Below are positions 1 to 64,000 of a DNA stretch of 64,000 bases, piece after piece. How positions within the stretch are numbered: the stretch's first letter is position 1; every line of letters begins with the position of its first letter. A program made the translations under genes and the position numbers. This DNA is from Kribbella aluminosa (GTDB lineage Bacteria; Actinomycetota; Actinomycetes; Propionibacteriales; Kribbellaceae). The notes under the pieces were generated by a model, which saw nothing but the letters and a program-made list of their open reading frames with translations, was not told the origin of the DNA and searched no databases. Location: assembly GCF_017876295.1 (NCBI RefSeq), contig NZ_JAGINT010000002.1, positions 3,038,001 through 3,102,000 of the forward strand, in the 5' to 3' direction.

Positions 1-217
1 CGGTTGTGCGGCAGTGGATCGACCAAGCTGCCGGGAGGTCGCCTCGTATGTCGTACCGATCCAGGAGGTTCGGTCGGCCGCCGGGTGCGTCGTGGCCTGA
101 CGGTCTCGGACTGGGACTCGCTCACGCCGCCTGACCCGAAGTTATCCGGCGAAGTTGCCCGGTGAGGTACCCGGTGAAGTTACTCGGGGGTCATGAGGGC
201 TCAGACGTTGAGCTTCC
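1..217. other. left window edge, no gene assigned
   Basis: Two reading frames run in from the edge on the plus strand and end at stops at 132-134 and 163-165, so the 3' end of an upstream ICE gene may be cut off here. Neither short translation has a motif I recognise. The rest of the stretch holds the imperfect repeats listed separately and then the start of the first small gene. Confidence 0.4.
136..187. repeat. four imperfect ~13-bp tandem repeats
   Basis: Units resembling CCGGTGAAGTTAC follow each other with period 13, 13 and 12; the core GAAGTT (once GAGGTA) occurs at 138, 151, 164 and 176. The array ends about 30 bases upstream of the first small gene of the transfer operon. It may be a chance expansion or a protein-binding array; the sequence alone does not decide. 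Confidence 0.5.
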
Positions 218-388
218 ATGAACAACTTCGACAGGCATCCACGCCGCCGGAACTGGCTCGTTCGGTTTTACCTCGCCCAGTTCCGCTTCTACCTGCGTCT
301 GCAGGCCGCTGTCGGCATCATCCCCGCGCCCGTTGCGCGCGCACTCATCGCTCGGCTGCGGCCGGCGAAGACACGAAGGGAACTGTGA
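218..388 (+). CDS. small basic amphipathic protein of the transfer operon (56 aa)
   Basis: A 56-residue ORF beginning MNNFDRHPRRRNWLVRFYLA and ending in a basic tail (RLRPAKTRREL). The central hydrophobic stretch, about residues 14-47, could lie on or span the membrane. Its stop codon is one base before the ATG of the next T4SS gene, which argues for a shared transcript. There is no clear Shine-Dalgarno sequence; instead CGTTGAGC sits exactly four bases before the ATG, the same arrangement as at the zinc-finger gene upstream of the relaxase. I recognise no family. It is supported by tight coupling and coding-like composition only. Confidence 0.6.
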   Translation: MNNFDRHPRRRNWLVRFYLAQFRFYLRLQAAVGIIPAPVARALIARLRPAKTRREL

Positions 389-389
389 C

Positions 390-1010
390 ATGCGTCGAGT
401 CACGAACTCGAAGCTCGTCGTACCGATCGTCATCCTGATCCTGCTCGTCATCGTGATCCTGGCGGTCGTGATCGGTTGGCGAGACACCCCGCAGGTTGCC
501 CACGGCGAGCCAGGGCAGTCCAGTCCCGGCCGGGTGACTGGTACGTCGACGCCGGGTCCGGCGCCGTTGTCGGTGTGGGTACGGCCGGCGACGACGGATC
601 CGGCGGAGTACGCGATCGCCTTCGGTACGGCGATCTGGACCTACAACACCGCGGTGCACACGTACGCCCAGTGGCAGAACGTCGTCTCGTCGTTCGCCGA
701 CTCGCTGGAGGCACCGGACTCCGCGCCGATCGCACGCAGCATGCTCCCGTACGCCAGCCAATGGGAGGAGCTGAAGGCCCACGGGGCACGGGCCAGCCTG
801 CGCGACGTCACGGCAACGACGACACCCAAGCTGGAGGCCTTGGCCCGGGATCCCAGAGCACCGAAGGGCTGGCATGCTCTCCTCGTACGGGGAACGCAGG
901 ACAACGTGGTCGACGGGGCGACGACCAGGACTGAGCGGCATGTGACAGTCAGCGTGATCTGTCGGCCAGTGTGTACGTTCTGGTCGGCCACCAACGAGCT
1001 GCCGCAGTGA
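390..1010 (+). CDS. VirB8-like membrane-anchored conjugation protein
   Basis: This 206-residue protein has one N-terminal transmembrane helix (about residues 9-29) after a short positive N-terminus, a Pro/Ser/Gly-rich linker to about residue 60, and then a soluble domain. That layout fits the VirB8/TcpC-type inner-membrane assembly factors of type IV secretion, whose NTF2-like domain lies outside the cytoplasm. The assignment rests on topology and operon position, not on a catalytic motif. I chose the ATG at 390 over an in-frame start at 333 because GAAGGGAA precedes it at ribosome-binding distance and the hydrophobic helix then sits near the N-terminus. The gene is followed at 7 bases by the cell-wall hydrolase. 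Confidence 0.6.
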   Translation: MRRVTNSKLVVPIVILILLVIVILAVVIGWRDTPQVAHGEPGQSSPGRVTGTSTPGPAPLSVWVRPATTDPAEYAIAFGTAIWTYNTAVHTYAQWQNVVSSFADSLEAPDSAPIARSMLPYASQWEELKAHGARASLRDVTATTTPKLEALARDPRAPKGWHALLVRGTQDNVVDGATTRTERHVTVSVICRPVCTFWSATNELPQ

Positions 1011-1017
1011 TCCTCAA

Positions 1018-1962
1018 ATGATCCTCAAGCTCGTAGCCGTGGGCACTTTCCTGGCGACAGCCGTCGGCCTGGTGACTCCGCTCGTGAGTGTGGCGAAGGG
1101 ACAGGGCGCCTGCGAGGCGCACCAGACCTCGAAGGTCCTCAGCCTCGACGCCGAGCAGGCCTCCAACCTGGCAGTGATCGTCGGTGTCGGCGATCGCTAC
1201 AGAATGGGCGAGGCCGGCAAGGTCATCGCGGTCATGACGGCCCTGACCGAGTCCTCGCTGCGGAACACGAATCAGGGAGATGCGGCCGGTCCGGACTCGC
1301 GTGGGCTGTTCCAGCAGCGTGATGGCTGGGGGCCGGTCGAGGTGCGCCTGGACCCGGCCGGTGCGGCGGGATTGTTTTACGCGGCGCTTGCGAATGTGCC
1401 CGGCTGGACCGCGATGAAGCCGTGGGCGGCTGCGCAGGAGGTGCAGCGGTCGGCGTTCGCGGACGGCAGTAACTACCGCAGTAACTACGCTGCGGCAGTA
1501 CGGCTCGTCGGTTCAGCAACCCCGGTTGTCGACGGTTGCGGGAGTTGGGGAGCCGGCGACACAGACCAGCTTCCTGGTGCCGTCGCGGCCGTTCGCCGAG
1601 CACTCGATCTGGTCGGCAGCCGCGGCTACTACCAGCTGTGCGCGCGGCTGGCGTCGAACGTCTGGGGCCGTTCCAACTCCGGCTATTACTCGGCAGCCGA
1701 GCAGTGGAACCAGATGGTCAGTAGCGGGAACGCCCATCCCGACGACCGGCGGCCGCCAGTCGGTGGGCTGCTGTTCTGGGCGACCCAAGGTCCCTACGGG
1801 CACGTCGCGGTGTACGTCGGCAACGGTCAGATCGTGTCGAACGACATCGGCGACCGCGTGCCCGGCCAGGGCGGCGTGTACCTCGTCGACGTGGGCGCAA
1901 TCGAGAAGCAATGGGGTGCCACCTATCTGGGGTGGGCGCCACCGATCTACCCGACCACCTAA
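1018..1962 (+). CDS. secreted peptidoglycan hydrolase, lytic transglycosylase-like plus NlpC/P60-like domain (VirB1 role)
   Basis: The 314-residue protein starts with a signal peptide or anchor (hydrophobic residues 3-25). Residues about 55-150 look like a lysozyme-like lytic transglycosylase: an ALTESSLR catalytic-Glu motif and GLFQQRDGWG. Residues about 190-310 carry a cysteine-peptidase-type fold with YQLCARLASNVWG (likely Cys nucleophile) and YGHVAVYVGNGQIV (likely His). Such two-domain enzymes open the cell wall for the conjugation channel, the role of VirB1 in proteobacteria or of TcpG in Gram-positive systems. Its position inside the T4SS operon supports this. The stop codon lies inside the first unit of a 13-bp tandem repeat. 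Confidence 0.85.
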   Translation: MILKLVAVGTFLATAVGLVTPLVSVAKGQGACEAHQTSKVLSLDAEQASNLAVIVGVGDRYRMGEAGKVIAVMTALTESSLRNTNQGDAAGPDSRGLFQQRDGWGPVEVRLDPAGAAGLFYAALANVPGWTAMKPWAAAQEVQRSAFADGSNYRSNYAAAVRLVGSATPVVDGCGSWGAGDTDQLPGAVAAVRRALDLVGSRGYYQLCARLASNVWGRSNSGYYSAAEQWNQMVSSGNAHPDDRRPPVGGLLFWATQGPYGHVAVYVGNGQIVSNDIGDRVPGQGGVYLVDVGAIEKQWGATYLGWAPPIYPTT

Positions 1963-2006
1963 TCAACCCACCTAATCAACCCACCTAATCAACCCACCTA
2001 ATCAAT
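1955..2006. repeat. four 13-bp tandem repeats spanning a stop codon
   Basis: CCACCTAATCAAC occurs four times head to tail (1955-1967, 1968-1980, 1981-1993, 1994-2006; the last unit ends in T). The first unit contains the last codons and the TAA stop of the hydrolase gene, and the other three fill the gap to the next gene. Each unit repeats an in-frame or near-frame stop, so the array may be neutral slippage; an iteron-like binding role is possible. Confidence 0.95.
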
Positions 2007-2038
2007 CCAGTGGTGTGTTCGGCACCAGGAGGCAACGC

Positions 2039-2329
2039 ATGCTCAGCAACTTCGGACTCCAAGATCCCGGAGTCAGTCCCAACTCCAGCGGTCTTCCCGG
2101 CTTGCCTGCACTGCGGGAGATCGTCGGTGCGCTGCAGACCTTCAGCCTCGTCGTCTGCGTGGCCGCGTTCGTGATCTCCGCCGTCGCGTGGGCGATGGGG
2201 AGCCTGGGCAGCAACTCGCACTACGCAGGCCGCGGCAAGCTCGGCTGCCTGATCGCAGCAGGGGCGGCGATTCTGATCGCCTCGGCGAACCCGATCATCC
2301 GCTTCTTCAGCGGCATCCACATCGGCTAG
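2039..2329 (+). CDS. DUF6112-like small membrane protein, pilin (VirB2/TrbC)-like
   Basis: Ninety-six residues with two hydrophobic helices (about 35-55 and 68-90) separated by a loop with SNSHYAGRGKLG. The pattern 'LPG..ELR.IVGAL' then AWAMGS and AGRGK matches what I remember of the DUF6112 family of actinobacterial mobile elements, which occupies the VirB2/TrbC position. The ATG at 2039 has a strong AGGAGG seven bases upstream, so this start is preferred to an in-frame one at 2015. It sits between the hydrolase and the VirB6-like gene, 11 bases from the latter. Confidence 0.75.
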   Translation: MLSNFGLQDPGVSPNSSGLPGLPALREIVGALQTFSLVVCVAAFVISAVAWAMGSLGSNSHYAGRGKLGCLIAAGAAILIASANPIIRFFSGIHIG

Positions 2330-2340
2330 GAGATCCAGAT

Positions 2341-3573
2341 ATGGCGTGGAGCGATTGTCTGCTCAGCCCCGTCGGGTGCGCGGTCGACGCCGTGGGTGGC
2401 AAGGCAGCAAGCTCAGTGTGGGATTCGTTCCTCAAGTGGACCGCGAACGGCTTGGCAGACCTGTCCTCGAACGTGTTCCAGATGTTCAGCACCAGCACCT
2501 CACCGACGTTCGACCAGGCCTGGTGGAAGGACAACCTGGACCTGATGGTCGGGCTCTCGCTCCCGATCCTGGTCGGCGTCTTCGTCCTGCAATGCGTCTC
2601 AGCCGTCATCCGCCGCGAACCCGGCCGCCTGGGGCACGCGGCCGTCGGCGCGTTGATCGGATCGGCTGGTGTTCCGTTGGCGGTCGCCGCTATTGCGGCC
2701 TGCGGGCGAGCCGTCGACCAGATCTCGGTCGGCCTGCTCAGCGCGAAGCCAGCCACGGACGGCATCAAGCGGATGATCGACATCACAGCGTTTCTCGCCG
2801 TGCCGACCTATGGCGGCATCCTCCTGCTGGCGCTGGAACTCGGCCTACTCGCGATGTTCTCGCTGTACTTCGTCATGCTGATCCGCGACGTCGCACTGGT
2901 CGCGTTCGTCGTCTTCGCACCGATCGCGATGGTCAGTTGGACCTGGTCGGCGACCAGGCATTGGCTTCGGCGATGGATAGAAGTCGTCGGTGCCCTGCTG
3001 TTCTCCAAGATCGCCATGGCTGTCGTCTTCACCCTTGGCTTCTCGGCTGTGGGGGCACCCGGACAGGACGATGCGCCGAACATCGGCACCTTCATCGCCG
3101 GCATCCTGCTGGTTGCCATGGCGGCGTTCGCACCCTTGGCCACCTATTCGTTCATCCATTGGGCCGGGGATCACAGCCAGGCCGCGACGCGGATGCTCCA
3201 GCAGGGCACCGCCGGGGTCGACGCGGGCAAGGACCAGCTCGAACGCGTTCAGCAATGGACGGCCGGCGACTTCAGCGGATCGGACAAGGACGACGAGTCA
3301 CCGGTCACGGGCGACGATCAAGATCCCGACGGCGAGTCGACAGCCGATAGCAGTACCGACAGTACCGACGCCGGCGAGCACTCTGATCAAGCGACAGACC
3401 CTGCCGACTCGCAGCCTGCGGCGGACTCGGCCGCGCAGCCTGACGCTCCTCCGACGGCAGGCTCGGACTCGGGCGGCACCGTCACCGCCGTCGCCACCAG
3501 TGAGGTGTCGGTCGAAGGCGACTCCAGCGGACCAGGGGACAGCTCCAGTTCGGCGTCGGAGCGGGGAGACTGA
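2341..3573 (+). CDS. VirB6/TrbL-like polytopic conjugation channel protein
   Basis: The 410-residue protein has a soluble N-terminus, then five or more transmembrane helices (roughly residues 75-98, 105-125, 150-180, 183-208, 215-240, 250-275) and a C-terminal tail from about 315 that is very rich in Ser, Asp, Gly and Pro. Polytopic helices plus an acidic disordered tail is the usual build of TrbL/VirB6 proteins in actinobacterial ICEs, where they form the inner-membrane part of the DNA channel. AGGAGA precedes the ATG. The gene stops two bases before the SCO6880-type gene, so the operon continues. Confidence 0.8.
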   Translation: MAWSDCLLSPVGCAVDAVGGKAASSVWDSFLKWTANGLADLSSNVFQMFSTSTSPTFDQAWWKDNLDLMVGLSLPILVGVFVLQCVSAVIRREPGRLGHAAVGALIGSAGVPLAVAAIAACGRAVDQISVGLLSAKPATDGIKRMIDITAFLAVPTYGGILLLALELGLLAMFSLYFVMLIRDVALVAFVVFAPIAMVSWTWSATRHWLRRWIEVVGALLFSKIAMAVVFTLGFSAVGAPGQDDAPNIGTFIAGILLVAMAAFAPLATYSFIHWAGDHSQAATRMLQQGTAGVDAGKDQLERVQQWTAGDFSGSDKDDESPVTGDDQDPDGESTADSSTDSTDAGEHSDQATDPADSQPAADSAAQPDAPPTAGSDSGGTVTAVATSEVSVEGDSSGPGDSSSSASERGD

Positions 3574-3575
3574 GG

Positions 3576-5003
3576 ATGTCCAACGCACTCTCGGCACGAT
3601 TTCCACGACCGCAGCGCAACTCGCTGCTGCTCGGTCTGCGCCCGATCCAGGTAGCGCTGGTGATCATTGGCGTCGTCTCGTCGCTGACCTCGCTGCTCGC
3701 CGGTTGGCCGGCGGCGATGCGGATGGCCGGTATGACCATCACAGTCGTCTGCGCAGTCACCGCATTTGGACGCTTCGAGGGCCTGCCGGCGTACCGCTGG
3801 GTCGTCTTGCGGACAGCCCATGTGCTCCGCGGGCTACGGAAGAATCAGTCGTACCGGGCCAACCTGCTGGCGCCGCGGCGTCACGGTGTGCTGCAGCTGC
3901 CGGGCGAAGCGAGCCCGCTGCGGATCCTGGACACCCGATCGTCGATCGGTGCTGTGCATGATCCGCTGCGCCGGCGGCTGATCGCAGTCGCGAAGATCGA
4001 GGGACCCGCACACCTCCTCCAGAACTCCGACGAACAGGACCGGCGCGTGGCGGCGTACGGCCGGATGATCGCCGGCCTGTGCCAGAGCAGCCGGATCGCC
4101 AGGGCGCAGATCCTCGAGCGGACGATCCCGGATCCCGGCGACGGGCTGGGCGACTGGGCGCGCAAGCGCGGTCTGGACGTCTCGAGCCCGGCGGGAGCGA
4201 TCTACCGTGACCTGTTGCAGCATGCGGCGCCGGCCGCGGCCAGGCACGAAACGCTGTTCAGCTTCGCGTTGAACCTGGATGCGGTGTCGAAGGACGTTCG
4301 CAAGTACGGCGGGGGACTGGCCGGCGCCATGGCCGTCCTGGACTCGGAGTCTCGTGCATTCCAGACCTCGTTCGCGGCAGCCGGCGTCGCAGGTGCCTGG
4401 CTCAACGCCACCGACCTGGCAGCCAGTTTGCGAGTAGCCTTCGACCCTGCCGCGACCCGGACGCTTCTCGGAGACCTCGATCCCGTGGACGCGGCGCCTC
4501 TGGCCGTCGATGCGACCTGGGACCACCTGCGGACCGACTCGTCGTTCCACCGGGTGTACGTCGTCACCGAGTGGCCCCGCCTGCGAGCGACACCGTCGTT
4601 CCTGAGCCCGCTCCTGCTCAAGCCGGGGATCCGTCGGACCTTCTCGCTCGTACTGCAGCCAGTCCCGATCGGCAAGGCGCTGCGCGATGCCCGCCGTCAC
4701 CAAGTTGAACGGGTCACCGACCGCGCGACCCGCAAGCGTGTCGGCCAGATGGAAACCGAAGAAGACCGTCAACTCGACGCCGACGTCGCTCAACGAGAGA
4801 AGGACCTTGCCGCCGGACACGGCGACGTCCGCTGGATCGGCCTGATCGCGGTGTCGGCGGACACCGAGGACGGTCTCGACGAGGCCTGCACCGAGATCGA
4901 GATCGCGGCGTCGCAGGCGTTGCTCGACGTACGGCGTCTCGTCGGCCAACAGGTCGAAGGGTTCCTTGCCGCGGCGCTGCCGTTCGGGGTCGGTCTCGGA
5001 TGA
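3576..5003 (+). CDS. SCO6880-type T4SS protein
   Basis: The protein of 475 residues carries two transmembrane helices near the N-terminus (about 24-60, with the motif LRPIQVALVIIGV) followed by a long soluble region. This is the architecture of the SCO6880 family, which in actinobacterial conjugative elements always precedes the VirB4-like ATPase and looks like VirB3 joined to the N-terminal part of VirB4. No nucleotide-binding P-loop is visible, which agrees with that split. Its last four bases overlap the ATPase start (ATGA), a sign of translational coupling. Confidence 0.8.
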   Translation: MSNALSARFPRPQRNSLLLGLRPIQVALVIIGVVSSLTSLLAGWPAAMRMAGMTITVVCAVTAFGRFEGLPAYRWVVLRTAHVLRGLRKNQSYRANLLAPRRHGVLQLPGEASPLRILDTRSSIGAVHDPLRRRLIAVAKIEGPAHLLQNSDEQDRRVAAYGRMIAGLCQSSRIARAQILERTIPDPGDGLGDWARKRGLDVSSPAGAIYRDLLQHAAPAAARHETLFSFALNLDAVSKDVRKYGGGLAGAMAVLDSESRAFQTSFAAAGVAGAWLNATDLAASLRVAFDPAATRTLLGDLDPVDAAPLAVDATWDHLRTDSSFHRVYVVTEWPRLRATPSFLSPLLLKPGIRRTFSLVLQPVPIGKALRDARRHQVERVTDRATRKRVGQMETEEDRQLDADVAQREKDLAAGHGDVRWIGLIAVSADTEDGLDEACTEIEIAASQALLDVRRLVGQQVEGFLAAALPFGVGLG

Positions 5004-6400
5004 AGGCGAACGCAGGGTGGTTCGAACCCACCGAGACCGATCGACGAACCAGGCGAACCAATCGGCGGGCCAGCCGAGTGACATCGCGCCGCACGAGGCC
5101 CGCCAAGCCCTCGCCCGATGACGAGCAGGTACCGACTGAGATTCTCGGCCTGCGTCGGAGGCTTCCGCTGCTGGTGGACAACCATCGCGCGACCACCAGA
5201 ATCCTCAGGATCGCGTACCCGTTCCTCGCCGAAGGCGGGCTGGGCGCCAACGGCACCTACATCGGCAACGACGTCTTCAGCGGCGGATCCTTCGTCTACG
5301 ACCCCTGGGAGCTGTACCAGTCACGCGTCATCACCAACCCGAACCTGCTCCTGGCAGGAGTCATCGGCAGCGGAAAGTCCTCCACGGCCAAGGCGCTGAT
5401 CACCCGGTCGATTGCCCTGGGCCATCGGGCCTACCTGCCGTGCGACCCGAAGGGCGAGTGGACCGCAGTTGCGGAGTCGGTCGGCGGATCGGTCATCAAG
5501 CTCGGGCCGGGCCTGTCCACCAGGCTCAACCCGCTGGACGCTGGAAGCCGTCCTGGCGGCGTCGCGGACGCCGACTGGGACCGAATCGTCCGGTCCCGCA
5601 GGCGCGCTCTGCTCGGCACACTCGCCGAGTCCACGCTCGGCCGGCCGTTGTCAGCGGTGGAGCACACCGCACTGGATCTGGCCGTCGACAGGGCGTCCCG
5701 GATTCCCGTACCGACGATTCCCGACGTGGTCGAAGCCCTGTTCTCGCCCGGGCTCGGCGATGGTACCTCGGAGGCCGACAGCCGGGATCTGGCGCACGCG
5801 ATCCGACGGCTCGTACACGGCGATCTGGCAGGCATGTTCGACGGCCCGTCGACAACCCGGTTCGACCCGTCACTTCCGATGGTGAGTCTTGACTCATCGT
5901 GGATCGGTGCCGGAGGCAATGATCAGGCGCTGCGCCTGACACTCGCATGTGCCTCGTCGTGGCTGGAGGCGGCCGTCACCGACCCGGCCGGCGGGAAGCG
6001 GTTCATCGTGTACGACGAAGGCTGGCGCGTGATGCGGGACCCCGCCCTGCTCCGCCGGATGCAGGAACAGTGGAAACTCTCGCGTGCGTGGGGCGTCTCC
6101 AACATCCTGATCGTCCACCGCCTCTCGGACCTAGCCGCCGTCGGCGACCTGGGATCGGAAGCCCGCGCCCTCGCCGAAGGACTGCTGGCAGACTGCTCCA
6201 CACGGATCATGCTGCGGCAAGAACCCGACCAGCTCGCCCGTACGGCGACCCTCCTCGGGCTCACGGACGTTGAGGTATCCACCATCGCGAAGCTCCCGAA
6301 AGGCCGCGCGTTGTGGCGGCTCCCGAGCCGGTCGTTCGTCGTACAGCTCGTTCGGCACGCCCGCGAAGCTCGGCTGTTCGACACCGACGGAAGGATGTGA
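5000..6400 (+). CDS. VirB4-like conjugation ATPase
   Basis: This 466-residue ATPase has a basic N-terminus, a Walker A motif GVIGSGKSS at about residues 120-128, and a Walker B-like FIVYDEGW near residue 335 followed by the VirB4/TraC-type box with RMQEQWKLSRAWG and later HRLSDL. VirB4 proteins energise pilus or channel assembly. It is shorter than full VirB4 (about 800) because the N-terminal half appears to be supplied by the preceding SCO6880-type protein. The ATG overlaps the upstream stop, and the VirD4-like gene begins one base after its own stop. Confidence 0.88.
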   Translation: MKANAGWFEPTETDRRTRRTNRRASRVTSRRTRPAKPSPDDEQVPTEILGLRRRLPLLVDNHRATTRILRIAYPFLAEGGLGANGTYIGNDVFSGGSFVYDPWELYQSRVITNPNLLLAGVIGSGKSSTAKALITRSIALGHRAYLPCDPKGEWTAVAESVGGSVIKLGPGLSTRLNPLDAGSRPGGVADADWDRIVRSRRRALLGTLAESTLGRPLSAVEHTALDLAVDRASRIPVPTIPDVVEALFSPGLGDGTSEADSRDLAHAIRRLVHGDLAGMFDGPSTTRFDPSLPMVSLDSSWIGAGGNDQALRLTLACASSWLEAAVTDPAGGKRFIVYDEGWRVMRDPALLRRMQEQWKLSRAWGVSNILIVHRLSDLAAVGDLGSEARALAEGLLADCSTRIMLRQEPDQLARTATLLGLTDVEVSTIAKLPKGRALWRLPSRSFVVQLVRHAREARLFDTDGRM

Positions 6401-6401
6401 C

Positions 6402-8174
6402 ATGGACACCGGCGGACGATCTCCCCGAGACCTCTCGGACATGGCCATCATCGGCGGCGCACTACTGCTGTCCAGTGCGGGGATCCTCTACCTCGCAGGC
6501 GGCCTCAGCAGCCTCCTGACAACACACGAGTGGATTCACACACCATGGGCCGGCGCGCTCAAGGTCGTACTCGATCCGGGTGACCCGGCGCGGGTCTTCG
6601 GACTCCCGAGCCGAGCGTTTCATCCCGCCGTCTACTGGGCCGTACTCACCGTGCTGCTGATGATTCCGCTCACGGGCGGAGTCGGCGTCCACTATCTGTG
6701 GACGAAACGCCAGGCCGGCGGGGCACGTCGTGCGAGGTCTCTTGCCAAACGCCCAGGACTCGCCACCGGTGCCGACGTCGAGGCATCGGTCGGGCGTGGC
6801 CAGGTCCTGAGCCGTGGCCGGTCCGCGCGCCCCGCCGTACGACATCCGCAACCGTCAGATGTGGGACGGTTTCTGGGCCGCTCGCACGGGCGCGAGTGCT
6901 GGGCGTCGGTCGAGGACTCCGAGATCGCACTCGGCCCGCCTCGCTCCGGCAAGGGCCTCCACCAGATCATTGGCGCCATCATCGACGCGCCCGGCGCCGT
7001 CGTCACCACCTCCACCCGACCGGACAACCTCGCCGCCACCGTCGAGCTTCGCCGTACCCGCGGACCCGTTGCGATCTTCGACCCGCAAGGCCTCGGGCAA
7101 GTCGAAGGCATCCGCTGGTCACCGGTCCGGGGCTGCGAGAACCCGACCACAGCAATCGTCCGCGCCAGCGGCCTCGCCGCCGGCGCAGGCTTCACCAAGG
7201 GCGGGGTGTCCGACGGCGCGTTCTGGCACGGACAAACCGAGATGGCCTTGCGCGGGCTACTGCATGCCGCAGCCATCGACGGTGCCGGCGTCGCGCAGCT
7301 CTACCGCTGGAGCCTCGAACCCGCCTCAGCCATCGAAGCCGTCACCATCCTCAACCGCTCGACCGACGCCGCCGAAGGCTGGGGCGACACACTCGACGGC
7401 ATCGTCCGCATGGACGGCCGCACCCGAGACGCCGTCTGGGCAGGCGTACGCTCAGCGCTCTCCGCCCTCGCCGACCCCGCCGTACGAAAGTCCTTCGACC
7501 CAGCAGACGGCGAAGGTCTCGATCCCAAGACCTTCATCGCCAACCGCGGCACCATCTACCTCCTCGGCACAGGCATCGGTGCCAGCGCAACCTCGGCGTT
7601 CATCGCAGCCCTCCTCGAAGACATCACCGAAACCGCCCGACAGCTCGCCGCCGGCAACCCAGGCGGTCGCCTCGAACCCCCGCTCGCGCTGATCCTCGAC
7701 GAGATCGCCAACCTGTGCGCAGTACCGTCACTGCCCTCCCTGATGGCCGACGGCGGAGGCTCAGGGGTCTCCACCCTCGTCGTCATCCAATCTCTCGCCC
7801 AGGCAAGAGACAAATGGGGCGAACAAGCAGCCGCAGCGATGTGGGACGCCGCGACGCTCCGCCTCATCCTCGGCGGATCCGCCCAACCGCGAGACCTCCA
7901 AGACCTCGCCGCAGTCTGCGGCGATCGGGATGAGGAGATCCGCAACTGGAGCCGAGGCCCCGACGGCAAACGCACCATCTCCACCAGCACCCGCCGCATC
8001 CCGATCCTTCCGCCCGACGTCATCCGAACCCTCCCACTCGGCACCGGCATCCTCCTCGCCCGCACCGCCCCACCAATCCTCCTGAACATGACCCCATGGC
8101 CGGCCCGCGCAGACGCAGACCAGATCCACGCCAGCATCGCGCAATCGACCCGCAGCAGAAGGCAACCCGAATGA
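6402..8174 (+). CDS. VirD4/TraG-like type IV coupling protein
   Basis: The 590-residue protein has two N-terminal transmembrane helices (about 14-38 and 77-98) and then a TraG/TraD-type motor domain with Walker A GPPRSGKG at about 178-185 and Walker B LALILDEIANL at about 425. Coupling proteins recognise the relaxase-DNA complex and pump it into the channel. The start at 6402 follows GGAAGGA and is preferred to the much longer frame beginning at 6270, which would overlap the VirB4 gene by 130 bases. It overlaps the next gene by ATGA. Confidence 0.92.
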   Translation: MDTGGRSPRDLSDMAIIGGALLLSSAGILYLAGGLSSLLTTHEWIHTPWAGALKVVLDPGDPARVFGLPSRAFHPAVYWAVLTVLLMIPLTGGVGVHYLWTKRQAGGARRARSLAKRPGLATGADVEASVGRGQVLSRGRSARPAVRHPQPSDVGRFLGRSHGRECWASVEDSEIALGPPRSGKGLHQIIGAIIDAPGAVVTTSTRPDNLAATVELRRTRGPVAIFDPQGLGQVEGIRWSPVRGCENPTTAIVRASGLAAGAGFTKGGVSDGAFWHGQTEMALRGLLHAAAIDGAGVAQLYRWSLEPASAIEAVTILNRSTDAAEGWGDTLDGIVRMDGRTRDAVWAGVRSALSALADPAVRKSFDPADGEGLDPKTFIANRGTIYLLGTGIGASATSAFIAALLEDITETARQLAAGNPGGRLEPPLALILDEIANLCAVPSLPSLMADGGGSGVSTLVVIQSLAQARDKWGEQAAAAMWDAATLRLILGGSAQPRDLQDLAAVCGDRDEEIRNWSRGPDGKRTISTSTRRIPILPPDVIRTLPLGTGILLARTAPPILLNMTPWPARADADQIHASIAQSTRSRRQPE

Positions 8175-8539
8175 CCCCGCGCGACGACCTCTTGAAGTCT
8201 TTCGACCTTGCCACCGACGATCCGTTCATCATCTGCTGGCGAGACCTCGAGGCCGGTACCGCCACCGAGGAACTCGAGCGGCTCGACACCTGGGTGGTGT
8301 GGCTGGCAGGCCGCTACAGCCTGGATCACAAAGTCATCCCACCGTGCTGGTCACACCACGGCGCCCTCATCGAGGAACTCTCCGCTCTCCGCACCCTGTG
8401 GGAAGCCTCCTACCTCGAAGACGCCGCCCCCTCCAGCCCCCTCGCCTTCCACCGCGAACTCGACCTAGCCCTCCGCCGCCTCCGTGAATGGACCTCCCGC
8501 CTCGGCTGCTCAAGAACCGAGCACCGCGCTGAGTCTTGA
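8171..8539 (+). CDS. small DUF4913-like accessory protein of the transfer operon
   Basis: A 122-residue acidic protein with the spaced aromatic pattern LDTWVVWLAGRY, then CWSHHGALIEELSALRTLW. That pattern resembles the DUF4913 domain often found next to conjugation genes in actinobacteria; the match is from memory and the function of the family is not known to me. It starts inside the stop codon of the coupling-protein gene (ATGA), so the two are probably translated together. Confidence 0.75.
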   Translation: MTPRDDLLKSFDLATDDPFIICWRDLEAGTATEELERLDTWVVWLAGRYSLDHKVIPPCWSHHGALIEELSALRTLWEASYLEDAAPSSPLAFHRELDLALRRLREWTSRLGCSRTEHRAES

Positions 8540-8783
8540 GCGCTTGACGCTGTACGAGGTCGGGGCGGGCCCCGTCTGGTACGTGCGGTCGCAGCAGGAC
8601 GACCAACTCATCGAGCCCACTCTTTCCGCCCCTGCACTCACGCTGCCTGCGGGCAGCGTCCTCGCCGTCCTCGTCGGGCAGCCGGATTGGCAGCCGTGGG
8701 GAACGTGCAGCGGCGGGGTCATGATCGACCCCGAAACGGGCGGCGAAATCGACCCTTCCTTTCACGGGCGGTTCCGCAGATGA
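8484..8783 (+). CDS. hypothetical protein, possibly nucleic-acid or ligand-binding beta protein
   Basis: About 99 residues if the ATG at 8484 is used, which overlaps the previous gene by 56 bases. A TTG at 8535 that overlaps the previous stop (TTGA) is an equally likely start and gives 82 residues. The core has alternating hydrophobics (LTLPAGSVLAVLVGQPDWQPWG) typical of a small beta fold and no known motif. The reading frame ends at an ATGATG; the second short frame there (18 codons) is too small to call. Confidence 0.55.
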   Translation: MNGPPASAAQEPSTALSLERLTLYEVGAGPVWYVRSQQDDQLIEPTLSAPALTLPAGSVLAVLVGQPDWQPWGTCSGGVMIDPETGGEIDPSFHGRFRR

Positions 8784-8903
8784 TGCCCTCGACAGAACTT
8801 TCGCCGCTGTTGGGAAAAGTTCAGGAGTGGAACTGAGACGCCGCCGGGCAGGTGTTCCAGCCACCTCGCTGACGCACTCCCCTCGATCTGCAACGGAGAC
8901 CAG

Positions 8904-9488
8904 GTGCCAGCGATCAACTGGAACACGGTGGCCACTTCGGCGGCCACCGCGATCATCGTCACCTTGGCGATCGAGTACCTCGCGAAACCGCGGCTGGAAG
9001 CCCGCAAGGAGCGCATCCTCGGCGTGATCCGCACCCGTCAGGAGGTCCTGGCGGTGATCACCAAGCTGTCAATCGTGGCGAAGATGTACGGCGATGACCT
9101 GCCTGCGACCGCGCCACTGGACCTGCAACGGCGCGTGAAAGTCGAGCGGGACAGGCTCTACAAAGTGCTGGAAGACCAGTCCCGTCATCTGATGGACGAC
9201 GTGGCCCGCTATGCGGGTGTGTACCGAGGCCCTCTCCGCGACATCCTGATCGAGTACACCGGCGCCGTCCACGGTGTGATGCTCTCGATGCGACCGCGGC
9301 AGCGTAAGGCAGCCCATCTCGCCCAACTCGGTAAGCCGATCGCCACGGCACCCGAGGTGCCGCCTCGATGGCAGGTACGGGCTCTTGTACGCATGGTCCT
9401 GGCGCTGCGGCAGGTGCAGCACATGGTCGCCACGATCGAAGACGAGATCCCGGCCGCTACGCCGGCCGAGCTCGCCCGCCGACGTTGA
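8904..9488 (+). CDS. membrane-anchored hypothetical protein
   Basis: The protein has 194 residues if translated from the GTG at 8904, which follows GGAGACC. One N-terminal hydrophobic helix (about 9-28) is followed by a long, charged, probably helical cytoplasmic part with many Arg and Lys. I recognise no domain. The place after the coupling protein and the orientation suggest an accessory role in transfer, but nothing catalytic is visible. Confidence 0.6.
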   Translation: MPAINWNTVATSAATAIIVTLAIEYLAKPRLEARKERILGVIRTRQEVLAVITKLSIVAKMYGDDLPATAPLDLQRRVKVERDRLYKVLEDQSRHLMDDVARYAGVYRGPLRDILIEYTGAVHGVMLSMRPRQRKAAHLAQLGKPIATAPEVPPRWQVRALVRMVLALRQVQHMVATIEDEIPAATPAELARRR

Positions 9489-9515
9489 CCTCGGCCGCTG
9501 GGGAGGATTTCGTCG

Positions 9516-10382
9516 GTGGCTACGTGCACACTGGCAGGTATGGCTTTGCGCACACCGATCTACCTGGACGCCGAGACCCTGTTCGCCCAGGCCGAGTATC
9601 ACGATCTCGCTGTACCCCAGCAAGCTGAGATCGTCGAAAAGACCACCAACAAGAGGTCGGCCTCCGGAAACGCCGCCTTTCCTGGTGTCGGCGGAGCCAG
9701 CGCAGGCGTGGGCCGCGATGTCGAACTCCAGTCGACCTACACCCTTACTCCGAGCCATAAGGCCACAGTCAGCAAGCTAATCGACTCGCTGATCAAGAAC
9801 GGCGAAGTCAAGGTCAACCCCGACGGGAACACCCCGCTCGGCAAGGACGACCTGGTCGAACTCGACGGCCGAACGAGGATTACCGCCGCGAGCCTCGCCG
9901 GCAAGATGTTCCACATCATCCGTCGGCTGACCGACGGCATCAGCGACGTAGACGGCCTGACAGACCTCGATGCAGACTCGCCCGAGGTCGCAGCACAACT
10001 GAAACAGGTGTACCTCCAGAACGAGTTGCTGCCGATCCCGATCCTGCTCGAGATGACCGAGACAGGACTGCCGCAGAAGGCTTACGTGAGTCTGCGCCCC
10101 AGCCATTTCGTCGAGCTCGCATCAGCCGATCGTGTCGAGCGTGAACTGCGGGTCCTCGGCACAGTGACACATCTGGTCGACGACAGCCCCGACGGCTACT
10201 TCAGTGCCGAGGAGTGGCTGCTCCACGGCTACGAGTACCTCTTCCGGCGCCTACTGATGACGCAGGTCAACGACGTTGTGAAGAAGCTGGTCAATGACAT
10301 TGGCCTGGATTTGCCGGCCAACGACGTGCATGGCTTCATCGCCGGCCCAGCGATCGTCGTCGACGGCATCGCTGTCTACTGA
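9516..10382 (+). CDS. DUF6414-like protein of unknown function
   Basis: The 288-residue soluble protein opens with ALRTPIYLDAETLFAQAEYH, followed by a Gly/Ala-rich stretch and a conserved-looking alpha/beta region that ends in AGPAIVVDGIAVY. The 'PIYLD...LL' opening and overall length recall DUF6414, seen on mobile DNA in several phyla; this is from memory. GGGAGG lies nine bases before the GTG at 9516; an ATG at 9540 is an alternative that removes eight residues. It is convergent with the relaxase gene. Confidence 0.6.
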   Translation: MATCTLAGMALRTPIYLDAETLFAQAEYHDLAVPQQAEIVEKTTNKRSASGNAAFPGVGGASAGVGRDVELQSTYTLTPSHKATVSKLIDSLIKNGEVKVNPDGNTPLGKDDLVELDGRTRITAASLAGKMFHIIRRLTDGISDVDGLTDLDADSPEVAAQLKQVYLQNELLPIPILLEMTETGLPQKAYVSLRPSHFVELASADRVERELRVLGTVTHLVDDSPDGYFSAEEWLLHGYEYLFRRLLMTQVNDVVKKLVNDIGLDLPANDVHGFIAGPAIVVDGIAVY

Positions 10383-10456
10383 GGCGGGTCATCCCTAGCG
10401 CCGTCTGCCAATGAGCTGCCGTATGTAAGGTGCAAGACCGTGATGCTTCTTCTTTC

Positions 10457-13400
10457 TCAGAGAGCGTTTCCCGGAGTCTTCAGGCTCGTAGCTGAGGTGA
10501 CCTCAGGAGCCGGTTCGTCCTGCAAATCGGTGCCTGCAAGCTCCTGCATCATCCTCTGAAGGTGACTGTGTTGGCGTTGTTGGGCGTAGGCGTTGGCCGG
10601 TGGTGAGCCGAGGGGATCGAGACCAATAATCCGATGAAGCTCGCGGTACGCCGCGACGTCACGAACAAGTTGACGCAGTGATTCGGTCGTCTCCGGCATT
10701 GATTCGATCAGATGCCGGTGCCACGGCTCGTTGGCAGAAGCGGCTTGTTCGGCCAGCCAGTTGGCGCGCTGGGCGATCTGGGACTCGATCTCCTGGAGGG
10801 CTGCCTTGTAGGTGGGGTTGGATACGTGGACCGACGGTGTGACCAGGCCGGCGATGTGTGCGGGCGAGGCCCGGCGGGTACGTCGTTCGGTTCGTGTGAT
10901 GAGTCGTTCGACGCGGGCGTGGAGGACGGCGGCTATGTCGTTTGCGTTGGTCAGGGATGACTGGTTGACGATCTGGTGGAGGGTGGTGGGGACGTCGAGG
11001 CCGAGGTGTTCGGCGTGGCGTAGGGCGGTGATGAGGGGGCCGAAGGCGGGGGAGGATTGGAGGGCGGCTTGGTCGATGGGGTCGAGGCCGCTGGTGGTGA
11101 TTGCGGGGCGGTAGCGTTCGCGGGCGTCTAGCTGGCAGAGGTGTTCGTGGATGGGGATCAACCGGTCGAGGCGGGTTGCGTTGTCGAGTTGGGTGCGCAT
11201 GGTCTCGTGGGCTGAGCGTTCGATGCCGTCTTGTTCGAGGACGGCTTCGAGGACGTCTTGCATGGTTTGCGGGAATTGGGGTTCGTGCATCTCGGCGGTC
11301 GTGGTGTGGGTGGCGACGTAGGCGCGGTTGCTGTGGCGGCCTCGGGTCAGGCCGACGTACATGAGGGCGCGGGTGAGCTTGTCCGTGACCAGGAGGTGGG
11401 CGGTGTCGACGGTGGCGCCCTGGGCGCGGTGGGCCGTGGTGGCGTAGGCGAGTTCGACGGATTCACGTACGTACGCGCTCGGCAGGGCCACGGTCTGGAG
11501 GTCGTCGTTCTGGACGGTGAGGGAGCCGTCGTCCCAGCGGTGGATCACGGTCCAGCGGTTGCCGTTCTGGACGAAACTGCGCCGGCCGATGCGGAGGCGT
11601 CGGTTGTTGAGGCGGGTGACGATATGGTCGCCGAGGCCGACGTGGGTGCCGTCATGGAGGAGGATTCCGTCTGGTTCGACCTCGCCAGTGGTTACTCGGT
11701 CGAGTCGTGCCCGGGCGTTGAGGCGGGCGACGGTGGCGTTGTCCGCCGCGATCAGAAGACTGGTCTTGCCAGCGTTGGAGTCACGTCGCCAGGCGAGGTA
11801 GGCAGCGTCCTCCATGTCTTCAACTGATCCGTGTGAGAGTCGATCGTGATCGTCGTACAGATCGATGACCTCTGCGCGTCCCTTGCGGAGCTCCAGGCTG
11901 GCTTCACGTTCCCACTGGTTGGAGAACCGCCAGACGTCGCTGAGTTCGGCCGCGTTGGTGTCACGCGCGATCAGCCGGAAGGCGCCACCGACATCCGCGG
12001 CGCCGAGTTGGGCGTCGTCCCCGACGAGGAGGAGCTTCGCGCCGGCCTTGTCGGCTTCGCGAGCGAGGGTGGCGAGTTCCATCGTGCCGGCCATGGACGC
12101 CTCGTCGACGATCACCAGCTGGTTCCTGCGGAAGTGCCATCGGTCGCGATCGGCGTACGCACGAGCCAGCTCCGCGACGATTCGCCGGTGGCGCCGGCGG
12201 CGGCCGGTTGTCTCGGCTGCTTGTGCTGCTCGTTCGAGTTCGCTGATCCATCGGCGGCGTTGATCGGCTGCGACTCCGACGGCCTCGTGGATCCACTTGG
12301 CGAGGTTGTCTGCGGGCAGGGACAGGGTGTCCGACAGGACGGTTGCTGCAGCGGAGGAAGGCGCCAGCGCGATGACGGATCCGTCGCCGTGCTGCGCTTC
12401 CCAGCTGGTGCGGAGAGCGGCGAGAAGGCTGGTTTTGCCGCTGCCGGCCGGTCCGACGAGAGCTTCGACTGTTTGACCGCTCTGCGCGATCCGCTGCAGT
12501 GCCTGGATCTTGTCGTCGCTGAGCCGGGAGGTCGTCACGCGACGGTGGGAGATGGTCGGGGCGTCGAGCTTCGCTGCGAGGTCGAGGAGCAGGCTCTCGG
12601 CTCCTAGGATCACCGGCGACGTGAAGATCTCGCCGTTGTGAATGGTGAAGACGCTCTGCCCGTCTGCGCGACGTTCTGGTGTGGTGAAGGTCGCGGCCGG
12701 AGAGATGCTGATCGACTGTTGTTCTGCGTCGTGGACGATTGCCTCGAGCGCCTGAAGGCGGTCTTCGGTGGTCGAGAGACGGAGGAGGCGGGTCTGGCGG
12801 GACGCTTCCGCGAGGAGGTTCCACCGTGTCCAGGTTGCACGCTTCGCTTGCAGTGCCAGAACTGTCATCGCGCCGTACGCGTGGATCGTCTCGGCACTCA
12901 GGTCGGCCGCGGTGAGTGGTCGATCGGTTGTCGAGTCGAGAACCTTTTCGATGATGGCGGAGGCCTGTTTGTGTGTGACTCGTTCGGCGCGCTCGCGCCA
13001 GCTGCGCATGAGGTCTGCGAGCGGCTTCGCCAGGTGTTTCGGCGGCCGGTTCATCAGGGTTGCTTGTTGCCGCAGTACGTACATCTCACGTCGACCTGGC
13101 GGACCGGAGTCGTCGGCGCGGTGCTCCAGCAGCGTGGCGAGATTCGCCTCGATCTGCTCGGTGCGTGAGGAGAACTCGCGGATCAGTTCTTCCGGGATCC
13201 CGTCGATTTCGAAGGCTGGTGATCGGCGTTCTCCACGATCGTGGAGTTGCCAGGTGACGCCGAGCCGACGGCTGAGGTTGTCGGCCAGAAGCGTGTTGTG
13301 TACCTCGGACAAGGCAACGGCCGCGGCGTACAGAACCCTGCCATCGATTGTGCGCCAGCATCCGTCGTCTCCCTGGACACGATTGGCTACAACGACGTGG

Positions 13401-14062
13401 GTATGGAGTTGCGGGTCGCCGCCTCTGGTGTCCCAGTGGTCGAACGCGGCCGCGATGACGCCGCGGGTGTCGAGCTGTGCGACGCCATCGTGGCCCGTTC
13501 TGGTGAACACTGCCTGATCCTGCAGGCTCTCAAGTACGTCGTGGATCGCCTCGTAGTGTGCCAGGACGATCTGTTCCTGCACGCCCACGTCGGCGGTGGC
13601 CCACAGCGCCGAGACTGACTTGACCGGGGAGAACGTCAGGTCGAAGCCGGCAACGGCGTGCTTGGTCTTCTTACGCGCCGCGGTCTTTCGTATCTGCTCG
13701 ATCTCGAGCTCGCGCAGTGCGGTCGGCAGGGTTGGATCGAGAGCACGTATCTGGTCCGCGACGCTCTCGCTCGGTGACTTGTAGGTACGGTACGGCTCGC
13801 CGAGCGTTGTCCCGGTGATCGGGACTTCTGCTCGCCCGAACAGCGCGGCCATCTGTTCCTCTGTGACCTCTGCTCCAGCGGTCAACTCTCCCTTGCCAAG
13901 GCCGCTTAGCCCGCGCCCGAACCATCTGCCTGCCGGGTAGCCGGATTCTGCGTAGTACGCGGTGAGCGGTGTGGCCATGCGCCGGTCCACGTCGCCGGGT
14001 GCGACGTGTTTGAGCAGGTATGTGTAGCCGTCGCCGGCCGTCAGTCGGTGGATGCTCAGCAT
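10457..14062 (-). CDS. MobF-family conjugative relaxase-helicase (TraA/TrwC-like)
   Basis: The 1201-residue protein begins MLSIHRLTAGDGYTYLL, the standard TrwC-relaxase start with catalytic Tyr candidates at about 13 and 15, and has the metal-binding histidines in GGDPQLHTHVVVANRV at about 215-230. The C-terminal half is a RecD/TraI-type helicase with Walker A VGPAGSGKTS near 536-545, Walker B VIVDEASM, and the late motif ATTAHRAQGATVD. It nicks the transferred strand at oriT, stays attached and unwinds the DNA. The frame is open upstream for another 1 kb, but the conserved N-terminus fixes the start at 14062, which overlaps the upstream zinc-finger gene by seven bases. Confidence 0.95.
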   Translation of the reverse strand: MLSIHRLTAGDGYTYLLKHVAPGDVDRRMATPLTAYYAESGYPAGRWFGRGLSGLGKGELTAGAEVTEEQMAALFGRAEVPITGTTLGEPYRTYKSPSESVADQIRALDPTLPTALRELEIEQIRKTAARKKTKHAVAGFDLTFSPVKSVSALWATADVGVQEQIVLAHYEAIHDVLESLQDQAVFTRTGHDGVAQLDTRGVIAAAFDHWDTRGGDPQLHTHVVVANRVQGDDGCWRTIDGRVLYAAAVALSEVHNTLLADNLSRRLGVTWQLHDRGERRSPAFEIDGIPEELIREFSSRTEQIEANLATLLEHRADDSGPPGRREMYVLRQQATLMNRPPKHLAKPLADLMRSWRERAERVTHKQASAIIEKVLDSTTDRPLTAADLSAETIHAYGAMTVLALQAKRATWTRWNLLAEASRQTRLLRLSTTEDRLQALEAIVHDAEQQSISISPAATFTTPERRADGQSVFTIHNGEIFTSPVILGAESLLLDLAAKLDAPTISHRRVTTSRLSDDKIQALQRIAQSGQTVEALVGPAGSGKTSLLAALRTSWEAQHGDGSVIALAPSSAAATVLSDTLSLPADNLAKWIHEAVGVAADQRRRWISELERAAQAAETTGRRRRHRRIVAELARAYADRDRWHFRRNQLVIVDEASMAGTMELATLAREADKAGAKLLLVGDDAQLGAADVGGAFRLIARDTNAAELSDVWRFSNQWEREASLELRKGRAEVIDLYDDHDRLSHGSVEDMEDAAYLAWRRDSNAGKTSLLIAADNATVARLNARARLDRVTTGEVEPDGILLHDGTHVGLGDHIVTRLNNRRLRIGRRSFVQNGNRWTVIHRWDDGSLTVQNDDLQTVALPSAYVRESVELAYATTAHRAQGATVDTAHLLVTDKLTRALMYVGLTRGRHSNRAYVATHTTTAEMHEPQFPQTMQDVLEAVLEQDGIERSAHETMRTQLDNATRLDRLIPIHEHLCQLDARERYRPAITTSGLDPIDQAALQSSPAFGPLITALRHAEHLGLDVPTTLHQIVNQSSLTNANDIAAVLHARVERLITRTERRTRRASPAHIAGLVTPSVHVSNPTYKAALQEIESQIAQRANWLAEQAASANEPWHRHLIESMPETTESLRQLVRDVAAYRELHRIIGLDPLGSPPANAYAQQRQHSHLQRMMQELAGTDLQDEPAPEVTSATSLKTPGNAL

Positions 14063-14442
14063 GGGGTGCCGTGGTCCTCCGGTGGCGCACCAGCTGCCAG
14101 ATCGCTTGTCCCCGGTACGTCGTTCTGACGCTGAAGACGGAAGATCGCCTGATCGAGTTTCGCCAGCTCGCCGAAGGCCGCCCGGAGCGGTTCGGCAACA
14201 GCGGACCGTGGGTCTGCATCGATGAGTCCGAGAAGGATCTTCCGGATCGTCTGAGTGTGCGACGCGACCGAGGAGCGCTCTGCAACGGCCGCGTTGGTCG
14301 CGGACTTCTGTAAGCGCCAATTGCGCAGGCGGCAACGATCTGAGCAGAATCGTTGGTCGGATCGGCGGGCGATGAAGAACGCGGCGCAGTGCTCGCACGC
14401 TCGGTCGTTGCCGCGCTCGGAGCTGTTCACGGTGTGGTTCAT
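14056..14442 (-). CDS. small zinc-finger protein coupled to the relaxase
   Basis: The protein has 128 residues with a treble-clef-like zinc site CEHCAAFFIARRSDQRFCSDRC (Cys-x2-Cys ... Cys-x3-Cys) at about 16-37, followed by RLRNWRLQKS and a helical C-terminus. A zinc DNA-binding module directly before the relaxase suggests an auxiliary relaxosome or regulatory protein, though no family name is certain. It overlaps the relaxase start by seven bases. Its ATG is preceded by CGTTGAGC and a four-base spacer, as at the first small gene of the T4SS operon. Confidence 0.75.
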   Translation of the reverse strand: MNHTVNSSERGNDRACEHCAAFFIARRSDQRFCSDRCRLRNWRLQKSATNAAVAERSSVASHTQTIRKILLGLIDADPRSAVAEPLRAAFGELAKLDQAIFRLQRQNDVPGTSDLAAGAPPEDHGTPC

Positions 14443-14725
14443 GAACGCTCAACGCTGGGGCCCACGTAAGGCTGGTCGGAAGCGTTTCGGCGACAGAAAC
14501 GCCTCGGATGCAAGAAGTGTGATCGATTTGTGCCTGGACGCGCCCAGCCCGTCGGCGGGCTGGCGCGTGGCGGGTGCTGGCGCGCGGGTTGGGGCGGTCC
14601 CGAACGTTGAACCTCTGCGACGTCTTTCGCCGTGCCGGTGAGAGGCGAAGTTGTCCACAGATTCGGCCGGAGACTGCCGAGGAGCGGCGGTTCTGGCGCA
14701 TCTTCCCTGTGACGAGAGGAATTCG
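14443..14725. other. candidate origin of transfer / divergent promoter region
   Basis: This gap separates the minus-strand relaxase operon from a plus-strand operon. It contains a hairpin with arms GCGTTTC and GAAACGC around a seven-base loop (14482-14502), a second with eight-base arms CCAGCCCG/CGGGCTGG around TCGG (14544-14563), then GGCGCG-type direct repeats to 14600. MobF origins of transfer typically lie beside the relaxase gene and have a hairpin next to the nic site. No nic consensus can be fixed by eye. The first copy of the GGTCCCGAAC box is at 14596-14605. Confidence 0.5.
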
Positions 14726-15055
14726 ATGAACAACTTCGAAGTACCGAGCCGCGTGACCGAGCTGGTCGTCGAGGCTGAGGCGATTGTCGAGGCGTTGGAG
14801 GCGAAGGCGCCTGGCGGGCGATGGGCGATGACGGCGTTCAGCCGGTTCCGATCTCTCCAGTTGCTCGGTGCGCCGTACCAGCCCTACGACGGCGATCTGG
14901 ACGGCGACCCCGCCGAGCTCTACGAGCAGGCTGCCAGCGAGATCGATCAGCTCGATGTTCCGATCGACCATCTCAGCTGGCGGCTCGCTCTGGCCGATGC
15001 TCTGAGGTCGGCGGCCGCGGACGTCCGGATGGTCCAGGATGCGTACGACGTATGA
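14726..15055 (+). CDS. small helical hypothetical protein beside the relaxase region
   Basis: The 109-residue acidic protein begins MNNFEVPSRVTELVVEAEAI; predicted to be mostly helical. GAGAGGA lies at ribosome-binding distance. Its last 17 bases overlap the start of the 449-residue gene that follows, so the two form an operon reading away from the relaxase. No domain is recognised; an accessory role in DNA processing is inferred only from position. Confidence 0.65.
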   Translation: MNNFEVPSRVTELVVEAEAIVEALEAKAPGGRWAMTAFSRFRSLQLLGAPYQPYDGDLDGDPAELYEQAASEIDQLDVPIDHLSWRLALADALRSAAADVRMVQDAYDV

Positions 15056-16388
15056 GGACTTGCTCCGGATCGCGCGACGAGACGCGATCGCCGCATGCAA
15101 CCTGGCCGCTGGCGACACAACCGACCTGGCCGCCGGCTGGCAGGCAACGCTGACGGCAGCGCGGCATCACTTCCGCTGGCTCCGTCTTGAGTTGTCGGTA
15201 CAAGATTTCACGGATGCTGACGGCGGCAGTGCGGCCGGCCCGCTCGCGGTACTCGCTCGGTCGCTCGGCGCGGGAGCGGACCTGCTCGCGTCGCAGAACA
15301 GAAGCACCAGCGGCGTCTTCGAGGATCGGTGGTTGGTGGCGGCTCGATCGGAGCTCGCGTTCATCACCGGGCTGGCCGCCCGGGCGGCCGTCACGAGGCT
15401 CGCCAGCCACGAGACGCACGATGCTGAACGGAGCCAGCGGCTGTTGAGGCACCTGGTCGACGTGATCGAGGAGCTCGAGTTCCACTGCACCTCCGGTACG
15501 TCGGACTTAGGGCCGCTCCTCGGGTTGGCGACAACGTTGCCGCACGCATCCGTCGACAACGGCTGCCGAGTTGCCCTGCTGGCCGCCCGCTGGCAATCGG
15601 CGCATGACGCGACAAGTCCAGGTGGCGTACTGGCCCGCGACCTCCGGTCGACCACAGCCCAGCTGCGCACGGTCATCGGTTACAGCCGTCACCTCACAGG
15701 ACTCTTGAACCAGCCAGGCGCGAGCGCCGAGGCAACCCGCGAACTGGAGCGCGCTCTGCGAACAGCGGATTCGACCACCCGGTGTGTCATGGACTCGTTG
15801 CGGACCCGCGTCTCGGACATGGGCGGGCGCAGCGACGCAGCAGCCGAGGCCGCGTTCATCGACTTGCTTCAAGAGCTCCGCGGATGGGTCTCCGATGGAA
15901 AGCGGCTCAAGGATCGGAGAGAGCTGCTCGCCGATAGCCGAGCGGTCGCGCTTGCTCGCGATGTGGTCGACGAGCTGATGCACTCGGCCGTCAGGGTGGC
16001 AGAGCTGCAGCAGAAGACCGTAGCGTGGCTGATCGCTCGCGGTCAGCTGTTCGTCCCGAAGCCTGAACTCGGCAAGCGAGATCCTGAATTCCACAACCGA
16101 CCCGGTGTCTGGCGACTCAAGTACCCACAGCCGTCGTGGGTCAGGACGAACCTGGCAGCGTGCTTCGACCAGTTGACCGCCGACCTGGCGGAGCTGACCA
16201 AGCAACTGTCGATCGCCGCCGACGCTGCATGCAGCATCGCTGGAACATCCACTCTGCGACGCCCGTACGGGCCTGAGCACTTCAGCGGACCGCCGATCGT
16301 GCACACGTCCCGGTGGCGGTGGGCGCCGCCGACGTACGACGCACTGTTTTCGGACACCAATCGTGATCCGGCCGGTCCCGAACGTTGA
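15039..16388 (+). CDS. large helical hypothetical ICE protein (449 aa)
   Basis: The protein is almost entirely helical and rich in Ala, Leu and Arg, without transmembrane segments, Walker motifs or metal sites. A conserved-looking aromatic patch, FHNRPGVWRLKYPQPSWVR, occurs near residue 350. It begins inside the previous gene. Proteins of this size and character sit next to relaxase genes in many actinobacterial ICEs, but I know no function for them. The stop codon overlaps the CGTTGAGC motif at 16383-16390. Confidence 0.7.
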   Translation: MRTTYEDLLRIARRDAIAACNLAAGDTTDLAAGWQATLTAARHHFRWLRLELSVQDFTDADGGSAAGPLAVLARSLGAGADLLASQNRSTSGVFEDRWLVAARSELAFITGLAARAAVTRLASHETHDAERSQRLLRHLVDVIEELEFHCTSGTSDLGPLLGLATTLPHASVDNGCRVALLAARWQSAHDATSPGGVLARDLRSTTAQLRTVIGYSRHLTGLLNQPGASAEATRELERALRTADSTTRCVMDSLRTRVSDMGGRSDAAAEAAFIDLLQELRGWVSDGKRLKDRRELLADSRAVALARDVVDELMHSAVRVAELQQKTVAWLIARGQLFVPKPELGKRDPEFHNRPGVWRLKYPQPSWVRTNLAACFDQLTADLAELTKQLSIAADAACSIAGTSTLRRPYGPEHFSGPPIVHTSRWRWAPPTYDALFSDTNRDPAGPER

Positions 16389-16416
16389 GCTTTCCCAGAC
16401 TCAACTTGGAGGATTG

Positions 16417-17415
16417 ATGGAGCGGCCAAGAGTCACCCCCGAGGATCTGCGCGACGCGCTGCACTCGGAGATCCGCAAACGCAGCTCAGGCGTCGAGTGG
16501 GTCAGATGGCTTGATGCTTCAGTTGCTCTTCGCAACTACAGCTTCAGGAACGTCGTACTGATCACCCTCCAGATGCCGTACGCAAGCCAGGTCGCCAGAT
16601 CCGACATCTGGCAGAAGCTCGGACGATCCATCCAGAACAGCCAGCAGGACAGAGAGATCCGCGTCCTGGCGCCCGTCATCCTTCAGCGCGGCCGACGATT
16701 GACGCTGGAGACTAGCCAGCCTGACCTCGAGCTCGAACGGGCCAGACAAGCGCGGGGCGGCGGACGACTTGTCGGATTCAAGGTCGCGTCCGTCTGGGAC
16801 ATCTCGCAGACCGATGGCCCGGTGCTTCCACAGCCCGCCGCACCGTCCGGAGGCGGTGCATCGACCGGTGAGCTTTGGCGGGCGCTCGAACACGAAGTCC
16901 GCTCGGCCGGCTACACGCTCGTGGAAACCAACGTCGGCGATGCGAGCCTTGAAGGATTTACCAACTTCCAAAAGCGGACTGTGGTGATCAGAAGCGATCT
17001 GGACGAGGTAACGGCCGTCGCGCGGTTGGCGCACGAAGTTGCACACTTGCGAATGCACGACGCGAAGGAGATCGCTGCGCCTGAGACCGTGGTGTGCCGC
17101 GGGATGAAAGAGATCGAGGCAGAGTCCGTCTCCTACCTACTGATGGCACACCATGGGTGGTCGACCGGCGGATCCTCGTTCCGCTACATCGCCAGCTGGG
17201 CGGCGCAGGTCAACAAGCGCGAACCGGAGAAGGTCATCGAGCGGACTGGTGCGCGGGTGGTGTTGGTCGCGCGACGCTTGATCGGCACAGTTGATCGCCA
17301 GCTTCATCGCGGCGGGTTGAGCCACCGGCGCCCGGAGCTACGCAGTCTGTCTCTCGGCACTCTGCCGAGCCGCCACGAGACAGCTGAGCGACCCTTCGAC
17401 GGTCCCGAACTGTGA
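16417..17415 (+). CDS. ArdC-like antirestriction protein with M78 metallopeptidase domain
   Basis: The protein has 332 residues. The N-terminal part (about 5-110) matches the ArdC single-stranded-DNA-binding domain pattern: YSFRNVVLITLQMP, then DIWQKLGRSI. The C-terminal half has an ImmA/IrrE-type zinc-peptidase signature, LAHEVAHLRMH at about 210-220, followed by a downstream Glu region (IEAESVSYLL). ArdC proteins protect incoming single-stranded conjugative DNA from host restriction. GGAGG stands four bases before the ATG. The gene ends in the third copy of the GGTCCCGAAC box. Confidence 0.85.
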   Translation: MERPRVTPEDLRDALHSEIRKRSSGVEWVRWLDASVALRNYSFRNVVLITLQMPYASQVARSDIWQKLGRSIQNSQQDREIRVLAPVILQRGRRLTLETSQPDLELERARQARGGGRLVGFKVASVWDISQTDGPVLPQPAAPSGGGASTGELWRALEHEVRSAGYTLVETNVGDASLEGFTNFQKRTVVIRSDLDEVTAVARLAHEVAHLRMHDAKEIAAPETVVCRGMKEIEAESVSYLLMAHHGWSTGGSSFRYIASWAAQVNKREPEKVIERTGARVVLVARRLIGTVDRQLHRGGLSHRRPELRSLSLGTLPSRHETAERPFDGPEL

Positions 17416-17428
17416 TGGAGCGAAGCGG

Positions 17429-17803
17429 ATGACCAATTCAAGAGTGGCGGCCCTACGAAGGGCGCGCGAACGCCAGTCACGCATCGAAGCAGCAACCGCG
17501 CGTGCGACCCGCGCGCAGGCCGCACTGGAGCGGGCGATCAAAGCGAGGCTACTCGCAGCGGAGCGGCACGACGAACGAGTTCGAGACGCCGAGGACGCTA
17601 CAGCTACAGAGGCCGCCGGGCTGGCCAGGGTATGCGGCAGCGCCGAGGCGGCCGCGGAGATCCTCGGCTGGAGCGTGCGCCACGTCCGTAGCGTTCTCAA
17701 AGCGGAGCACGAGCGAGCGTCCGGGGCACCTGGAACGCGTACGCCCAGGACAGCCTCGCTGCTCGAGGGAGGAGGCAACGGTGTCAGCCCCAGAGGCAAC
17801 TGA
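17429..17803 (+). CDS. small basic coiled-coil protein
   Basis: The protein has 124 residues, with a highly charged helix (about 5-60, repeated Ala/Arg/Glu, coiled-coil-like) and a possible HTH-like segment AAAEILGWSVRHVRSVLKAE at about 73-92. It follows the ArdC gene by 13 bases and its 3' end overlaps the excisionase start by 23 bases. A DNA-binding role is suggested by the second half but not shown. Confidence 0.6.
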   Translation: MTNSRVAALRRARERQSRIEAATARATRAQAALERAIKARLLAAERHDERVRDAEDATATEAAGLARVCGSAEAAAEILGWSVRHVRSVLKAEHERASGAPGTRTPRTASLLEGGGNGVSPRGN

Positions 17804-17981
17804 TCCGTTGTGGGACATCGAGCAGGTCTCGGCATACCTCAAAGTGCCCAAACGAACTCTGTACGCGTGGCGGACCCACCGGTACGGGCCGAAGGGAATT
17901 CGCGTCGGCCGCTATGTGCGATACCGACGCAGCGTCGTGATCGAGTGGGTCGACCTCATGGAGCATAGCGATGACGAGTAG
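17781..17981 (+). CDS. excisionase-like (Xis/AlpA) winged-helix protein
   Basis: This 66-residue protein has a MerR/excisionase-type helix-turn-helix: LWDIEQVSAYLKVPKRTLYAW, then GIRVGRYVRYRRSVVIEWVD. This is the standard form of recombination directionality factors in actinobacterial elements, which bias the integrase toward excision. The GTG start is preceded by GGGAGGAGG. It is 10 kb from the integrase gene, unlike the adjacent xis-int pairs of pSAM2-type elements, and it ends four bases before a convergent XRE gene. Confidence 0.85.
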   Translation: MSAPEATDPLWDIEQVSAYLKVPKRTLYAWRTHRYGPKGIRVGRYVRYRRSVVIEWVDLMEHSDDE

Positions 17982-17985
17982 ACGT

Positions 17986-18318
17986 TCAATCGAGTGGCTC
18001 ATGCGGAGGCGCAGGTCGACAGCCTCTCCGCGGATGGAATCCGAGCTCGGCGTCGTCCCTTGCGCCGAGGATGAGGCAGAGGGCTGCTCGGTATTCCTGG
18101 CAGGGCCACCACACCGCGCCGCGTTCCAGCTTGGCGATGTAGTGGCCGGTGATCGGGTACCGTTTGGCGTTGACCGCGTACAGCAGCTCGGCTACGCGTT
18201 GGGCGAGTTCGCTGCGGCCCATCGGGCGGCCGGGCGCGATGCGCGACACCGTGCGCAGGCGAGCGGCGGTCAGGAGATGGTTCGCGCCTGACGGATCGTC
18301 TGGGCTCACGCCTGACAT
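17986..18318 (-). CDS. stand-alone XRE-type HTH protein (110 aa)
   Basis: Residues about 33-95 align by eye with the N-terminal HTH of the 467-residue regulator at 22418: shared features are SELAQRVAELLYAVN/RRLADLVSAEIYNAT, the ITGHYIAKLERGAVWWP/ITAKSISDWECGLYTWP recognition region and ALCLIL...DLGF. Here only the DNA-binding domain is present. It may be a natural repressor-like mini-protein or a remnant of a longer paralogue. It is convergent with the excisionase gene with a four-base gap. Confidence 0.7.
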   Translation of the reverse strand: MSGVSPDDPSGANHLLTAARLRTVSRIAPGRPMGRSELAQRVAELLYAVNAKRYPITGHYIAKLERGAVWWPCQEYRAALCLILGARDDAELGFHPRRGCRPAPPHEPLD

Positions 18319-18401
18319 TCGCGTGGCTCGTAGCCGGAGTCGTGGACGCTGTCTCCGTGCTTCAGGTCAGTCCACTTCACTGACGTCCTCCGAACGCTCG
18401 A

Positions 18402-18437
18402 GGCCCTGCCACCGACAGGGGAGACGGTGGCAGGGCC
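18402..18437 (-). terminator. strong hairpin terminator
   Basis: Perfect 13-bp arms GGCCCTGCCACCG and CGGTGGCAGGGCC surround a ten-base loop. It stands 80 bases downstream of the 94-residue minus-strand gene and upstream of the XRE gene, so it probably ends the former's transcript. No clear T-run follows, as is common for actinobacterial terminators. Confidence 0.75.
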
Positions 18438-18517
18438 TGGCCCTCGCCACGTGCACGACGAGGATTGGATGGCGTGACCGACGCGGAGGTGAAGGTTCAC
18501 ACGCCGGCCTCGCCGGT

Positions 18518-18802
18518 CTACAGGGGAAACGTGCCGGTGTTGGTGAGTGCCGGGTCCCCTTCAGGGTCGAACGGATCGGGGTCCAGCCATCGGATCTCCG
18601 ATTCGCCGAGGTGGCCGTGGGTCTCAAGGAGATCGCCGATGCCCGGCCAGAACGCGATGTATGGGTTGTGGCCGAGCCACTTGACGGCTACCCACTGATG
18701 GCCGTCCTCGTTCGGCGGGAACTCGGCCAGTAAGGCAACGACGCCGGTACCGCTGACTCCGGATGGATCTCGATACCGGTAGAGCTCCCCGCGGCGTATC
18801 AA
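18518..18802 (-). CDS. small hypothetical cargo protein
   Basis: This 94-residue protein starts with MIRRGELYRYRDPSGVSGTG and continues with an acidic, Trp-rich core (WVAVKWLG, WPGIGDLLETHGHLGESEIRWL). The fold looks like a small beta barrel. The start is TTG, supported by AAGGAGA seven bases upstream. A GGACATTT site lies about 100 bases upstream, as it does before the two HTH/PLD-like regulators. The function is unknown. Confidence 0.65.
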   Translation of the reverse strand: MIRRGELYRYRDPSGVSGTGVVALLAEFPPNEDGHQWVAVKWLGHNPYIAFWPGIGDLLETHGHLGESEIRWLDPDPFDPEGDPALTNTGTFPL

Positions 18803-18890
18803 TTCCGTCTCCTTGGTTCGTTCCGGCGGCTGGTCAGAGGCCGTGACCCAAGACTCCTGGCTCCGGTCGGGACAGGAAAACCATGTCGTT

Positions 18891-18911
18891 TGGCATTTGT
18901 GGACATTTGTC
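18891..18911. promoter_or_regulatory. candidate operator, direct repeat with GGACATTT
   Basis: CATTTGT occurs twice with a ten-base period (one helical turn); the second copy is part of GGACATTT at 18901-18908. The same octamer recurs before both HTH/PLD-like regulator genes. The site is about 100 bases upstream of the 94-residue gene on the minus strand. Binding by one of the nearby regulators is an inference. Confidence 0.4.
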
Positions 18912-18986
18912 GGATAGCTCAGAGCACGAACGGTTGGTGGGTCGCCTCAAGCACGATCTCCTGGCCTCTCGGAACCAACATGGGCG

Positions 18987-19187
18987 TCACGATCGGTCCT
19001 TCGCACGCGTTGAGTCGGTCGTCGTGGGAACTGGATCCGTGGTCACTCGCAAGCCAGCGAATCGGCGTTGCATGGACGAGGCGTACCGGTCGGCGAGGCT
19101 GGCAGAGGCGGTGTAGCTGGCGACCACGTGTTGCCCGAACCACACCCTGACCCAGTGCAGCGGTTCAGCACGATCCCCGCTCATCAC
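18987..19187 (-). CDS. small hypothetical protein (66 aa)
   Basis: This is a short soluble protein with the readable core VRVWFGQHVVASYTASASLA and MQRRFAGLRVTTDPVP. I recall similar short proteins in actinobacterial mobile regions but no function. The GTG start overlaps the stop codon of the preceding 55-residue membrane protein (GTGA), so the two are coupled. CGAGGCG is the only ribosome-binding candidate. Confidence 0.6.
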   Translation of the reverse strand: MMSGDRAEPLHWVRVWFGQHVVASYTASASLADRYASSMQRRFAGLRVTTDPVPTTTDSTRAKDRS

Positions 19188-19351
19188 GCGCCTCGGAGTT
19201 CGTCATCGATAGCGCGGACGATGTTTGCATAGGTGCTCGTGGCAACAACAACCATGATCCCGATCGCGAGGGTGCTGTTCCAGCCGGGGATGGTGCCCAG
19301 CATCGCCGGTAGCGCGTCGAAGTGAGCCAACATGCCCAAGTAGCCTTTCAC
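19184..19351 (-). CDS. single-helix small membrane protein (55 aa)
   Basis: The translation MKGYLGMLAHFDALPAMLGT continues into a hydrophobic helix (about residues 27-45, with IGIMVVVATSTY) and a charged tail. GGGAGG six bases before the GTG and the GTGA overlap with the next gene support it as a real gene. The small size, single membrane span and partner gene resemble toxin or regulator micropeptides, but no evidence beyond architecture supports that. Confidence 0.65.
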   Translation of the reverse strand: MKGYLGMLAHFDALPAMLGTIPGWNSTLAIGIMVVVATSTYANIVRAIDDELRGA

Positions 19352-19529
19352 GTGTGCCTCCCGTGTGAGCCTGTGGTTGGGCCCCGTGAGACGAGCGACA
19401 CGCCCGGGTCACGGGTAGCGCCGTGTTGCGCTAGGTGATCGAGTGTCGGCGCGCTGACTGCGGCCTGATCAGCCCAGCGTGGGGGTCCACCATGGACCCC
19501 CACGCGATGGGGGCGCGTGGTACAGCGGA

Positions 19530-20480
19530 CTACTTGAAGCGATGCCAGATCGCGTCATCTTTCGCGAAGTAGCTGCGCAAGCGATGGCCGAGCTCCTCTG
19601 CGACATCTGGCCGGCCAAGGAGTCTCGCGATCACGCTGGTCACCAGTTGGAGGTCCCGCACGTCACGCAAGACTGGCCAATTGGGAGAGGAGAATAGATC
19701 GAAGCCGTACGAGGACGCGAAGCCTTCGTATTCTCGGTGCGAGTCGGCGAACCGCTCCACCCCGTGTGCGGCCGGCACCAAGTCCCACTCTGGAGGGCCG
19801 AAGCGAACTGAGTCCAGGTCGATCAGAACCACGCCCAGGGGCGTGCTGAGCAAATTCCCAGCATGGGCGTCGCCGTGGATGACGCTGACGGGCAAGGCCC
19901 ACTGGGCAGCCGCGATGGCCGAACGGAGCTCAGTGCAGCGCTGCAGCAGCCGATCGGCGACCTGAAGGATTGACAGATTGAGCTCACGCTTCGCCCAGGA
20001 GTGCAGGTAGTCCATGGTTTCGCCAGTTGCGTCCGCTACCTTCCGCACGCGAGTCCCGCAGCGGTCGATCACGTCCCATTCGGGGACGGCGAGCCCCAGA
20101 TGGTGAATGGAATGTACGGACAGGAGCGGGGAGGCAAGGTCCACGAGCTCATGCCGGTGACCAGCGGGTTGGGGTAAGTAAGTCCATGCGGTTGCCATCC
20201 ATGCCGACGTCTCGATCGGCTCCCCGAGGCCTGGTGCAAGCCGAACGGTGGGCAGATTCAACTCGGCGAATCGGCTGGCGACCGCGGCGGTTTGACGCAC
20301 CTCGTGGACGTGATCGGCCGGTGCGATTCGCAGTACGACGTCCGCTGCTGGCACGTAAAACACCGCGTTCATGGTGTAGCGCAAGAGTCGGGCGCCTGTT
20401 GGGTCGACGCCAGCTGCGGCAGCTATCTCATGCAGCGCCGTGTTGAGGCGATCGCGTTCGTCGCTGCTGAGAGTCGTCAC
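19530..20480 (-). CDS. aminoglycoside-phosphotransferase-family kinase
   Basis: This 316-residue protein carries the APH/choline-kinase catalytic core: Brenner-type motif VIHGDAHAGNLL at about 222-233 and the Mg-binding VLIDLDSVRFGPPEWDL at about 240-256. N-terminal residues contain a Lys-less nucleotide pocket, VVLRIAP. The family phosphorylates small hydroxylated molecules or antibiotics; the substrate cannot be read from the sequence. I chose the GTG at 20480 because upstream residues in the longer frame do not look coding. As ICE cargo it could confer resistance, but it could equally be metabolic. Confidence 0.8.
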   Translation of the reverse strand: MTTLSSDERDRLNTALHEIAAAAGVDPTGARLLRYTMNAVFYVPAADVVLRIAPADHVHEVRQTAAVASRFAELNLPTVRLAPGLGEPIETSAWMATAWTYLPQPAGHRHELVDLASPLLSVHSIHHLGLAVPEWDVIDRCGTRVRKVADATGETMDYLHSWAKRELNLSILQVADRLLQRCTELRSAIAAAQWALPVSVIHGDAHAGNLLSTPLGVVLIDLDSVRFGPPEWDLVPAAHGVERFADSHREYEGFASSYGFDLFSSPNWPVLRDVRDLQLVTSVIARLLGRPDVAEELGHRLRSYFAKDDAIWHRFK

Positions 20481-20703
20481 ACCGTAGAAGTTAGCTTCCC
20501 TGCACCGTAGAGGACACGTTCGACGACTCCCCGGTGCCGGCTGACCCGCGGTCGCGGAATTCGATGGGAACGACCTGGCAGTCGCGGAGGCTTCGATGCC
20601 CTCGGAAAGGGAGGGCCGCAGACGGTTCGGGCATGGCTTTGCCGAGCCACGTCGATCCTGCCGGATGTCGCGGACCTGTAGCAGGTGAGGCAACTCGACA
20701 GCC

Positions 20704-20752
20704 GGACATTTATGTACATTTTCATGCTACCGTCCAACAGACATCCATAGAC
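20704..20752. promoter_or_regulatory. candidate operator cluster before the first HTH/PLD-like gene
   Basis: GGACATTT at 20704-20711 is followed ten bases on by a second ACATTT (20716-20721), and then AGACATC occurs twice with a ten-base period (20739 and 20749). Helically phased direct repeats of this type suit a dimeric HTH regulator. The regulator that begins at 20780 is the obvious candidate for autoregulation. Confidence 0.45.
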
Positions 20753-20779
20753 ATCTAGTAGCTGGCAAGGTTGAGCATA

Positions 20780-21502
20780 GTGAACGAGGTGCTTCGGAGA
20801 GCGATGTACGGCGCGAACCTCACTGAGACGGACGTGGCTGCGGAAGTGGCCGTCGATCCGAAAACGGTGCGGAACTGGCTGCACGGGCAGCTTCCGCAAG
20901 CCCGGCATCGCGCCATCCTGACCAAACTGCTCGGCATCGAGGAGGAGCGGACATGGCCTGAGCTGAGCGGAGCTCGTCAGCCCGATCTCGTCGCCGTCTA
21001 CCCTCGACGCACTGCACTCATGCGCGAGTCTTGGCTATCGCTCTTCGAGTCTGCCGTCTCAGAGATCGGCATCGTCGCCTACGACGCGATGTTCCTTCTG
21101 CAGGACACGGACTTCGTGCGATGCCTCCGCGACAAGTGCGCTGCGGGCACTCAAGTCAGAGTGGGGCTGCGGGCTCCAGGCGAGGCGACCGCGGCACTCG
21201 GCGATCTTGACGCCGAAACCGAGATGAGAGTGGCGAACGTGCGAAGCGCAGTGTCACTACTTCAGCCACTGTTTCCATACGCCGGATTCGATCTACGACT
21301 GCACGACGTCATCCTCTACAACTCGCTGTACCGCGCAGATGACGAGCTGTTGGTCAACCAGCACGCCCATGGGATCGCGGGGGCCGAGTCTCCAGTCTTC
21401 CATTATCGACGTGCGCCGAGGGGCAACATGTTCCAGTCGTACCTCGCAAGTTTCGAGACCATCTGGTCGCAGGCTGAGTCGCTGCACGCGTTCAGACTCT
21501 GA
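20780..21502 (+). CDS. HTH regulator with degenerate phospholipase-D-like domain
   Basis: The protein has 240 residues. Residues 1-45 form an XRE-like HTH (LTETDVAAEVAVDPKTVRNW); about 75-235 form an alpha/beta domain that ends in a motif H-x3-ILYNSLYRADDELLVNQHAHG. It resembles the HKD box of phospholipase D/DUF5919 but lacks the HKD lysine. The paralogue at 21547 has the same plan. The GTG at 20780 is preferred to a TTG at 20771: AAGG is nine bases before it, and the paralogue's likely start, followed by NE-x-LR-x-A, aligns with it. The pair is convergent. The domain may sense a ligand rather than cleave one. Confidence 0.75.
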   Translation: MNEVLRRAMYGANLTETDVAAEVAVDPKTVRNWLHGQLPQARHRAILTKLLGIEEERTWPELSGARQPDLVAVYPRRTALMRESWLSLFESAVSEIGIVAYDAMFLLQDTDFVRCLRDKCAAGTQVRVGLRAPGEATAALGDLDAETEMRVANVRSAVSLLQPLFPYAGFDLRLHDVILYNSLYRADDELLVNQHAHGIAGAESPVFHYRRAPRGNMFQSYLASFETIWSQAESLHAFRL

Positions 21503-21546
21503 GCGCTCGGCCGACGTCCCGGATCGGAGGGTGACCGCACAGAGCA

Positions 21547-22290
21547 TCACGGCTCTCCGATCGGCAGGGCACTCTCCCAGACCCGCTCGAAGCTCTCGAG
21601 GTAGTGGCCCGCGAGTTGGCCGCCGGGGATCCTACGCAGATGCCACGCCGGAGCCTGCGCGGCGGGCAGCCCGTAGAGGTGGGTGTTGACCAAGAGAGTG
21701 TCATCAGCGCGGAAGATCGAGTTGTAGAGAATCGTGCGATGGGTCCGAAACTCTATGCCGGGGACCGTAGCCAAGTTACTGAAGAGGACCATGGAGTTGC
21801 GGACCTTCGCAGCTAACGCCTCACCGATTCCCTGTTCCCGCCCACGCTCGGCGACATGCGAGTCATCGGGATCTCCGAGCAGGATCCGGACACTCGCTCC
21901 GGCCTTCGCCTTCTTACGGATGACTCGTTGCAGCTGAGTGCTTTCGGCAACGAACAGACCCGCGTACACGAGTATGCCGATGTCGCTGTCGCCGGACTCG
22001 AAGAACGTTCGCCACGCATCCGCCGAGATGTCGGAGAACTGAGGGTAGACCCGAACGATCTCGCTCTCGGACACCGCGGCGGCGCGCTGGCCGGTTACTG
22101 CAGTCGGGAACAGGTAGGCCTCGTCCCGCCCGAGCCGTGTGGCCAACCGATGGCGATTGCGGGGGAACGGGATGTAGTCATGGGCAACCCACCGCTCGAC
22201 CGTCTTGACGTTGACGCCGAGCTCTTCGGCGAGCGCCAGGTAGGTGAGGTTGTGCTCGGCGAGCGCGGCGCGCAGTCGTTCGTTAGCCAC
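21547..22290 (-). CDS. HTH regulator with degenerate phospholipase-D-like domain (paralogue)
   Basis: The protein has 247 residues. The N-terminus ANERLRAALAEHNLTYLALA with VKTVERWV is the HTH, and the C-terminal domain contains SDIGILVYAGLF and the motif TILYNSIFRADDTLLVNTHLYG, parallel to the neighbour's. About a third of the positions look identical to the gene at 20780, so they are probably an old duplication. Both lack the catalytic Lys of true PLD motifs. The start could also be a GTG at 22296; the inner GTG at 22290 has AGG ten bases upstream. A GGACATTT site lies 13 bases upstream. Confidence 0.75.
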   Translation of the reverse strand: MANERLRAALAEHNLTYLALAEELGVNVKTVERWVAHDYIPFPRNRHRLATRLGRDEAYLFPTAVTGQRAAAVSESEIVRVYPQFSDISADAWRTFFESGDSDIGILVYAGLFVAESTQLQRVIRKKAKAGASVRILLGDPDDSHVAERGREQGIGEALAAKVRNSMVLFSNLATVPGIEFRTHRTILYNSIFRADDTLLVNTHLYGLPAAQAPAWHLRRIPGGQLAGHYLESFERVWESALPIGEP

Positions 22291-22302
22291 AGACACAACC
22301 TA

Positions 22303-22374
22303 GGACATTTCCAGGCGTTTCGCCGGGAGGGAAACATTTTCGGACGTCTGTCGATGCCGTGTCGATGCCCTGGG
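22303..22374. promoter_or_regulatory. divergent control region with GGACATTT and TGTCGATGCC repeats
   Basis: Between the PLD-like paralogue (minus) and the large XRE gene (plus) lie GGACATTT at 22303-22310, an ACATTTT further on, and TGTCGATGCC twice with an 11-base period near 22350-22372. Repeats at roughly helical spacing suggest operators for one or both of the flanking regulators. Confidence 0.4.
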
Positions 22375-22417
22375 GCGGCACGGCATCCTTCCTCCGACAG
22401 AAGGAGGAATCAACTTC

Positions 22418-23821
22418 ATGGTCGATCGGGAGCCGAACAGGCTGCTGCGAAAAGCCCGAGGTTCTATGACACAGCGCCGCCTGGCTGACCTGGTCAGTGC
22501 AGAGATCTACAACGCCACGGGCAAGAAGAGCGTCATCACCGCGAAGTCCATCTCTGACTGGGAGTGTGGCTTGTATACCTGGCCACCGGCGCACGTTCGG
22601 ACGGCTCTGTGTCGTGTGCTTCAGGAGCCAGACCCGTCCGACCTCGGCTTCTTCAACAAGCGACGTGTCAGTGCGCCCAAGAAGCCGGAAGTCGCATCCC
22701 TCGTCGATCTGATGGCCGGCCAACTGCCCGCAGCCGGGTCCATGACCCTGCGTATCCCTGACGGCCGGTCGTTCTCGGGAGTGGACGTCGAGGCTCATCG
22801 TCGTGAGGCGGTGTCGCCGGGGGACGGATGGTTGATGGTCGACCCAGGACCTGATGCTGTGCTGAACCGGCCCGACCGTCGTTCATTCGTCATAGCCGTT
22901 GATGACATGCAGCAGTCCTGCATTTTGGACGGACGCCGGTTCGCTAACCGCGTCGGACGTCGAACGGGCCCGCAACCGGTCTCGTCGGCGACCTCCGTCG
23001 ATGATCTGACAGTTGGCGTCATCTGGGCAGTGACAAACACAGATGTGGCGTTGTTGGCGGACGACAGTCATCTCTCGACCCTTCAGGCAGAGTTGGCGCC
23101 CCACGACAGGCGGTGCTTGTCGGATATGCTGCTGACCGGGGTGCCTATGCTTACCCCGGTCGCGAGCCAATGGCTGAGGTCCTGGCTCTGTACTCGCCAC
23201 ATCAGTCGCAAGCTCGAGCGGTTGTCGGGTCAGCCGTACTTATGGCCGCTGGGGAGAAGAGGCGAGGATGCGACCTCGTGGCTGCTGTGGCGACATAGGT
23301 TCGAGTATCTTCGTCATACGTCGCGGTGGTTCCCGCGTATGCGGCACGACTTCCACGTGCAGGAGTCGGATGTTGTGGAGTCGCCGATGTACGAGCGAGT
23401 TCTGCTCTTGCTGGCGGCCGCGCTGATGGAGGCGTTCGGGATCGCAGTGGCCCTGAGTTCTGAGTGTGAGCCCGCAGAGGTCCTGCAGTCCGTGCCCGGC
23501 GATGAGTCGATCGTTGCGAACTGGCTCGGTGCCTCAGGCCTGTGCTGCGTCGATGCAAGCGCACCGTGGTCGTGCGGGGTGGTGTCCGGCGATGGCGCTG
23601 AACAAGCGCGCGAGCTGTCGCCGGTCACCGAGCAGTCCTCGGAATGCAGGCTGGAGGCGATTGCGAATCGACTGGACGTGTCGTGGCCGTGGTTCCAACG
23701 GCGATGTGCGGAGCTTGCACCCGAGGGAGTTGATGACATCGCCCATCCGCGCAGTCGGTTGCTTTCGACACGGGGGTTGAACTCTGCGGTTCGATACATT
23801 GCCCGGGCGAAGAATCTTTGA
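22418..23821 (+). CDS. large XRE-type regulator (467 aa)
   Basis: Residues about 5-75 form an HTH domain of the same type as the stand-alone protein at 17986 (SMTQRRLADLVSAEIYNATG, ITAKSISDWECG). The remaining 390 residues contain no motif I know; several Trp/Arg-rich patches (LLWRHRFEYLRHTSRWFPRM, SWPWFQRRCAEL) suggest a structured sensory domain. AAGGAGG stands ten bases before the ATG. The gene is followed after five bases by the convergent TrmO-type gene. Confidence 0.75.
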   Translation: MVDREPNRLLRKARGSMTQRRLADLVSAEIYNATGKKSVITAKSISDWECGLYTWPPAHVRTALCRVLQEPDPSDLGFFNKRRVSAPKKPEVASLVDLMAGQLPAAGSMTLRIPDGRSFSGVDVEAHRREAVSPGDGWLMVDPGPDAVLNRPDRRSFVIAVDDMQQSCILDGRRFANRVGRRTGPQPVSSATSVDDLTVGVIWAVTNTDVALLADDSHLSTLQAELAPHDRRCLSDMLLTGVPMLTPVASQWLRSWLCTRHISRKLERLSGQPYLWPLGRRGEDATSWLLWRHRFEYLRHTSRWFPRMRHDFHVQESDVVESPMYERVLLLLAAALMEAFGIAVALSSECEPAEVLQSVPGDESIVANWLGASGLCCVDASAPWSCGVVSGDGAEQARELSPVTEQSSECRLEAIANRLDVSWPWFQRRCAELAPEGVDDIAHPRSRLLSTRGLNSAVRYIARAKNL

Positions 23822-23826
23822 GCGGA

Positions 23827-24309
23827 CTATTCGGTGGGCGCGAAGTAGTTCACAAGCATGTCGGTGGTCCAGGCCGGCTGGTGAGTCGCGCCCCGGGGGC
23901 CGAACTCGTCGAACCATGGCTTGATGTCCAGAACGGGAGTGCCGTCTACGGCATCGAGATCCTCGACGAGAAGGTCGAGGCCATCGACCTTCAAAAGCCG
24001 ACAGCGGGAGATCCCGAGCCAGTTGATCCGGCGCATATTCCTATGGCCAAATGCACCGACTTCGGGCCAGGCCGGGTTATCCCTGGGCCGGCGGGCGCCC
24101 AGGTTCAGGTCGCTCTGGTCGCTGAGATGGAAGAAGAACACGACCTCGAGGTGAGAGAAGTCGTCCAGCCCGACAACGGATCGTTCGTCGAACCGCTCGC
24201 TGTTGATGCGCAGGATCGCGCGCGCGCCACCCCAGTTGTCATCGGTAGGTTCGCTTCGGCCGCCGATGACCTGGGCGACGGGTTCGAACGTGAGGGCGCG
24301 GTGCGTCAT
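23827..24309 (-). CDS. TrmO/TsaA-type SAM-dependent tRNA-modification enzyme
   Basis: The 160-residue protein has the TsaA beta-barrel signatures GLDDFSHLEVVFFFHL, PRDNPAWPEVGAFGHRNMRR and a DLDAVDGTPVLDIKPWFDEF-type box. TrmO N6-methylates the threonylcarbamoyl group of certain tRNAs using SAM; some family members have other small-molecule substrates. It probably shares a transcript with the TPR regulator upstream (42-base gap). A tRNA-modifying enzyme as ICE cargo is uncommon. Confidence 0.85.
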   Translation of the reverse strand: MTHRALTFEPVAQVIGGRSEPTDDNWGGARAILRINSERFDERSVVGLDDFSHLEVVFFFHLSDQSDLNLGARRPRDNPAWPEVGAFGHRNMRRINWLGISRCRLLKVDGLDLLVEDLDAVDGTPVLDIKPWFDEFGPRGATHQPAWTTDMLVNYFAPTE

Positions 24310-24351
24310 AGGGACATCCTTCGATCGACGAGGTTTGACGGCGAGGCCTGG

Positions 24352-25815
24352 TCACCTCGCCGCGGAGGCGAGGTAGCGAGAAGCCCGATGGTCGAGTTCG
24401 GTCGCTGCGGGGATGCCGCGGGCTCGGAACGGCGACAGCGCCGCGCGCATGTCGACGACAGTCTGACGCGTGCGGCCGGAGTGCACACCATCCATGACGT
24501 CGAGGGCAGTCGACCAGGTCGAGCAGGCTTCGTCGATCGCGCCCTGACGAGCCTGGACTGCGCCGAGGTATCCCAGGGTCACGGCGTGCGTGCGGGTGAA
24601 AGTCGCTGCCTTGCGGGTACGAACGCTGTGTCTGAACTGGGATGTCGCCGCGGTCAGATCGCCGAGGTCGCGCAGGGTACACGCGGTTTCGTGGGCGAGG
24701 CTGGCCTCGCCGAAGAAGAACACCCGACCGGGTTCGTCATCATTCTTGCTAGCGCTGGCGAGGTTGTCCTCAGCACGCAGCAGAGCCTTGGCGGCGGCAC
24801 TGCCGTCGCCAGCGGCCGCCAGCGCCCGGGCATGGACGACCTCGAGCAACGCCCGCTCGCGGGGACTTGCCAGGGTTGACCGTCGCCCGTCCAACGACGC
24901 CTTCGCGAGCTGGACGGCTTGGCGTGGGTGACCCAGGTCGACGGCCTGATGGGCCATCGCACGCAGGACGTGGCCAGCCAGCGGTGGGTCGTCGGCCTCG
25001 GCCGCGAGCTGGACGGCGACTGTGAAGTACTTCTGTGCGGTGGCGTGCTCAGCATTGTCGAATGCCATCCAACCACTGAGGTACGCAAGTTCGCCGGCCG
25101 TGGAGAACAGGTCCCGGCGAATGTCGGCGCTGGCGTGAGCGGCTCTCAGCGCGCTGGCGACTTCAGAGGTCAGGTACTGTGCCAGAGCGGTGCGTGCGTG
25201 CCCGCCCCCACGGCGCTGATCGAGCCGGGTGAACATGGCCGCCATCTCCTGGATCGCTTCCAGGTCACCGGCGCCGATCAACCGGCCGGTCCGAGCAGAG
25301 CGCTGGGCTCCGCGGCGCGCCATCGTGTCCCACCAGGCCTGTGAGGGCACCGCGAGTGCGGCCACCGAGTAGCCAGCGGCTCGTAGGACAGATCTGCGCT
25401 CGATGTCCACGTTGCCTCTTCCCAGATCGGCGAGCGTCGTCAGCGTATCTGCGGACCAATTCAGTGCTGCAGGCGGCTGCGGACCGGACAGGCCGATCTC
25501 GTCGACAGTGACGACCCTGCCGAGGCGTCGGGAAAGCGCCTCAGCCAGGATCGCCGGCGCGTCACCAGATGGCGTCGACCCCGCGACCCAATGTGAGACG
25601 TGGGACCTGCCCACCGAGACCAGGCGCTCGTTGCCGGCTTCGAAGGCGACTCGACCGACCGCGTGCGCGAGTTGGGCATGCGACCAATCTGCCTCGGCGA
25701 TGACGGCCGCGAGCTTGGCATTGCGGCGCGGTTCAGCGCCCGACCTTCTCGTTCGCTCGTTCACCGCTTTCACCACTCTCGACGTCCGAACAGGTGTCCC
25801 ACGCGAAGAAGCCAT
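24352..25815 (-). CDS. HTH/TPR transcriptional regulator (487 aa)
   Basis: The N-terminal HTH lies at about 30-100 (KLAAVIAEADWSHAQLAHAV ... VSVGRSHVSHWVAG). It is followed by the linker RRSVLRAAGYSVAALAVP typical of actinobacterial TPR regulators and a helical TPR region to the end (about 200-470). Such proteins often respond to peptides or small signals. An internal GTG start near residue 15 is possible because the first residues are not conserved-looking. It is divergent from the related gene at 25863 with a 47-base gap. Confidence 0.75.
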   Translation of the reverse strand: MASSRGTPVRTSRVVKAVNERTRRSGAEPRRNAKLAAVIAEADWSHAQLAHAVGRVAFEAGNERLVSVGRSHVSHWVAGSTPSGDAPAILAEALSRRLGRVVTVDEIGLSGPQPPAALNWSADTLTTLADLGRGNVDIERRSVLRAAGYSVAALAVPSQAWWDTMARRGAQRSARTGRLIGAGDLEAIQEMAAMFTRLDQRRGGGHARTALAQYLTSEVASALRAAHASADIRRDLFSTAGELAYLSGWMAFDNAEHATAQKYFTVAVQLAAEADDPPLAGHVLRAMAHQAVDLGHPRQAVQLAKASLDGRRSTLASPRERALLEVVHARALAAAGDGSAAAKALLRAEDNLASASKNDDEPGRVFFFGEASLAHETACTLRDLGDLTAATSQFRHSVRTRKAATFTRTHAVTLGYLGAVQARQGAIDEACSTWSTALDVMDGVHSGRTRQTVVDMRAALSPFRARGIPAATELDHRASRYLASAAR

Positions 25816-25862
25816 GGTTCGCTCTCATCGTAACGAAACCGGGTAGCAGAGGAGGGCGAGAG

Positions 25863-27230
25863 GTGCACGTGGTACGGCCAGATCCGCAGTGGTGGACCTC
25901 GGGCGTGCACGGGGGACGGCCATTGCGGGATTGCCTGGCCGAGCAGGACATCAAGTCGCTGTTCCTGTTCCTGAGGGATCGCGGCTACAGCAGGAGCGCG
26001 CTCGCGGCTGCGTCCGGTCTCACGGAAACCCGAGTGCGGAGCATTTCCCAGGGCAAGCAGTTGGTAACGTCGTACGAGGTCCTGGTACGTATCGCGGATG
26101 GCTTTGGAATCGACCGCGGCCTGTTGGGTGTGGGATCTCATGTGCCCAGTAGCGACACCAAGACCGATATCAGGCTGCGCGACCCGGGCGCAGTCCCAGG
26201 GTTCGTCGGATCACTGGCTGCCCTGGCGGTTGGCCCCGTTCCGGCTGAGTTGAGCGAGTACGCGGCTGCCAGGCACCCGGCCGCAGCCAGTCCCCCTGAG
26301 CGGGTTACTGCTGCCCACGTCGACCTGGTCCGCGCGGTCTGCGATGAACACCGCCAAATCGATGCCACGCGCGGCGGCGGATCCTGCCGGGACTCCGCAG
26401 CCAGCTACATCGCATGGGCGAGTGGCATGTTGGGCAGCAGATTCGAGACGGAACAGACCGAGGCGGACTTCAAGATCGCCTTGTCCGACATGTGCCAGGT
26501 CGCTGGGTGGGCCAGTCACGATCTCGGTGACGACGCTGCGGCCCGTCACTACCTGACTGCTGGGCTTGTCCTCGCCCGGGAGGTCAACGAACTCGCCCTG
26601 ATTGCTGGTGGTTTCTACCGTCTTGGCCGAGTCTCGATCCACCTCGGCCGGCCGCAGGAGGCGCTGCGGCTATGGCAACTCGGGCAGATCGTTGCCCAAG
26701 ACAGCGGGAACCTCGCTGCAGTCGCTGTCTTACATGCCAACGAAGCCTGGGCGTACGCCATGCTCGGCGCAGCGGACAGAGTGTCGGACTCGCTTGCGCG
26801 TGCTCAAGACGAACTCGGGCGGGTCGACGAAAGCACGGTCCCATCGTGGGCACGGTTCTTTCTGGCGCCCGCGGACCTTGATGGAATCTCAGGGGTCATC
26901 TATGGCTGCCTCGCCTCACACGTCGAACATCGGAACCGCTTCGCGGAGCGGGCGATCGATCATGCTGAACGCTCGTACGCGACGCGGGGCGCGGGAGAGG
27001 AGCGGAGCCGCACGTTTGATGCGATCAGTATCGCCACTGGCTACGTCCTCGACGCCCAGCCGGACCGAGCAGCGGCAACCGGACACCAGGCCGTTGACAT
27101 GGCCTTGGCTACTGACTCAGTCCGGGCTGCCGATCGGCTGCAGGCGATGGCGTCCTTGGCGCGTCCGTACGCCACACACAACGGGGTCAGCGGGGTGCTC
27201 GAACGCGTCAATGCGATGGCCAGCGCCTAA
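25863..27230 (+). CDS. HTH/TPR transcriptional regulator (455 aa)
   Basis: The HTH at about 25-80 (YSRSALAAASGLTETRVRSI, then EVLVRIADGFGI) precedes a long helical TPR-like region, with recognisable repeats such as AARHYLTAGLVLAREVNELALI. The GTG at 25863 has a textbook GGAGGG six bases upstream, so I prefer it to an in-frame ATG at 25794 that would overlap the divergent gene. Together with the gene at 24352 it forms a divergent regulator pair, so they may cross-regulate. Confidence 0.75.
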   Translation: MHVVRPDPQWWTSGVHGGRPLRDCLAEQDIKSLFLFLRDRGYSRSALAAASGLTETRVRSISQGKQLVTSYEVLVRIADGFGIDRGLLGVGSHVPSSDTKTDIRLRDPGAVPGFVGSLAALAVGPVPAELSEYAAARHPAAASPPERVTAAHVDLVRAVCDEHRQIDATRGGGSCRDSAASYIAWASGMLGSRFETEQTEADFKIALSDMCQVAGWASHDLGDDAAARHYLTAGLVLAREVNELALIAGGFYRLGRVSIHLGRPQEALRLWQLGQIVAQDSGNLAAVAVLHANEAWAYAMLGAADRVSDSLARAQDELGRVDESTVPSWARFFLAPADLDGISGVIYGCLASHVEHRNRFAERAIDHAERSYATRGAGEERSRTFDAISIATGYVLDAQPDRAAATGHQAVDMALATDSVRAADRLQAMASLARPYATHNGVSGVLERVNAMASA

Positions 27231-27274
27231 CGGCCTGAGGGCCGGTGGATCGACGTCGACCGGGGAGACCGTCC

Positions 27275-28429
27275 TCATGGCTCCAGCGAGGAATACATCG
27301 AGTTCCACCGCTCGTAGATCGCCGGGTCTGGGCGGTAGGAAACGATGGCTGACAACGGGATGTGCATGATGACGCCACCGGTCATCGCTACTTCCGCCCA
27401 CGGCTGATCGTTTCCAACTGGGTAGTGGCGGTGTGGGGCGAAGCGGACCACAGCATCGGAACGCACGACGTCGGCAGACTCATGTGGTTCCCAAGTCAGC
27501 CAACCTGACTTCGCAACCTGGGCGATCTCGACCAGTGCCCGATAGCTGTGTTCCGCGTCGGAGTCGTCAGCCACCCAGGTCTCTGAGTCGGCGTTCGTCG
27601 TTTGACGGGCGAGATGCACGACCTCGCTGATTGGAGGAAACCCTGTGATCGGGGCTGGCGCATCGACCACATCCGGCTTCCGCGACATCGCCCGCAGTTC
27701 GTCGGAGTCGAGCAGGTGATAGAGGTCGTGCACGCGTGGGGTCGTCGCGTCGGTCTCGGCATAGGGATGGACGACGCGGTCGGTGTTGAACGGTGTGAAC
27801 CAGCCTTCGACTGGCGGAAGCCACATGCCGAGCGAGCGTTGCATGGCAGGGTCATCTTCGACGCCGTCCATATCGTCGCTGAACAACAGCTCGAAGTTTG
27901 TGTCGTCCAGTATCAGGTCTTCTAGGCTCACGTCGTGATCGAGGCCGGCTTCGTCCATCAGGGTATAGGCGTACTTGCAGATCGCGTTGACGATGATCTC
28001 TTCGGCTATGCACGCGGGCCGATCACTCTTGGGGTTGGCCAGGTCGTGGCTGACCTTGACCGCGGAGACCAGGATCTTGGCGAAGAACTGCTGATCGTAC
28101 GAGGGCCGGAACCGAGGTGGGAAGTAGTTCCACACGAACGTATCGGCGTAGATCTCGGGATCGGGTGCGCCGTCCGGATCCATTTCGGCAGCGCCGATGG
28201 TCTGGATGTCAGCGATGCACTCATCGACGATGTGGATCGCTGCGAGGGTGACGGCGCCCAAGAGACGTCGCTCGATCAGTAGGTCCGCATCGCTTGGTGG
28301 GTTGTCGCCCCAGTCCCCGCGGTCGTCGGGCGAGCCCAGGTAGGCGATGTACGGGTTGCGGGCCCGATCAGCCAGATCGTCGAGGAGTTGAATCAGCGCA
28401 GGATCCGTCACCCGATCAGGCTGCCACAT
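27275..28429 (-). CDS. cargo protein of unknown function next to the integrase (384 aa)
   Basis: This soluble, acidic protein has no domain I recognise. Visible features are an Asp-rich N-terminal third, FVWNYFPPRFRPSYDQQFFA, and a C-terminal part with WLTWEPHESADVVRSDAVVR. It lies 11 bases downstream of the integrase in the same direction and probably shares its transcript. ATG 28429 is preferred because GAAGGTG is at good distance; GTG starts at 28438 and 28411 are alternatives. Confidence 0.65.
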   Translation of the reverse strand: MWQPDRVTDPALIQLLDDLADRARNPYIAYLGSPDDRGDWGDNPPSDADLLIERRLLGAVTLAAIHIVDECIADIQTIGAAEMDPDGAPDPEIYADTFVWNYFPPRFRPSYDQQFFAKILVSAVKVSHDLANPKSDRPACIAEEIIVNAICKYAYTLMDEAGLDHDVSLEDLILDDTNFELLFSDDMDGVEDDPAMQRSLGMWLPPVEGWFTPFNTDRVVHPYAETDATTPRVHDLYHLLDSDELRAMSRKPDVVDAPAPITGFPPISEVVHLARQTTNADSETWVADDSDAEHSYRALVEIAQVAKSGWLTWEPHESADVVRSDAVVRFAPHRHYPVGNDQPWAEVAMTGGVIMHIPLSAIVSYRPDPAIYERWNSMYSSLEP

Positions 28430-28440
28430 GATCCACACCT

Positions 28441-29871
28441 TCAGAGCAAATCGGGGTCGTCGAAGGCTCTTTCGAGCGCTTCGGCGGCGGCTGGGTTGGC
28501 GGCTCGACGGCCCATATACACATCTTGCGTGATCGAGACCTTGGCCTGACCCAGTTGGTCGGCAACTTGGCGGGCGGTGTGGCCGGCCTCGTCAAGGGCG
28601 GTGGCGGTGGTCTTGCGGAGGGCGTGAGAGCGGATCCAGGCGAGCTTGTCTGACTCGGCGGGTTGGATGGCCGCCTCAAGCTGGGCAAGCAGGTCAGGAC
28701 TGTCGTTGAGGTCGATGCCGTAGATCTTGACGAGGCTGGCAACAAGTGAGTCGTCGACCTTGATGCGGCCGGTTTCGACCAGCTCCACTCTGGTTTGAGG
28801 CCATCCGAGCGTGGCAGCTACCTGCTTGCGGGACATGCGCATCTTGCGGCGGTGCGTCTGGAGGGTAAGTCCGAGGTCGCGGCGGGCGGCGCTTCCGACG
28901 GGGGACAGGGCGGTGCGGAGGGAGCGGCGGGTGTTCGAGGGGTCGCGGAAGCCGCCGCGGGTGTCGGAGAAGATGGGGTTGTCGAGGCGGACGCCTGCAG
29001 CGAAGCGGGCGCGGAGTCTGGCGGTGGCCCAGGCGGGGAGGCTGAGGACCCGTTGGCCGGCTCGTGACTTGGTGGTCTTGCGGATCAGGCCGCCACCTGG
29101 CAGCCGAGCGATGGTGTGGGTGATTTTGACGGTGCCGGTTTCGAGGTTGACCTGCTCCCAGAGGACGGCGAGGGCTTCGCCGATGCGGACGCCGGTGCCG
29201 AGCATGAAGGTGGTCAGGTCGGGGAGGTCGGCTTGGACGGCTCGTTGGTCGGCGGCCAGGCTCTTGCGGAGGAGGGTGACTTCTTCGGTGGTGAGGGCTC
29301 GGGGTGGGTTCTTGGGTTTGGCTTCGATGGCGTCGACTTCGCGGACAGGGTTCACGGACATGGCGCCGTAGCGGACGGCGAGCTTCATAGCCCCAGACAG
29401 GATGGCGCGGCAGGTCTTGGCCGTGGGGGCGCCGGACGTGTTCTTGATCTTGGACAGGACGGTGTCGATGCGTGGGGTGCTGGCCTCGCCGATGCGGAGC
29501 TCGCCGACGGCGGGACGGATGTGGTTCTTGAGGGCGCGCCGGTAGGTATCCAGGGAGGTGGGGGAGCGTGTGCCGTCGTTGACCAGGCCCTCGAATCGCT
29601 TTTCCCAGAGGTCGAGCAGGTGGTTGATCTTGTGCATCGCGGTCAGCTCGCCCGACTGGCTGGTCTTCGCGCGGTCCTGGACCTTCTTCAGAAGTGCACG
29701 TTCGGCGGCGGTCTTGGTCTTGCCGAACGCGGACACAACGCGGACGCGGCCGTCGTGGTCGCGGAACTTCGTCTTTGCGCGGTAGGCGACAGGCTTGCCC
29801 TTGTCGTCGGTCCTCTCGACGCTGGCCGAGATGCTTCCCCAGCCTCCGATGGGCAGCGGTGGTCTCGACAT
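28441..29871 (-). CDS. int: tyrosine-recombinase integrase with inserted XRE-type HTH domain
   Basis: The integrase has 476 residues: an N-terminal AP2/SAM-like arm-binding part to about 190, then the catalytic domain with Arg229 (GTGVRIGEAL), Lys268 (KTTKSRAG), His416-x2-Arg419 (SHALRK) and Tyr452 (ITQDVYMGR). The usual second His is Gln442. Between the Lys region and the HxxR box, residues about 327-402 form a complete XRE-type HTH (HRRKMRMSRKQVAATLGW, VELVETGRIKV), an insertion of about 75 residues. It lies next to tRNA-Lys(CTT) and reads away from it, as expected for the enzyme that inserted the element there. Confidence 0.92.
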   Translation of the reverse strand: MSRPPLPIGGWGSISASVERTDDKGKPVAYRAKTKFRDHDGRVRVVSAFGKTKTAAERALLKKVQDRAKTSQSGELTAMHKINHLLDLWEKRFEGLVNDGTRSPTSLDTYRRALKNHIRPAVGELRIGEASTPRIDTVLSKIKNTSGAPTAKTCRAILSGAMKLAVRYGAMSVNPVREVDAIEAKPKNPPRALTTEEVTLLRKSLAADQRAVQADLPDLTTFMLGTGVRIGEALAVLWEQVNLETGTVKITHTIARLPGGGLIRKTTKSRAGQRVLSLPAWATARLRARFAAGVRLDNPIFSDTRGGFRDPSNTRRSLRTALSPVGSAARRDLGLTLQTHRRKMRMSRKQVAATLGWPQTRVELVETGRIKVDDSLVASLVKIYGIDLNDSPDLLAQLEAAIQPAESDKLAWIRSHALRKTTATALDEAGHTARQVADQLGQAKVSITQDVYMGRRAANPAAAEALERAFDDPDLL

Positions 29872-30115
29872 CTCAGGCCTCCAACCGGGGTGATGGTTGG
29901 CAGCTCAACGCTCGGCGCGGCTGAGAATCCGAGAAATCGGCAGCGACGCGAACCGATGTGACGTGACGCACAGTAATGGTGAACGAGAGGCGGCGAGGGC
30001 GACCTGAACAAGACCCTGGGCGCTCGCCACGAAGGGTGGATCTGGCAAAGGGGCACGTAAAGGGCCCGTGCCAGACATGACGAAACCCAGGACACTCGCG
30101 TGACCTGGGCTTTTG
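29872..30115. other. integrase leader and attachment-site flank
   Basis: There is no gene here. The part nearest the integrase carries a minus-strand CGTTGAGC motif (29903-29910) about 30 bases upstream of its ATG. A weak hairpin (GGCACG/CGTGCC) lies around 30055-30075. The element-chromosome junction should fall at or just inside the tRNA 3' end. Confidence 0.55.
30086..30109 (-). terminator. hairpin terminator behind tRNA-Lys
   Basis: Arms CCCAGG and CCTGGG, extended inward by CAC/GTG after one mismatch, enclose a four-base loop. On the minus strand the hairpin is followed by TTT. It starts seven bases downstream of the tRNA 3' end, so it probably ends the tRNA transcript. Confidence 0.7.
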
Positions 30116-30188
<73 letters not shown>

Positions 30189-30248
30189 TTGGTGGTGCTT
30201 TCGAACGAAGAGGATCGTAGCAGGGGGATCGGGGAGATGCGAAATCGG

Positions 30249-31796
30249 TTAGTGGGTGAGGACGGTCATCGCGGCGTTGTGGCCGCCGAGGCCGGAGACG
30301 GCGCCGCCGCGGCGGGCGCCGGAGCCGCAGATGAGGAGGTTGGGGGTGTCGGTTTCGGTGCCCCAGCGGCCGATGTCGGCGGGGGTGGTGGCCCAGGGCC
30401 ACTGGAGGTCGCCGTGGAAGATGTGGCCGCCGGGCATGCCGACGGATTCCTCGATGTCGTACGGCGTCTTGGCCTCGATGCAGAGGTTGCCGTTGGTGTC
30501 CCGGGCGATGCAGTCCGCGAGTGGTTCGGCGAGGTACGACTCGAGGCCGGCGAGCACCCGCCGGGTGGCCTCGGTGCGGGCCGAATCGTTGTCGGAGGCA
30601 AACAATCGGGCGGGGAAGTGCACACCGAACACGGTCAGCGTTTGGTAGCCCGCGGCAACCAGCTCGGGGGAGAGGACCGACGGATCGGTCAGCGAGTGGC
30701 AGTAGACCTCCGATGGCGGTACCGCCGGCAACTCACCAGCCAAAGCGGACTGGTACGCCGACTCCAGCTGGCTGTAGTCCTCGTCGATGTGGAACGTGCC
30801 GGCGAACGCGCGCGCCGGGTCGTCGCCCGACTTCAGCGCCGGCAGGTGGCGCAGCAGCAGGTTGATCTTCAGCTGCGACCCCTCCGGCTTCTCGACGCCG
30901 GCTTGACCACGTAGCGCAGCCAGCGTCGAAGGGGCGACGTTCGACAGCACCCAGGTGCAGTCCACGGACCGCTCGCCGTCGCCGCCGAGCCAGGTGACCG
31001 AGCCGCGCGTCCCGTCGACCTCTACGGAGGTGACTTCCGCGTTGGTGACCAGTGCGGCACCTGCATGTCGCGCGGCTGCAGCCAGCGCGTCAGTGACCGC
31101 TCCCATGCCTCCCACCGGTACCCGCCACTCGCCGGTGCCGTTGCCGATCAGGTGGTACAGGAAGCACCTGTTCTGGATCAGTGACTCGTCGTGCAGGCCG
31201 GCGAACGTTCCGATCACGGAATCGGTCGCGACGACGCCCCGGACGGTGTCGTCGGCGAAACGGCGCTCGATGGTCTCGCCGAGCGGTCGCTCGACCAGCT
31301 CATTCCAGAGCGTGCTGTCGACGCGGGAGCGGATCTCTGCGGCCGGCTGGAGCGGCTCGAGCAGTGTGGGTGCTACGGCTGCGGCCAGCGAGCCGACAGC
31401 TCCGTAGAAGTCGGTCCAGGCCTCGTACTCCGTGTCACTGCCCGTGAGCGCCCGGAACGAGTCCCTCGTGCCAGGGCCTTCCGGCCGCTCGACCAGCAGG
31501 CCGACGTCGCGGCCACCACGCCGCACCGGGGTGTACGACGCCACGGCGCGTGAGCGGAGGTCCAGGCCGAGCCCCAGGTCGGCGACGATCTTGTCGGGCA
31601 GGAGGCTCACCAGGTACGAGTACCGCGACAGCCGTGCGTCAACACCCGGGAACACTCGCTCGCTGACCGCTGCGCCGCCCGTGTGCGCCTGCTGCTCCAG
31701 GACGAGTGTGGAGAACCCGGACTGGGCCAGGTACGTGGCGGCCACGAGACCGTTGTGCCCACCGCCCACTATGACGACGTCGTAGAAGTCCTTCAT
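30249..31796 (-). CDS. FAD-dependent oxidoreductase, phytoene-desaturase-like
   Basis: The protein is 515 residues long with an N-terminal Rossmann motif VVIVGGGHNGLVAATYLA (about 6-23), the following Glu (VLEQQ) for FAD ribose, and the C-terminal FAD-binding GSGARRGGAVSGLGGHNAA. This is the COG1233 carotenoid-desaturase-like flavoprotein group, which oxidises diverse lipids and isoprenoids; the substrate is unknown. The frame is open far upstream, but the Rossmann motif places the start at 31796, which overlaps the TenA stop as ATGA. Confidence 0.88.
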   Translation of the reverse strand: MKDFYDVVIVGGGHNGLVAATYLAQSGFSTLVLEQQAHTGGAAVSERVFPGVDARLSRYSYLVSLLPDKIVADLGLGLDLRSRAVASYTPVRRGGRDVGLLVERPEGPGTRDSFRALTGSDTEYEAWTDFYGAVGSLAAAVAPTLLEPLQPAAEIRSRVDSTLWNELVERPLGETIERRFADDTVRGVVATDSVIGTFAGLHDESLIQNRCFLYHLIGNGTGEWRVPVGGMGAVTDALAAAARHAGAALVTNAEVTSVEVDGTRGSVTWLGGDGERSVDCTWVLSNVAPSTLAALRGQAGVEKPEGSQLKINLLLRHLPALKSGDDPARAFAGTFHIDEDYSQLESAYQSALAGELPAVPPSEVYCHSLTDPSVLSPELVAAGYQTLTVFGVHFPARLFASDNDSARTEATRRVLAGLESYLAEPLADCIARDTNGNLCIEAKTPYDIEESVGMPGGHIFHGDLQWPWATTPADIGRWGTETDTPNLLICGSGARRGGAVSGLGGHNAAMTVLTH

Positions 31797-32455
31797 CCCA
31801 CCGGCCAATCGAGCGTGTGATAAGCGGCGTCCCAGAACATCCATTCGTAGCGGCACGTCGTAGCGAAGTGCTGGTGACAACGTTCCCGCTCCGCAGTGCC
31901 GACGTCCAGTGTGTCTGTCACCGCAAGCACCTGCTCGACCACGACGTCGAACTCCTCCGAGCCGTACGTCGCGATCCACTTCGCGTACAGCGGGTCCGGT
32001 GACGACTGCTTGAGCAGCTCCCGCCCCACGCCCCGGTAGATCCAGTAACAGGGCAGGACGGCGGCCACGGCCTCGGCGTACGTGCCTGTGGCGCACACAG
32101 CCGTCAGATAGGACATGTACGCCGTTGTGGTCGGCCCGGAACCAGCCGCGTCCACGTCGGCTGCCGTGAGGCCGAGAGACTCCAGCAGCGACGTGTGCAG
32201 CTCTCGCTCGACTGCGATCGCGTTGGCGGCGTGCAGCGCGAACATGCTGACCGCGTCCTCGTCGGGCGCCCGTGCCGCGACCAGGCTGAGTGCCCGCGAG
32301 TACGCGCGCAGGTAGTGGCTGTCCTGCGTGATGAAGTACCGGAACGCGTCGTGGCCCAGGGTCCCCTCGGTCAGGCCGGTGATGAACGGGTGCCGGACGA
32401 TCTGGTCGTACACAGAGGCGGCACCGCGGTCCCACAGCTCGCTGGAAAACGTCAT
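31793..32455 (-). CDS. tenA: TenA-family thiaminase II-like protein
   Basis: The 220-residue helical protein matches the TenA pattern: HPFITGLTEGTLGHDAFRYFITQDSHYLRAYSRAL (split: HPF, FRYFITQD), CYWIYRGVG and the final YEWMFWDAAYHT. TenA enzymes hydrolyse aminopyrimidine breakdown products of thiamin; related proteins have other roles. GAGGAG precedes the ATG at 32455. It is translationally coupled to the FAD enzyme, and no TPP riboswitch is visible upstream. Confidence 0.85.
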   Translation of the reverse strand: MTFSSELWDRGAASVYDQIVRHPFITGLTEGTLGHDAFRYFITQDSHYLRAYSRALSLVAARAPDEDAVSMFALHAANAIAVERELHTSLLESLGLTAADVDAAGSGPTTTAYMSYLTAVCATGTYAEAVAAVLPCYWIYRGVGRELLKQSSPDPLYAKWIATYGSEEFDVVVEQVLAVTDTLDVGTAERERCHQHFATTCRYEWMFWDAAYHTLDWPVG

Positions 32456-32547
32456 CCCCACTCCTCGCCGTCGACTGCCACCGACCCTATCCACAGAGCG
32501 CGCACGGATCACGAGACGCAGCTCACCTCGACGCCCTACTCTGAAGC

Positions 32548-34290
32548 ATGGGTGGAAGCATGGGTGCACTCGAGGGGATGCCGCCGGAGACGCCGCTGCT
32601 CCGGCAGATCCGTGCATCGGTGATCGGGGACGACCAGGTGATGCCCGGTCCGTACGGGCCGCGGCGGGTCACGTACGCCGACTACACCGCGTCCGGTCGC
32701 GCGCTCACGTTCCTGGAGGACTTCATCCGCGAGGAGGTCCTGCCGCGGTACGCGAACACCCACACCGAGTCCAGCGGGACTGGTCTGCAGACCACCCGGT
32801 TGCGGGAGGACGCCCGGAGGATCATTCACAACAGCGTCGGCGGCGACGACGAGACCGCGGTGATCTTCTGCGGCTCCGGCGCGACCGGGGCGATCGACAA
32901 GCTGATCGGGATCATGGGCCTGCGGATCCCCGCCGAGCTCGACGACACGTACCACCTGACCGACCAGATCCCGCCGGAGCAGCGGCCGGTCGTCTTCATC
33001 GGCCCGTACGAGCACCACTCGAACGAGCTGCCCTGGCGGGAGTCGATCGCGGACGTGGTGCTGATCAACCAGGACGCGGACGGCCACATCGACATCGACC
33101 AGCTCGAGTCCCGGCTGCAGCAGTACGCCGCCCGCCCGCTCAAGATCGGCTCGTTCTCGGCGGCGAGCAACGTCACGGGCATCGTCAGCAACACGCAGCG
33201 GGTGTCCGCGCTGCTCCACCGGTACGGCGCCCTGTCCTTCTGGGACTGCGCCGCCGCCGCGCCGTACGTCGAGATCGACATGTACGGCGGGCACGACCAG
33301 GACCCGCTCGCCTACAAGGACGCGATCTTCCTCAGCCCGCACAAGCTGATCGGCGGTCCGGGTACGCCGGGTGTGCTGGTCGCGCGGCGCGAGCTGCTCC
33401 GCAACCGGGTGCCCGACGTACCGGGTGGAGGCACGGTCGCGTACGTGAACCCGCTGGAGCACCGCTACCTGGACGACCCGGTGCACCGCGAGGAGGGCGG
33501 GACGCCGGCGATCATCGGGTCGATCCGTGCCGGGCTGGCGTTCCAGCTGAAGCAGGCGGTCGGGATCGACGTGATCCGCGCGCACGAGGACGCGTACCTG
33601 CGGCGCGCGGTCGAGGCGTGGAGGCGCGAGCCGAACCTGCAGATCCTCGGCAACCTGGACGCCGAGCGGTTGTCGATCGTCTCGTTCGTGGTCAAGGGGC
33701 CGTCCGGGCGGTACCTGCACCACAACTTCGTTGTCGCACTGCTGAACGATCTCTTCGGAATCCAGTCCCGCGGCGGGTGCTCGTGCGCCGGCCCGTACGG
33801 TCACGCGCTGCTGGGGATCGACCTGGCCCGGTCGCACGAGTTCGAAGAGGAGATCCTGCACGGCTGCGAGGGGATCAAGCCGGGCTGGGTGCGGGTGAAC
33901 TTCAACTACTTCATCTCCGAGGCGGTGTTCTCGTACGTCGTCGAGGCGGTCAAGCTGGTCGCCCGGGACGGCTGGCGGCTGCTCGGCGACTATCGCTTCG
34001 ACCCGGCGAACGGCCTCTGGCGGCACCACAGCGGCCCGGTCGAGCCGCCGATGCGACTCTCCCAGGTCGGGTACGACGCCGACGGCAGGCTCAGGTATCC
34101 GCGGCACGACCACACCGCGCCCGAGTCCGCCCTCGACGACTACCTCGCCGAGGCCCGCGACCTGCTGGCCATCTGCGCCCAGAACGACGCCGACAACGCT
34201 GACACCGCCGACCCGGACGGTCAGGTCAACACCGGCTTCGACCACCTCCGCTGGTTCGAGCTCCCTTCTCGCTGCCTGATCCGGGACTAA
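32548..34290 (+). CDS. class V aminotransferase-fold PLP enzyme (cysteine-desulfurase-like)
   Basis: The protein has 580 residues. PLP-binding Lys lies in FLSPHKLIGGPGTPGVLV near residue 270, with an upstream Asp/His pair in SFWDCAAAAPYVEIDMY and a Cys in SRGGCSCAGPYGHALL near 415. The length is larger than NifS-type enzymes (about 400) owing to extra C-terminal sequence. Possible functions are sulfur transfer or amino-acid cleavage; the substrate is not evident. It is divergent from the TenA operon, and its stop codon shares bases with that of the convergent ankyrin gene. Confidence 0.85.
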   Translation: MGGSMGALEGMPPETPLLRQIRASVIGDDQVMPGPYGPRRVTYADYTASGRALTFLEDFIREEVLPRYANTHTESSGTGLQTTRLREDARRIIHNSVGGDDETAVIFCGSGATGAIDKLIGIMGLRIPAELDDTYHLTDQIPPEQRPVVFIGPYEHHSNELPWRESIADVVLINQDADGHIDIDQLESRLQQYAARPLKIGSFSAASNVTGIVSNTQRVSALLHRYGALSFWDCAAAAPYVEIDMYGGHDQDPLAYKDAIFLSPHKLIGGPGTPGVLVARRELLRNRVPDVPGGGTVAYVNPLEHRYLDDPVHREEGGTPAIIGSIRAGLAFQLKQAVGIDVIRAHEDAYLRRAVEAWRREPNLQILGNLDAERLSIVSFVVKGPSGRYLHHNFVVALLNDLFGIQSRGGCSCAGPYGHALLGIDLARSHEFEEEILHGCEGIKPGWVRVNFNYFISEAVFSYVVEAVKLVARDGWRLLGDYRFDPANGLWRHHSGPVEPPMRLSQVGYDADGRLRYPRHDHTAPESALDDYLAEARDLLAICAQNDADNADTADPDGQVNTGFDHLRWFELPSRCLIRD

Positions 34291-35453
34291 CGCGCACCGG
34301 CGGTGCGGAGGATCTTGGCGATGTCGTCGTAGCCGCTGGACCGGGCGTGCTGGAGCGGGGTGACGCCGGCCCTGGTCGGCGAGGCTCGGGTCGGCGCCGG
34401 CGTCGACGAGGATCTGCACGATGTCCTGCCACGGCTTCGTGCCCTTGCCGAGGAGGACCGCCTCGAGGAGCGCGGTCCAGCCGAGGTCGTTGACGTGGTT
34501 GACGTCGATCTTGGTCTGCACCACCCGCCGCACGTAGTCGACGTGACCGCGCTCACTGGCCGGGATCACCGAGATGCCGCCGAACCGGTTCCGCAGGGTC
34601 AGATCGGGGTTCGCCGGGAGGAGCGTCTCCAGCATCGCGACACTCCCGGTGACGCCGGTGACGAGCCAGGCGGAGTCCTTCCGGTCGTCCTGCGCGTCGG
34701 GATCCGCGCCGAGCTGGACGAGCAGGCGTGCGACGTCCACCCGGTCGTTGAGTGAGGCCAGCAGCAGCGCCGTACGCCGGACGCCGCGGCGCCGAGGAGC
34801 GCGCCGGCGGCGACGTGCTTGTCCCGGAGGTCGTCGGCAGCGTCCGGGGCGAGTGCGGCCGCCACGGCGGTCTGGCCACGCTCCTTCGCGGCCCGCACCG
34901 GGGTCGTGCCGTCGTTGACGGCGGGCTTGTTCCGGTCGGCGCCGCCGGCGATCAGCAGCCGGACGGTGTCGACGTACTGCGGGGTGCCCTTGCCGAGCAG
35001 GACCGCCTCGTGCAGCGCGGTCCAGCCGAGGTTGTTCACGTGGTCGACCGCGACGCCCGCCTGGAGCAGCCGGCCGACGACTGCGGCGTGACCGCGCTCG
35101 GCGGCCCGGATGAGCGCCGTACCGTGGTAGCTGTCGAGGCTGCGGACGTCGGCGCCGTGCGCGAGCGTCAGGTTCAGCAGATCGAGGTAGCCCTCGCTGG
35201 CGGCGATCAGGAACGCGCTCTGGACGGTGTCGTCGAGGGCGTTGACGTCGGCGCCTGCCTCGATCAGCCGCTTGGCCTCCGGGACGTCGTTCTTCCAGGC
35301 GGCGGCGATCAGCTGGCTGTCGAGAGTGGACGGCACGGTTGCGCTCCTCGAGGGTGACGGGTTGGGTCGTGGACTGTTACTCGTATCAGTGGAGCACGCG
35401 GTGGTCGCTGCCATCATCAGGACGGCGACCACTGCGACCGGGCGGCGTTTCAT
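34287..35453 (-). pseudogene. ankyrin-repeat lipoprotein gene with two frameshifts
   Basis: The start MKRRPVAVVAVLMMAATTAC is a lipoprotein signal with Cys at the lipobox. Ankyrin repeats follow (e.g. LIAAAWKNDVPEAKRLIEAG, LGWTALHEAVLLGKGT). Around 34774-34778 one base appears missing, so the repeat TALLLASLNDRVDVARLLVQ continues in another frame. Near 34368-34374 an extra base in a G/C run switches frame again before VTPLQHARSSGYDDIAKIL. The reading frames together make about 388 residues. Either the gene is dead or these are assembly errors. Its ATG overlaps the stop of the SMP-30-like gene. Confidence 0.8.
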
Positions 35454-36246
35454 CGGCGTGGGTCGAGCGTGATGACCTGGTACGGCGGGACGGCGGTCGC
35501 CTCGTCGAACTTGCTGTCGACCACCAGCAGCCGGCCCTGGGCGAGCTTCGCGGTGGTCAGCACCCGGTCGGGGTCGGTCGGCTTCGCGGTCCGCAGGTCG
35601 AACCGCCAAAGCTTGCCGACGTTGCCCTGGGCCACGACCAGCGCCCTGCGGTCCGGGGAGAGCACGATGCCGCCGAGGTTGAAGCCGTCCGCGGTCTGGA
35701 TGGACCCGGTCGCGTCGGCCCAGGTGCTGACGGTCCACCGGCCGTGCCGCTCGGCGACCCGGAAGATCTGCGGGGCGTTCGAGTTCGTGAAGTAGGCGGC
35801 GCCGTCCGGGCCGATCGCGATGTCGTTGAGGAACGAGTCCGGTACGCCGGTGCGGAGCGCGGCCAGCAGTTTGCCGTCGCGGCCGTAGACCCAGAGGTCC
35901 GGCGCGCCCGGGTGGTCGATCCCGTTCGGCCCGCCGGCGACGTACACCCGGCCCTGGGAGTCGACGTTCACGCCGCGGGCGGTCCAGCGGCCGTCGGTGC
36001 CGTCGCCTTTCAGCCACTCGACCGCGGTGGGGGAATTGACCTGGCCGCGGTGGATCTCACCGCCGGTGGTCTCGGAGACGTAGTAGTTCCTGGTACGGGC
36101 GTCGTACCCGATGCCCTCGAACTTCGAGCCGCCGGGGTCGCGGCGAGCTCGTAGGTGTTCGGCCGGGCCGCGAACGCCGTCGAGGCGCCGGCGCCGAGCA
36201 GCGTGGCGGAGAGTGCGAGGGTGGCGGACAGCGAACGGACAGACAT
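35450..36246 (-). pseudogene. SMP-30/gluconolactonase-like secreted protein gene with one frameshift
   Basis: MSVRSLSATLALSATLLGAG plus ASTAFAA is a Sec signal peptide. The mature part then loses frame near 36134-36142 (one base missing in a C run) and continues as a beta-propeller: FEGIGYDARTRNYYVSETTG, VNVDSQGRVYVAGG, IAIGPDGAAYFTN, the SMP-30/NHL type. GGAGAGG precedes the ATG at 36246. If the break is real, the product is not made; a sequencing error is the alternative. Confidence 0.75.
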
Positions 36247-36391
36247 CTGTACCTCTCCAACGATCGGTGGATTTCGAGCTGCCTCCAGCCTCCGTCCGCG
36301 GCACCCCCACGCACGACGGGTGTTTGGCCATCAACGGATAGCCGAACGGATGATTCGGAACCGGCCCAACCGGGCCTACGATCGGCTGAAC

Positions 36392-37562
36392 ATGTCCACT
36401 GCGCACACCCCGTCGATCCTGAGCCACGCGACCCGACTGGTGGCCGCGCTGCACGCGGCGCTGGTCGTGCTGGTGCTGGCCTCCGTGGTGCGGTACCTGA
36501 GCGGCCACGGGTTTACCTAGCGAGATCCGTGGCTCCTCCTGGCGGCCGTAGTGCTGTTGGCGACGTACGCCGGCTACCGTCTGCTGCCCAGCCGGGTCTG
36601 GCTCGCGCTACTGGTGCTGGAGTGGTGCGTGCTGGTGCTTCTGGCGCCGTCATTCGCCTGGTGCGCCGTGCCGCTGTCCTTTGTTGCGCTACGCATCCTG
36701 TCGTTCCGGCCGGCCTGTCTGGTGGTGGCCGGCATGGTTGTGGTCACCGTGGTGCAGTGGACCCGGATGACCGACCGGTTGGACCCGACGATCGTGCTGG
36801 GGCCGGTCTGCATCGCAGTGCTTGCCGTGGGCGCCTATCGGGCGCTGGAGCGGGACGCCCTGGCCAGACAGGCGTTGCTGGACGAGCTGCACGCGGCACA
36901 GGGCGATCTTGCCGACGCACAGCACCAGTCCGGGGTGATAGCGGAGCGGGCCCGGCTGTCGCGAGAGATCCACGACAGCGTGGCGCAGGGGCTGTCCAGC
37001 ATCAACTTGCTGCTGCAGGCCGCAGAGCGCGAGTGGGACGACAAGCCCGCTGTTGCGCGCCAGCACGCGGCACAGGCAGCAGCCACGGCACGTGACGGTC
37101 TGGACGAAGCCAGGCGAGTCGTGCGCGACCTGGCCACCCGCAGAGCTCGCTGCAGGTCTGCCGGACGCACTTCGCAAGACCTGCGAGCGGTTGTCTGCGC
37201 ACAGCGACCTCAAGATCCACGTACAGGTGCACGGTACGCCGGTGACGCTGGACTCCGAGGTGGAGACCGCGTTGCTCCGCACGGCCCGCGGCGCGGTGGC
37301 CAACGTGCTCGAACACGCGCACGCGGATTCGGCTTTCGTGACGCTGACCTACCACCCGGATGCGGTCGTCCTCGACGTTGTGGATAACGGCCGGGGCCTT
37401 CCGCGATCTCATGTCAAGATCGATTCCGACCGCGGCCACGGACTGGCCGGGATCCGGGAACGGCTGAGACAACTGGGAGGAACGCTCGTGCTGGAGAGTG
37501 AACCGGGGGACGGTACGGCGTTGGCCGCCTCGATCCCCCTGAAGGCCACGGAGGACGGATGA
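36392..37562 (+). pseudogene. NarL-type sensor histidine kinase gene with nonsense codon and frameshift
   Basis: The ATG at 36392 begins a membrane helix (LVAALHAALVVLVLASVVRY). An in-frame TAG at 36518-36520 then interrupts it; the frame continues with RDPWLLLAAVVLLATYAGYR, so TAG may replace a Trp TGG. The kinase core has ERARLSREIHDSVAQGLSSI (HisKA_3, phosphorylated His). Near 37136-37140 a base is missing and the HATPase part (VDNGRGLP, GHGLAGIRERL) lies in another frame. Its stop overlaps the response-regulator start (ATGA), so it is the cognate kinase of that gene. Confidence 0.85.
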
Positions 37563-38179
37563 TCCGGGTGGCATTGGTCGACGACCATCCGGTCGTCCGG
37601 GCCGGCATCCGCGCGCTGGTCGACGGCGAGGACGATCTGACCGTCGTCGGCGAGGCGTCGGACGCGCCCAGCGCCGAGCAGCTCGTCGCGGCGGTCCGCC
37701 CCGACGTGGTGCTGATGGACCTCAACCTCGGCCCGGGCCCAGGCGGGGCGGAGGTGACCGCGAAGCTGCGGCGGAGGGCTGACTCGCCGTACGTGCTGAT
37801 CCTGACGACCTACGACACGGAGGCCGCCATCATGAGTGCGATCGACGCGGGCGCCTCCGGGTACCTGCTGAAGGACGCGCCGTCGGAGGACCTGTTCCGC
37901 GCGATCCGCGGCACCGCCCGCGGGGAGACCGTGCTCGCGCCGACGGTCGCCGCCCGGCTGATCCGGCGTACCGGCCCGACGCTGACCGAGCGCGAGGTGG
38001 AGATCCTCGGCCTGCTCGCCACCGGCAAGTCGAACCGGGATCTGGCCAAGACGCTTTACGTCAGCGAGGCGACGATCAAGTCGCACCTGCAGCACATCTA
38101 CACGAAGCTGGAGGTGGAGACCCGGGCCGCCGCCGTGGCACGCGCGATCGAGCAACGCATCATCCGGGCGGTCAGCTGA
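37559..38179 (+). CDS. NarL/LuxR-family response regulator
   Basis: This 206-residue protein has a receiver domain with phospho-acceptor Asp in VVLMDLNLG (about 54), the conserved Thr in ILTTYD and Lys in YLLKDA. The C-terminal LuxR HTH ([37 protein letters not shown]) spans about 140-200. It is intact although the kinase gene translationally coupled to it is disrupted, so it would be an orphan regulator unless another kinase serves it. Confidence 0.93.
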
Positions 38180-38192
38180 GTATGGTCTGAGG

Positions 38193-39185
38193 GTGAGCAG
38201 CTCCGAGAACGACGAGGGCGGTGGCGAGAGCCTCCTGACAGTGCTGGTCGCGCTCACCGCGAACCTGCTGATCGCGCTCGCGAAGACGGTCGTCGCGGTG
38301 ATCACCGGATCCGCCGCGATGGCGGCCGAGTCCGCGCACTCCTGGGCCGACACCGGCAACGAGATCTTCCTGCTGGTCGGGGAACGGCGGGCGCGGAAGC
38401 CGGCCGACCGGACGCATCCGCTCGGCTACGGACGGGTCGGGTACATCTGGTCGATGTTCGCGGCGTTCGGCCTGTTCACGGTCGGCGCGGCGGTGTCGGT
38501 GTGGCACGGCATCCAGTCGCTGCAGCACGGCGAGGCGGAGGCCGCGTCGTACGGCTGGGCGTACGCCGTGCTCGGCGTCTCGTTCGTGCTCGAGGGGCTC
38601 TCGTTCACGCAGGCGCTGCGGCAGACCAAGGCCGGTGCGGTGGAGCGGATGCTGCGGCCGTGGCGGTACGTCCGGATCACCTCCAACCCGGTACTGCGGG
38701 CCGTGTTCGTCGAGGACCTGTCCGCGCTGATCGGCATCCTGATCGCGACGCTCGCGATCCTGATGCACCAGCTGACCGGCAACGCGGCCTGGGACGCGGT
38801 CGGGTCGATCGTGGTCGGCGTTCTGCTCGGCGTGGTGGCGCTGTTCCTGATCAGCCGGAACATGGACTTCCTGACCGGCGAGGCCGTCACCCCGCTGGCC
38901 CGGAACCGGGTGCTCCGGGCGCTGCTCGCACACCAGGACATCGAGCGGGTGACCTTCCTGCACATGGAGTGGGTCGGCGCCGACCGGATCTTCCTGGTCG
39001 CGGCGGTCGATGTGATCGGCAACGACGTCGAGTCCGAGGTCGCGGGCCGGCTGTACGCGATCGAGGACGCGCTGAACGCGCGGCCGGAGATCCAGCAGGC
39101 CATCCTGACGCTGTCCCGGCCGGGCGACGCCACCAGCCTGCAGCCGGCCGAGCTGCCCCGCTGGTACGTCGAGCCGCAGTCGTAG
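38193..39185 (+). CDS. cation diffusion facilitator transporter
   Basis: The protein has 330 residues with six predicted membrane helices and the CDF metal site pattern: [11 protein letters not shown] in helix II and [14 protein letters not shown] in helix V. CDF proteins export Zn, Co, Fe or Mn in exchange for protons. The GTG start follows the response-regulator stop by 13 bases. The C-terminal cytoplasmic domain (about 250-330) is of the usual length. Confidence 0.9.
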
Positions 39186-39196
39186 GGCACGTCGCC

Positions 39197-39224
39197 CTAA
39201 GGCACGTGCGCTAAGGCACGTGCG
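39197..39224. repeat. 14-bp tandem duplication at a stop codon
   Basis: CTAAGGCACGTGCG occurs twice back to back. The second copy holds the stop codon of the thioesterase gene (minus strand), and the first lies just beyond it, so the duplication is without coding effect. Confidence 0.9.
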
Positions 39225-39561
39225 CGAGGAAGTGTTCGCGGTCGACGACGACCCGGACGAGTTCGCCGTCCGCGATCAGCTGACCCGCGGAGTTGGTGGC
39301 ACGGACCTGGAAGCGCAGGTGGTTGCCGTCGAGCTCGGGGGCGTCCGCGGCGATGTCCACGGTGTCGCCGACGCGGGTCGGCATCCGGTGGCGGACGCGG
39401 ACCGACGTACCGACGGAGGTCTGGCCGGCGGCCAGCAGCGGCTGGGCGAGCTGGACGGTCGCGTACTCGAGCCAGGTGATCAGCCGGGGCGTGGCGAGCA
39501 CCTCCACGTCTCCGCTGCCGACGGCGAGCGCGGTGTCGGAGGGGGTCACTTCATGTCGCAC
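39211..39561 (-). CDS. hotdog-fold thioesterase, FlK-like
   Basis: The protein has 116 residues matching the fluoroacetyl-CoA-thioesterase (FlK)-type hotdog fold: DVEVLATPRLITWLEYAT with the Thr/Glu region, then GTSVRVRHRMPTRVGDTVDI and a C-terminal ADGELVRVVVDR. It likely hydrolyses small acyl-CoA thioesters; true fluoroacetate specificity is not implied. It is divergent from the MarC gene with a 38-base gap. Confidence 0.85.
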   Translation of the reverse strand: MRHEVTPSDTALAVGSGDVEVLATPRLITWLEYATVQLAQPLLAAGQTSVGTSVRVRHRMPTRVGDTVDIAADAPELDGNHLRFQVRATNSAGQLIADGELVRVVVDREHFLAHVP

Positions 39562-39599
39562 GGCGAACTGTCCTTACACGAGGTGTACGCTTCCCGACC

Positions 39600-40211
39600 G
39601 TGGAGCCCGTACACGTGGCGGTTTCGGCTTTGGCTGCATTGTTGCCGATCACCAACCCGGTCGGCGCGCTGGCCACCTTCGCAGGCCTGACTGACGGCGT
39701 CGAGCGCGCCGCGATGCGGCGCCAGGCGGTGATGACGGGCGTCTACGTGCTCGGCATCCTGACGGTGTTCGCGCTGCTCGGCACGCTGGTGCTGGAGGGC
39801 CTGGGGATCGGCCTGCCCGCGCTGCAGATCGCCGGCGGCCTGGTGGTCGGTCACTCCGGCTTCGGGATGATCGTGTCCCGGCAGACGCTGACCGACGACG
39901 AGAAGACGCACGGCGTGGCGAAGCCGGACGTGTCGTTCTCGCCGATGGCGCTGCCGCTGGTCGCCGGCCCCGGCGCGATCGGCGTCGTGATCGCGCTGAC
40001 CGCGCGGCACCCCGGCATCACCAACCGGCTCGGGGTGATCGTCGGAGTAGCCGTGATCGCGGCGCTGGTGGCGGTGCTGCTCCGGTTCGGCACGCCGCTC
40101 GTCGACAAGCTCGGCCCGACCGGGATCGGGGCGCTCAGCCGGATCATCGGCTTCCTGACACTGGCCATCGGCGTCGAGCTCGTCACCCACGGCGTGCTCG
40201 CGGTGAAGTAG
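39600..40211 (+). CDS. MarC-family membrane protein
   Basis: The protein has 203 residues with six hydrophobic helices and the family start ALAALLPITNPVGALATF (helix I with the NP motif) repeated in inverted form as MALPLVAGPGAIGVVIAL. MarC proteins are integral membrane proteins of uncertain function, sometimes annotated as amino-acid exporters. The start is GTG 39600. Confidence 0.88.
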   Translation: MEPVHVAVSALAALLPITNPVGALATFAGLTDGVERAAMRRQAVMTGVYVLGILTVFALLGTLVLEGLGIGLPALQIAGGLVVGHSGFGMIVSRQTLTDDEKTHGVAKPDVSFSPMALPLVAGPGAIGVVIALTARHPGITNRLGVIVGVAVIAALVAVLLRFGTPLVDKLGPTGIGALSRIIGFLTLAIGVELVTHGVLAVK

Positions 40212-40258
40212 GGCCCGGCGCCCACCTGAGCGCCGGGCCTGCTCGGCTACTTACTTGT

Positions 40259-41048
40259 CTACTTGCCGATCTTGGAGACCGGCGGGAGCTTCCACGCCTT
40301 GCTCTTGGCGAGCGCGGTGAGGTCCTTGACGGACAGCAGGGGCGTGGCGCGGGTGTGCGGCTTGCCCTTCTCCTGCGGGCCGTTGTAGCTGGTGAGGCTG
40401 ATGCTGCGGCCGTCGCGGCGTTGCAGGACGACGTAGTTGTTCACGACACCGAACTCCGCTTGACGGCTGTCGGTGTACTCGGGTGACTCCTTCTCGACGT
40501 ACAGGACGGAGCCGTCCGGGAGCGTGCTGCAGCCCTGGCGGACTGGTACGCACGGGTTCTGCTCGCCGCCGGAGAGCATGACCTCGACCCGGGACGCGCC
40601 GTGGCCGTCGTTGACGACGTACGCCGCGGCGCTGAACCTGCCGTCGCCCCAGGCGTCCGGGCTCGAGAAGGTCCGGCCTGGTGCCGTCAGGAGCGTCTTC
40701 AGTGTGCTGAGCGTCTTCGTGTAGCCGGGACCGTGCGTGCCGGACGGCGTCGGCGTCGGTGTCATCGGTGTCGCCCCCACCGTCGCCGGCGGTTTCGCGG
40801 ACGGCTTTGCGATTCCACTCGGCGCACCGGCGGCCCGCGCTGTCGGCGGGGGAGCTGAACACGTGGATCCCGCCCGCGATCAGGCCGGCGGTGGCCAGTA
40901 CGGCGCCCGCGCCGCCCGCGGCGAGCAGTGTCGTACGACGGCGGCGCAGCCGGGTGCCGTGCGCGACGGTACGTTCCAGCAGGTCGGGTGTGACGGGCTC
41001 GAGGTTCTCGGTGGCCCGCTCCATCAGGTCAGTGAGCTTGGTGTTCAT
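40259..41048 (-). pseudogene. membrane-anchored partner of the ECF sigma factor, one frameshift
   Basis: The N-terminus MNTKLTDLMERATENLEPVT with RRRRTTLLAAGGAGAVLATA is a short cytoplasmic part plus one membrane helix. Near 40829-40833 an extra C shifts the frame. The rest (PSGIAKPSAKPPAT linker, then an extracellular domain from FSSPDAWGDGRFSAAAYVVN to VSKIGK) is in the next frame. The gene lies 16 bases after the sigma gene, the position of an anti-sigma or sensor protein. A frameshift here could leave the sigma factor uncontrolled, or it may be an assembly error. Confidence 0.75.
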
Positions 41049-41064
41049 TTGGGTTCTCCTGGTC

Positions 41065-41553
41065 TCAGTGCGCGATCAGCTGGTCGGCACCCTCACCGAG
41101 GACCGCCCGCAGGCGTTCCAGGGCACGGGCGGTGCGAGTTGTGATCGCACTGGTCTTCTTGCCGAGATCGAGCGCCACCTGCTCGACGCTGCGATCTTCG
41201 AAGTACCGCAGCACCAGCACCGCCCGATCCAACGGCGCGAGCTCCCCCAACGCGCTCTGCAGAGCCAGCCGCAGCTCCACGTCCCCAGCCCGCTCGACCA
41301 CCTCGGGCACGTCGGCCGTCGGCCGCTCTCCCCAGCTCTTACGCCGCCGCTGCGAAACAAACGTCCGCACCAGCGCAGTTCGCGCATAAGCCCCCGGCGT
41401 GTCGATCCGCCCCCACGCCGTCATCAACTTGGCCAGCGTCTCCTGAACCAGATCCTCGGCATGATGCCGATCCCCGCACAACAACCAGGCAGTCCGATAC
41501 AACCGCGGTATCTGCACCCGCGCGAACTCCTCGAAGTCCTCGCCCGTACCCAT
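41065..41553 (-). CDS. SigE-like ECF RNA polymerase sigma factor
   Basis: The protein has 162 residues. Sigma region 2 is YRTAWLLCGDRHHAEDLVQE with TLAKLMTAW (about 20-55), and region 4 is LDRAVLVLRYFEDRSVEQVALDLG, then KTSAITTRTARALERLR (about 100-155). This is the SigE-like group of short actinobacterial ECF factors. GGGAGG before the ATG at 41553 makes this start better than in-frame codons upstream. It is cotranscribed with the membrane protein at 40259. Confidence 0.92.
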   Translation of the reverse strand: MGTGEDFEEFARVQIPRLYRTAWLLCGDRHHAEDLVQETLAKLMTAWGRIDTPGAYARTALVRTFVSQRRRKSWGERPTADVPEVVERAGDVELRLALQSALGELAPLDRAVLVLRYFEDRSVEQVALDLGKKTSAITTRTARALERLRAVLGEGADQLIAH

Positions 41554-41619
41554 CCACACCTCCCGTAGACGCCTCTGCCTCAAGAGACGCATCCACAAGC
41601 GCGTCAGGTCACAAGAACC

Positions 41620-41727
41620 TCAAAACACCAACGAAAGCACCCAAACCCCCAACGCCAACACCCCGACCACAAACGTCACAACAACCACAACCCCATACCC
41701 GAACCAAGCACTCCCACTCAACTTCAC
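41620..41727 (-). CDS. single-span membrane micropeptide (35 aa)
   Basis: The translation is MKLSGSAWFGYG followed by a Val/Leu-rich helix to the end. GGGAGG lies eight bases before the GTG, and the hydrophobic stretch is long enough for one membrane span. No homologue is known to me. It sits between the sigma-factor gene and a minisatellite. The support is limited to the ribosome-binding site and codon use. Confidence 0.5.
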   Translation of the reverse strand: MKLSGSAWFGYGVVVVVTFVVGVLALGVWVLSLVF

Positions 41728-41773
41728 AGAAGCATCCTCCCACCAACAGCACCAGGAGATGAGCAACAAACAA

Positions 41774-41988
41774 CCCCAGCCACAGCAGCCGACCAGGAAG
41801 GCCAACCCAGCCACGGCAGCCGACCAGGAAGGCCAACCCAGCCACGGCAGCCGAGCAAGAAGGCCAACCCCAGCCACAGCAGCCGAGCAAGAAGGCCAAC
41901 CCCAGCCACAGCAGCCGACCAAGAAGGCCAACCCCAGCCACAGCAGCCGACCAAGAAAGCCAAACCCAGCCACAGCAGCCGAGCGAAG
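41774..41988. repeat. minisatellite, about 6.5 units of 31-33 bp
   Basis: Units of the form CCCAGCCACAGCAGCCGACC-AAGAAGGCCAA repeat from about 41774 to 41988, with small changes such as ACGGCAG for ACAGCAG and unit lengths of 31, 32 and 33. Because length varies by non-multiples of three, the array is probably non-coding despite long frames on both strands. From about 41990 to 42050 a hairpin-prone GGGGG...CCCCC segment follows. The stretch 41728-42106 holds no gene I can support. Confidence 0.9.
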
Positions 41989-42106
41989 CGAAGGCGAAGG
42001 GGGTGCGGGTGGCGGAGCCCCCGCTCGCGGCAAGCGAAGCGCAGCCGCACAAAATGACGAAGCCGACCACTCCCGCGCGCTTCTGCGCGGGCATGGCCGG
42101 CCATCG

Positions 42107-42180
42107 GGTGAGTGACGGGACTTGAACCCGCGACCACCTGGACCACAACCAGGTGCTCTACCAGCTGAGCTACACCCACC
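42107..42180 (-). tRNA. tRNA-His (GTG)
   Basis: The acceptor stem GTGGGTG/CACTCAC is extended by the G-1:C73 pair that marks tRNA-His, the anticodon GTG stands in loop TTGTGGT, and the T arm has GGTTCAAGTCC. CCA is not encoded. It is next to orn, an arrangement common in actinobacteria. Confidence 0.95.
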
Positions 42181-42258
42181 ATTACCGCCCGAAGTGCGAC
42201 GGCTGAGCAATCATAGCGACGAAGTGGCGGGACCAGAAATCGAGGGTGAATCCGCGGC

Positions 42259-42879
42259 TCAGGAGGCGGTCGAGGTGTCCTCGGCGGGTGCGGTGATGAG
42301 GCTGGCGGCGGCTCGCGCGGTGCTGGAGTCGGGTCCGGGTTGCGGCACGAACACGGTCTCCCGGTAGTACCGGAGTTCGGCGATGCTTTCGGTGATGTCG
42401 GCGAGCGCGCGGTGGTTGCCGTTCTTGGCGGGGGTCGCGTAGTACACCCGCGGGTACCAGCGGCGGACGAGTTCCTTGATCGAGCTGACGTCGACGTTGC
42501 GGTAGTGCAGGTGCGATTCGACGCGGGGCATGTCGCGGACGAGGAACGTGCGGTCGGTGCCGACGGAGTTCCCGGCGAGGGCGGCCTTGCGGGGCTCTTT
42601 GACGTACGACGTGATGAAGTCGAGCACCTGCTGCTCGGCGTCGGCGAGCGGGATGCCGGCAGGGAGCTCGTCGAGCAGCCCGGACGCGGTGTGCATGTCG
42701 CGGACGAAGTCACCCATCTGCTCGAGCGCGCCCGGGGGCGGCGCGATCACCAGGTCGATCCCGTCACCGAGCACGTTCAGTTCGTAGTCGGTGACCAGCA
42801 CCGCGACCTCGATCAGGGCGTCGTTTTCCAGATCGAGGCCGGTCATCTCGCAGTCGATCCACACCAGCCGGTCATTCAT
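42259..42879 (-). CDS. orn: oligoribonuclease
   Basis: This 206-residue DEDDh exonuclease has motif [16 protein letters not shown] (Asp-Glu near residues 9-11), motif [17 protein letters not shown] with Asp, and motif [21 protein letters not shown]. It degrades RNA di- to pentanucleotides and pGpG and is usually essential in actinobacteria. The ATG at 42879 is chosen over the GTG at 42885 because AAGGTGGG is at the right distance. Confidence 0.96.
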
Positions 42880-42930
42880 GGGCACCCACCTTACGGCGAC
42901 GGTCCGACAGTACGGCGACCGCGTGCCCGG

Positions 42931-43797
42931 TCAGCGCGGCGCGTGCCCGATGTGGACGCTCCGGACGGACAGTACGGCGAGGTCTGTGCGACGTCCGAGG
43001 AAATACGGCCCTTCGGGGTCCAGCAACTGCTGCCAGACGTCGACGTCCTCCGGACTGAGCCATTCCTCCTCGGGCACCTGACCGTGCCCGACACCGGTCA
43101 GCCGCTCGATCCGCGTCCGGAACGCATGCACGACAGCGTCCATCCGCGCGGGCTGGAGCGGTGCGGGCGTCTCGCTCAGCACGCTCCGCGTGGTCACGTC
43201 GACGAGCCCGGCCCGGGTCAGCGCCTCGGTCCACCCGTACGGCATCGGCACAGCTCCGGTCAGCGAGTCCCGCATCACCTTGAACCACCGGTCCTGCGCG
43301 ACGTCCAGCCGCAATTCCAGGCCGGGTTCGCCGATCCCGAGGTCCCACGGCAGTTGCCGCGCGGGCAGCCCGCCCTCCGCCAGCGCCAACCGTCCGCCGG
43401 GGGCGAGCAGCGACGCGAGCGCGTCCACGGCCGCCTGCTGATCGGCGGCGTGGTGTACCGAGGCCGACGCCCAGATCAGGTCCGCCGGTGCACCGATTGC
43501 CTGGCGCAACGGTTCCGCGCCGTCGTCGAGCGAGGCGAGTTCGCAGCGCACGAGCCCACCCGTGTACTCGCGTGCCTGCGCCAGTACGTCGGGATCCGCG
43601 TCGATCGCCACCACCGTCGCGCCGGGCCGCGCCTCGGCGAGGGCCTTCGCCATCCCGCCCCCGCCGCACCCGACGTCCGCGAGCATCTGGTCGCCGTCGC
43701 GGACGAGCGGGCCGGCCACCGCCGCGTTCCAGTCGGTCTCGCCCTCGGCGGACGTCCGCAGCCGCCCGGCCTCTCCAGCCCAGTCGATCTCGATCAT
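42931..43797 (-). CDS. class I SAM-dependent methyltransferase
   Basis: The protein has 288 residues with the SAM-binding motif I MLADVGCGGGGMAKALAEA near 38-56, an acidic residue after strand 2 (VVAIDADPDV), and motif post-II DLIWASASVHHA. The target is unknown; the sequence resembles small-molecule methyltransferases. It lies upstream of orn in the same direction with a 51-base gap and may share its transcript. Confidence 0.85.
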   Translation of the reverse strand: MIEIDWAGEAGRLRTSAEGETDWNAAVAGPLVRDGDQMLADVGCGGGGMAKALAEARPGATVVAIDADPDVLAQAREYTGGLVRCELASLDDGAEPLRQAIGAPADLIWASASVHHAADQQAAVDALASLLAPGGRLALAEGGLPARQLPWDLGIGEPGLELRLDVAQDRWFKVMRDSLTGAVPMPYGWTEALTRAGLVDVTTRSVLSETPAPLQPARMDAVVHAFRTRIERLTGVGHGQVPEEEWLSPEDVDVWQQLLDPEGPYFLGRRTDLAVLSVRSVHIGHAPR

Positions 43798-43862
43798 GCC
43801 GACCAGTCTGGTACGGACGGGCTGGACAGCACACGCCGGATGACGAGGTTTACCGTTGCGCG

Positions 43863-44342
43863 ATGATCACCACCGAGCGCCTCGCGCTGCTGCCGCTGCA
43901 GGTCGAGTACGCCGTACCGATGGCAGAGGTGCTGTCCGACCCGGCTCTCTACACGTTCACCGGCGGGGAACCGCCGACCGTGGAGGCGCTCGGGGCGCGC
44001 TACCGCCGCCAACTGGCCGGTCCTGACCGGGAAGGCGAACAGTGGCTGAACTGGATCGTCCGGTACGACGACAACCTGATCGGCTACGTTCAGGCCACGG
44101 TCACCGGAAGTACGGCGGAAATTGCCTGGGTGATCGGCACCGCATGGCAGGGCCGGGGATTCGCGAAGGAAGCAGCGCAGGGATTGGTCACCTGGCTACG
44201 GGCGGGAAACGCCCACCGGATCATCGCACACGTACATCCGGAACACACCGCGTCGGCCGCCGTGGCAGCCGCGATCGGTCTCGCCTGCACCGACGTACTG
44301 GAGGACGGCGAGTACCTGTGGAGCACGGCAGACCCGGCCTGA
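43863..44342 (+). CDS. GNAT-family N-acetyltransferase
   Basis: This 159-residue GNAT protein opens with ITTERLALLPLQVEYAVPMA and contains the acetyl-CoA loop VIGTAWQGRGFAKEAAQGLV (Q/R-x2-G-x-G/A pattern). It is of the RimJ/RimL-like type; its substrate is unknown. Its TGA stop is the loop of a terminator hairpin shared with the cspA-like gene. Confidence 0.85.
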   Translation: MITTERLALLPLQVEYAVPMAEVLSDPALYTFTGGEPPTVEALGARYRRQLAGPDREGEQWLNWIVRYDDNLIGYVQATVTGSTAEIAWVIGTAWQGRGFAKEAAQGLVTWLRAGNAHRIIAHVHPEHTASAAVAAAIGLACTDVLEDGEYLWSTADPA

Positions 44343-44354
44343 GCCGGGTCTGCC
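44327..44354. terminator. bidirectional hairpin terminator
   Basis: Perfect 12-bp arms GGCAGACCCGGC and GCCGGGTCTGCC enclose CTGA, which contains the stop codon of the acetyltransferase gene. The hairpin lies between the convergent acetyltransferase and cold-shock genes and can end both transcripts. Confidence 0.85.
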
Positions 44355-44386
44355 GCCGAAAACTACCGTCTGGAAGACGGCCGAGA

Positions 44387-44590
44387 TCAGACCGGTCGAA
44401 CGTTCTCGGCCTGCAGGCCCTTCGGGCCCTGGGCGATCTCGAACTCGACGCGCTGGTTCTCGTCCAGGGAGCGGAAGCCCTGGGTCTGGATCGCCGAGTA
44501 GTGAACGAACACGTCGGCGCCGCCGTCCTCCTGGGAGATAAAGCCGAAGCCCTTCTCGCCGTTGAACCACTTCACTGTTCCCAAAGCCAT
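44387..44590 (-). CDS. cold-shock protein (CspA family)
   Basis: The 67-residue OB-fold protein has [18 protein letters not shown], with the RNP1 motif KGFGFI and RNP2 VFVHYSAI. It binds single-stranded RNA/DNA. AGGAGAAAATC precedes the ATG. Its length and motifs are standard for the family. Confidence 0.97.
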
Positions 44591-44684
44591 GATTTTCTCC
44601 TGATACGACAAAACGCCCGGCGGATCACAAATCCGCGGGCGCTTCGACACGAACGTGGAACTGCAACTGCAACAATGCAAAACC

Positions 44685-44978
44685 CTAGCACGCTGGATGA
44701 GTCGTCAGCCACCCCTCGCCGCGCCGTACGTCGTACTCGTCCGGAGTTCCGGGCCAAGTGCACGCACATCCGGGGCTTCCGCACTCGCAGGCGAACGGGT
44801 TCGGCGGCAGCTCGGCCAGCCCACGATCCGCCTGCCACAACCGCCCCTGCCGGCCCGCCGCGAGGTTCTCGTACTGCCGCTGCCTACTCAACTCCTCGCC
44901 GCCCTGCACCCGGGGGAGTGGCCCTAGCGCATCAGCAACGCTCTGAGCGACAGCGGCCCAGTCCGGGTCGGCCGGCAC
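44685..44978 (-). CDS. small cysteine-rich hypothetical protein
   Basis: The protein has 97 residues from the GTG at 44978, with a [10 protein letters not shown] cluster near residue 70 that could bind zinc. The frame stays open and coding-like upstream for another 20 codons to the TAG of the reductase gene, with which it is in frame, but there is no start codon there; an unusual start or a lost start is possible. No function is assigned. Confidence 0.5.
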
Positions 44979-45041
44979 CTCGACTACTACCCGCCCGCGC
45001 TCCGCGGCCCCCCGCCGTACCCGATGAGCCAGCCCATCCTG

Positions 45042-45596
45042 CTACGGCCTGACGTACGTCGCCAGCGAGGCCGCACCGGCGGGGACGACCGAAGCGAGCT
45101 TCAGGTGCACGGGCTGGTCCAAGGGGCCGAAGATCTTCTCGCCGTCGCCAACGATCGACGGGAGCGTCATCAGCCGGTACTCGTCGACCAGGTCCGCCGC
45201 CTGCAGTGCACGGATGACGCTCAGGCTGCCGGTGACCGCGATCGGCCGCGGCTCCGAACGTACGTAGTCGGCCAGCGAACCCTCCATCAGGGTCGAGTTG
45301 GGGAACACCGAGAGGTCGGTCAGCGTGTGCGACGCGACCACCTTGGCCATCTTGTTCATCTTGGTCGAGAAGTCGTCGGTCCGGTTCGGCCAGAGCCTGC
45401 TGAACAGCTCCCAGGTGTTCCGGCCGAGCAACAGCACGCCCGTGTCCATCAGCTCGCCCAGCCGGAACTTGTCCCCGCCGGTGGTCTCAGGTCCGTGCCG
45501 GAACGCCCAGCCGCCGAACGGCGTACCTCCCGAGCCGTCGGGGTCCGTGATGACGCCGTCCATGCTGACGAATCCGGTGACGATGACGTGTCCCAT
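45042..45596 (-). CDS. dihydrofolate-reductase-like (RibD C-terminal domain) protein
   Basis: The protein has 184 residues: GHVIVTGFVSMDGVITDPDG at the N-terminus, VLLLGRNTWELFSRLWP in the middle, and a C-terminal DEYRLMTLPSIVGDGEKIF box. It is of the 'dihydrofolate reductase family' type that is widespread in actinobacteria and reduces unknown pterin- or flavin-like substrates. GGAGCAGGAGCC precedes the ATG at 45596. Confidence 0.88.
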   Translation of the reverse strand: MGHVIVTGFVSMDGVITDPDGSGGTPFGGWAFRHGPETTGGDKFRLGELMDTGVLLLGRNTWELFSRLWPNRTDDFSTKMNKMAKVVASHTLTDLSVFPNSTLMEGSLADYVRSEPRPIAVTGSLSVIRALQAADLVDEYRLMTLPSIVGDGEKIFGPLDQPVHLKLASVVPAGAASLATYVRP

Positions 45597-45795
45597 GGCT
45601 CCTGCTCCTTCTGTCGAGTGCTTCACGCCGGTACATACCGCCGGACCGGCTGAGAATCATCGGTCCCCGCGAATGTGACCTTGACCTCATTCGGAGCGTC
45701 GCCTACCGCATTCTGTATGCAATCTGCGCGCCGCCCACGCGGTCGCCGATCTGCTGGCCGGCAAGGTCGGTGTCTGACGCGCCGTCAAGCCGATG

Positions 45796-45809
45796 TGTTG
45801 ACGCAAACA
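45796..45809. promoter_or_regulatory. LacI-type operator
   Basis: TGTTGACGCAAACA has the symmetric TGTT-N6-AACA half-sites typical of LacI-family operators. It is 33 bases upstream of the LacI-type regulator gene, which suggests autorepression. This is an inference from form and position. Confidence 0.5.
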
Positions 45810-45841
45810 TGTCTAGACTCCTGCCACACGGGAGGTGCCGG

Positions 45842-46852
45842 GTGGAGGGAACGGTAGGACGGCGGCGGGGTCCGTCGATGGCCGACGTCGCACGGCTGGC
45901 CGGGGTGTCCGGGCAGACCGTCTCGCGGGTCGCGAACGGCCGGCAGAACGTCGACGCACTCACCCGAGCCCGGGTGCAGGACGTGATGCGCGAGCTCGGC
46001 TACCGCCCGAACGGCGCCGCGCGAGCGCTGCGCAGCGGCGAGTTCCGCAGTATCGGCGTGATCGTCTTCGAACTCTCCACGTTCGGTACGACGCGAACCC
46101 TGGACGCGATCGCCACCGCCGCCACCGCGCGCGGGTACTCCGTCAACCTGATGCCCGTGCTCTCGGTCAGCCGACAGGCGGTCGTGGACGCGTTCACCCG
46201 GCTGGGGGAGCAGGCCGTGGACGGCGTCATCATGATGATCGAGGCCCACGTACTGGAGGAAGTACGGCTGCCCGTCGGGCTGCCGGTCGTGGTCGTGCAC
46301 GCCGGCGCGCACTACGACCACCCGGTCGTCGACACCGACCAGACGCAGGGCGCCCGGCTCGCGACGGAGCATCTGCTCGAGCTGGGGCACCGGACCGTCT
46401 GGCATGTCGCCGGGCCGCCGTCGTCGTTCGCGGCGGACCAGCGTCGCCGGTCCTGGGAGCAGACGCTCCGCGACCGCGGCCGCGACGTACCGGCTGCGCT
46501 GTTCGGGGACTGGTCGTCAGCCTCCGGGTACGCCGCCGGCTGCCGGCTCGCCGCGGATCCGGACATCACCGCGATCTTCGTCGCCAACGACCAGATGGCG
46601 CTCGGCGTACTGCATGCCCTGCACACCCACGGCCGGTCGGTGCCGGACGACGTCAGCGTGGTCGGCTTCGACGACATGGAGGAGGCGGCCCAGTTCTGGC
46701 CGCCGCTCACCACCGTCCGTCAGACCTTCACCGACATCGGCCGCCGCAGCGTCGACACCCTGCTCGCCGAGATCCACTCCACCGGCCACCACGCCCCGGT
46801 CGCCGTCCCCACCACCCTCATCCTCCGCAACAGCACCGCCAGTCTCCGCTGA
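45842..46852 (+). CDS. LacI-family transcriptional regulator
   Basis: The 336-residue protein has the LacI HTH (PSMADVARLAGVSGQTVSRV, then hinge YRPNGAARALRSG) and a periplasmic-binding-protein-like ligand domain with GFDDMEEAAQFWPPLTTVRQ near the C-terminus. Regulators of this type usually bind sugars. The GTG at 45842 with GGGAGG upstream gives a standard length; an in-frame ATG at 45770 would put the operator inside the gene. No sugar genes are adjacent, so its targets are elsewhere or only itself. Confidence 0.9.
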   Translation: MEGTVGRRRGPSMADVARLAGVSGQTVSRVANGRQNVDALTRARVQDVMRELGYRPNGAARALRSGEFRSIGVIVFELSTFGTTRTLDAIATAATARGYSVNLMPVLSVSRQAVVDAFTRLGEQAVDGVIMMIEAHVLEEVRLPVGLPVVVVHAGAHYDHPVVDTDQTQGARLATEHLLELGHRTVWHVAGPPSSFAADQRRRSWEQTLRDRGRDVPAALFGDWSSASGYAAGCRLAADPDITAIFVANDQMALGVLHALHTHGRSVPDDVSVVGFDDMEEAAQFWPPLTTVRQTFTDIGRRSVDTLLAEIHSTGHHAPVAVPTTLILRNSTASLR

Positions 46853-46875
46853 CGAGCGTGTGGGATGGTGCGGTC

Positions 46876-47664
46876 ATGACCACCGAGTGGCATCGTGCTA
46901 CTGCTGCGGACGCCGAGTTCCTGGCCGGACTTGCAGCGGTTGGCGTGGCCGAGGTCGCGGCGTTCCTGCGCAGCTGGCGGGTCCACATCACCGCGACCAA
47001 CGACGCGGCCGTCGCGGTCCTCCCGCCGGCGGATGGGCAGCGCAGAGGGTACGGCGCTTGGTGGGTGCGTGGAGGATCTGACGAAGCAGCCGCTCAGTTG
47101 GTGCGGCTGGCGAGGGCGACGCCGGGGGTGCGGGTCCTGCAGATCGCGCTGCCTGCAGACGAGATCGTCGATGACCCACCCTTCGAGCGGGCCTTCTCCG
47201 TGTGGACGATGGTCCACGACGGCATCAGTTGGCCCGAGCGAGAGCCGGAGTTGGCGGCGCCGCTCAGGTACTGCGGGCCGGGGGACGTGCTGCAGGACGA
47301 GTTCCAGCACGCCTACGAGCAGGCGTACCGCGACCAGCGGCTCGTCGAACCGCGTACGTTGTGGGACCGCCTGCCAGACCAGGGCGCGCTGGCTGTCACG
47401 CCCGACGGTCGAGTGGCCGGGTTCGTTCTCGGGTTCTCCCAGGCAGACGGCAGTGTCGAGCTAGGGCCGATCGGGACTGTGCCCGGGTGGCGCGGGCGCG
47501 GTGTGTGTACGGCGTTGCTCGGCTCGGTGCTGCTGCGCTCCCGAGGACTCCAACTCCACCTGACTGTCGACGGGGAGAGTCCGACGGGTGCGCAGGAGCT
47601 CTACCTTCGGCACGGGTTCCGGATCACCGCACGGCTGGTCAGATACGAAGTACAGCTCAGTTAG
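46876..47664 (+). CDS. GNAT-family acetyltransferase
   Basis: The protein has 262 residues. The C-terminal domain carries the GNAT motif LGPIGTVPGWRGRGVCTALL and the last strand LYLRHGFRITARLVRYEV; the N-terminal half looks like a second, degenerate GNAT repeat (about 1-120). The substrate is unknown. Its 3' end overlaps the convergent GntR gene by 8 bases. Confidence 0.85.
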   Translation: MTTEWHRATAADAEFLAGLAAVGVAEVAAFLRSWRVHITATNDAAVAVLPPADGQRRGYGAWWVRGGSDEAAAQLVRLARATPGVRVLQIALPADEIVDDPPFERAFSVWTMVHDGISWPEREPELAAPLRYCGPGDVLQDEFQHAYEQAYRDQRLVEPRTLWDRLPDQGALAVTPDGRVAGFVLGFSQADGSVELGPIGTVPGWRGRGVCTALLGSVLLRSRGLQLHLTVDGESPTGAQELYLRHGFRITARLVRYEVQLS

Positions 47665-48406
47665 TCCGTCGGCGACGCTTCTGGGCGGGTGCGGACGGCG
47701 CGGGGGTGGGGGCCGCGGCCTGGAGGTCGTGGTAGGCCTTGCGGGTGTGTTCGGTGTGTTCGCGCATGATCTGGGCGGCCTTGTCCTCGTCGCCTTCGCT
47801 GATGGCTTTGACGAGGCGGTTGTGTTCGCGCCAGGACGCCGCACCGCGGACGGGAGCGACCGGCGTGTAGTACCACCGGACGCGGCGGTCGACCTGCGCC
47901 GCGAAGTCGACGAGGAAGCGGTTGCCCGACATCTCGGTGATGAGGCTGTGCAGCTCGCCGTTCGTACGGACGGTGCCGTCGATGTCGCCGGCCTCCTGGT
48001 GCGCCGTGCCGACCTTGCACAGGTCGCGGAGCTTGGCGACGTCCTCCTTGGACGCGTGCCGGGCCGCGAGTCGCGCGGACTCGGACTCGAGCGCGGCGCG
48101 GGCCGCGAGCAACTGGTCGACCTCGTCCTCCGCGGGCACGTGCACCATCGCACCGAACCCGGGGCGCAGGTCCACCCAGCCCTCGTTGTTCAGCCGCTGC
48201 AGGGCCTCGCGCACCGGCTGGCGGGAGACGCCCAGCAACTCGGCGAGCTCGACCTCGACGAGGTGCCGCCCGCGCTCCAGCGTGCCGTCGATGATCATCT
48301 CGGTGAGGGCCTCGTACACCGATTCGCGCAACGGCTGCGGCCGCTTGACGTGCCGTGCGCCTGCCGGTTCCGCACCCGCCCCTGGCCCCGCACTGATCGT
48401 CGTCAT
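47657..48406 (-). CDS. GntR-family (FadR-type) transcriptional regulator
   Basis: The protein has 249 residues: GntR winged helix (LRESVYEALTEMIIDGTLER, LAELLGVSRQPVREALQRLN) and a C-terminal FCD ligand domain (about 105-230; HSLITEMSGN, HNRLVKAISEGDEDKA). The tail is basic. GGGAGGG precedes the ATG at 48406. A perfect 33-bp palindrome of FadR type lies 25 bases upstream, so autoregulation is likely. The ligand is probably a small carboxylic acid, judging from the family. Confidence 0.92.
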   Translation of the reverse strand: MTTISAGPGAGAEPAGARHVKRPQPLRESVYEALTEMIIDGTLERGRHLVEVELAELLGVSRQPVREALQRLNNEGWVDLRPGFGAMVHVPAEDEVDQLLAARAALESESARLAARHASKEDVAKLRDLCKVGTAHQEAGDIDGTVRTNGELHSLITEMSGNRFLVDFAAQVDRRVRWYYTPVAPVRGAASWREHNRLVKAISEGDEDKAAQIMREHTEHTRKAYHDLQAAAPTPAPSAPAQKRRRRTN

Positions 48407-48430
48407 CAGGTCCCTCCCGGTCCTCCAGTG

Positions 48431-48463
48431 ATGGCACTTGGTAGACAGTCTACCAAGTGCCAT
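48431..48463. promoter_or_regulatory. perfect palindromic operator for the GntR regulator
   Basis: Two exact 16-base arms (ATGGCACTTGGTAGAC and its complement) flank one central A, with the inner part TTGGTAGACAGTCTACCAA. This fits the T-N-G-T...A-C-N-A form of FadR-type sites but is longer and more perfect than usual. It lies between the regulator gene and the alpha/beta-hydrolase gene and may control both. Confidence 0.85.
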
Positions 48464-48668
48464 GACCTGACCTGCAGCTCCGCGGCATCCGGGAACCGCG
48501 GCCGAGCCGCCAGAGCACCGAACCTACGCATGAAGTGTGCAGTCGCCCGTATACATAATCCAGCCGTAGTAAGCCGGGAAGATCCCGGGCAATGGTGTGA
48601 ACTGGATCACAGTGTGTCTGGTTCGGGGGGAGCTCGTTCGACGGTCTGTCAGAGAGAGGAGCTAGCTG

Positions 48669-49436
48669 ATGGAGAAGGTCGTTTCGAAGGACGGCACCGA
48701 GATCGCGTACGACGTGACCGGTCGCGGACCCGGGTTGGTACTGGTAGCCGGCGCCTTCACGGGTCGCGCGTACTTCGCCGAGTACGCCCAGGCGCTGTCG
48801 TCCACGTTCACGGTGATCGCGTACGACCGGCGTGGTCGCGGTGACTCCGGTGACACCACGCCGTACGCCGTGGAGTGCGAGTGGGAGGACCTGGACGCCG
48901 TACGGTCAGCCACCGGCGCCCAGTACGCATGTGCGTTCTCTTCGGGGAGCATGGTGCTGCTGCAGGCAGGGCTGCCATTCGAGAAGCAGGCAGTCGTAGA
49001 GCCGCCGTTCCGCGTCGAGGGCGCGCCGCCGGAGCCGGAGCGGTACCTGGAGCGATTGCAGGAGTACGTGGCGGCTGGAGACCCAGGTGGCGCGGCTGAG
49101 CTGTTCATGGTGGAGGCGGTCGGCCAGCCGCGAGAGATGGTCGAACAGATCCGCCAGACACCCATGTGGGCCGGGCTGGAGGCCATGGCGCCCACACTGG
49201 TGTACGACGCGCTGCAACTGCGGGACAGCGCCGTACCGGTCGAGCTGCTCGCGTCTATCGAAGTACCGACGCTGGGGCTCTACAGCAACGCCAGCCCGGA
49301 GTGGTTGCAGCGGTCGGTGCGAGAGACGGCCGCAGCGCTTCCGCAGGGCACTGTGGAAGGTCATGACGGCACGTTCCACACACTGGCGCCGGAGACGCTG
49401 GCAGCGGTGCTGAAGGACTACTTCGTCGGTGCCTGA
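48669..49436 (+). CDS. alpha/beta-hydrolase-fold protein
   Basis: The protein has 255 residues with the N-terminal oxyanion region GLVLVAGAFTGRAYFAEYAQ and VIAYDRRGRGDSG, followed by the nucleophile elbow YACAFSSGSMVLLQ in place of the common G-x-S-x-G, and the C-terminal His in GHDGTFHTLAP. The substrate is unknown. GAGAGGAG is before the ATG. The palindromic GntR site about 200 bases upstream may regulate it. Confidence 0.82.
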   Translation: MEKVVSKDGTEIAYDVTGRGPGLVLVAGAFTGRAYFAEYAQALSSTFTVIAYDRRGRGDSGDTTPYAVECEWEDLDAVRSATGAQYACAFSSGSMVLLQAGLPFEKQAVVEPPFRVEGAPPEPERYLERLQEYVAAGDPGGAAELFMVEAVGQPREMVEQIRQTPMWAGLEAMAPTLVYDALQLRDSAVPVELLASIEVPTLGLYSNASPEWLQRSVRETAAALPQGTVEGHDGTFHTLAPETLAAVLKDYFVGA

Positions 49437-49830
49437 ACCGGTTTGCTCAGGAGGCGCTTGAGGCGCGGCGCCAGCGGCCGCTCCCCGCCGTAGTGCAGGG
49501 CGGCAGGTACGCCGACCATCAGCGCCATCGTGGCGGCGACCAGGAGGACGTGGTTCACCTGGTCGCCGAGGCGCTCGAAGATGATGAAGCCGAGGGTGCG
49601 TGTGCACCAGGCTCGACGTTCTGGACGTTCGGCAGCGAGTTGAACATCGTGAGGTTCGCCAGGTGCCGCGGCAACGAGACGGGAACCGCGCCTGGCTGAA
49701 GCCGACCGACCAGCGTGGCCGCGACCCAGTACGCCGGGTACAGCCGGACCGCCCGCGAGACCACGAACGACCGCGGGCTCCGGTTCCACGTACCGGACGT
49801 CAGCCCTCCGCACGATCCCGGGTGCGACCT
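49418..49830 (-). pseudogene. acyltransferase-3-type pseudogene with internal deletion
   Basis: The piece SFVVSRAVRLYPAYWVAATL matches the R-x-x-RLYPAYW start of membrane acyltransferase-3 proteins. It then runs into a frame change near 49600 and reappears as LGFIIFERLGDQVNHVLLVA, followed by AALHYGGERPLAP, the C-terminal membrane helix and end of such a protein. The middle (about 200 residues) is missing. The remnant overlaps the end of the hydrolase gene in the opposite direction. Confidence 0.65.
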
Positions 49831-49839
49831 AAAGGATGA

Positions 49840-50205
49840 CGAGGTGAGCCGGGCAGACGGTTGCAGGCGGCAAGGACTTCGGCGGGGGCCGATCCACGGG
49901 ATCAGCGGGGCGTGGCTGAGGATCGTCGTACCGGGGAGGTCGGCGAACGAGCGCTCGAAGCAGGCGTGAGTACGACGTTGCATCGTCGGATCCTGGATCA
50001 GGAGCAACGTCCGCGGTGTGACGATCAGGCGGCGGGTGAAGTCCGCGTTCTCCCCGCGGTTGGTGGACTGGTCTTCGACCTTGATCCGCCCCGCTGGGAC
50101 GCCGTACCTGATGAGCAGGTCCCGGAAGACGTGCGCCTCCGGTCGTCCCGTCGCGATGTCCAGACCGCGTCGCCGTACTGCGTCGTCGAGGAACGAGGTA
50201 GCGGG
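49840..50205 (-). pseudogene. YdcF (DUF218)-family pseudogene, N-terminus missing
   Basis: One minus-strand frame reads LDIATGRPEAHVFRDLLIRY, KVEDQSTNRGENADFTRRLI, then LLLIQDPTMQRRTHACFERS: the E-x-x-S-x-N-x-x-E-N-A and QDPxMxxRT boxes of YdcF/DUF218 membrane-associated proteins. A stop at about 50208 cuts off the N-terminal half of the domain, and the 3' end runs directly into the acyltransferase remnant. Two truncated genes end to end suggest a deletion. Confidence 0.65.
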
Positions 50206-50262
50206 CGGTCACGTCCTCATCCAAAACAGACGCGCTCCCAGTAGTCGTCCGACGTGCTGACA

Positions 50263-51396
50263 TCAGGTCGGCAGGCGCATCGGCATCAGGATGTACGCGG
50301 CGTCGGCGGTCGGCGGGTCCTCGGGGGAGTGCAGGCCGGTCAGGTTGGCCGGCTTGATCGGCTGGGTGAAGGCGAAGTGGGCGACCGGCGTGCCGAGTGA
50401 GGCCAGGCCGTCGAGCAGGTACCCGGCGTTGAAACCGGTCACCACCGGGTCGCCGGTGAGTGTGACCTCGACCGACTCCGAGGCCTGTGCCTCCTCACCG
50501 TTGCCCGCGTCGAGCGTCGCCGTACCGTCCGCGAACGTGAGCCGCACCGGCGCCGACCGCTCCGCCACCAGCGCGACCCGTTTCACCGCCTCGACGAGCG
50601 CGGCGGTCTGCACGGTGACCGTCGACGCGATCGCGTTCGCGGCCGGAATCAGCCCGCGGACCTTCGGGAACTCGCCGTCGATCAGCCGGCTGGTCACATG
50701 CCGGCCGCCGCCCTCGAACCCGATCAGCCCGTCCCCTGTGCGGGTCGAACCGAGGGAGAGCGTGACCTCGTGACCGGCCATCGCCTTCGCGACGTCCAGC
50801 AGCAGCTTCGCCGGGACCAGCGCGTTCGTCTCGGCGCCGGCGTCGACCGGTTGCCACTCGAACGTACGAACGGCCAGCCGATACCGATCGGTGGCGAGCA
50901 GCGAGATCGTCGACCCGCGGACCTCCAGCCGGATCCCGGTGAAGACCGGCAGCGTGTCGTCACGCCCGGCCGCGCTGATCACCTGCGCCACCGCGCGCTG
51001 GAACACGTTGCCGTCGACCACCCCGCTCGCCGCCGGCATCTCCGGCAGCGGCGGATACTCATCGAGCGGCAGGGTGTGAAGGACGAATCGGGCAGCCCCG
51101 CTACTCACCTGGACCCGGGCGGTCTCCGCGCTCAGCTCCACCGTGTCGCGCGGCATGCTCCGGCAGATGTCCGCCAGCAACCGCCCGGACACCAGCACCC
51201 GCCCCTCGTCGGCCACCTCCGCCGGCACGCTGACCTGCGCCGAGCTCTCGTAGTCGAACCCGGACAACGTCACCTGACCGTCCGCCGCGTCGACCACCAT
51301 CCCGGCGAGGATCGGCACACTCGGCCGGCTCGGCAGCCCACGAGCCACCCACCCGACCGCCTCGGCCAGCACCTCTCGCCCGACCCGAACCTTCAT
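50263..51396 (-). CDS. dnaN: DNA polymerase III beta-clamp (DnaN-like)
   Basis: This 377-residue protein has the three-domain sliding-clamp pattern: MKVRVGREVLAEAVGWVARG, SGFDYESSAQVSVPAEV, LATDRYRLAVRTFEW, FPKVRGLIPAANAIA and the C-terminal YILMPMRLPT that forms the clamp's peptide-binding pocket. GGGGAGGAG precedes the ATG. None of the usual neighbours dnaA, recF or gyrB is present, so this may be a paralogue away from oriC; the genome copy number cannot be seen here. Confidence 0.92.
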   Translation of the reverse strand: MKVRVGREVLAEAVGWVARGLPSRPSVPILAGMVVDAADGQVTLSGFDYESSAQVSVPAEVADEGRVLVSGRLLADICRSMPRDTVELSAETARVQVSSGAARFVLHTLPLDEYPPLPEMPAASGVVDGNVFQRAVAQVISAAGRDDTLPVFTGIRLEVRGSTISLLATDRYRLAVRTFEWQPVDAGAETNALVPAKLLLDVAKAMAGHEVTLSLGSTRTGDGLIGFEGGGRHVTSRLIDGEFPKVRGLIPAANAIASTVTVQTAALVEAVKRVALVAERSAPVRLTFADGTATLDAGNGEEAQASESVEVTLTGDPVVTGFNAGYLLDGLASLGTPVAHFAFTQPIKPANLTGLHSPEDPPTADAAYILMPMRLPT

Positions 51397-51457
51397 CCCT
51401 GACTCCTCCCCATCGAGAGAACCCAGCCAATCAGGCGCCACCGACAGTTTCCGGCGG

Positions 51458-52066
51458 TCAGAGCGCGAGGTCGAGCAGCAGGCTGTATTGCTGACCCCCG
51501 CAGCAGTCGGGGTCGTCGAGGGCGCTCTGTACGTGCGGACGTGGGACGCCGATCTTGATCGCGAGCGCCGGCCGGTGGTGGTACATCCGTACCCGTGCGG
51601 GCTCGACCTGGTAGAGACGGGCGAACGTGTCGACCGTCAGTGCCGGACTCGTACTCAGGTGCAGGTACCCGAGCAGAGCGACGATGAACTGCGCTGCCGG
51701 GTTGATGTGGATGTTGGTCACGTAAGTGAGGCCATAGATGGCCAGCTGCATGGTCAGGGTCGACACCGGGGCGGAGATCAGCGGCAGGATCGCCAGCGCT
51801 GAGCCGAAGACCCAGAGCAGGACGAGCAGCGCCAGTGCCCCACCGATCAGGATCTCGGTCATCACGCTGGATCCTCCAGCGGAGCCGCCGGCACTCAACT
51901 GCTCGATGCCCGTCTGCGCCACGCCGGCGCCAGGGATGGCCCGAGTGATCACCTGCGACATTGCATCCATCAAAGGTGGTGCGACAGGGTCACCCGCCGC
52001 CGGTGGATAGACCAGCATCAGGACACCGGCGACCGTCAGCGCCGTCCAGACAAGCACCACCAGCAC
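51458..52066 (-). CDS. predicted membrane protein of unknown function
   Basis: The protein has 202 residues from a GTG, with one N-terminal helix (2-22), a Gly/Ser-rich loop, and two long hydrophobic helices (about 72-115) before a soluble tail that ends in a DDPDCCGGQQYS region. It is upstream of the clamp gene with a 61-base gap. No family is recognised. Confidence 0.55.
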   Translation of the reverse strand: MLVVLVWTALTVAGVLMLVYPPAAGDPVAPPLMDAMSQVITRAIPGAGVAQTGIEQLSAGGSAGGSSVMTEILIGGALALLVLLWVFGSALAILPLISAPVSTLTMQLAIYGLTYVTNIHINPAAQFIVALLGYLHLSTSPALTVDTFARLYQVEPARVRMYHHRPALAIKIGVPRPHVQSALDDPDCCGGQQYSLLLDLAL

Positions 52067-52386
52067 TCGGTGGCATCACCCCGCGGCCATCCGTTTCCAC
52101 GACCCGACCTCCTCGAGCACCCCGGCTCTCGGTGGAGCCGGCCGACGTTCAAGAGGCTCGGAGCAACTACCTTTCGATCTGCTTGACCACGAGACGGAGG
52201 TCACCGCGGCGCATCCAACGGCCTGAGCAGGCGCACGTCTTAGCCACCCCACACAATTACGCGGCGAGATGGACACGACGCGGCTGCGCCGTCGCGGCGG
52301 GAGGCGTGGCCCGGACTGGAAATGGCGCTGCTCGACGCCGAAGTCTGGGGTGCACCCGGCTTCCCAGCTTCCGTTGGCAACACGGC
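52067..52386. other. intergenic region without recognised gene
   Basis: Frames on both strands are Arg/Pro-rich and have no motif or ribosome-binding site. I see no tRNA, terminator or repeat that stands out. It separates the membrane-protein gene from the AraC-type gene, and is probably non-coding or a decayed gene. Confidence 0.5.
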
Positions 52387-53130
52387 CTAATACCGCTGCG
52401 CGTACCAGGTCGGTGGCTCGCCGAACATGCTCTTGAAGTCGCGGATGAAGTGGCCCTGGTCGGCGTAGCCGAGGTCCGCCGCCAGCGCGGCCCAATCGAT
52501 CGCCCCGCCCGCGGCCATGCGTGCGGTCACCTCGTGCAGGCGGTAGCGGCGGATCACCCACTTGGGGCCGATGCCGACGTTCTCCGCGAACAGGCGTTGC
52601 AGCCCCCGCATGCTCAGCCCCAGCTCACCGGCGAGGCGTTCGACCCTGGTCACGGCCTTGTCCCCGGCGATCAGCTCGACAGCGGCCGCCGCCTGGCGGG
52701 CCCGGGTGTCGTCGTTCGGTAGGTGTCTCAGCAGGAACGCATCCATGGCCGGCCCGTCGAGTGTCGTCGGCGGGTCAGAGCCGAACACTTCGGTCGCCGG
52801 GACGACACGGTCGGTGATCGTCGAGACGGAGGCGCCGAGGAACGGGCGGAAGCAGCCCGGCCGGAACGCGACGCCGAAGACGTGGTCGCGGCCCTCGAGG
52901 ACCTTGATCTGGTAGCAGCTGCACACGCCGTTGACGTCCGCGCGGCCGCCGCCGAACGACAGGTGCACGTTCGGGTACGGCACGATCTTCTGCCGGTAGG
53001 GCTCGGCGTAGTCCCAGCGAGCCTCCCAGTAATGCTCCACCCATGGCGCGAGCGCCGGCGACGGGTCGTGGAACGCGTGGCGCTGATACCTGCTCCACGC
53101 ACTCGCCCGCTCACGAATGTCGCGTCCCAC
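52387..53130 (-). CDS. AraC-family transcriptional regulator
   Basis: The protein has 247 residues. The N-terminal sensor region (APWVEHYWEARWDYAEPYRQ, VHLSFGGGRADV) is of the DUF6597 type. The C-terminal AraC double HTH runs from VERLAGELGLSMRGLQRLFA to ALAADLGYADQGHFIRDFKS and FGEPPTWYAQRY. The GTG at 53130 gives the conserved start; longer frames add non-conserved residues. It is divergent from the TIGR03086-type gene and may control it. Confidence 0.88.
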   Translation of the reverse strand: MGRDIRERASAWSRYQRHAFHDPSPALAPWVEHYWEARWDYAEPYRQKIVPYPNVHLSFGGGRADVNGVCSCYQIKVLEGRDHVFGVAFRPGCFRPFLGASVSTITDRVVPATEVFGSDPPTTLDGPAMDAFLLRHLPNDDTRARQAAAAVELIAGDKAVTRVERLAGELGLSMRGLQRLFAENVGIGPKWVIRRYRLHEVTARMAAGGAIDWAALAADLGYADQGHFIRDFKSMFGEPPTWYAQRY

Positions 53131-53194
53131 CCGGCAGAGTGTATGTCGTCTTTGTTCAATACCCCTCCGGTGCACGCCACCTAGCATCGCCGCC

Positions 53195-53764
53195 ATGTCA
53201 CACCTTTCCTACGCGGCCGAGGCCATGGCCGCAGTCGCCCGCACCATCACCGACGACCAGCTCGCCAACAAGACTCCATGCACGGACTACGACGTGCGGG
53301 CCTTGGTCAACCACCTGTTGTTCTGGGGTCCCTCGCTGGCCGGCGCCGGCCGCAAGGAGTCAGTTCCGCAGCCGGCGACCGCCGAGTCCGATGTGGACCT
53401 GGCTGCCGGCGACTGGCGCGGACGCCTGCTCGCCCTGCTCGACGACATCACGTCGTCGTGGGCGCCGCCGAGCGCCTGGGACGGCGAGACGAGCATGGGC
53501 ACGCCGCAGATGCTGCCCGCGCCCGTCATGGGCGACATGATCGTCGGCGAGCTGGCCGTGCACGGCTGGGACCTGGCGGTCGCGACCGGGCAGCAGCTGG
53601 AACTGCCCGCCGACCTGCTGGCGCACCTGCACGACACGATGTTCGCCGGCGTGGAGCAGGGGCGGGGGTTGGGCATGTACGGACCGCAGGTCGCGGTGCC
53701 GGCCGACGCGCCCACCTTGGACCGCATCCTCGCCCTGACCGGCCGTGATCCCGCCTGGGCGTAG
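53195..53764 (+). CDS. TIGR03086-type DinB-like protein
   Basis: The protein has 189 residues with TPCTDYDVRALVNHLLFW (metal-ligand His region of the mycothiol maleylpyruvate-isomerase-like N-domain), and later IVGELAVHGWDLAVATGQ, the second His. These proteins have a DinB-like four-helix fold, and many use mycothiol, the actinobacterial thiol. It is separated from the AraC regulator by 64 bases, a likely shared promoter region. Confidence 0.88.
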   Translation: MSHLSYAAEAMAAVARTITDDQLANKTPCTDYDVRALVNHLLFWGPSLAGAGRKESVPQPATAESDVDLAAGDWRGRLLALLDDITSSWAPPSAWDGETSMGTPQMLPAPVMGDMIVGELAVHGWDLAVATGQQLELPADLLAHLHDTMFAGVEQGRGLGMYGPQVAVPADAPTLDRILALTGRDPAWA

Positions 53765-53891
53765 TCACGACTCCGGCTCTGAGCGAGCGGCGTACCCTCC
53801 GAAATGGAGCCGGAGGGTACGCCGCCCCACGGCAGGGCCTCCGACGGGTGTGTATGGTGCCGAATACCCTCTGAGCTGGGGATTCGCCTGG

Positions 53892-53965
53892 CGCCCCCGG
53901 CAGGATTCGAACCTGCGACCCACAGATTAGAAGTCTGTCGCTCTATCCAGCTGAGCTACGGGGGC
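53892..53965 (-). tRNA. tRNA-Arg (TCT)
   Basis: Acceptor arms GCCCCCG and CGGGGGC, an anticodon loop with TCT, GGTTCGAATCC in the T arm, discriminator G, and an encoded CCA just beyond (53889-53891), unlike the other two tRNAs in the window. It reads AGA codons, which are rare in such a GC-rich genome. Confidence 0.96.
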
Positions 53966-54127
53966 GTACGGCAGGGAAGAGTCTCTCAGATACCCGGGCG
54001 ATCCCGCCTCTGGGTTCCCGATCGCGGTGCTCCGGGCGGCGTCGAAGTACAGGGATGTCGTTCCATCCCGGTAACGCTGAGTGGGTGGTCCTGCCGCTGG
54101 ATCTTGACCCCAACTAGGCTGCGGTGC

Positions 54128-55846
54128 ATGAGTTACCCCTCACCAGGCCCGTCCGGCACGCCGCAACCCGCGGCTGGGCCGGCGTACCCGCCCGGCGGCC
54201 CCTACCCGCAGCCCAGTGCGCTCGGGGCTCACCCGGTGCCCGGCCAGCGGCGGAACCGGGGGGTACTGATCGGCATCGTGATCGCGGTGGTGTTCGCGAT
54301 CGCGGGCCTGGTGATCTTCGGCGTGGTGGCCAAGTCGACCGGCGCCGGCGGCTTCCGCTGGGGCCTGGTGTTCGCGTTCGTCCCGGTCATTCCGGTGATC
54401 GCGCTGTACCTCTGGCTGGACCGGTATGAGCCCGAGCCGACCCGGTACATCGTCTTCGCGCTCTGCTGGGGCGCCTTCATCGCGACACTGGTCGCGATCT
54501 TCATCAACACCGAGGTGTCGCACCGGCTGGCCGAGACCGGCGTCGGCGGCGACCGGTCCGCGGTCTTCGTGGCGCCGCCTGTCGAGGAGTTCGCCAAGGG
54601 GTCGGTGATCCTGCTGCTGGCGCTGCTGCGCCGCAAGGAGTTCGACGGCATCATCGACGGCCTGGTCTACGCCGGGATGGTGGGCGTCGGCTTCGCCTTC
54701 ACCGAGAACATCCTGTACTACGGCCGCGTCTTCAACACGCTCTCCCAAGAGGCCGGCAGTGACGTCGGCCTGAAGGGCGCGTTCGCGCTGTTCGTCGTCC
54801 GCGGCCTGATCTCGCCGTTCGCGCATCCACTCTTCACGTCGTTCACCGCGATCGGCATCGGCGTGGCGGTACGGCACCGAAGTACGGTCGTCCGTTTCCT
54901 GGCGCCGGTCGTCGGGTACCTGGCCGCCGTACTGGCGCACGCCGCGTGGAACGCGTCCGCGAGCTGGGCCGGCGGTGGCGGCTTCATCCTCGCGTACCTG
55001 TGCCTGATGGTGCCGCTGTTCATCTGCCTGGTGGTGTTCGCGCTGGTGATGCGATCACGGGAGGGACAGATGATCGCGTCCCGGTTGTACGACTACGTGC
55101 GGTTCGGCTGGCTGATACCCCAGGACGTACCGCTGATCGCGACGCTCCGCGGCCGCAAGGCGCTGCGGCAGAACGCCCGCCGGTACGGCCCGCAGGCGGA
55201 GGCCGCGGCGAAGGCGTTCCAGCACAACGCGACCGAGCTGGCGTACCTGCGCGACAAGATCGTCCGCCAGGTGATCGGCCCCGACGCCCTCGAAACCGAG
55301 AAGTCCCTCCTCGACGAACTCCGCCAACGCCGCCCGAGCGTCCCGTTCCCCCCCATGCCCGCCTTCGCCCAAGCCGCCCCCTCCTACGCCGCCCCCATGG
55401 CCCCAGGCAACCAAATGCCTCCCGGCACCCCGATGGGCCCAGGCACCCCGATGGGTCCCGGCGCCCCGATGGGCCCGGGTGCCCCGATGGGCCCGGGTGC
55501 GCCAATGGGTCCCGGCGCCTCGATGGGCCCGGATGCGCCAATTGGCCCTGGTGGACCGATAGGCCTCGGCGGACCGGTCGGCCCGATGGGCGTCGGTACG
55601 CCGATGGGTCCCGGTACGCCGATGGGTCCGGGTGGGCCAGCGGCCCCGGGTGCACCCGTCGACCCCATCGGTCCGGGTACTCCCGACGGGGAGCAGGCGC
55701 GTTCGCAGGACGTGGTTCCGCCCGAGCGTTCGGGGCGTTCGGCCGGGCAATCCGGCCAGCAAGCGGGTCAGCCTGGATACCCGCCGGGACCCCCCGGCCA
55801 GCAAAGACCGCCGGGAGGATACGGTCCGTACCCACCACCGCAGTGA
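54128..55846 (+). CDS. PrsW-family intramembrane metalloprotease with collagen-like tail
   Basis: The protein has 572 residues: a Pro-rich N-terminus, then about eight membrane helices with the PrsW motifs [10 protein letters not shown] (EE), [11 protein letters not shown] (E-N) and [13 protein letters not shown] (first His) and HAAWNASA (second His) as likely zinc site. PrsW proteases cleave anti-sigma or other membrane proteins. From about residue 410 there is a soluble helical part, and from about 430 a G-P/A-M-G-P-rich tail followed by a Gln/Pro/Gly end. The tail is unusual for the family. Confidence 0.9.
55425..55640 (+). repeat. collagen-like GPM repeat inside the PrsW-like gene
   Basis: Near-identical 18-bp units (for example CCGATGGGCCCGGGTGCC) encode P-M-G-P-G-A/T repeats about ten times. 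Perfect and near-perfect copies suggest recent expansion. Length changes in multiples of six residues would keep the frame. Confidence 0.85.
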
Positions 55847-55927
55847 CTGCCACCCGTCCACGCCGCCAAACGGGGATGACGATGACTTTGCTTCTGCGCT
55901 GTCCGACCGGGCACTCTGTGCTCGTGG

Positions 55928-58900
55928 GTGGACGTCGTGGCTGACACCAGGTCAGCAGCAGGTGAAGGTTCGGAACCGCGGGTTCCGGACCAGGATCAGC
56001 CTGCCCAGGAGCTGGCGAACCTGATCGCCCAGTCCACCCCCAAACCCCGCGGCTTCTGGCGCCGCCGCCGCAAACGCACCGCCGACCCCACACCCCCCGC
56101 GGACACGACCCCCGCCACGGGCCCCTCAAACACGCCACCCTCCGAGCCCGACACCAGCACCACGTCGTCCGGACCCGGCTCCAGCACCCCCCAGCCCGAA
56201 GCAGCCAAATCCCCCGAGGCCCCCTCAACCACGCGTCCCGCAGACACTCCCGTCCCATCCACAAACACCGCTGCCACCACCCCCGCCTCAACCACCCCGG
56301 CGGCAGCCACCCCCACACCCAGCGGCACCCCCACGTCCGGCGACGCCTCCGCACCCGGCGGGACCCCCACGTCTAGCGGGACCTCCACGTTCAGCGACGG
56401 CCAGGCGTCCAACGGCACTCCCGCGCCCAGCGGGACCTCGACGTCCAGCGATGCCCCGGCCTCCAGCGGCACCCCCGCGCCCCCCGGGACTTCCACGTCC
56501 AGCGATGCCCCGGCCTCCAGCGGCACTCCCGCTTCCAGCAACGGCGCGGCCGCGACCGACACCACCAACCCAGCTGGCGGCCCAGGCCCGGCCAGCGATG
56601 CCGGCTCAGCCGCAGCCACTGACTCAGCCACCGGCCCGGCTGCAGCTAGCGATTCGGTCGCCCCCCAGGCAGTGACCACGAGCGCAGCTGACACTGCAGA
56701 TGTCACGGCATCCCACAGTGCGCCCTCCGCAACCGACGCCGATCCGGCCAGCCAGCCGCAGGCCCACACCGCGGAGACCGCCCAGCCCGCCGACGCGACC
56801 GACACCCGCGTGACAGCAGACACAGCCGACTCAACCCCAGACACACCTGCCAAGCCCACCGACGCCTCATCGGCGAACGGAACGACGACCACGCCGAGCG
56901 GTGACGCCTCGACCGGTACGCCGACGGCCAGCGGTCCTGCAACCCGAACGGCAGACGACACCGCCGTACCCCCGACCCCCCGCGACACCCCCTCCCGTCC
57001 GCCCGTAGGCATCGTCTACGAGCCCGACGAGTCCCCGGACGGCTTCCCCCTCGAGTACGGCAACATCATCGTCGGCCTCCCGAAGGAGCCGAACCAGCCA
57101 CCCTCGACCGAAAACCCGTCCGAGCCCACGACCGACCGCACAGTCCCGGCAGCCTCCTCACCCGGCGCCGCAGACCCGGCCACGCAAGCTCCGGCCGACG
57201 CCGACGACGCAGCCGCGCCCAAATCGGCAGCCAGCACCGCCTCGCCCGACTCAGCAGACGACGCCTCCGGTGCAGTCGGCCCCGCTCAGGCAAATGCCAC
57301 CGACGGGGCAACCGACCCCGCAAACGACGCGACCGCGGCAGCCGACCCAGCAGACGGTGGGATCGGCGCAGCCGACCCAGCAGACGGTGGGACTGCGGCA
57401 GCCGACCCTGCGGGCGGTGGGATCGCCGCAGCCGACCCTGCAGGCGGTGGTACCGCGGCAACCGACCTGGTAGGCGGTGGGACCGCCGCAGCTGGGGCCG
57501 ACCCAGCTGGCGATGCGACCGCCGTGGCCGGAGCCGATCGGGTCGAAGGCGCGACCGTGGCAGCTGACCCGGCAGGCGGTAGGTCCGACGACGCCGGGAC
57601 CGACCTGGCAGATGGTGCGACCTCCGGGGCCGACTCAGTCGGAGATGAGACGGCCGCCGAGGTGGGTGGCGCGGTGGTTGAGGCGTCCGGCGCGGTTGTC
57701 GGCCCAGCGGATGGTGTGGGTGCGGCTGGCTCGGTGGAGGGCGGGGCTGGTGCGGACGCGTCCGATCCGGTGCACGCTGATGCCGGCGAGACTGCCGATG
57801 ACGCCTCGGGCGGTGCGTCGGAGCGCTCCGATGGGGCGACGGCCGACTCTGCAGCGGTACATGTTGGAGATAGCCCGGCCGACCCTGCCAGGGCCGACGC
57901 AGGCGTTGATGGCGCTGACGGCGCTGATGAGGTGGCGGTCGACCCGTCGGAGGTTCGTTCGGATAGCTCGGGCGGCTCGGAGATCGAAGGAGCAGTCGGC
58001 TCTGGAGCCGCATCCGCTGGAAGCGCTGGTGGTGCTGACACCGTGTCCGCTGAGGAGGCGGACGGTGGGGACAGCGTTGGCGCGGCGGGGGGACAGCTTG
58101 GGCGGCACGCTGCGAGTGATCGTGGATCCGAGCTGCCGTCGCATGGTGCTGAGGGGAACCACCCGTCCGACAGCGCAGCAGCCGGCGAGGCTGCCGGTGG
58201 CGCGGCCGACGGAGAGGCCGTAGCGGACCAGGCTTCGGCGGACGACGCAGAGCCCCAGGCCGACGGTGTGGAGAGTCCGGCGGAGGACGCGGAGGCCCCG
58301 GCGGATCGTGTGGAGACCACGGGGGATCGCACCGGGAGCCCGGCGGATGGTGGGGTCGGTGCCGCGGGTGCTGGTACCGAGGGCTCGGCGGATGATGCGG
58401 TTCGTGCTGGTGAGGGGGCCGCAGGTGGTGGTGCGGGGCAGGATGGTGGGGAGGCTGCGGGGGATGAGCCGGAGCTGACTGCGGAGGAGCTGGCGGCGAA
58501 GGTGGCGGCTGAGCAGGCTGCTATGGCTTTGATTACGGCTTTGATGAAGTTGCGGGGAGTACTGGCGGGGAGTCGGTTGCCACTGGAAGTGGTGGGGGCT
58601 GATGAGGCTCGGCAGCAGCAGAAGGCGATGCTGGATCAGCTGGACGATTACTTGTTGCCGCGGCTGGTGCAGTTGGAAGCTCCGATTCTTGCGGTGGTTG
58701 GTGGGTCTACGGGAGCCGGCAAGTCGACGCTGGTGAACACGGTGATCGGGAAGGTAGTCAGTGAGCCGGGGGTGTTGCGGCCGACGACCCGGTCGCCGGT
58801 GCTGATTCATCACCCGGCCGATGCGGACTGGTTCGTCGGGGACCGGGTGTTGCCGGGAATGGCGCGGACCGCGTCCGAGGAGCCGGGCGGTATGGAGGAC

Positions 58901-60298
58901 GCGGGGCAGCTGCGGCTGGTTGCGGCTGACAGTGTGCCGCGTGGGCTGGCGATCCTGGACGCGCCGGACATCGACTCCGTTGTCGAGGCGAACCGTGATC
59001 TCGCGACGCAGTTGCTCGCGGCCGGCGATCTCTGGCTGTTCGTCACGACCGCGGCGCGGTACTCCGACGCGGTCCCGTGGGAGTTCCTGCAGAGCGCGTC
59101 GGACCGCAGTACTGCGGTTGCGGTGGTGCTGGACCGCGCGCCGAGCGAGACGATCGACGACATCACCGGGCACCTCGCGCAGATGCTGCTCGAACGCGGG
59201 CTGGGTGACTCGCCGCTGTTCTCGATCCAGGAGACGGTTGTCGACGGCAACGGGATGTTGCCGCCGCCGGCTGTTGCCGGGATCAAGGACTGGCTGGTGG
59301 ACCTGGCGGCCGACGCCGAGGCTCGGGCGGGTGTCGTACGCCGGACCCTGCAGGGTGCGGTCAGCGCGATGGTGAAGAAGACCCCGCCGTTCGCGGCCGC
59401 GGTCAGGGCGCAGGCCGATACGGCTCTCGAGCTGCGGTCCTCTGTGGAGTCGGCGTACGACCAGGGCGTCAAGGACATCGCGAAGGCGAGCCAGGACGGG
59501 ACGCTGCTGCGCGGCGAGGTGCTGGCCCGGTGGCAGCAGTTCGTCGGGACCGGCGAACTGCTGAGGGGCCTGCAGTCCAACGGCGGGCGGTTGCGCGACC
59601 GGCTGAAGAACTCGCTGGGGAACAAGCCGGCCGAGACGCGGGACGTCAGCGACGCCATCCAGTCCGGGCTTGAGTCGTTGCTGAGCGAGCATGCGACCGC
59701 TGCGGCGGAACGGGCCGAGACGACGTGGCAAGGCACCGCCCCAGGACGCCAGTTGCTCGCCGCTGCGGATGCCGAGAGCGCCACCCCTGCCTCTGGCGGC
59801 AAATCTGCCGGGCCGGCTGGGAAGGCCGGTGCCGGTGGCAACGATGTGGTGCCGTCGCTCGGTACGTTGTCGGAACAGTTCCCGGCCGCCGCGAGCCGGA
59901 CGGTGCGGGAATGGCAGGCGTTCGTACTCGACCTGGTCCGCAAGGAAGGCGCGGACAAGAAGTCGACGGCGAAGATTCTGGAGTACGGCGTCAACGGGCT
60001 CGGCCTCTCGCTGATGGTGGTGATGTTCGCCAGTGCGGCCGGCATCCCGAAGGGTGCTCAGGCGAGCACCGGCGCGGGCAGCGCGGTCGTCGGGCAGCGG
60101 TTGCTGGAGGCAGTTTTCGGCGACAAGGCAGTTCAGGGCATGGTCGACAAGGCACGCGAGGATCTTGACGGTAAGGTTCATGCCCTGATGGATGCCGAAT
60201 TCGCCCGCTATCTGGCCGTCCTTGACCGGCATCCGGTCGACGCCGAGACGGCCAGGCAACTGACCGAGGCCGCGCGCGCGGTGGAGGACTGCACGTGA
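55928..60298 (+). CDS. dynamin-like/Era-type GTPase with ~900-residue disordered N-terminus
   Basis: The gene encodes 1456 residues. Residues 1 to about 900 are made almost only of Ala, Thr, Ser, Pro, Gly, Asp and Glu, with repeats such as ADPAGGGIAAADPAGGGTAA, after one basic patch (RGFWRRRRKR) near 40. The GTPase domain starts at about 915: G1/Walker A VGGSTGAGKSTLVN near 927-940, switch region VLRPTTRSPV, G3-like ILDAPDIDS, a VVLDRAPSE region, then a helical domain and a C-terminal hydrophobic helix (LGLSLMVVMFASAAGIP) near 1360. The start could also be a GTG at 55937. The stop overlaps the next GTPase (GTGA). Confidence 0.85.
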   Translation: MDVVADTRSAAGEGSEPRVPDQDQPAQELANLIAQSTPKPRGFWRRRRKRTADPTPPADTTPATGPSNTPPSEPDTSTTSSGPGSSTPQPEAAKSPEAPSTTRPADTPVPSTNTAATTPASTTPAAATPTPSGTPTSGDASAPGGTPTSSGTSTFSDGQASNGTPAPSGTSTSSDAPASSGTPAPPGTSTSSDAPASSGTPASSNGAAATDTTNPAGGPGPASDAGSAAATDSATGPAAASDSVAPQAVTTSAADTADVTASHSAPSATDADPASQPQAHTAETAQPADATDTRVTADTADSTPDTPAKPTDASSANGTTTTPSGDASTGTPTASGPATRTADDTAVPPTPRDTPSRPPVGIVYEPDESPDGFPLEYGNIIVGLPKEPNQPPSTENPSEPTTDRTVPAASSPGAADPATQAPADADDAAAPKSAASTASPDSADDASGAVGPAQANATDGATDPANDATAAADPADGGIGAADPADGGTAAADPAGGGIAAADPAGGGTAATDLVGGGTAAAGADPAGDATAVAGADRVEGATVAADPAGGRSDDAGTDLADGATSGADSVGDETAAEVGGAVVEASGAVVGPADGVGAAGSVEGGAGADASDPVHADAGETADDASGGASERSDGATADSAAVHVGDSPADPARADAGVDGADGADEVAVDPSEVRSDSSGGSEIEGAVGSGAASAGSAGGADTVSAEEADGGDSVGAAGGQLGRHAASDRGSELPSHGAEGNHPSDSAAAGEAAGGAADGEAVADQASADDAEPQADGVESPAEDAEAPADRVETTGDRTGSPADGGVGAAGAGTEGSADDAVRAGEGAAGGGAGQDGGEAAGDEPELTAEELAAKVAAEQAAMALITALMKLRGVLAGSRLPLEVVGADEARQQQKAMLDQLDDYLLPRLVQLEAPILAVVGGSTGAGKSTLVNTVIGKVVSEPGVLRPTTRSPVLIHHPADADWFVGDRVLPGMARTASEEPGGMEDAGQLRLVAADSVPRGLAILDAPDIDSVVEANRDLATQLLAAGDLWLFVTTAARYSDAVPWEFLQSASDRSTAVAVVLDRAPSETIDDITGHLAQMLLERGLGDSPLFSIQETVVDGNGMLPPPAVAGIKDWLVDLAADAEARAGVVRRTLQGAVSAMVKKTPPFAAAVRAQADTALELRSSVESAYDQGVKDIAKASQDGTLLRGEVLARWQQFVGTGELLRGLQSNGGRLRDRLKNSLGNKPAETRDVSDAIQSGLESLLSEHATAAAERAETTWQGTAPGRQLLAAADAESATPASGGKSAGPAGKAGAGGNDVVPSLGTLSEQFPAAASRTVREWQAFVLDLVRKEGADKKSTAKILEYGVNGLGLSLMVVMFASAAGIPKGAQASTGAGSAVVGQRLLEAVFGDKAVQGMVDKAREDLDGKVHALMDAEFARYLAVLDRHPVDAETARQLTEAARAVEDCT

Positions 60299-61974
60299 CG
60301 GAAACAGTGGATACGGTCGAGACGCCCGCCCGGGCGGAGACCGATGTCCTGACGAAGATTGACGCGCTCGAGGTAGCGGCCAAGGCAGCGGACGGCCGGC
60401 TGGACCCGGTGGTGCTCACCGAAGCCGCGCAGATCGTCGACCGCGCCGGGCAACGGCTGCGGATGTCGGGCGACCTGACGGTGGTGGCGCTCGCCGGTGC
60501 GACCGGCTCCGGGAAGTCGTCGCTGTTCAACGCGCTGACCGGGCTCGACCTGGCCGCGATCGGAACCCGCCGGCCGACCAGCTCGATGCCGCTCGCCTGC
60601 GTCTGGGGTGACGAACCCTCCGGTGAGGTCCTGAGCTGGCTGGGTATTCCGCGACGGCACCAGGTCCAGCACCGCAGCTCGCTCGAGGACGCGCACTCCG
60701 AAGACCTGGACGGCCTGGTCCTGCTGGATCTTCCCGACCACGACTCGACCGAGGTCGAGCACCGGCTGATCGTCGACCGCCTCGTCGAGCTGGTCGACCT
60801 GCTGATCTGGGTGGTGGACCCGCAGAAGTACGCCGATGCGGCGCTGCACAACCGGTACATCAAACCGTTCGCCTCGCATTCCGGGGTGATGGTGTTCGCG
60901 CTGAACCACATCGACAAGCTGACGCCGGAGCAGCGGAAGAGCTGCCTCGAAGACCTCGACAGGCTGATCAAGTCGGACGGTCTCAAGTCGCCGACGATCG
61001 TTGCTACCTCGGCGGTCAGCGGTGACGGGCTGGAAGAGATTCGCTCCTTGCTGGTCAAGCGGGTCAGCAACAAGCGCTCCGCGCGGGAGCGGCTCGCGGC
61101 CGACGTCGACCGGGTTTCGGATCGGATGGCGAGTCAGTGCGGCAGTGCGAAGACTCCGGAGATCGCCGAGGCCGACGTCACCGAGCTCGTCGAGTCGCTG
61201 TCGGACGCGAGCGGGCTGACGGTGGTGTCGGATGCCGTCCGGCGCTCGTACCTCCAGCGCGCCGGCGCGGCGACGGGATGGCCGTTGACGAAGTGGCTCG
61301 GGCGGTTCCGGCCGGATCCGTTGCGGCGGCTGCACGGCGACCAGGTGTCTCGCGAGCAGGGCAAGGCGTTGCGTAAGTCGGCGTCCAGTGAGGTTGCGAT
61401 CGCGCGGTCTTCGTTGCCTGCGGCAACTCCGGTGCAGCGCGCCCGGATGGATGCCGCGGTGCGCACGATCACGAACAAGGCCGCCGATGGTTTGTCGCGG
61501 CCGTGGGCGGACTCGGTACGGACGGCGATCCGGCGGCGCGAGGAGTCGCTCGGGGACGAGCTCGACCAGGCGGTCGCGCGGACCGACCTCGGGGTGTCCG
61601 GCACTCCGGGCTGGTGGAGTTTCGCCCGGATCGTCCAGTGGCTGCTGTTCCTGGTGACGCTCGGTGGTGCCGCGTGGCTGATCGCCTTGCTGGTAACGCG
61701 AATCGCGCACCTGAACGATCCGCCGCTGCCGGAGTGGAACGGCATCCCGTACGCCTGGATCATGCTGGTCGGTGGTGCCGTCCTGGGATTGGTGCTCGCC
61801 TTCCTCTGCCGGGTCTTCGCTACCAATGGGGCGCTGCGGCGCTCCCGGCAGGTGTCGAAGGCGCTCCGTGAAGAGCTGGAGAAGGTTGCCGACAGCCACG
61901 TTGTGGCGCCGGCGCGCGACGAGCTCGCGGCGTACACCAAGTGCCGCGACAGCCTGGCCACCGCTCGCCGGTAA
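60295..61974 (+). CDS. YfjP-type membrane GTPase
   Basis: The protein has 559 residues: G1 ALAGATGSGKSSLFNALTGL at about 63-82, G2 RRPTSS, G3 LLDLPDHDST, G4 NHID, plus the helical region to 430 and two C-terminal membrane helices (about 447-470 and 490-515). It is coupled to the preceding GTPase by a GTGA overlap; the pair likely forms a heteromeric membrane GTPase, as dynamin-like proteins often do. The substrate and role (division, stress, membrane remodelling) are not shown by the sequence. Confidence 0.88.
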   Translation: MTETVDTVETPARAETDVLTKIDALEVAAKAADGRLDPVVLTEAAQIVDRAGQRLRMSGDLTVVALAGATGSGKSSLFNALTGLDLAAIGTRRPTSSMPLACVWGDEPSGEVLSWLGIPRRHQVQHRSSLEDAHSEDLDGLVLLDLPDHDSTEVEHRLIVDRLVELVDLLIWVVDPQKYADAALHNRYIKPFASHSGVMVFALNHIDKLTPEQRKSCLEDLDRLIKSDGLKSPTIVATSAVSGDGLEEIRSLLVKRVSNKRSARERLAADVDRVSDRMASQCGSAKTPEIAEADVTELVESLSDASGLTVVSDAVRRSYLQRAGAATGWPLTKWLGRFRPDPLRRLHGDQVSREQGKALRKSASSEVAIARSSLPAATPVQRARMDAAVRTITNKAADGLSRPWADSVRTAIRRREESLGDELDQAVARTDLGVSGTPGWWSFARIVQWLLFLVTLGGAAWLIALLVTRIAHLNDPPLPEWNGIPYAWIMLVGGAVLGLVLAFLCRVFATNGALRRSRQVSKALREELEKVADSHVVAPARDELAAYTKCRDSLATARR

Positions 61975-62006
61975 GGCGAACGGCGGACGGCGTGCGCTCC
62001 GAAGGG

Positions 62007-62624
62007 TCAGAGTTCGGCGTCGGGCGCGTACTGCGACATCGAGATCTTGGCGGCGTTGAGGAGGTCCTCCTCGGTGGTGGTGCCGGAGGCGCGGACGGCG
62101 TCGATCCAGGCGCGGACGCAGTGCTCGTTGTACTTGACGACCTCGGCGGAGTTGGCCATTGCGGTCGGGTCCGCGTCTGCCGGGAGCTCGCCGGTGACGT
62201 AGAGCGCGAGGCCTAGCAGGCCGCCGTCCCATCCGGGGCCGACCCAGAGGGCGCCGGCGCCGCCGGGGGCTGGTGCCTCGTCCATCGAGTGTTCGAGTTC
62301 GAGATCGGTCGAGACGTCCGCGCCGGGGAGCAGCCGCAGTTCGAGCAGGCTGTTCGGGCCGCCGAAGGTCACCTTGAAGCGCTTCGGGGGATCGCATTCG
62401 AGGATCTCGCCGCCGGCGTTGCCCTCCAGCTGGAACGAGCCGCCGACCTGCAGGTCGCCGCTGACCGGCATGAACCAGCGGCGCATCCGCTCCGGGTCCG
62501 TCAGGGCGTCCCAGACCTCCGCCGGCTCGGCCCGGTAGGTACGGCGCATCAGCACCGTCACGGTCTCGCCGGTCCGGCTGACCTCGCGCTGGACCGCGTT
62601 GAGGTGCTCGAGGATGTCGATCAC
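62007..62624 (-). CDS. SRPBCC/AHSA1-domain protein
   Basis: The protein has 205 residues and an AHSA1-type START-like fold: RRTYRAEPAEVWDALTDPER, MRRWFMPVSGD, and a long C-terminal helix. Such proteins bind hydrophobic ligands or act as regulators. The start is GTG at 62624 behind GGGAACT. An AT-rich TTATATAA lies about 60 bases upstream and may belong to its promoter. Confidence 0.85.
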   Translation of the reverse strand: MIDILEHLNAVQREVSRTGETVTVLMRRTYRAEPAEVWDALTDPERMRRWFMPVSGDLQVGGSFQLEGNAGGEILECDPPKRFKVTFGGPNSLLELRLLPGADVSTDLELEHSMDEAPAPGGAGALWVGPGWDGGLLGLALYVTGELPADADPTAMANSAEVVKYNEHCVRAWIDAVRASGTTTEEDLLNAAKISMSQYAPDAEL

Positions 62625-62705
62625 GGGTAGTTCCCTCTTCTGGTCGGCTGCTGGGTAGGTCCCCAGAATGCCGATCAGGGCTTATATAAGTCAACGATGA
62701 GATAG

Positions 62706-63197
62706 TCATGCCGCCTCCGCGGCCGGGTGTTCCGCGGCGAGGGGCAGCGGGGTCGCGGAGAACTCGTCGGGCGGAAACGGCGTGGCGGTCACTTCGGGTG
62801 CCTGTCGGGCAGATTCGAACGATTCGGAGCGCGGTGCGTTCTTGCGGAACGCCGCAGTACCGCGACTGAGATCGTGGCCGAGGGAGAAGGCCTCGAGAAT
62901 GACGCGGCTGCGTTGTTCGCCGGAGTCGTCTGTCCATTCGTGGGTCCTGAGGCGGCCGGTGACGATGACCGGATGGCCGATCCCGATCGATTCGAAGACG
63001 TTGCGGGCCAGCGCTCGCCAGCACTCGACCGTGTACCAGGTGGTCGGCTTGTCCACGTAGGTGTTCAGGGCCTTCTCGAACTGGCGTGGGGTCGAGGCGA
63101 GCCGGAAGCTGACCTGTGGAGTCTGCCGGAGCTCTTTGAAGTCTGGCTCGCTGCCGATCCTGCCCACGACTGTGATGTAGGTGTCGCCGAGGCTCAT
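62706..63197 (-). CDS. ssb: single-stranded DNA-binding protein
   Basis: The protein has 163 residues with an OB fold: MSLGDTYITVVGRIGSEPDF, SFRLASTPRQFEK, TTWYTVECWRALARNVFESI, VIVTGRLRTHEWTDDSGEQR. The acidic C-terminal tip typical of E. coli SSB is absent; the tail is Ala/Pro-rich and ends AAEAA. The ATG at 63197 has GGAAGG upstream. It is divergent from ettA. It may be a second SSB besides the rpsF-linked one. Confidence 0.9.
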   Translation of the reverse strand: MSLGDTYITVVGRIGSEPDFKELRQTPQVSFRLASTPRQFEKALNTYVDKPTTWYTVECWRALARNVFESIGIGHPVIVTGRLRTHEWTDDSGEQRSRVILEAFSLGHDLSRGTAAFRKNAPRSESFESARQAPEVTATPFPPDEFSATPLPLAAEHPAAEAA

Positions 63198-63327
63198 GGT
63201 GGGTGCCTTCCGTTCGCGGTTGTCGACGGAGAAGGTGCACCGATCGGGGGGTGATCGGGCGGATGATGTTCGGGCCTGTGGACGACCGGTTGGGAAACGG
63301 GTAGGCGGAGCACATAGGCTCTGCGGT

Positions 63328-64000
<673 letters not shown>

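Follow-up and report, generated by a model that had tools for sequence, protein, structure and literature searches.

We find that the gene at positions 28441–29871 (minus strand) of the window, by which we mean the whole 64,000-nucleotide stretch of Kribbella aluminosa DNA analysed here, encodes a tyrosine integrase of 476 residues whose catalytic domain is split by a complete XRE helix-turn-helix (HTH) domain. This architecture is real, conserved and of clear descent. In the reading that we favor, with a probability of about 55%, the protein is an XRE-split integrase related to those of AICEs and pSAM2, in which the HTH would make a second DNA contact and would, in addition, repress int from a conserved 25-bp block upstream of the gene.

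Domain Architecture of the Integrase

The gene starts with ATG, and residue i of the product begins at position 29871-3*(i-1). An 11-codon in-frame extension upstream of this start was considered and rejected, the conserved stretch there being read as DNA over the ribosome-binding site and not protein. Residues 1–60 (29692–29871; all domains of the protein lie on the minus strand) form a beta domain with model strands at 15–21, 27–37 and 43–50, which we take to be arm-binding-like from general knowledge of the tyrosine integrase family. A core-binding, SAM-like domain at residues 80–185 (29317–29634) is assigned from the model helices and a Phage_int_M match to residues 102–179 (Pfam, 1.3e-6). 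The catalytic domain comes in two parts, the first at residues 190–326 with R229, E232 and K268 (28894–29304; Pfam and sequence conservation) and the second at residues 408–470 with H416, R419, Q442 and Y452 (28462–28650; spacing and conservation), and the Phage_integrase profile matches the ORF in two stretches (Pfam, 3e-11).

Between these parts lies the inserted XRE HTH, at residues ~325–407 (28651–28899), with helices at 328–343, 348–355, 359–366, 374–383 and 392–402; model and conservation point to residues 359–366 (28774–28797) as the predicted DNA-recognition helix. The first-pass annotation, which named no strand, had the location right but drew the insert slightly too small, at about 75 residues (327–402) where we count about 83. 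Pfam HTH_31 matches residues 332–389 at 3.7e-11 (43.6 bits against a curated cut-off of 27) and HTH_3 matches residues 341–389 at 1.3e-5, both between Lys268 and His416, and every Phage_integrase, HTH_31 and HTH_3 match of the protein exceeds its curated Pfam cut-off. Integrase and HTH profiles match one and the same ORF, and the objection that there might be no HTH hit therefore fails. DUF5753 has no Pfam match on the protein, the HTH part alone being present.

A full-length AlphaFold model (43-row alignment, mean pLDDT 85.0, pTM 0.60) gives the insert the five-helix fold of an XRE domain, and not an ordinary helix hairpin of the catalytic domain, with pLDDT values of 86–93 in the ten-residue blocks over residues 331–400. 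The junction blocks have values of 72 (321–330) and 80 (401–410), and the helix of His416 begins at residue 415. At a pTM of 0.60, the position of the HTH with respect to the other parts of the integrase is unsure. Modelled alone, as an 87-residue segment with 17 insert sequences, the insert again forms five like helices (pLDDT 86.6). When the insert is compared with the PDB by Foldseek, XRE proteins rank first (ClgR 3f52, C.BclI 2b5a and 5woq), with BldD (4ob4) and lambda repressor (1lmb) ranked lower; no match has an E-value below 0.001, but the probability is 1.00 and the TM score (query) about 0.6–0.7. Profile and fold thus both bear out the original claim that the catalytic domain contains an entire XRE HTH. 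In a structural comparison that is a second look only and leaves room for families outside its list, the integrase part aligns over 282 residues with Tn1549 Int (6en2; Z 21.8, rmsd 3.1) and over 253 with lambda Int (1z19; Z 17.2, rmsd 3.7).

The catalytic set R229, E232, K268, H416, R419 and Y452 is complete in the window integrase. R229, K268, H416 and R419 (Lys268, His416 and Arg419 being exactly where they had been annotated) are identical in all 38 distinct insert-bearing sequences, Y452 is found in 36 of the 38, and E232 is invariant in A1 and A2. The sole departure among the catalytic positions is residue 442, the third catalytic His position, which is usually His or Trp and here is Gln. 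Gln occupies this position in 26 of 42 insert-bearing integrases versus 1 of 120 HTH-free ones (25 of 38 distinct insert-bearing sequences in another count), and His is kept in 16 of the 42. As judged from the sequence, Gln442 puts recombinase activity in question but not family homology, which is secure since all other catalytic residues are present and relatives retain the His.

Distribution of the Split Integrases

To compare spacing, the aligned gap between the two catalytic parts was taken in every ORF holding both in 221 loci (212 rows). The gap is exactly 81 and accompanied by an HTH match in 64 rows, all of them from Kribbella; 145 rows have a gap of -3 to 30 and no HTH match, and three are degenerate. 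After removal of duplicates, 45 distinct integrases with the insert at the same site stand against 136 distinct HTH-free relatives, so the homologues sharing this split that the first-pass annotation had called for do exist. The insert exceeds most HTH-free relatives by 83 residues (aligned gap of 81 versus the usual -2). A gene-model artefact or chance is ruled out by the profile E-values, the equal insert length in the 45 distinct homologues and a dN/dS of about 0.33 in the insert.

Within Kribbella, at least one uninterrupted match (from profile position 1–2 to at least 461) is present in 22 of 38 genomes. The 77 matching rows of the genus comprise 39 uninterrupted ones, 33 broken or partial ones (truncated, interrupted or fragmentary) and 5 of the HTH-free kind. 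Two rearranged or broken integrases of the family lie in the window's own genome (L235, G000:C1:2874201-2875175, and L233, G000:C2:2820368-2821544). Uninterrupted HTH-split integrases were seen in Kribbella only. Wider samples were searched with 4 or 9 candidates scored per genome, so that rarer cases may escape. In the class sample (394 genomes), 28 other genomes have a relative at 1e-60, and the matches listed end by position 327, short of the insert or just at its border; loci from those genomes are without HTH in the spacing test. With a junction-spanning profile, the phylum sample (396 genomes) gives matches to both insert and catalytic domain in the window's genome only. Eleven other rows match the insert part alone, preceded by no more than 13 residues; the seven of them that were checked are all DUF5753 regulators, and were rejected as HTH-split integrases elsewhere in the phylum. 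In the order sample (391 genomes), junction-spanning matches occur in Kribbella and in G052, which belongs to another family of the order. This genome holds a remnant beside tRNA-Lys(CTT) with a 162-residue stretch of 51% identity (L268, G052:C3:80000-90500) and a second HTH-split integrase fragment (G052:C3:78756-79019). The two remnants rule out a distribution limited to Kribbella, and imply that the HTH-split type either moved between families or predates the genus.

Origin of the Insert

In a tree built without the insert, from 33 insert-bearing and 16 HTH-free rows, the insert-bearing integrases split into two groups of 13 and 20 rows, both supported, next to three Jiangella integrases, two of them named and the third, L194, assigned by its genus code, and a single Kribbella integrase that lacks the HTH. 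The free tree search requires two changes of state, one change being enough in 12% of bootstraps, while a tree holding all 33 insert-bearing rows in one clade has a log-likelihood 5.0 higher than the free search and a p-AU of 0.62. A single gain of the insert is therefore compatible with the sequences and favored, neither rejected nor proven, and we consider it the most likely course.

Outside the integrases, the four best matches of the insert profile in the window's own genome (L260–L263, 4.6e-9 to 4.2e-6) are all HTH_31+DUF5753 proteins, and for this reason the donor was probably a DUF5753-type regulator from which the N-terminal HTH alone was taken. In fifth place comes a different type of protein, HTH_31+MLTR_LBD (L264). 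The XRE HTH would have been inserted, most likely once, in the loop before the His-x-x-Arg helix.

The recipient was likely a pSAM2-like xis-int module. Of the 16 HTH-free rows in the tree, 15 have xis ahead of int, and a motif scan finds xis kept in 6 of 40 insert-bearing loci, which leads us to suggest that the insertion probably came first, in such a module, and that the turned layout arose later. A simple link between HTH gain and loss of xis was rejected, as those 6 of 40 loci keep xis and the motif is also absent from 97 of 123 HTH-free rows, the motif being narrow and many of the rows being phages. Ahead of the window int, the 420 bp scanned contain no match to the xis motif.

In the nearest HTH-free relatives scanned for tRNAs, the tRNA follows the 3′-end of int and lies on the opposite strand. 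Of the 40 loci that bear the insert, 23 have a tRNA T-loop on the upstream side alone and 7 on the downstream side alone; a single locus has T-loops on both sides, and 9 have none on either. In the window's branch there is no adjacent xis, the tRNA precedes int, and int reads away from the tRNA-Lys attachment site; the other insert-bearing branch is without this geometry wherever a tRNA was found. Two other Kribbella genomes carry elements with an oppositely oriented int at tRNA-Lys(CTT), adjoining what looks like the window's oxidoreductase gene; one is HTH-free with a preceding xis (L254) and the other is HTH-bearing (L253).

The Attachment Site and the Element

The attachment site is the 3′-end of a tRNA-Lys (CTT) gene at 30115–30188 (minus strand), 243 bp from the int start and on the same strand, and the genome has three further copies of this 3′-end. 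The repeat at 30100–30150 (minus strand) is identical over 51 bp at G000:C2:2793600 and 2780428, and over 37 bp at G000:C1:2875431. All three copies precede another int of the family on the same strand, the one at C1:2875431 being rearranged. The identical 51-bp repeats are indirect evidence for a putative strand exchange at the tRNA-Lys site.

At one sister locus (L232, G000:C2:2776000-2795900), a unit of 13.2 kb lies between two identical att copies and is followed by another HTH-split integrase. Its cargo consists of an HTH-split int (first), a PIN_8 protein, JetA2, JetB2 and JetC2 (Wadjet), and AbiEi/AbiEii; JetD was not seen in this unit. Defence cargo is thereby shown for the sister copy, and not for the copy in the window. 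The left end of the window's element was not found, the nearest further att copy being 274 kb away, and the sequence that follows the tRNA in two other genomes maps nowhere near the window.

Directly downstream of int lies a gene for a 387-residue protein (27275–28438, minus strand) with no Pfam or PADLOC match, whose homologue sits next to int, among the loci compared, only in the close relatives L009, L011 and L012. Past this gene, the region 21547–27230 holds regulator-like genes, with two sub-threshold HTH_31 matches (one together with a weak TPR) and one weak HTH_23, and a 487-residue protein without any match. Among the five proteins at 21547–28438 there is no RepSA-type replication or FtsK-type transfer protein, the far end of the element not having been found. 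An APH-family phosphotransferase gene (1.3e-14) is present at 19530–20693.

The Region Upstream of int

Between the tRNA and int we find several candidate regulatory features, all on the minus strand. One is a conserved 25-bp block at 29954–29978, a candidate operator or promoter. Scans used a matrix built from such copies, with 29 copies scored and 31 in the related alignment. The block occurs once in the window, with a score of 39.6 versus a shuffled maximum of 8.8, the matrix including the window copy itself. Its best fit is at -104 to -109 from the int start in 28 of the 29 window-type copies, the exception being L018, and agreement with the consensus is 15–18 of 25 in L040 and the L020/L022 group and 20 or more in the others. 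The block is found once at int in L239, L242, L245 and L246, and twice in L232, which has two such int genes; the region of the HTH-free element L254 also holds a copy, near an att-like site. A GTGAC-N5-GTCAC dyad within the block scores 3 of 5 in the window copy and 0–1 of 5 in eight copies of the L020/L022 group. The block was not found in any of the six loci scanned from the other insert-bearing branch (L247–L251 and L253), which speaks against the block as an HTH target shared by both branches, and a one-to-one code between recognition helix and block is not evident.

Closer to the tRNA, a direct repeat with 11-bp spacing (ACGGGCCCTTTACGTGCCCCT) at 30049–30069 matches at 8 of 10 positions in the window and could represent arm-type integrase sites. 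The best repeat scores 7 to 10 of 10 in 29 copies, a count that has no shuffled control and in which some best matches lie elsewhere or have another spacing. The alignment of window-type copies further reveals a conserved CGTTGAGC motif at 29903–29910 and an inverted repeat, CCAACC-N8-GGTTGG, over the ribosome-binding site at 29881–29900. In the inverted repeat 87.1% of cells are paired, and changes on both sides are seen in 3 of 6 pairs, a number reached by 17 of 500 shuffles, with the covariation score reached by 0 of 500; this shuffle control is inflated by related rows, and a palindromic protein site would mimic an RNA hairpin.

Function of the Insert

As the enzyme fold and catalytic residues are kept in sequence and model, the integrase probably retains recombinase activity at the tRNA 3′-end. 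Three roles had been offered for the insert in the first-pass annotation, namely a second way of binding DNA, repression of its own gene and gating by a ligand. The first is the best-supported: through the HTH, each subunit of the integrase most likely contacts DNA at a second, specific sequence in the int-att region, and in the window's branch this contact may shape the recombination complex and repress int from the 25-bp block. A role of int as its own repressor is compatible with the layout of the window's branch, since int follows immediately after the attachment site in the tRNA and the block keeps a near-fixed distance from the int start, although the other insert-bearing branch shares neither this geometry, where a tRNA was found, nor the block, in the six loci scanned. 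Ligand gating is disfavored, because the insert is the HTH part only and lacks the DUF5753 domain of its four nearest relatives in the genome. The arrangement suggests a conserved design in which a single protein would both mobilise the island and recognise another DNA site, perhaps its own switch. It could be taken one step further, so that the recombinase would be its own regulator or directionality factor, in a branch that drops the neighbouring xis, turns int around and moves cargo such as defence genes. The HTH-split int is the only mobility gene seen so far in that branch of Kribbella islands, and we put this stronger version forward tentatively, as a possibility to keep in mind and not as our expectation.

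XRE domains often pair, and many XRE dimers use the fifth helix. As the insert has this helix (392–402), and its fixed length and junctions suggest rigid packing, it might act as a protein-protein or oligomerisation module that tunes integrase assembly or binds a partner, and not DNA. We think this unlikely, because W357 (just before the recognition helix), E366 and R369 are invariant in all 38 distinct insert-bearing sequences and R361 is kept in 36, which pairing would not need, though some of these residues may be structural.

A little less likely still is that the insert is tolerated baggage with no function of its own, which stays since its loss would break the catalytic domain. The median dN/dS is indeed highest in the insert, at 0.33, against 0.26 in the N-terminal domain, 0.17 in the core-binding domain and 0.23 and 0.16 in the catalytic parts (180 pairs at 70–97% identity, some from duplicate loci), and the 33 of 77 genus matches that are truncated, interrupted or fragments would also suit this explanation. 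The insert is thus under purifying selection, yet less constrained than the rest of the integrase. None of the 45 distinct copies, the most divergent being about 42% identical to the window protein, has a shortened insert, however, although the site accepts -3 to 30 residues in HTH-free relatives, and the recognition-helix residues are kept.

That the protein is now mainly a DNA-binding regulator without recombinase activity, like the SPbeta repressor MrpR, is very improbable: the excess of Gln442 among insert-bearing integrases (26 of 42 versus 1 of 120) and the appearance of the phi3T repressor SroF among the structural matches (Z 11.2–11.3, rmsd 6–10, ~245 aligned) would agree with it, but R229, K268, H416 and R419 (38 of 38) and Y452 (36 of 38) are retained where MrpR, in the accessible part of its description, has lost several such residues (PMC10516654), and identical att repeats surround the related 13.2-kb unit.

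If the HTH binds DNA, the family would show that recombination and transcription control can be joined in one polypeptide, through a domain of about 80 residues placed before the active-site helix. HTH-split integrases would then allow a direct test of how direction is chosen, and the integrase level self-set, without a separate excisionase or repressor. The site of the insert also shows where a domain could be placed when tyrosine recombinases are engineered to be regulatable.

Comparison With Known Systems

We found no published description of an HTH inserted in the catalytic domain of an integrase in the open-access literature, including the accessible parts of PMC8138268, PMC3218068 and PMC10516654. 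Among pSAM2-like AICE and actinophage integrases, the closest HTH-free relatives are in Jiangella and one Kribbella element (L033/L254). They share the integrase core (58 and 56% identity for two named Jiangella rows) and the tRNA 3′-end site, with xis directly upstream of int in L033, L077, L081 and L194, but differ in being without the XRE insert and in having an int that converges on the tRNA, whereas the window int reads away from it. The HTH itself is related to that of HTH_31+DUF5753 regulators, and here it lies inside another protein without DUF5753.

In the part of the KplE1 study available (PMC2951348), intS is under the control of TorI and of IntS itself, and an overlap of attL with the int promoter goes with negative autoregulation. 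Like KplE1 IntS, the window int lies next to a tRNA with its upstream region at att, the distance from tRNA to int being 243 bp; unlike IntS, for which that part mentions no inserted HTH, the window integrase has one built in. Insertions in the catalytic domain have been described for the integron, IntTn916, IntBPP-1, Arch2 and lambda subgroups, as a short sequence or beta-strand, by Smyshlyaev et al. (PMC8138268), in whose main text, as accessible, the term helix-turn-helix is absent. The window integrase resembles those subgroups in having extra elements in the catalytic fold and differs from them in that the inserted element is an HTH. Finally, MrpR of SPbeta is described, in the part of the report available, as repressing through a recombinase fold without several catalytic residues (PMC10516654). 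MrpR and SroF share with the window integrase a recombinase fold tied to repression, whereas the window integrase keeps its catalytic residues and adds a separate HTH.
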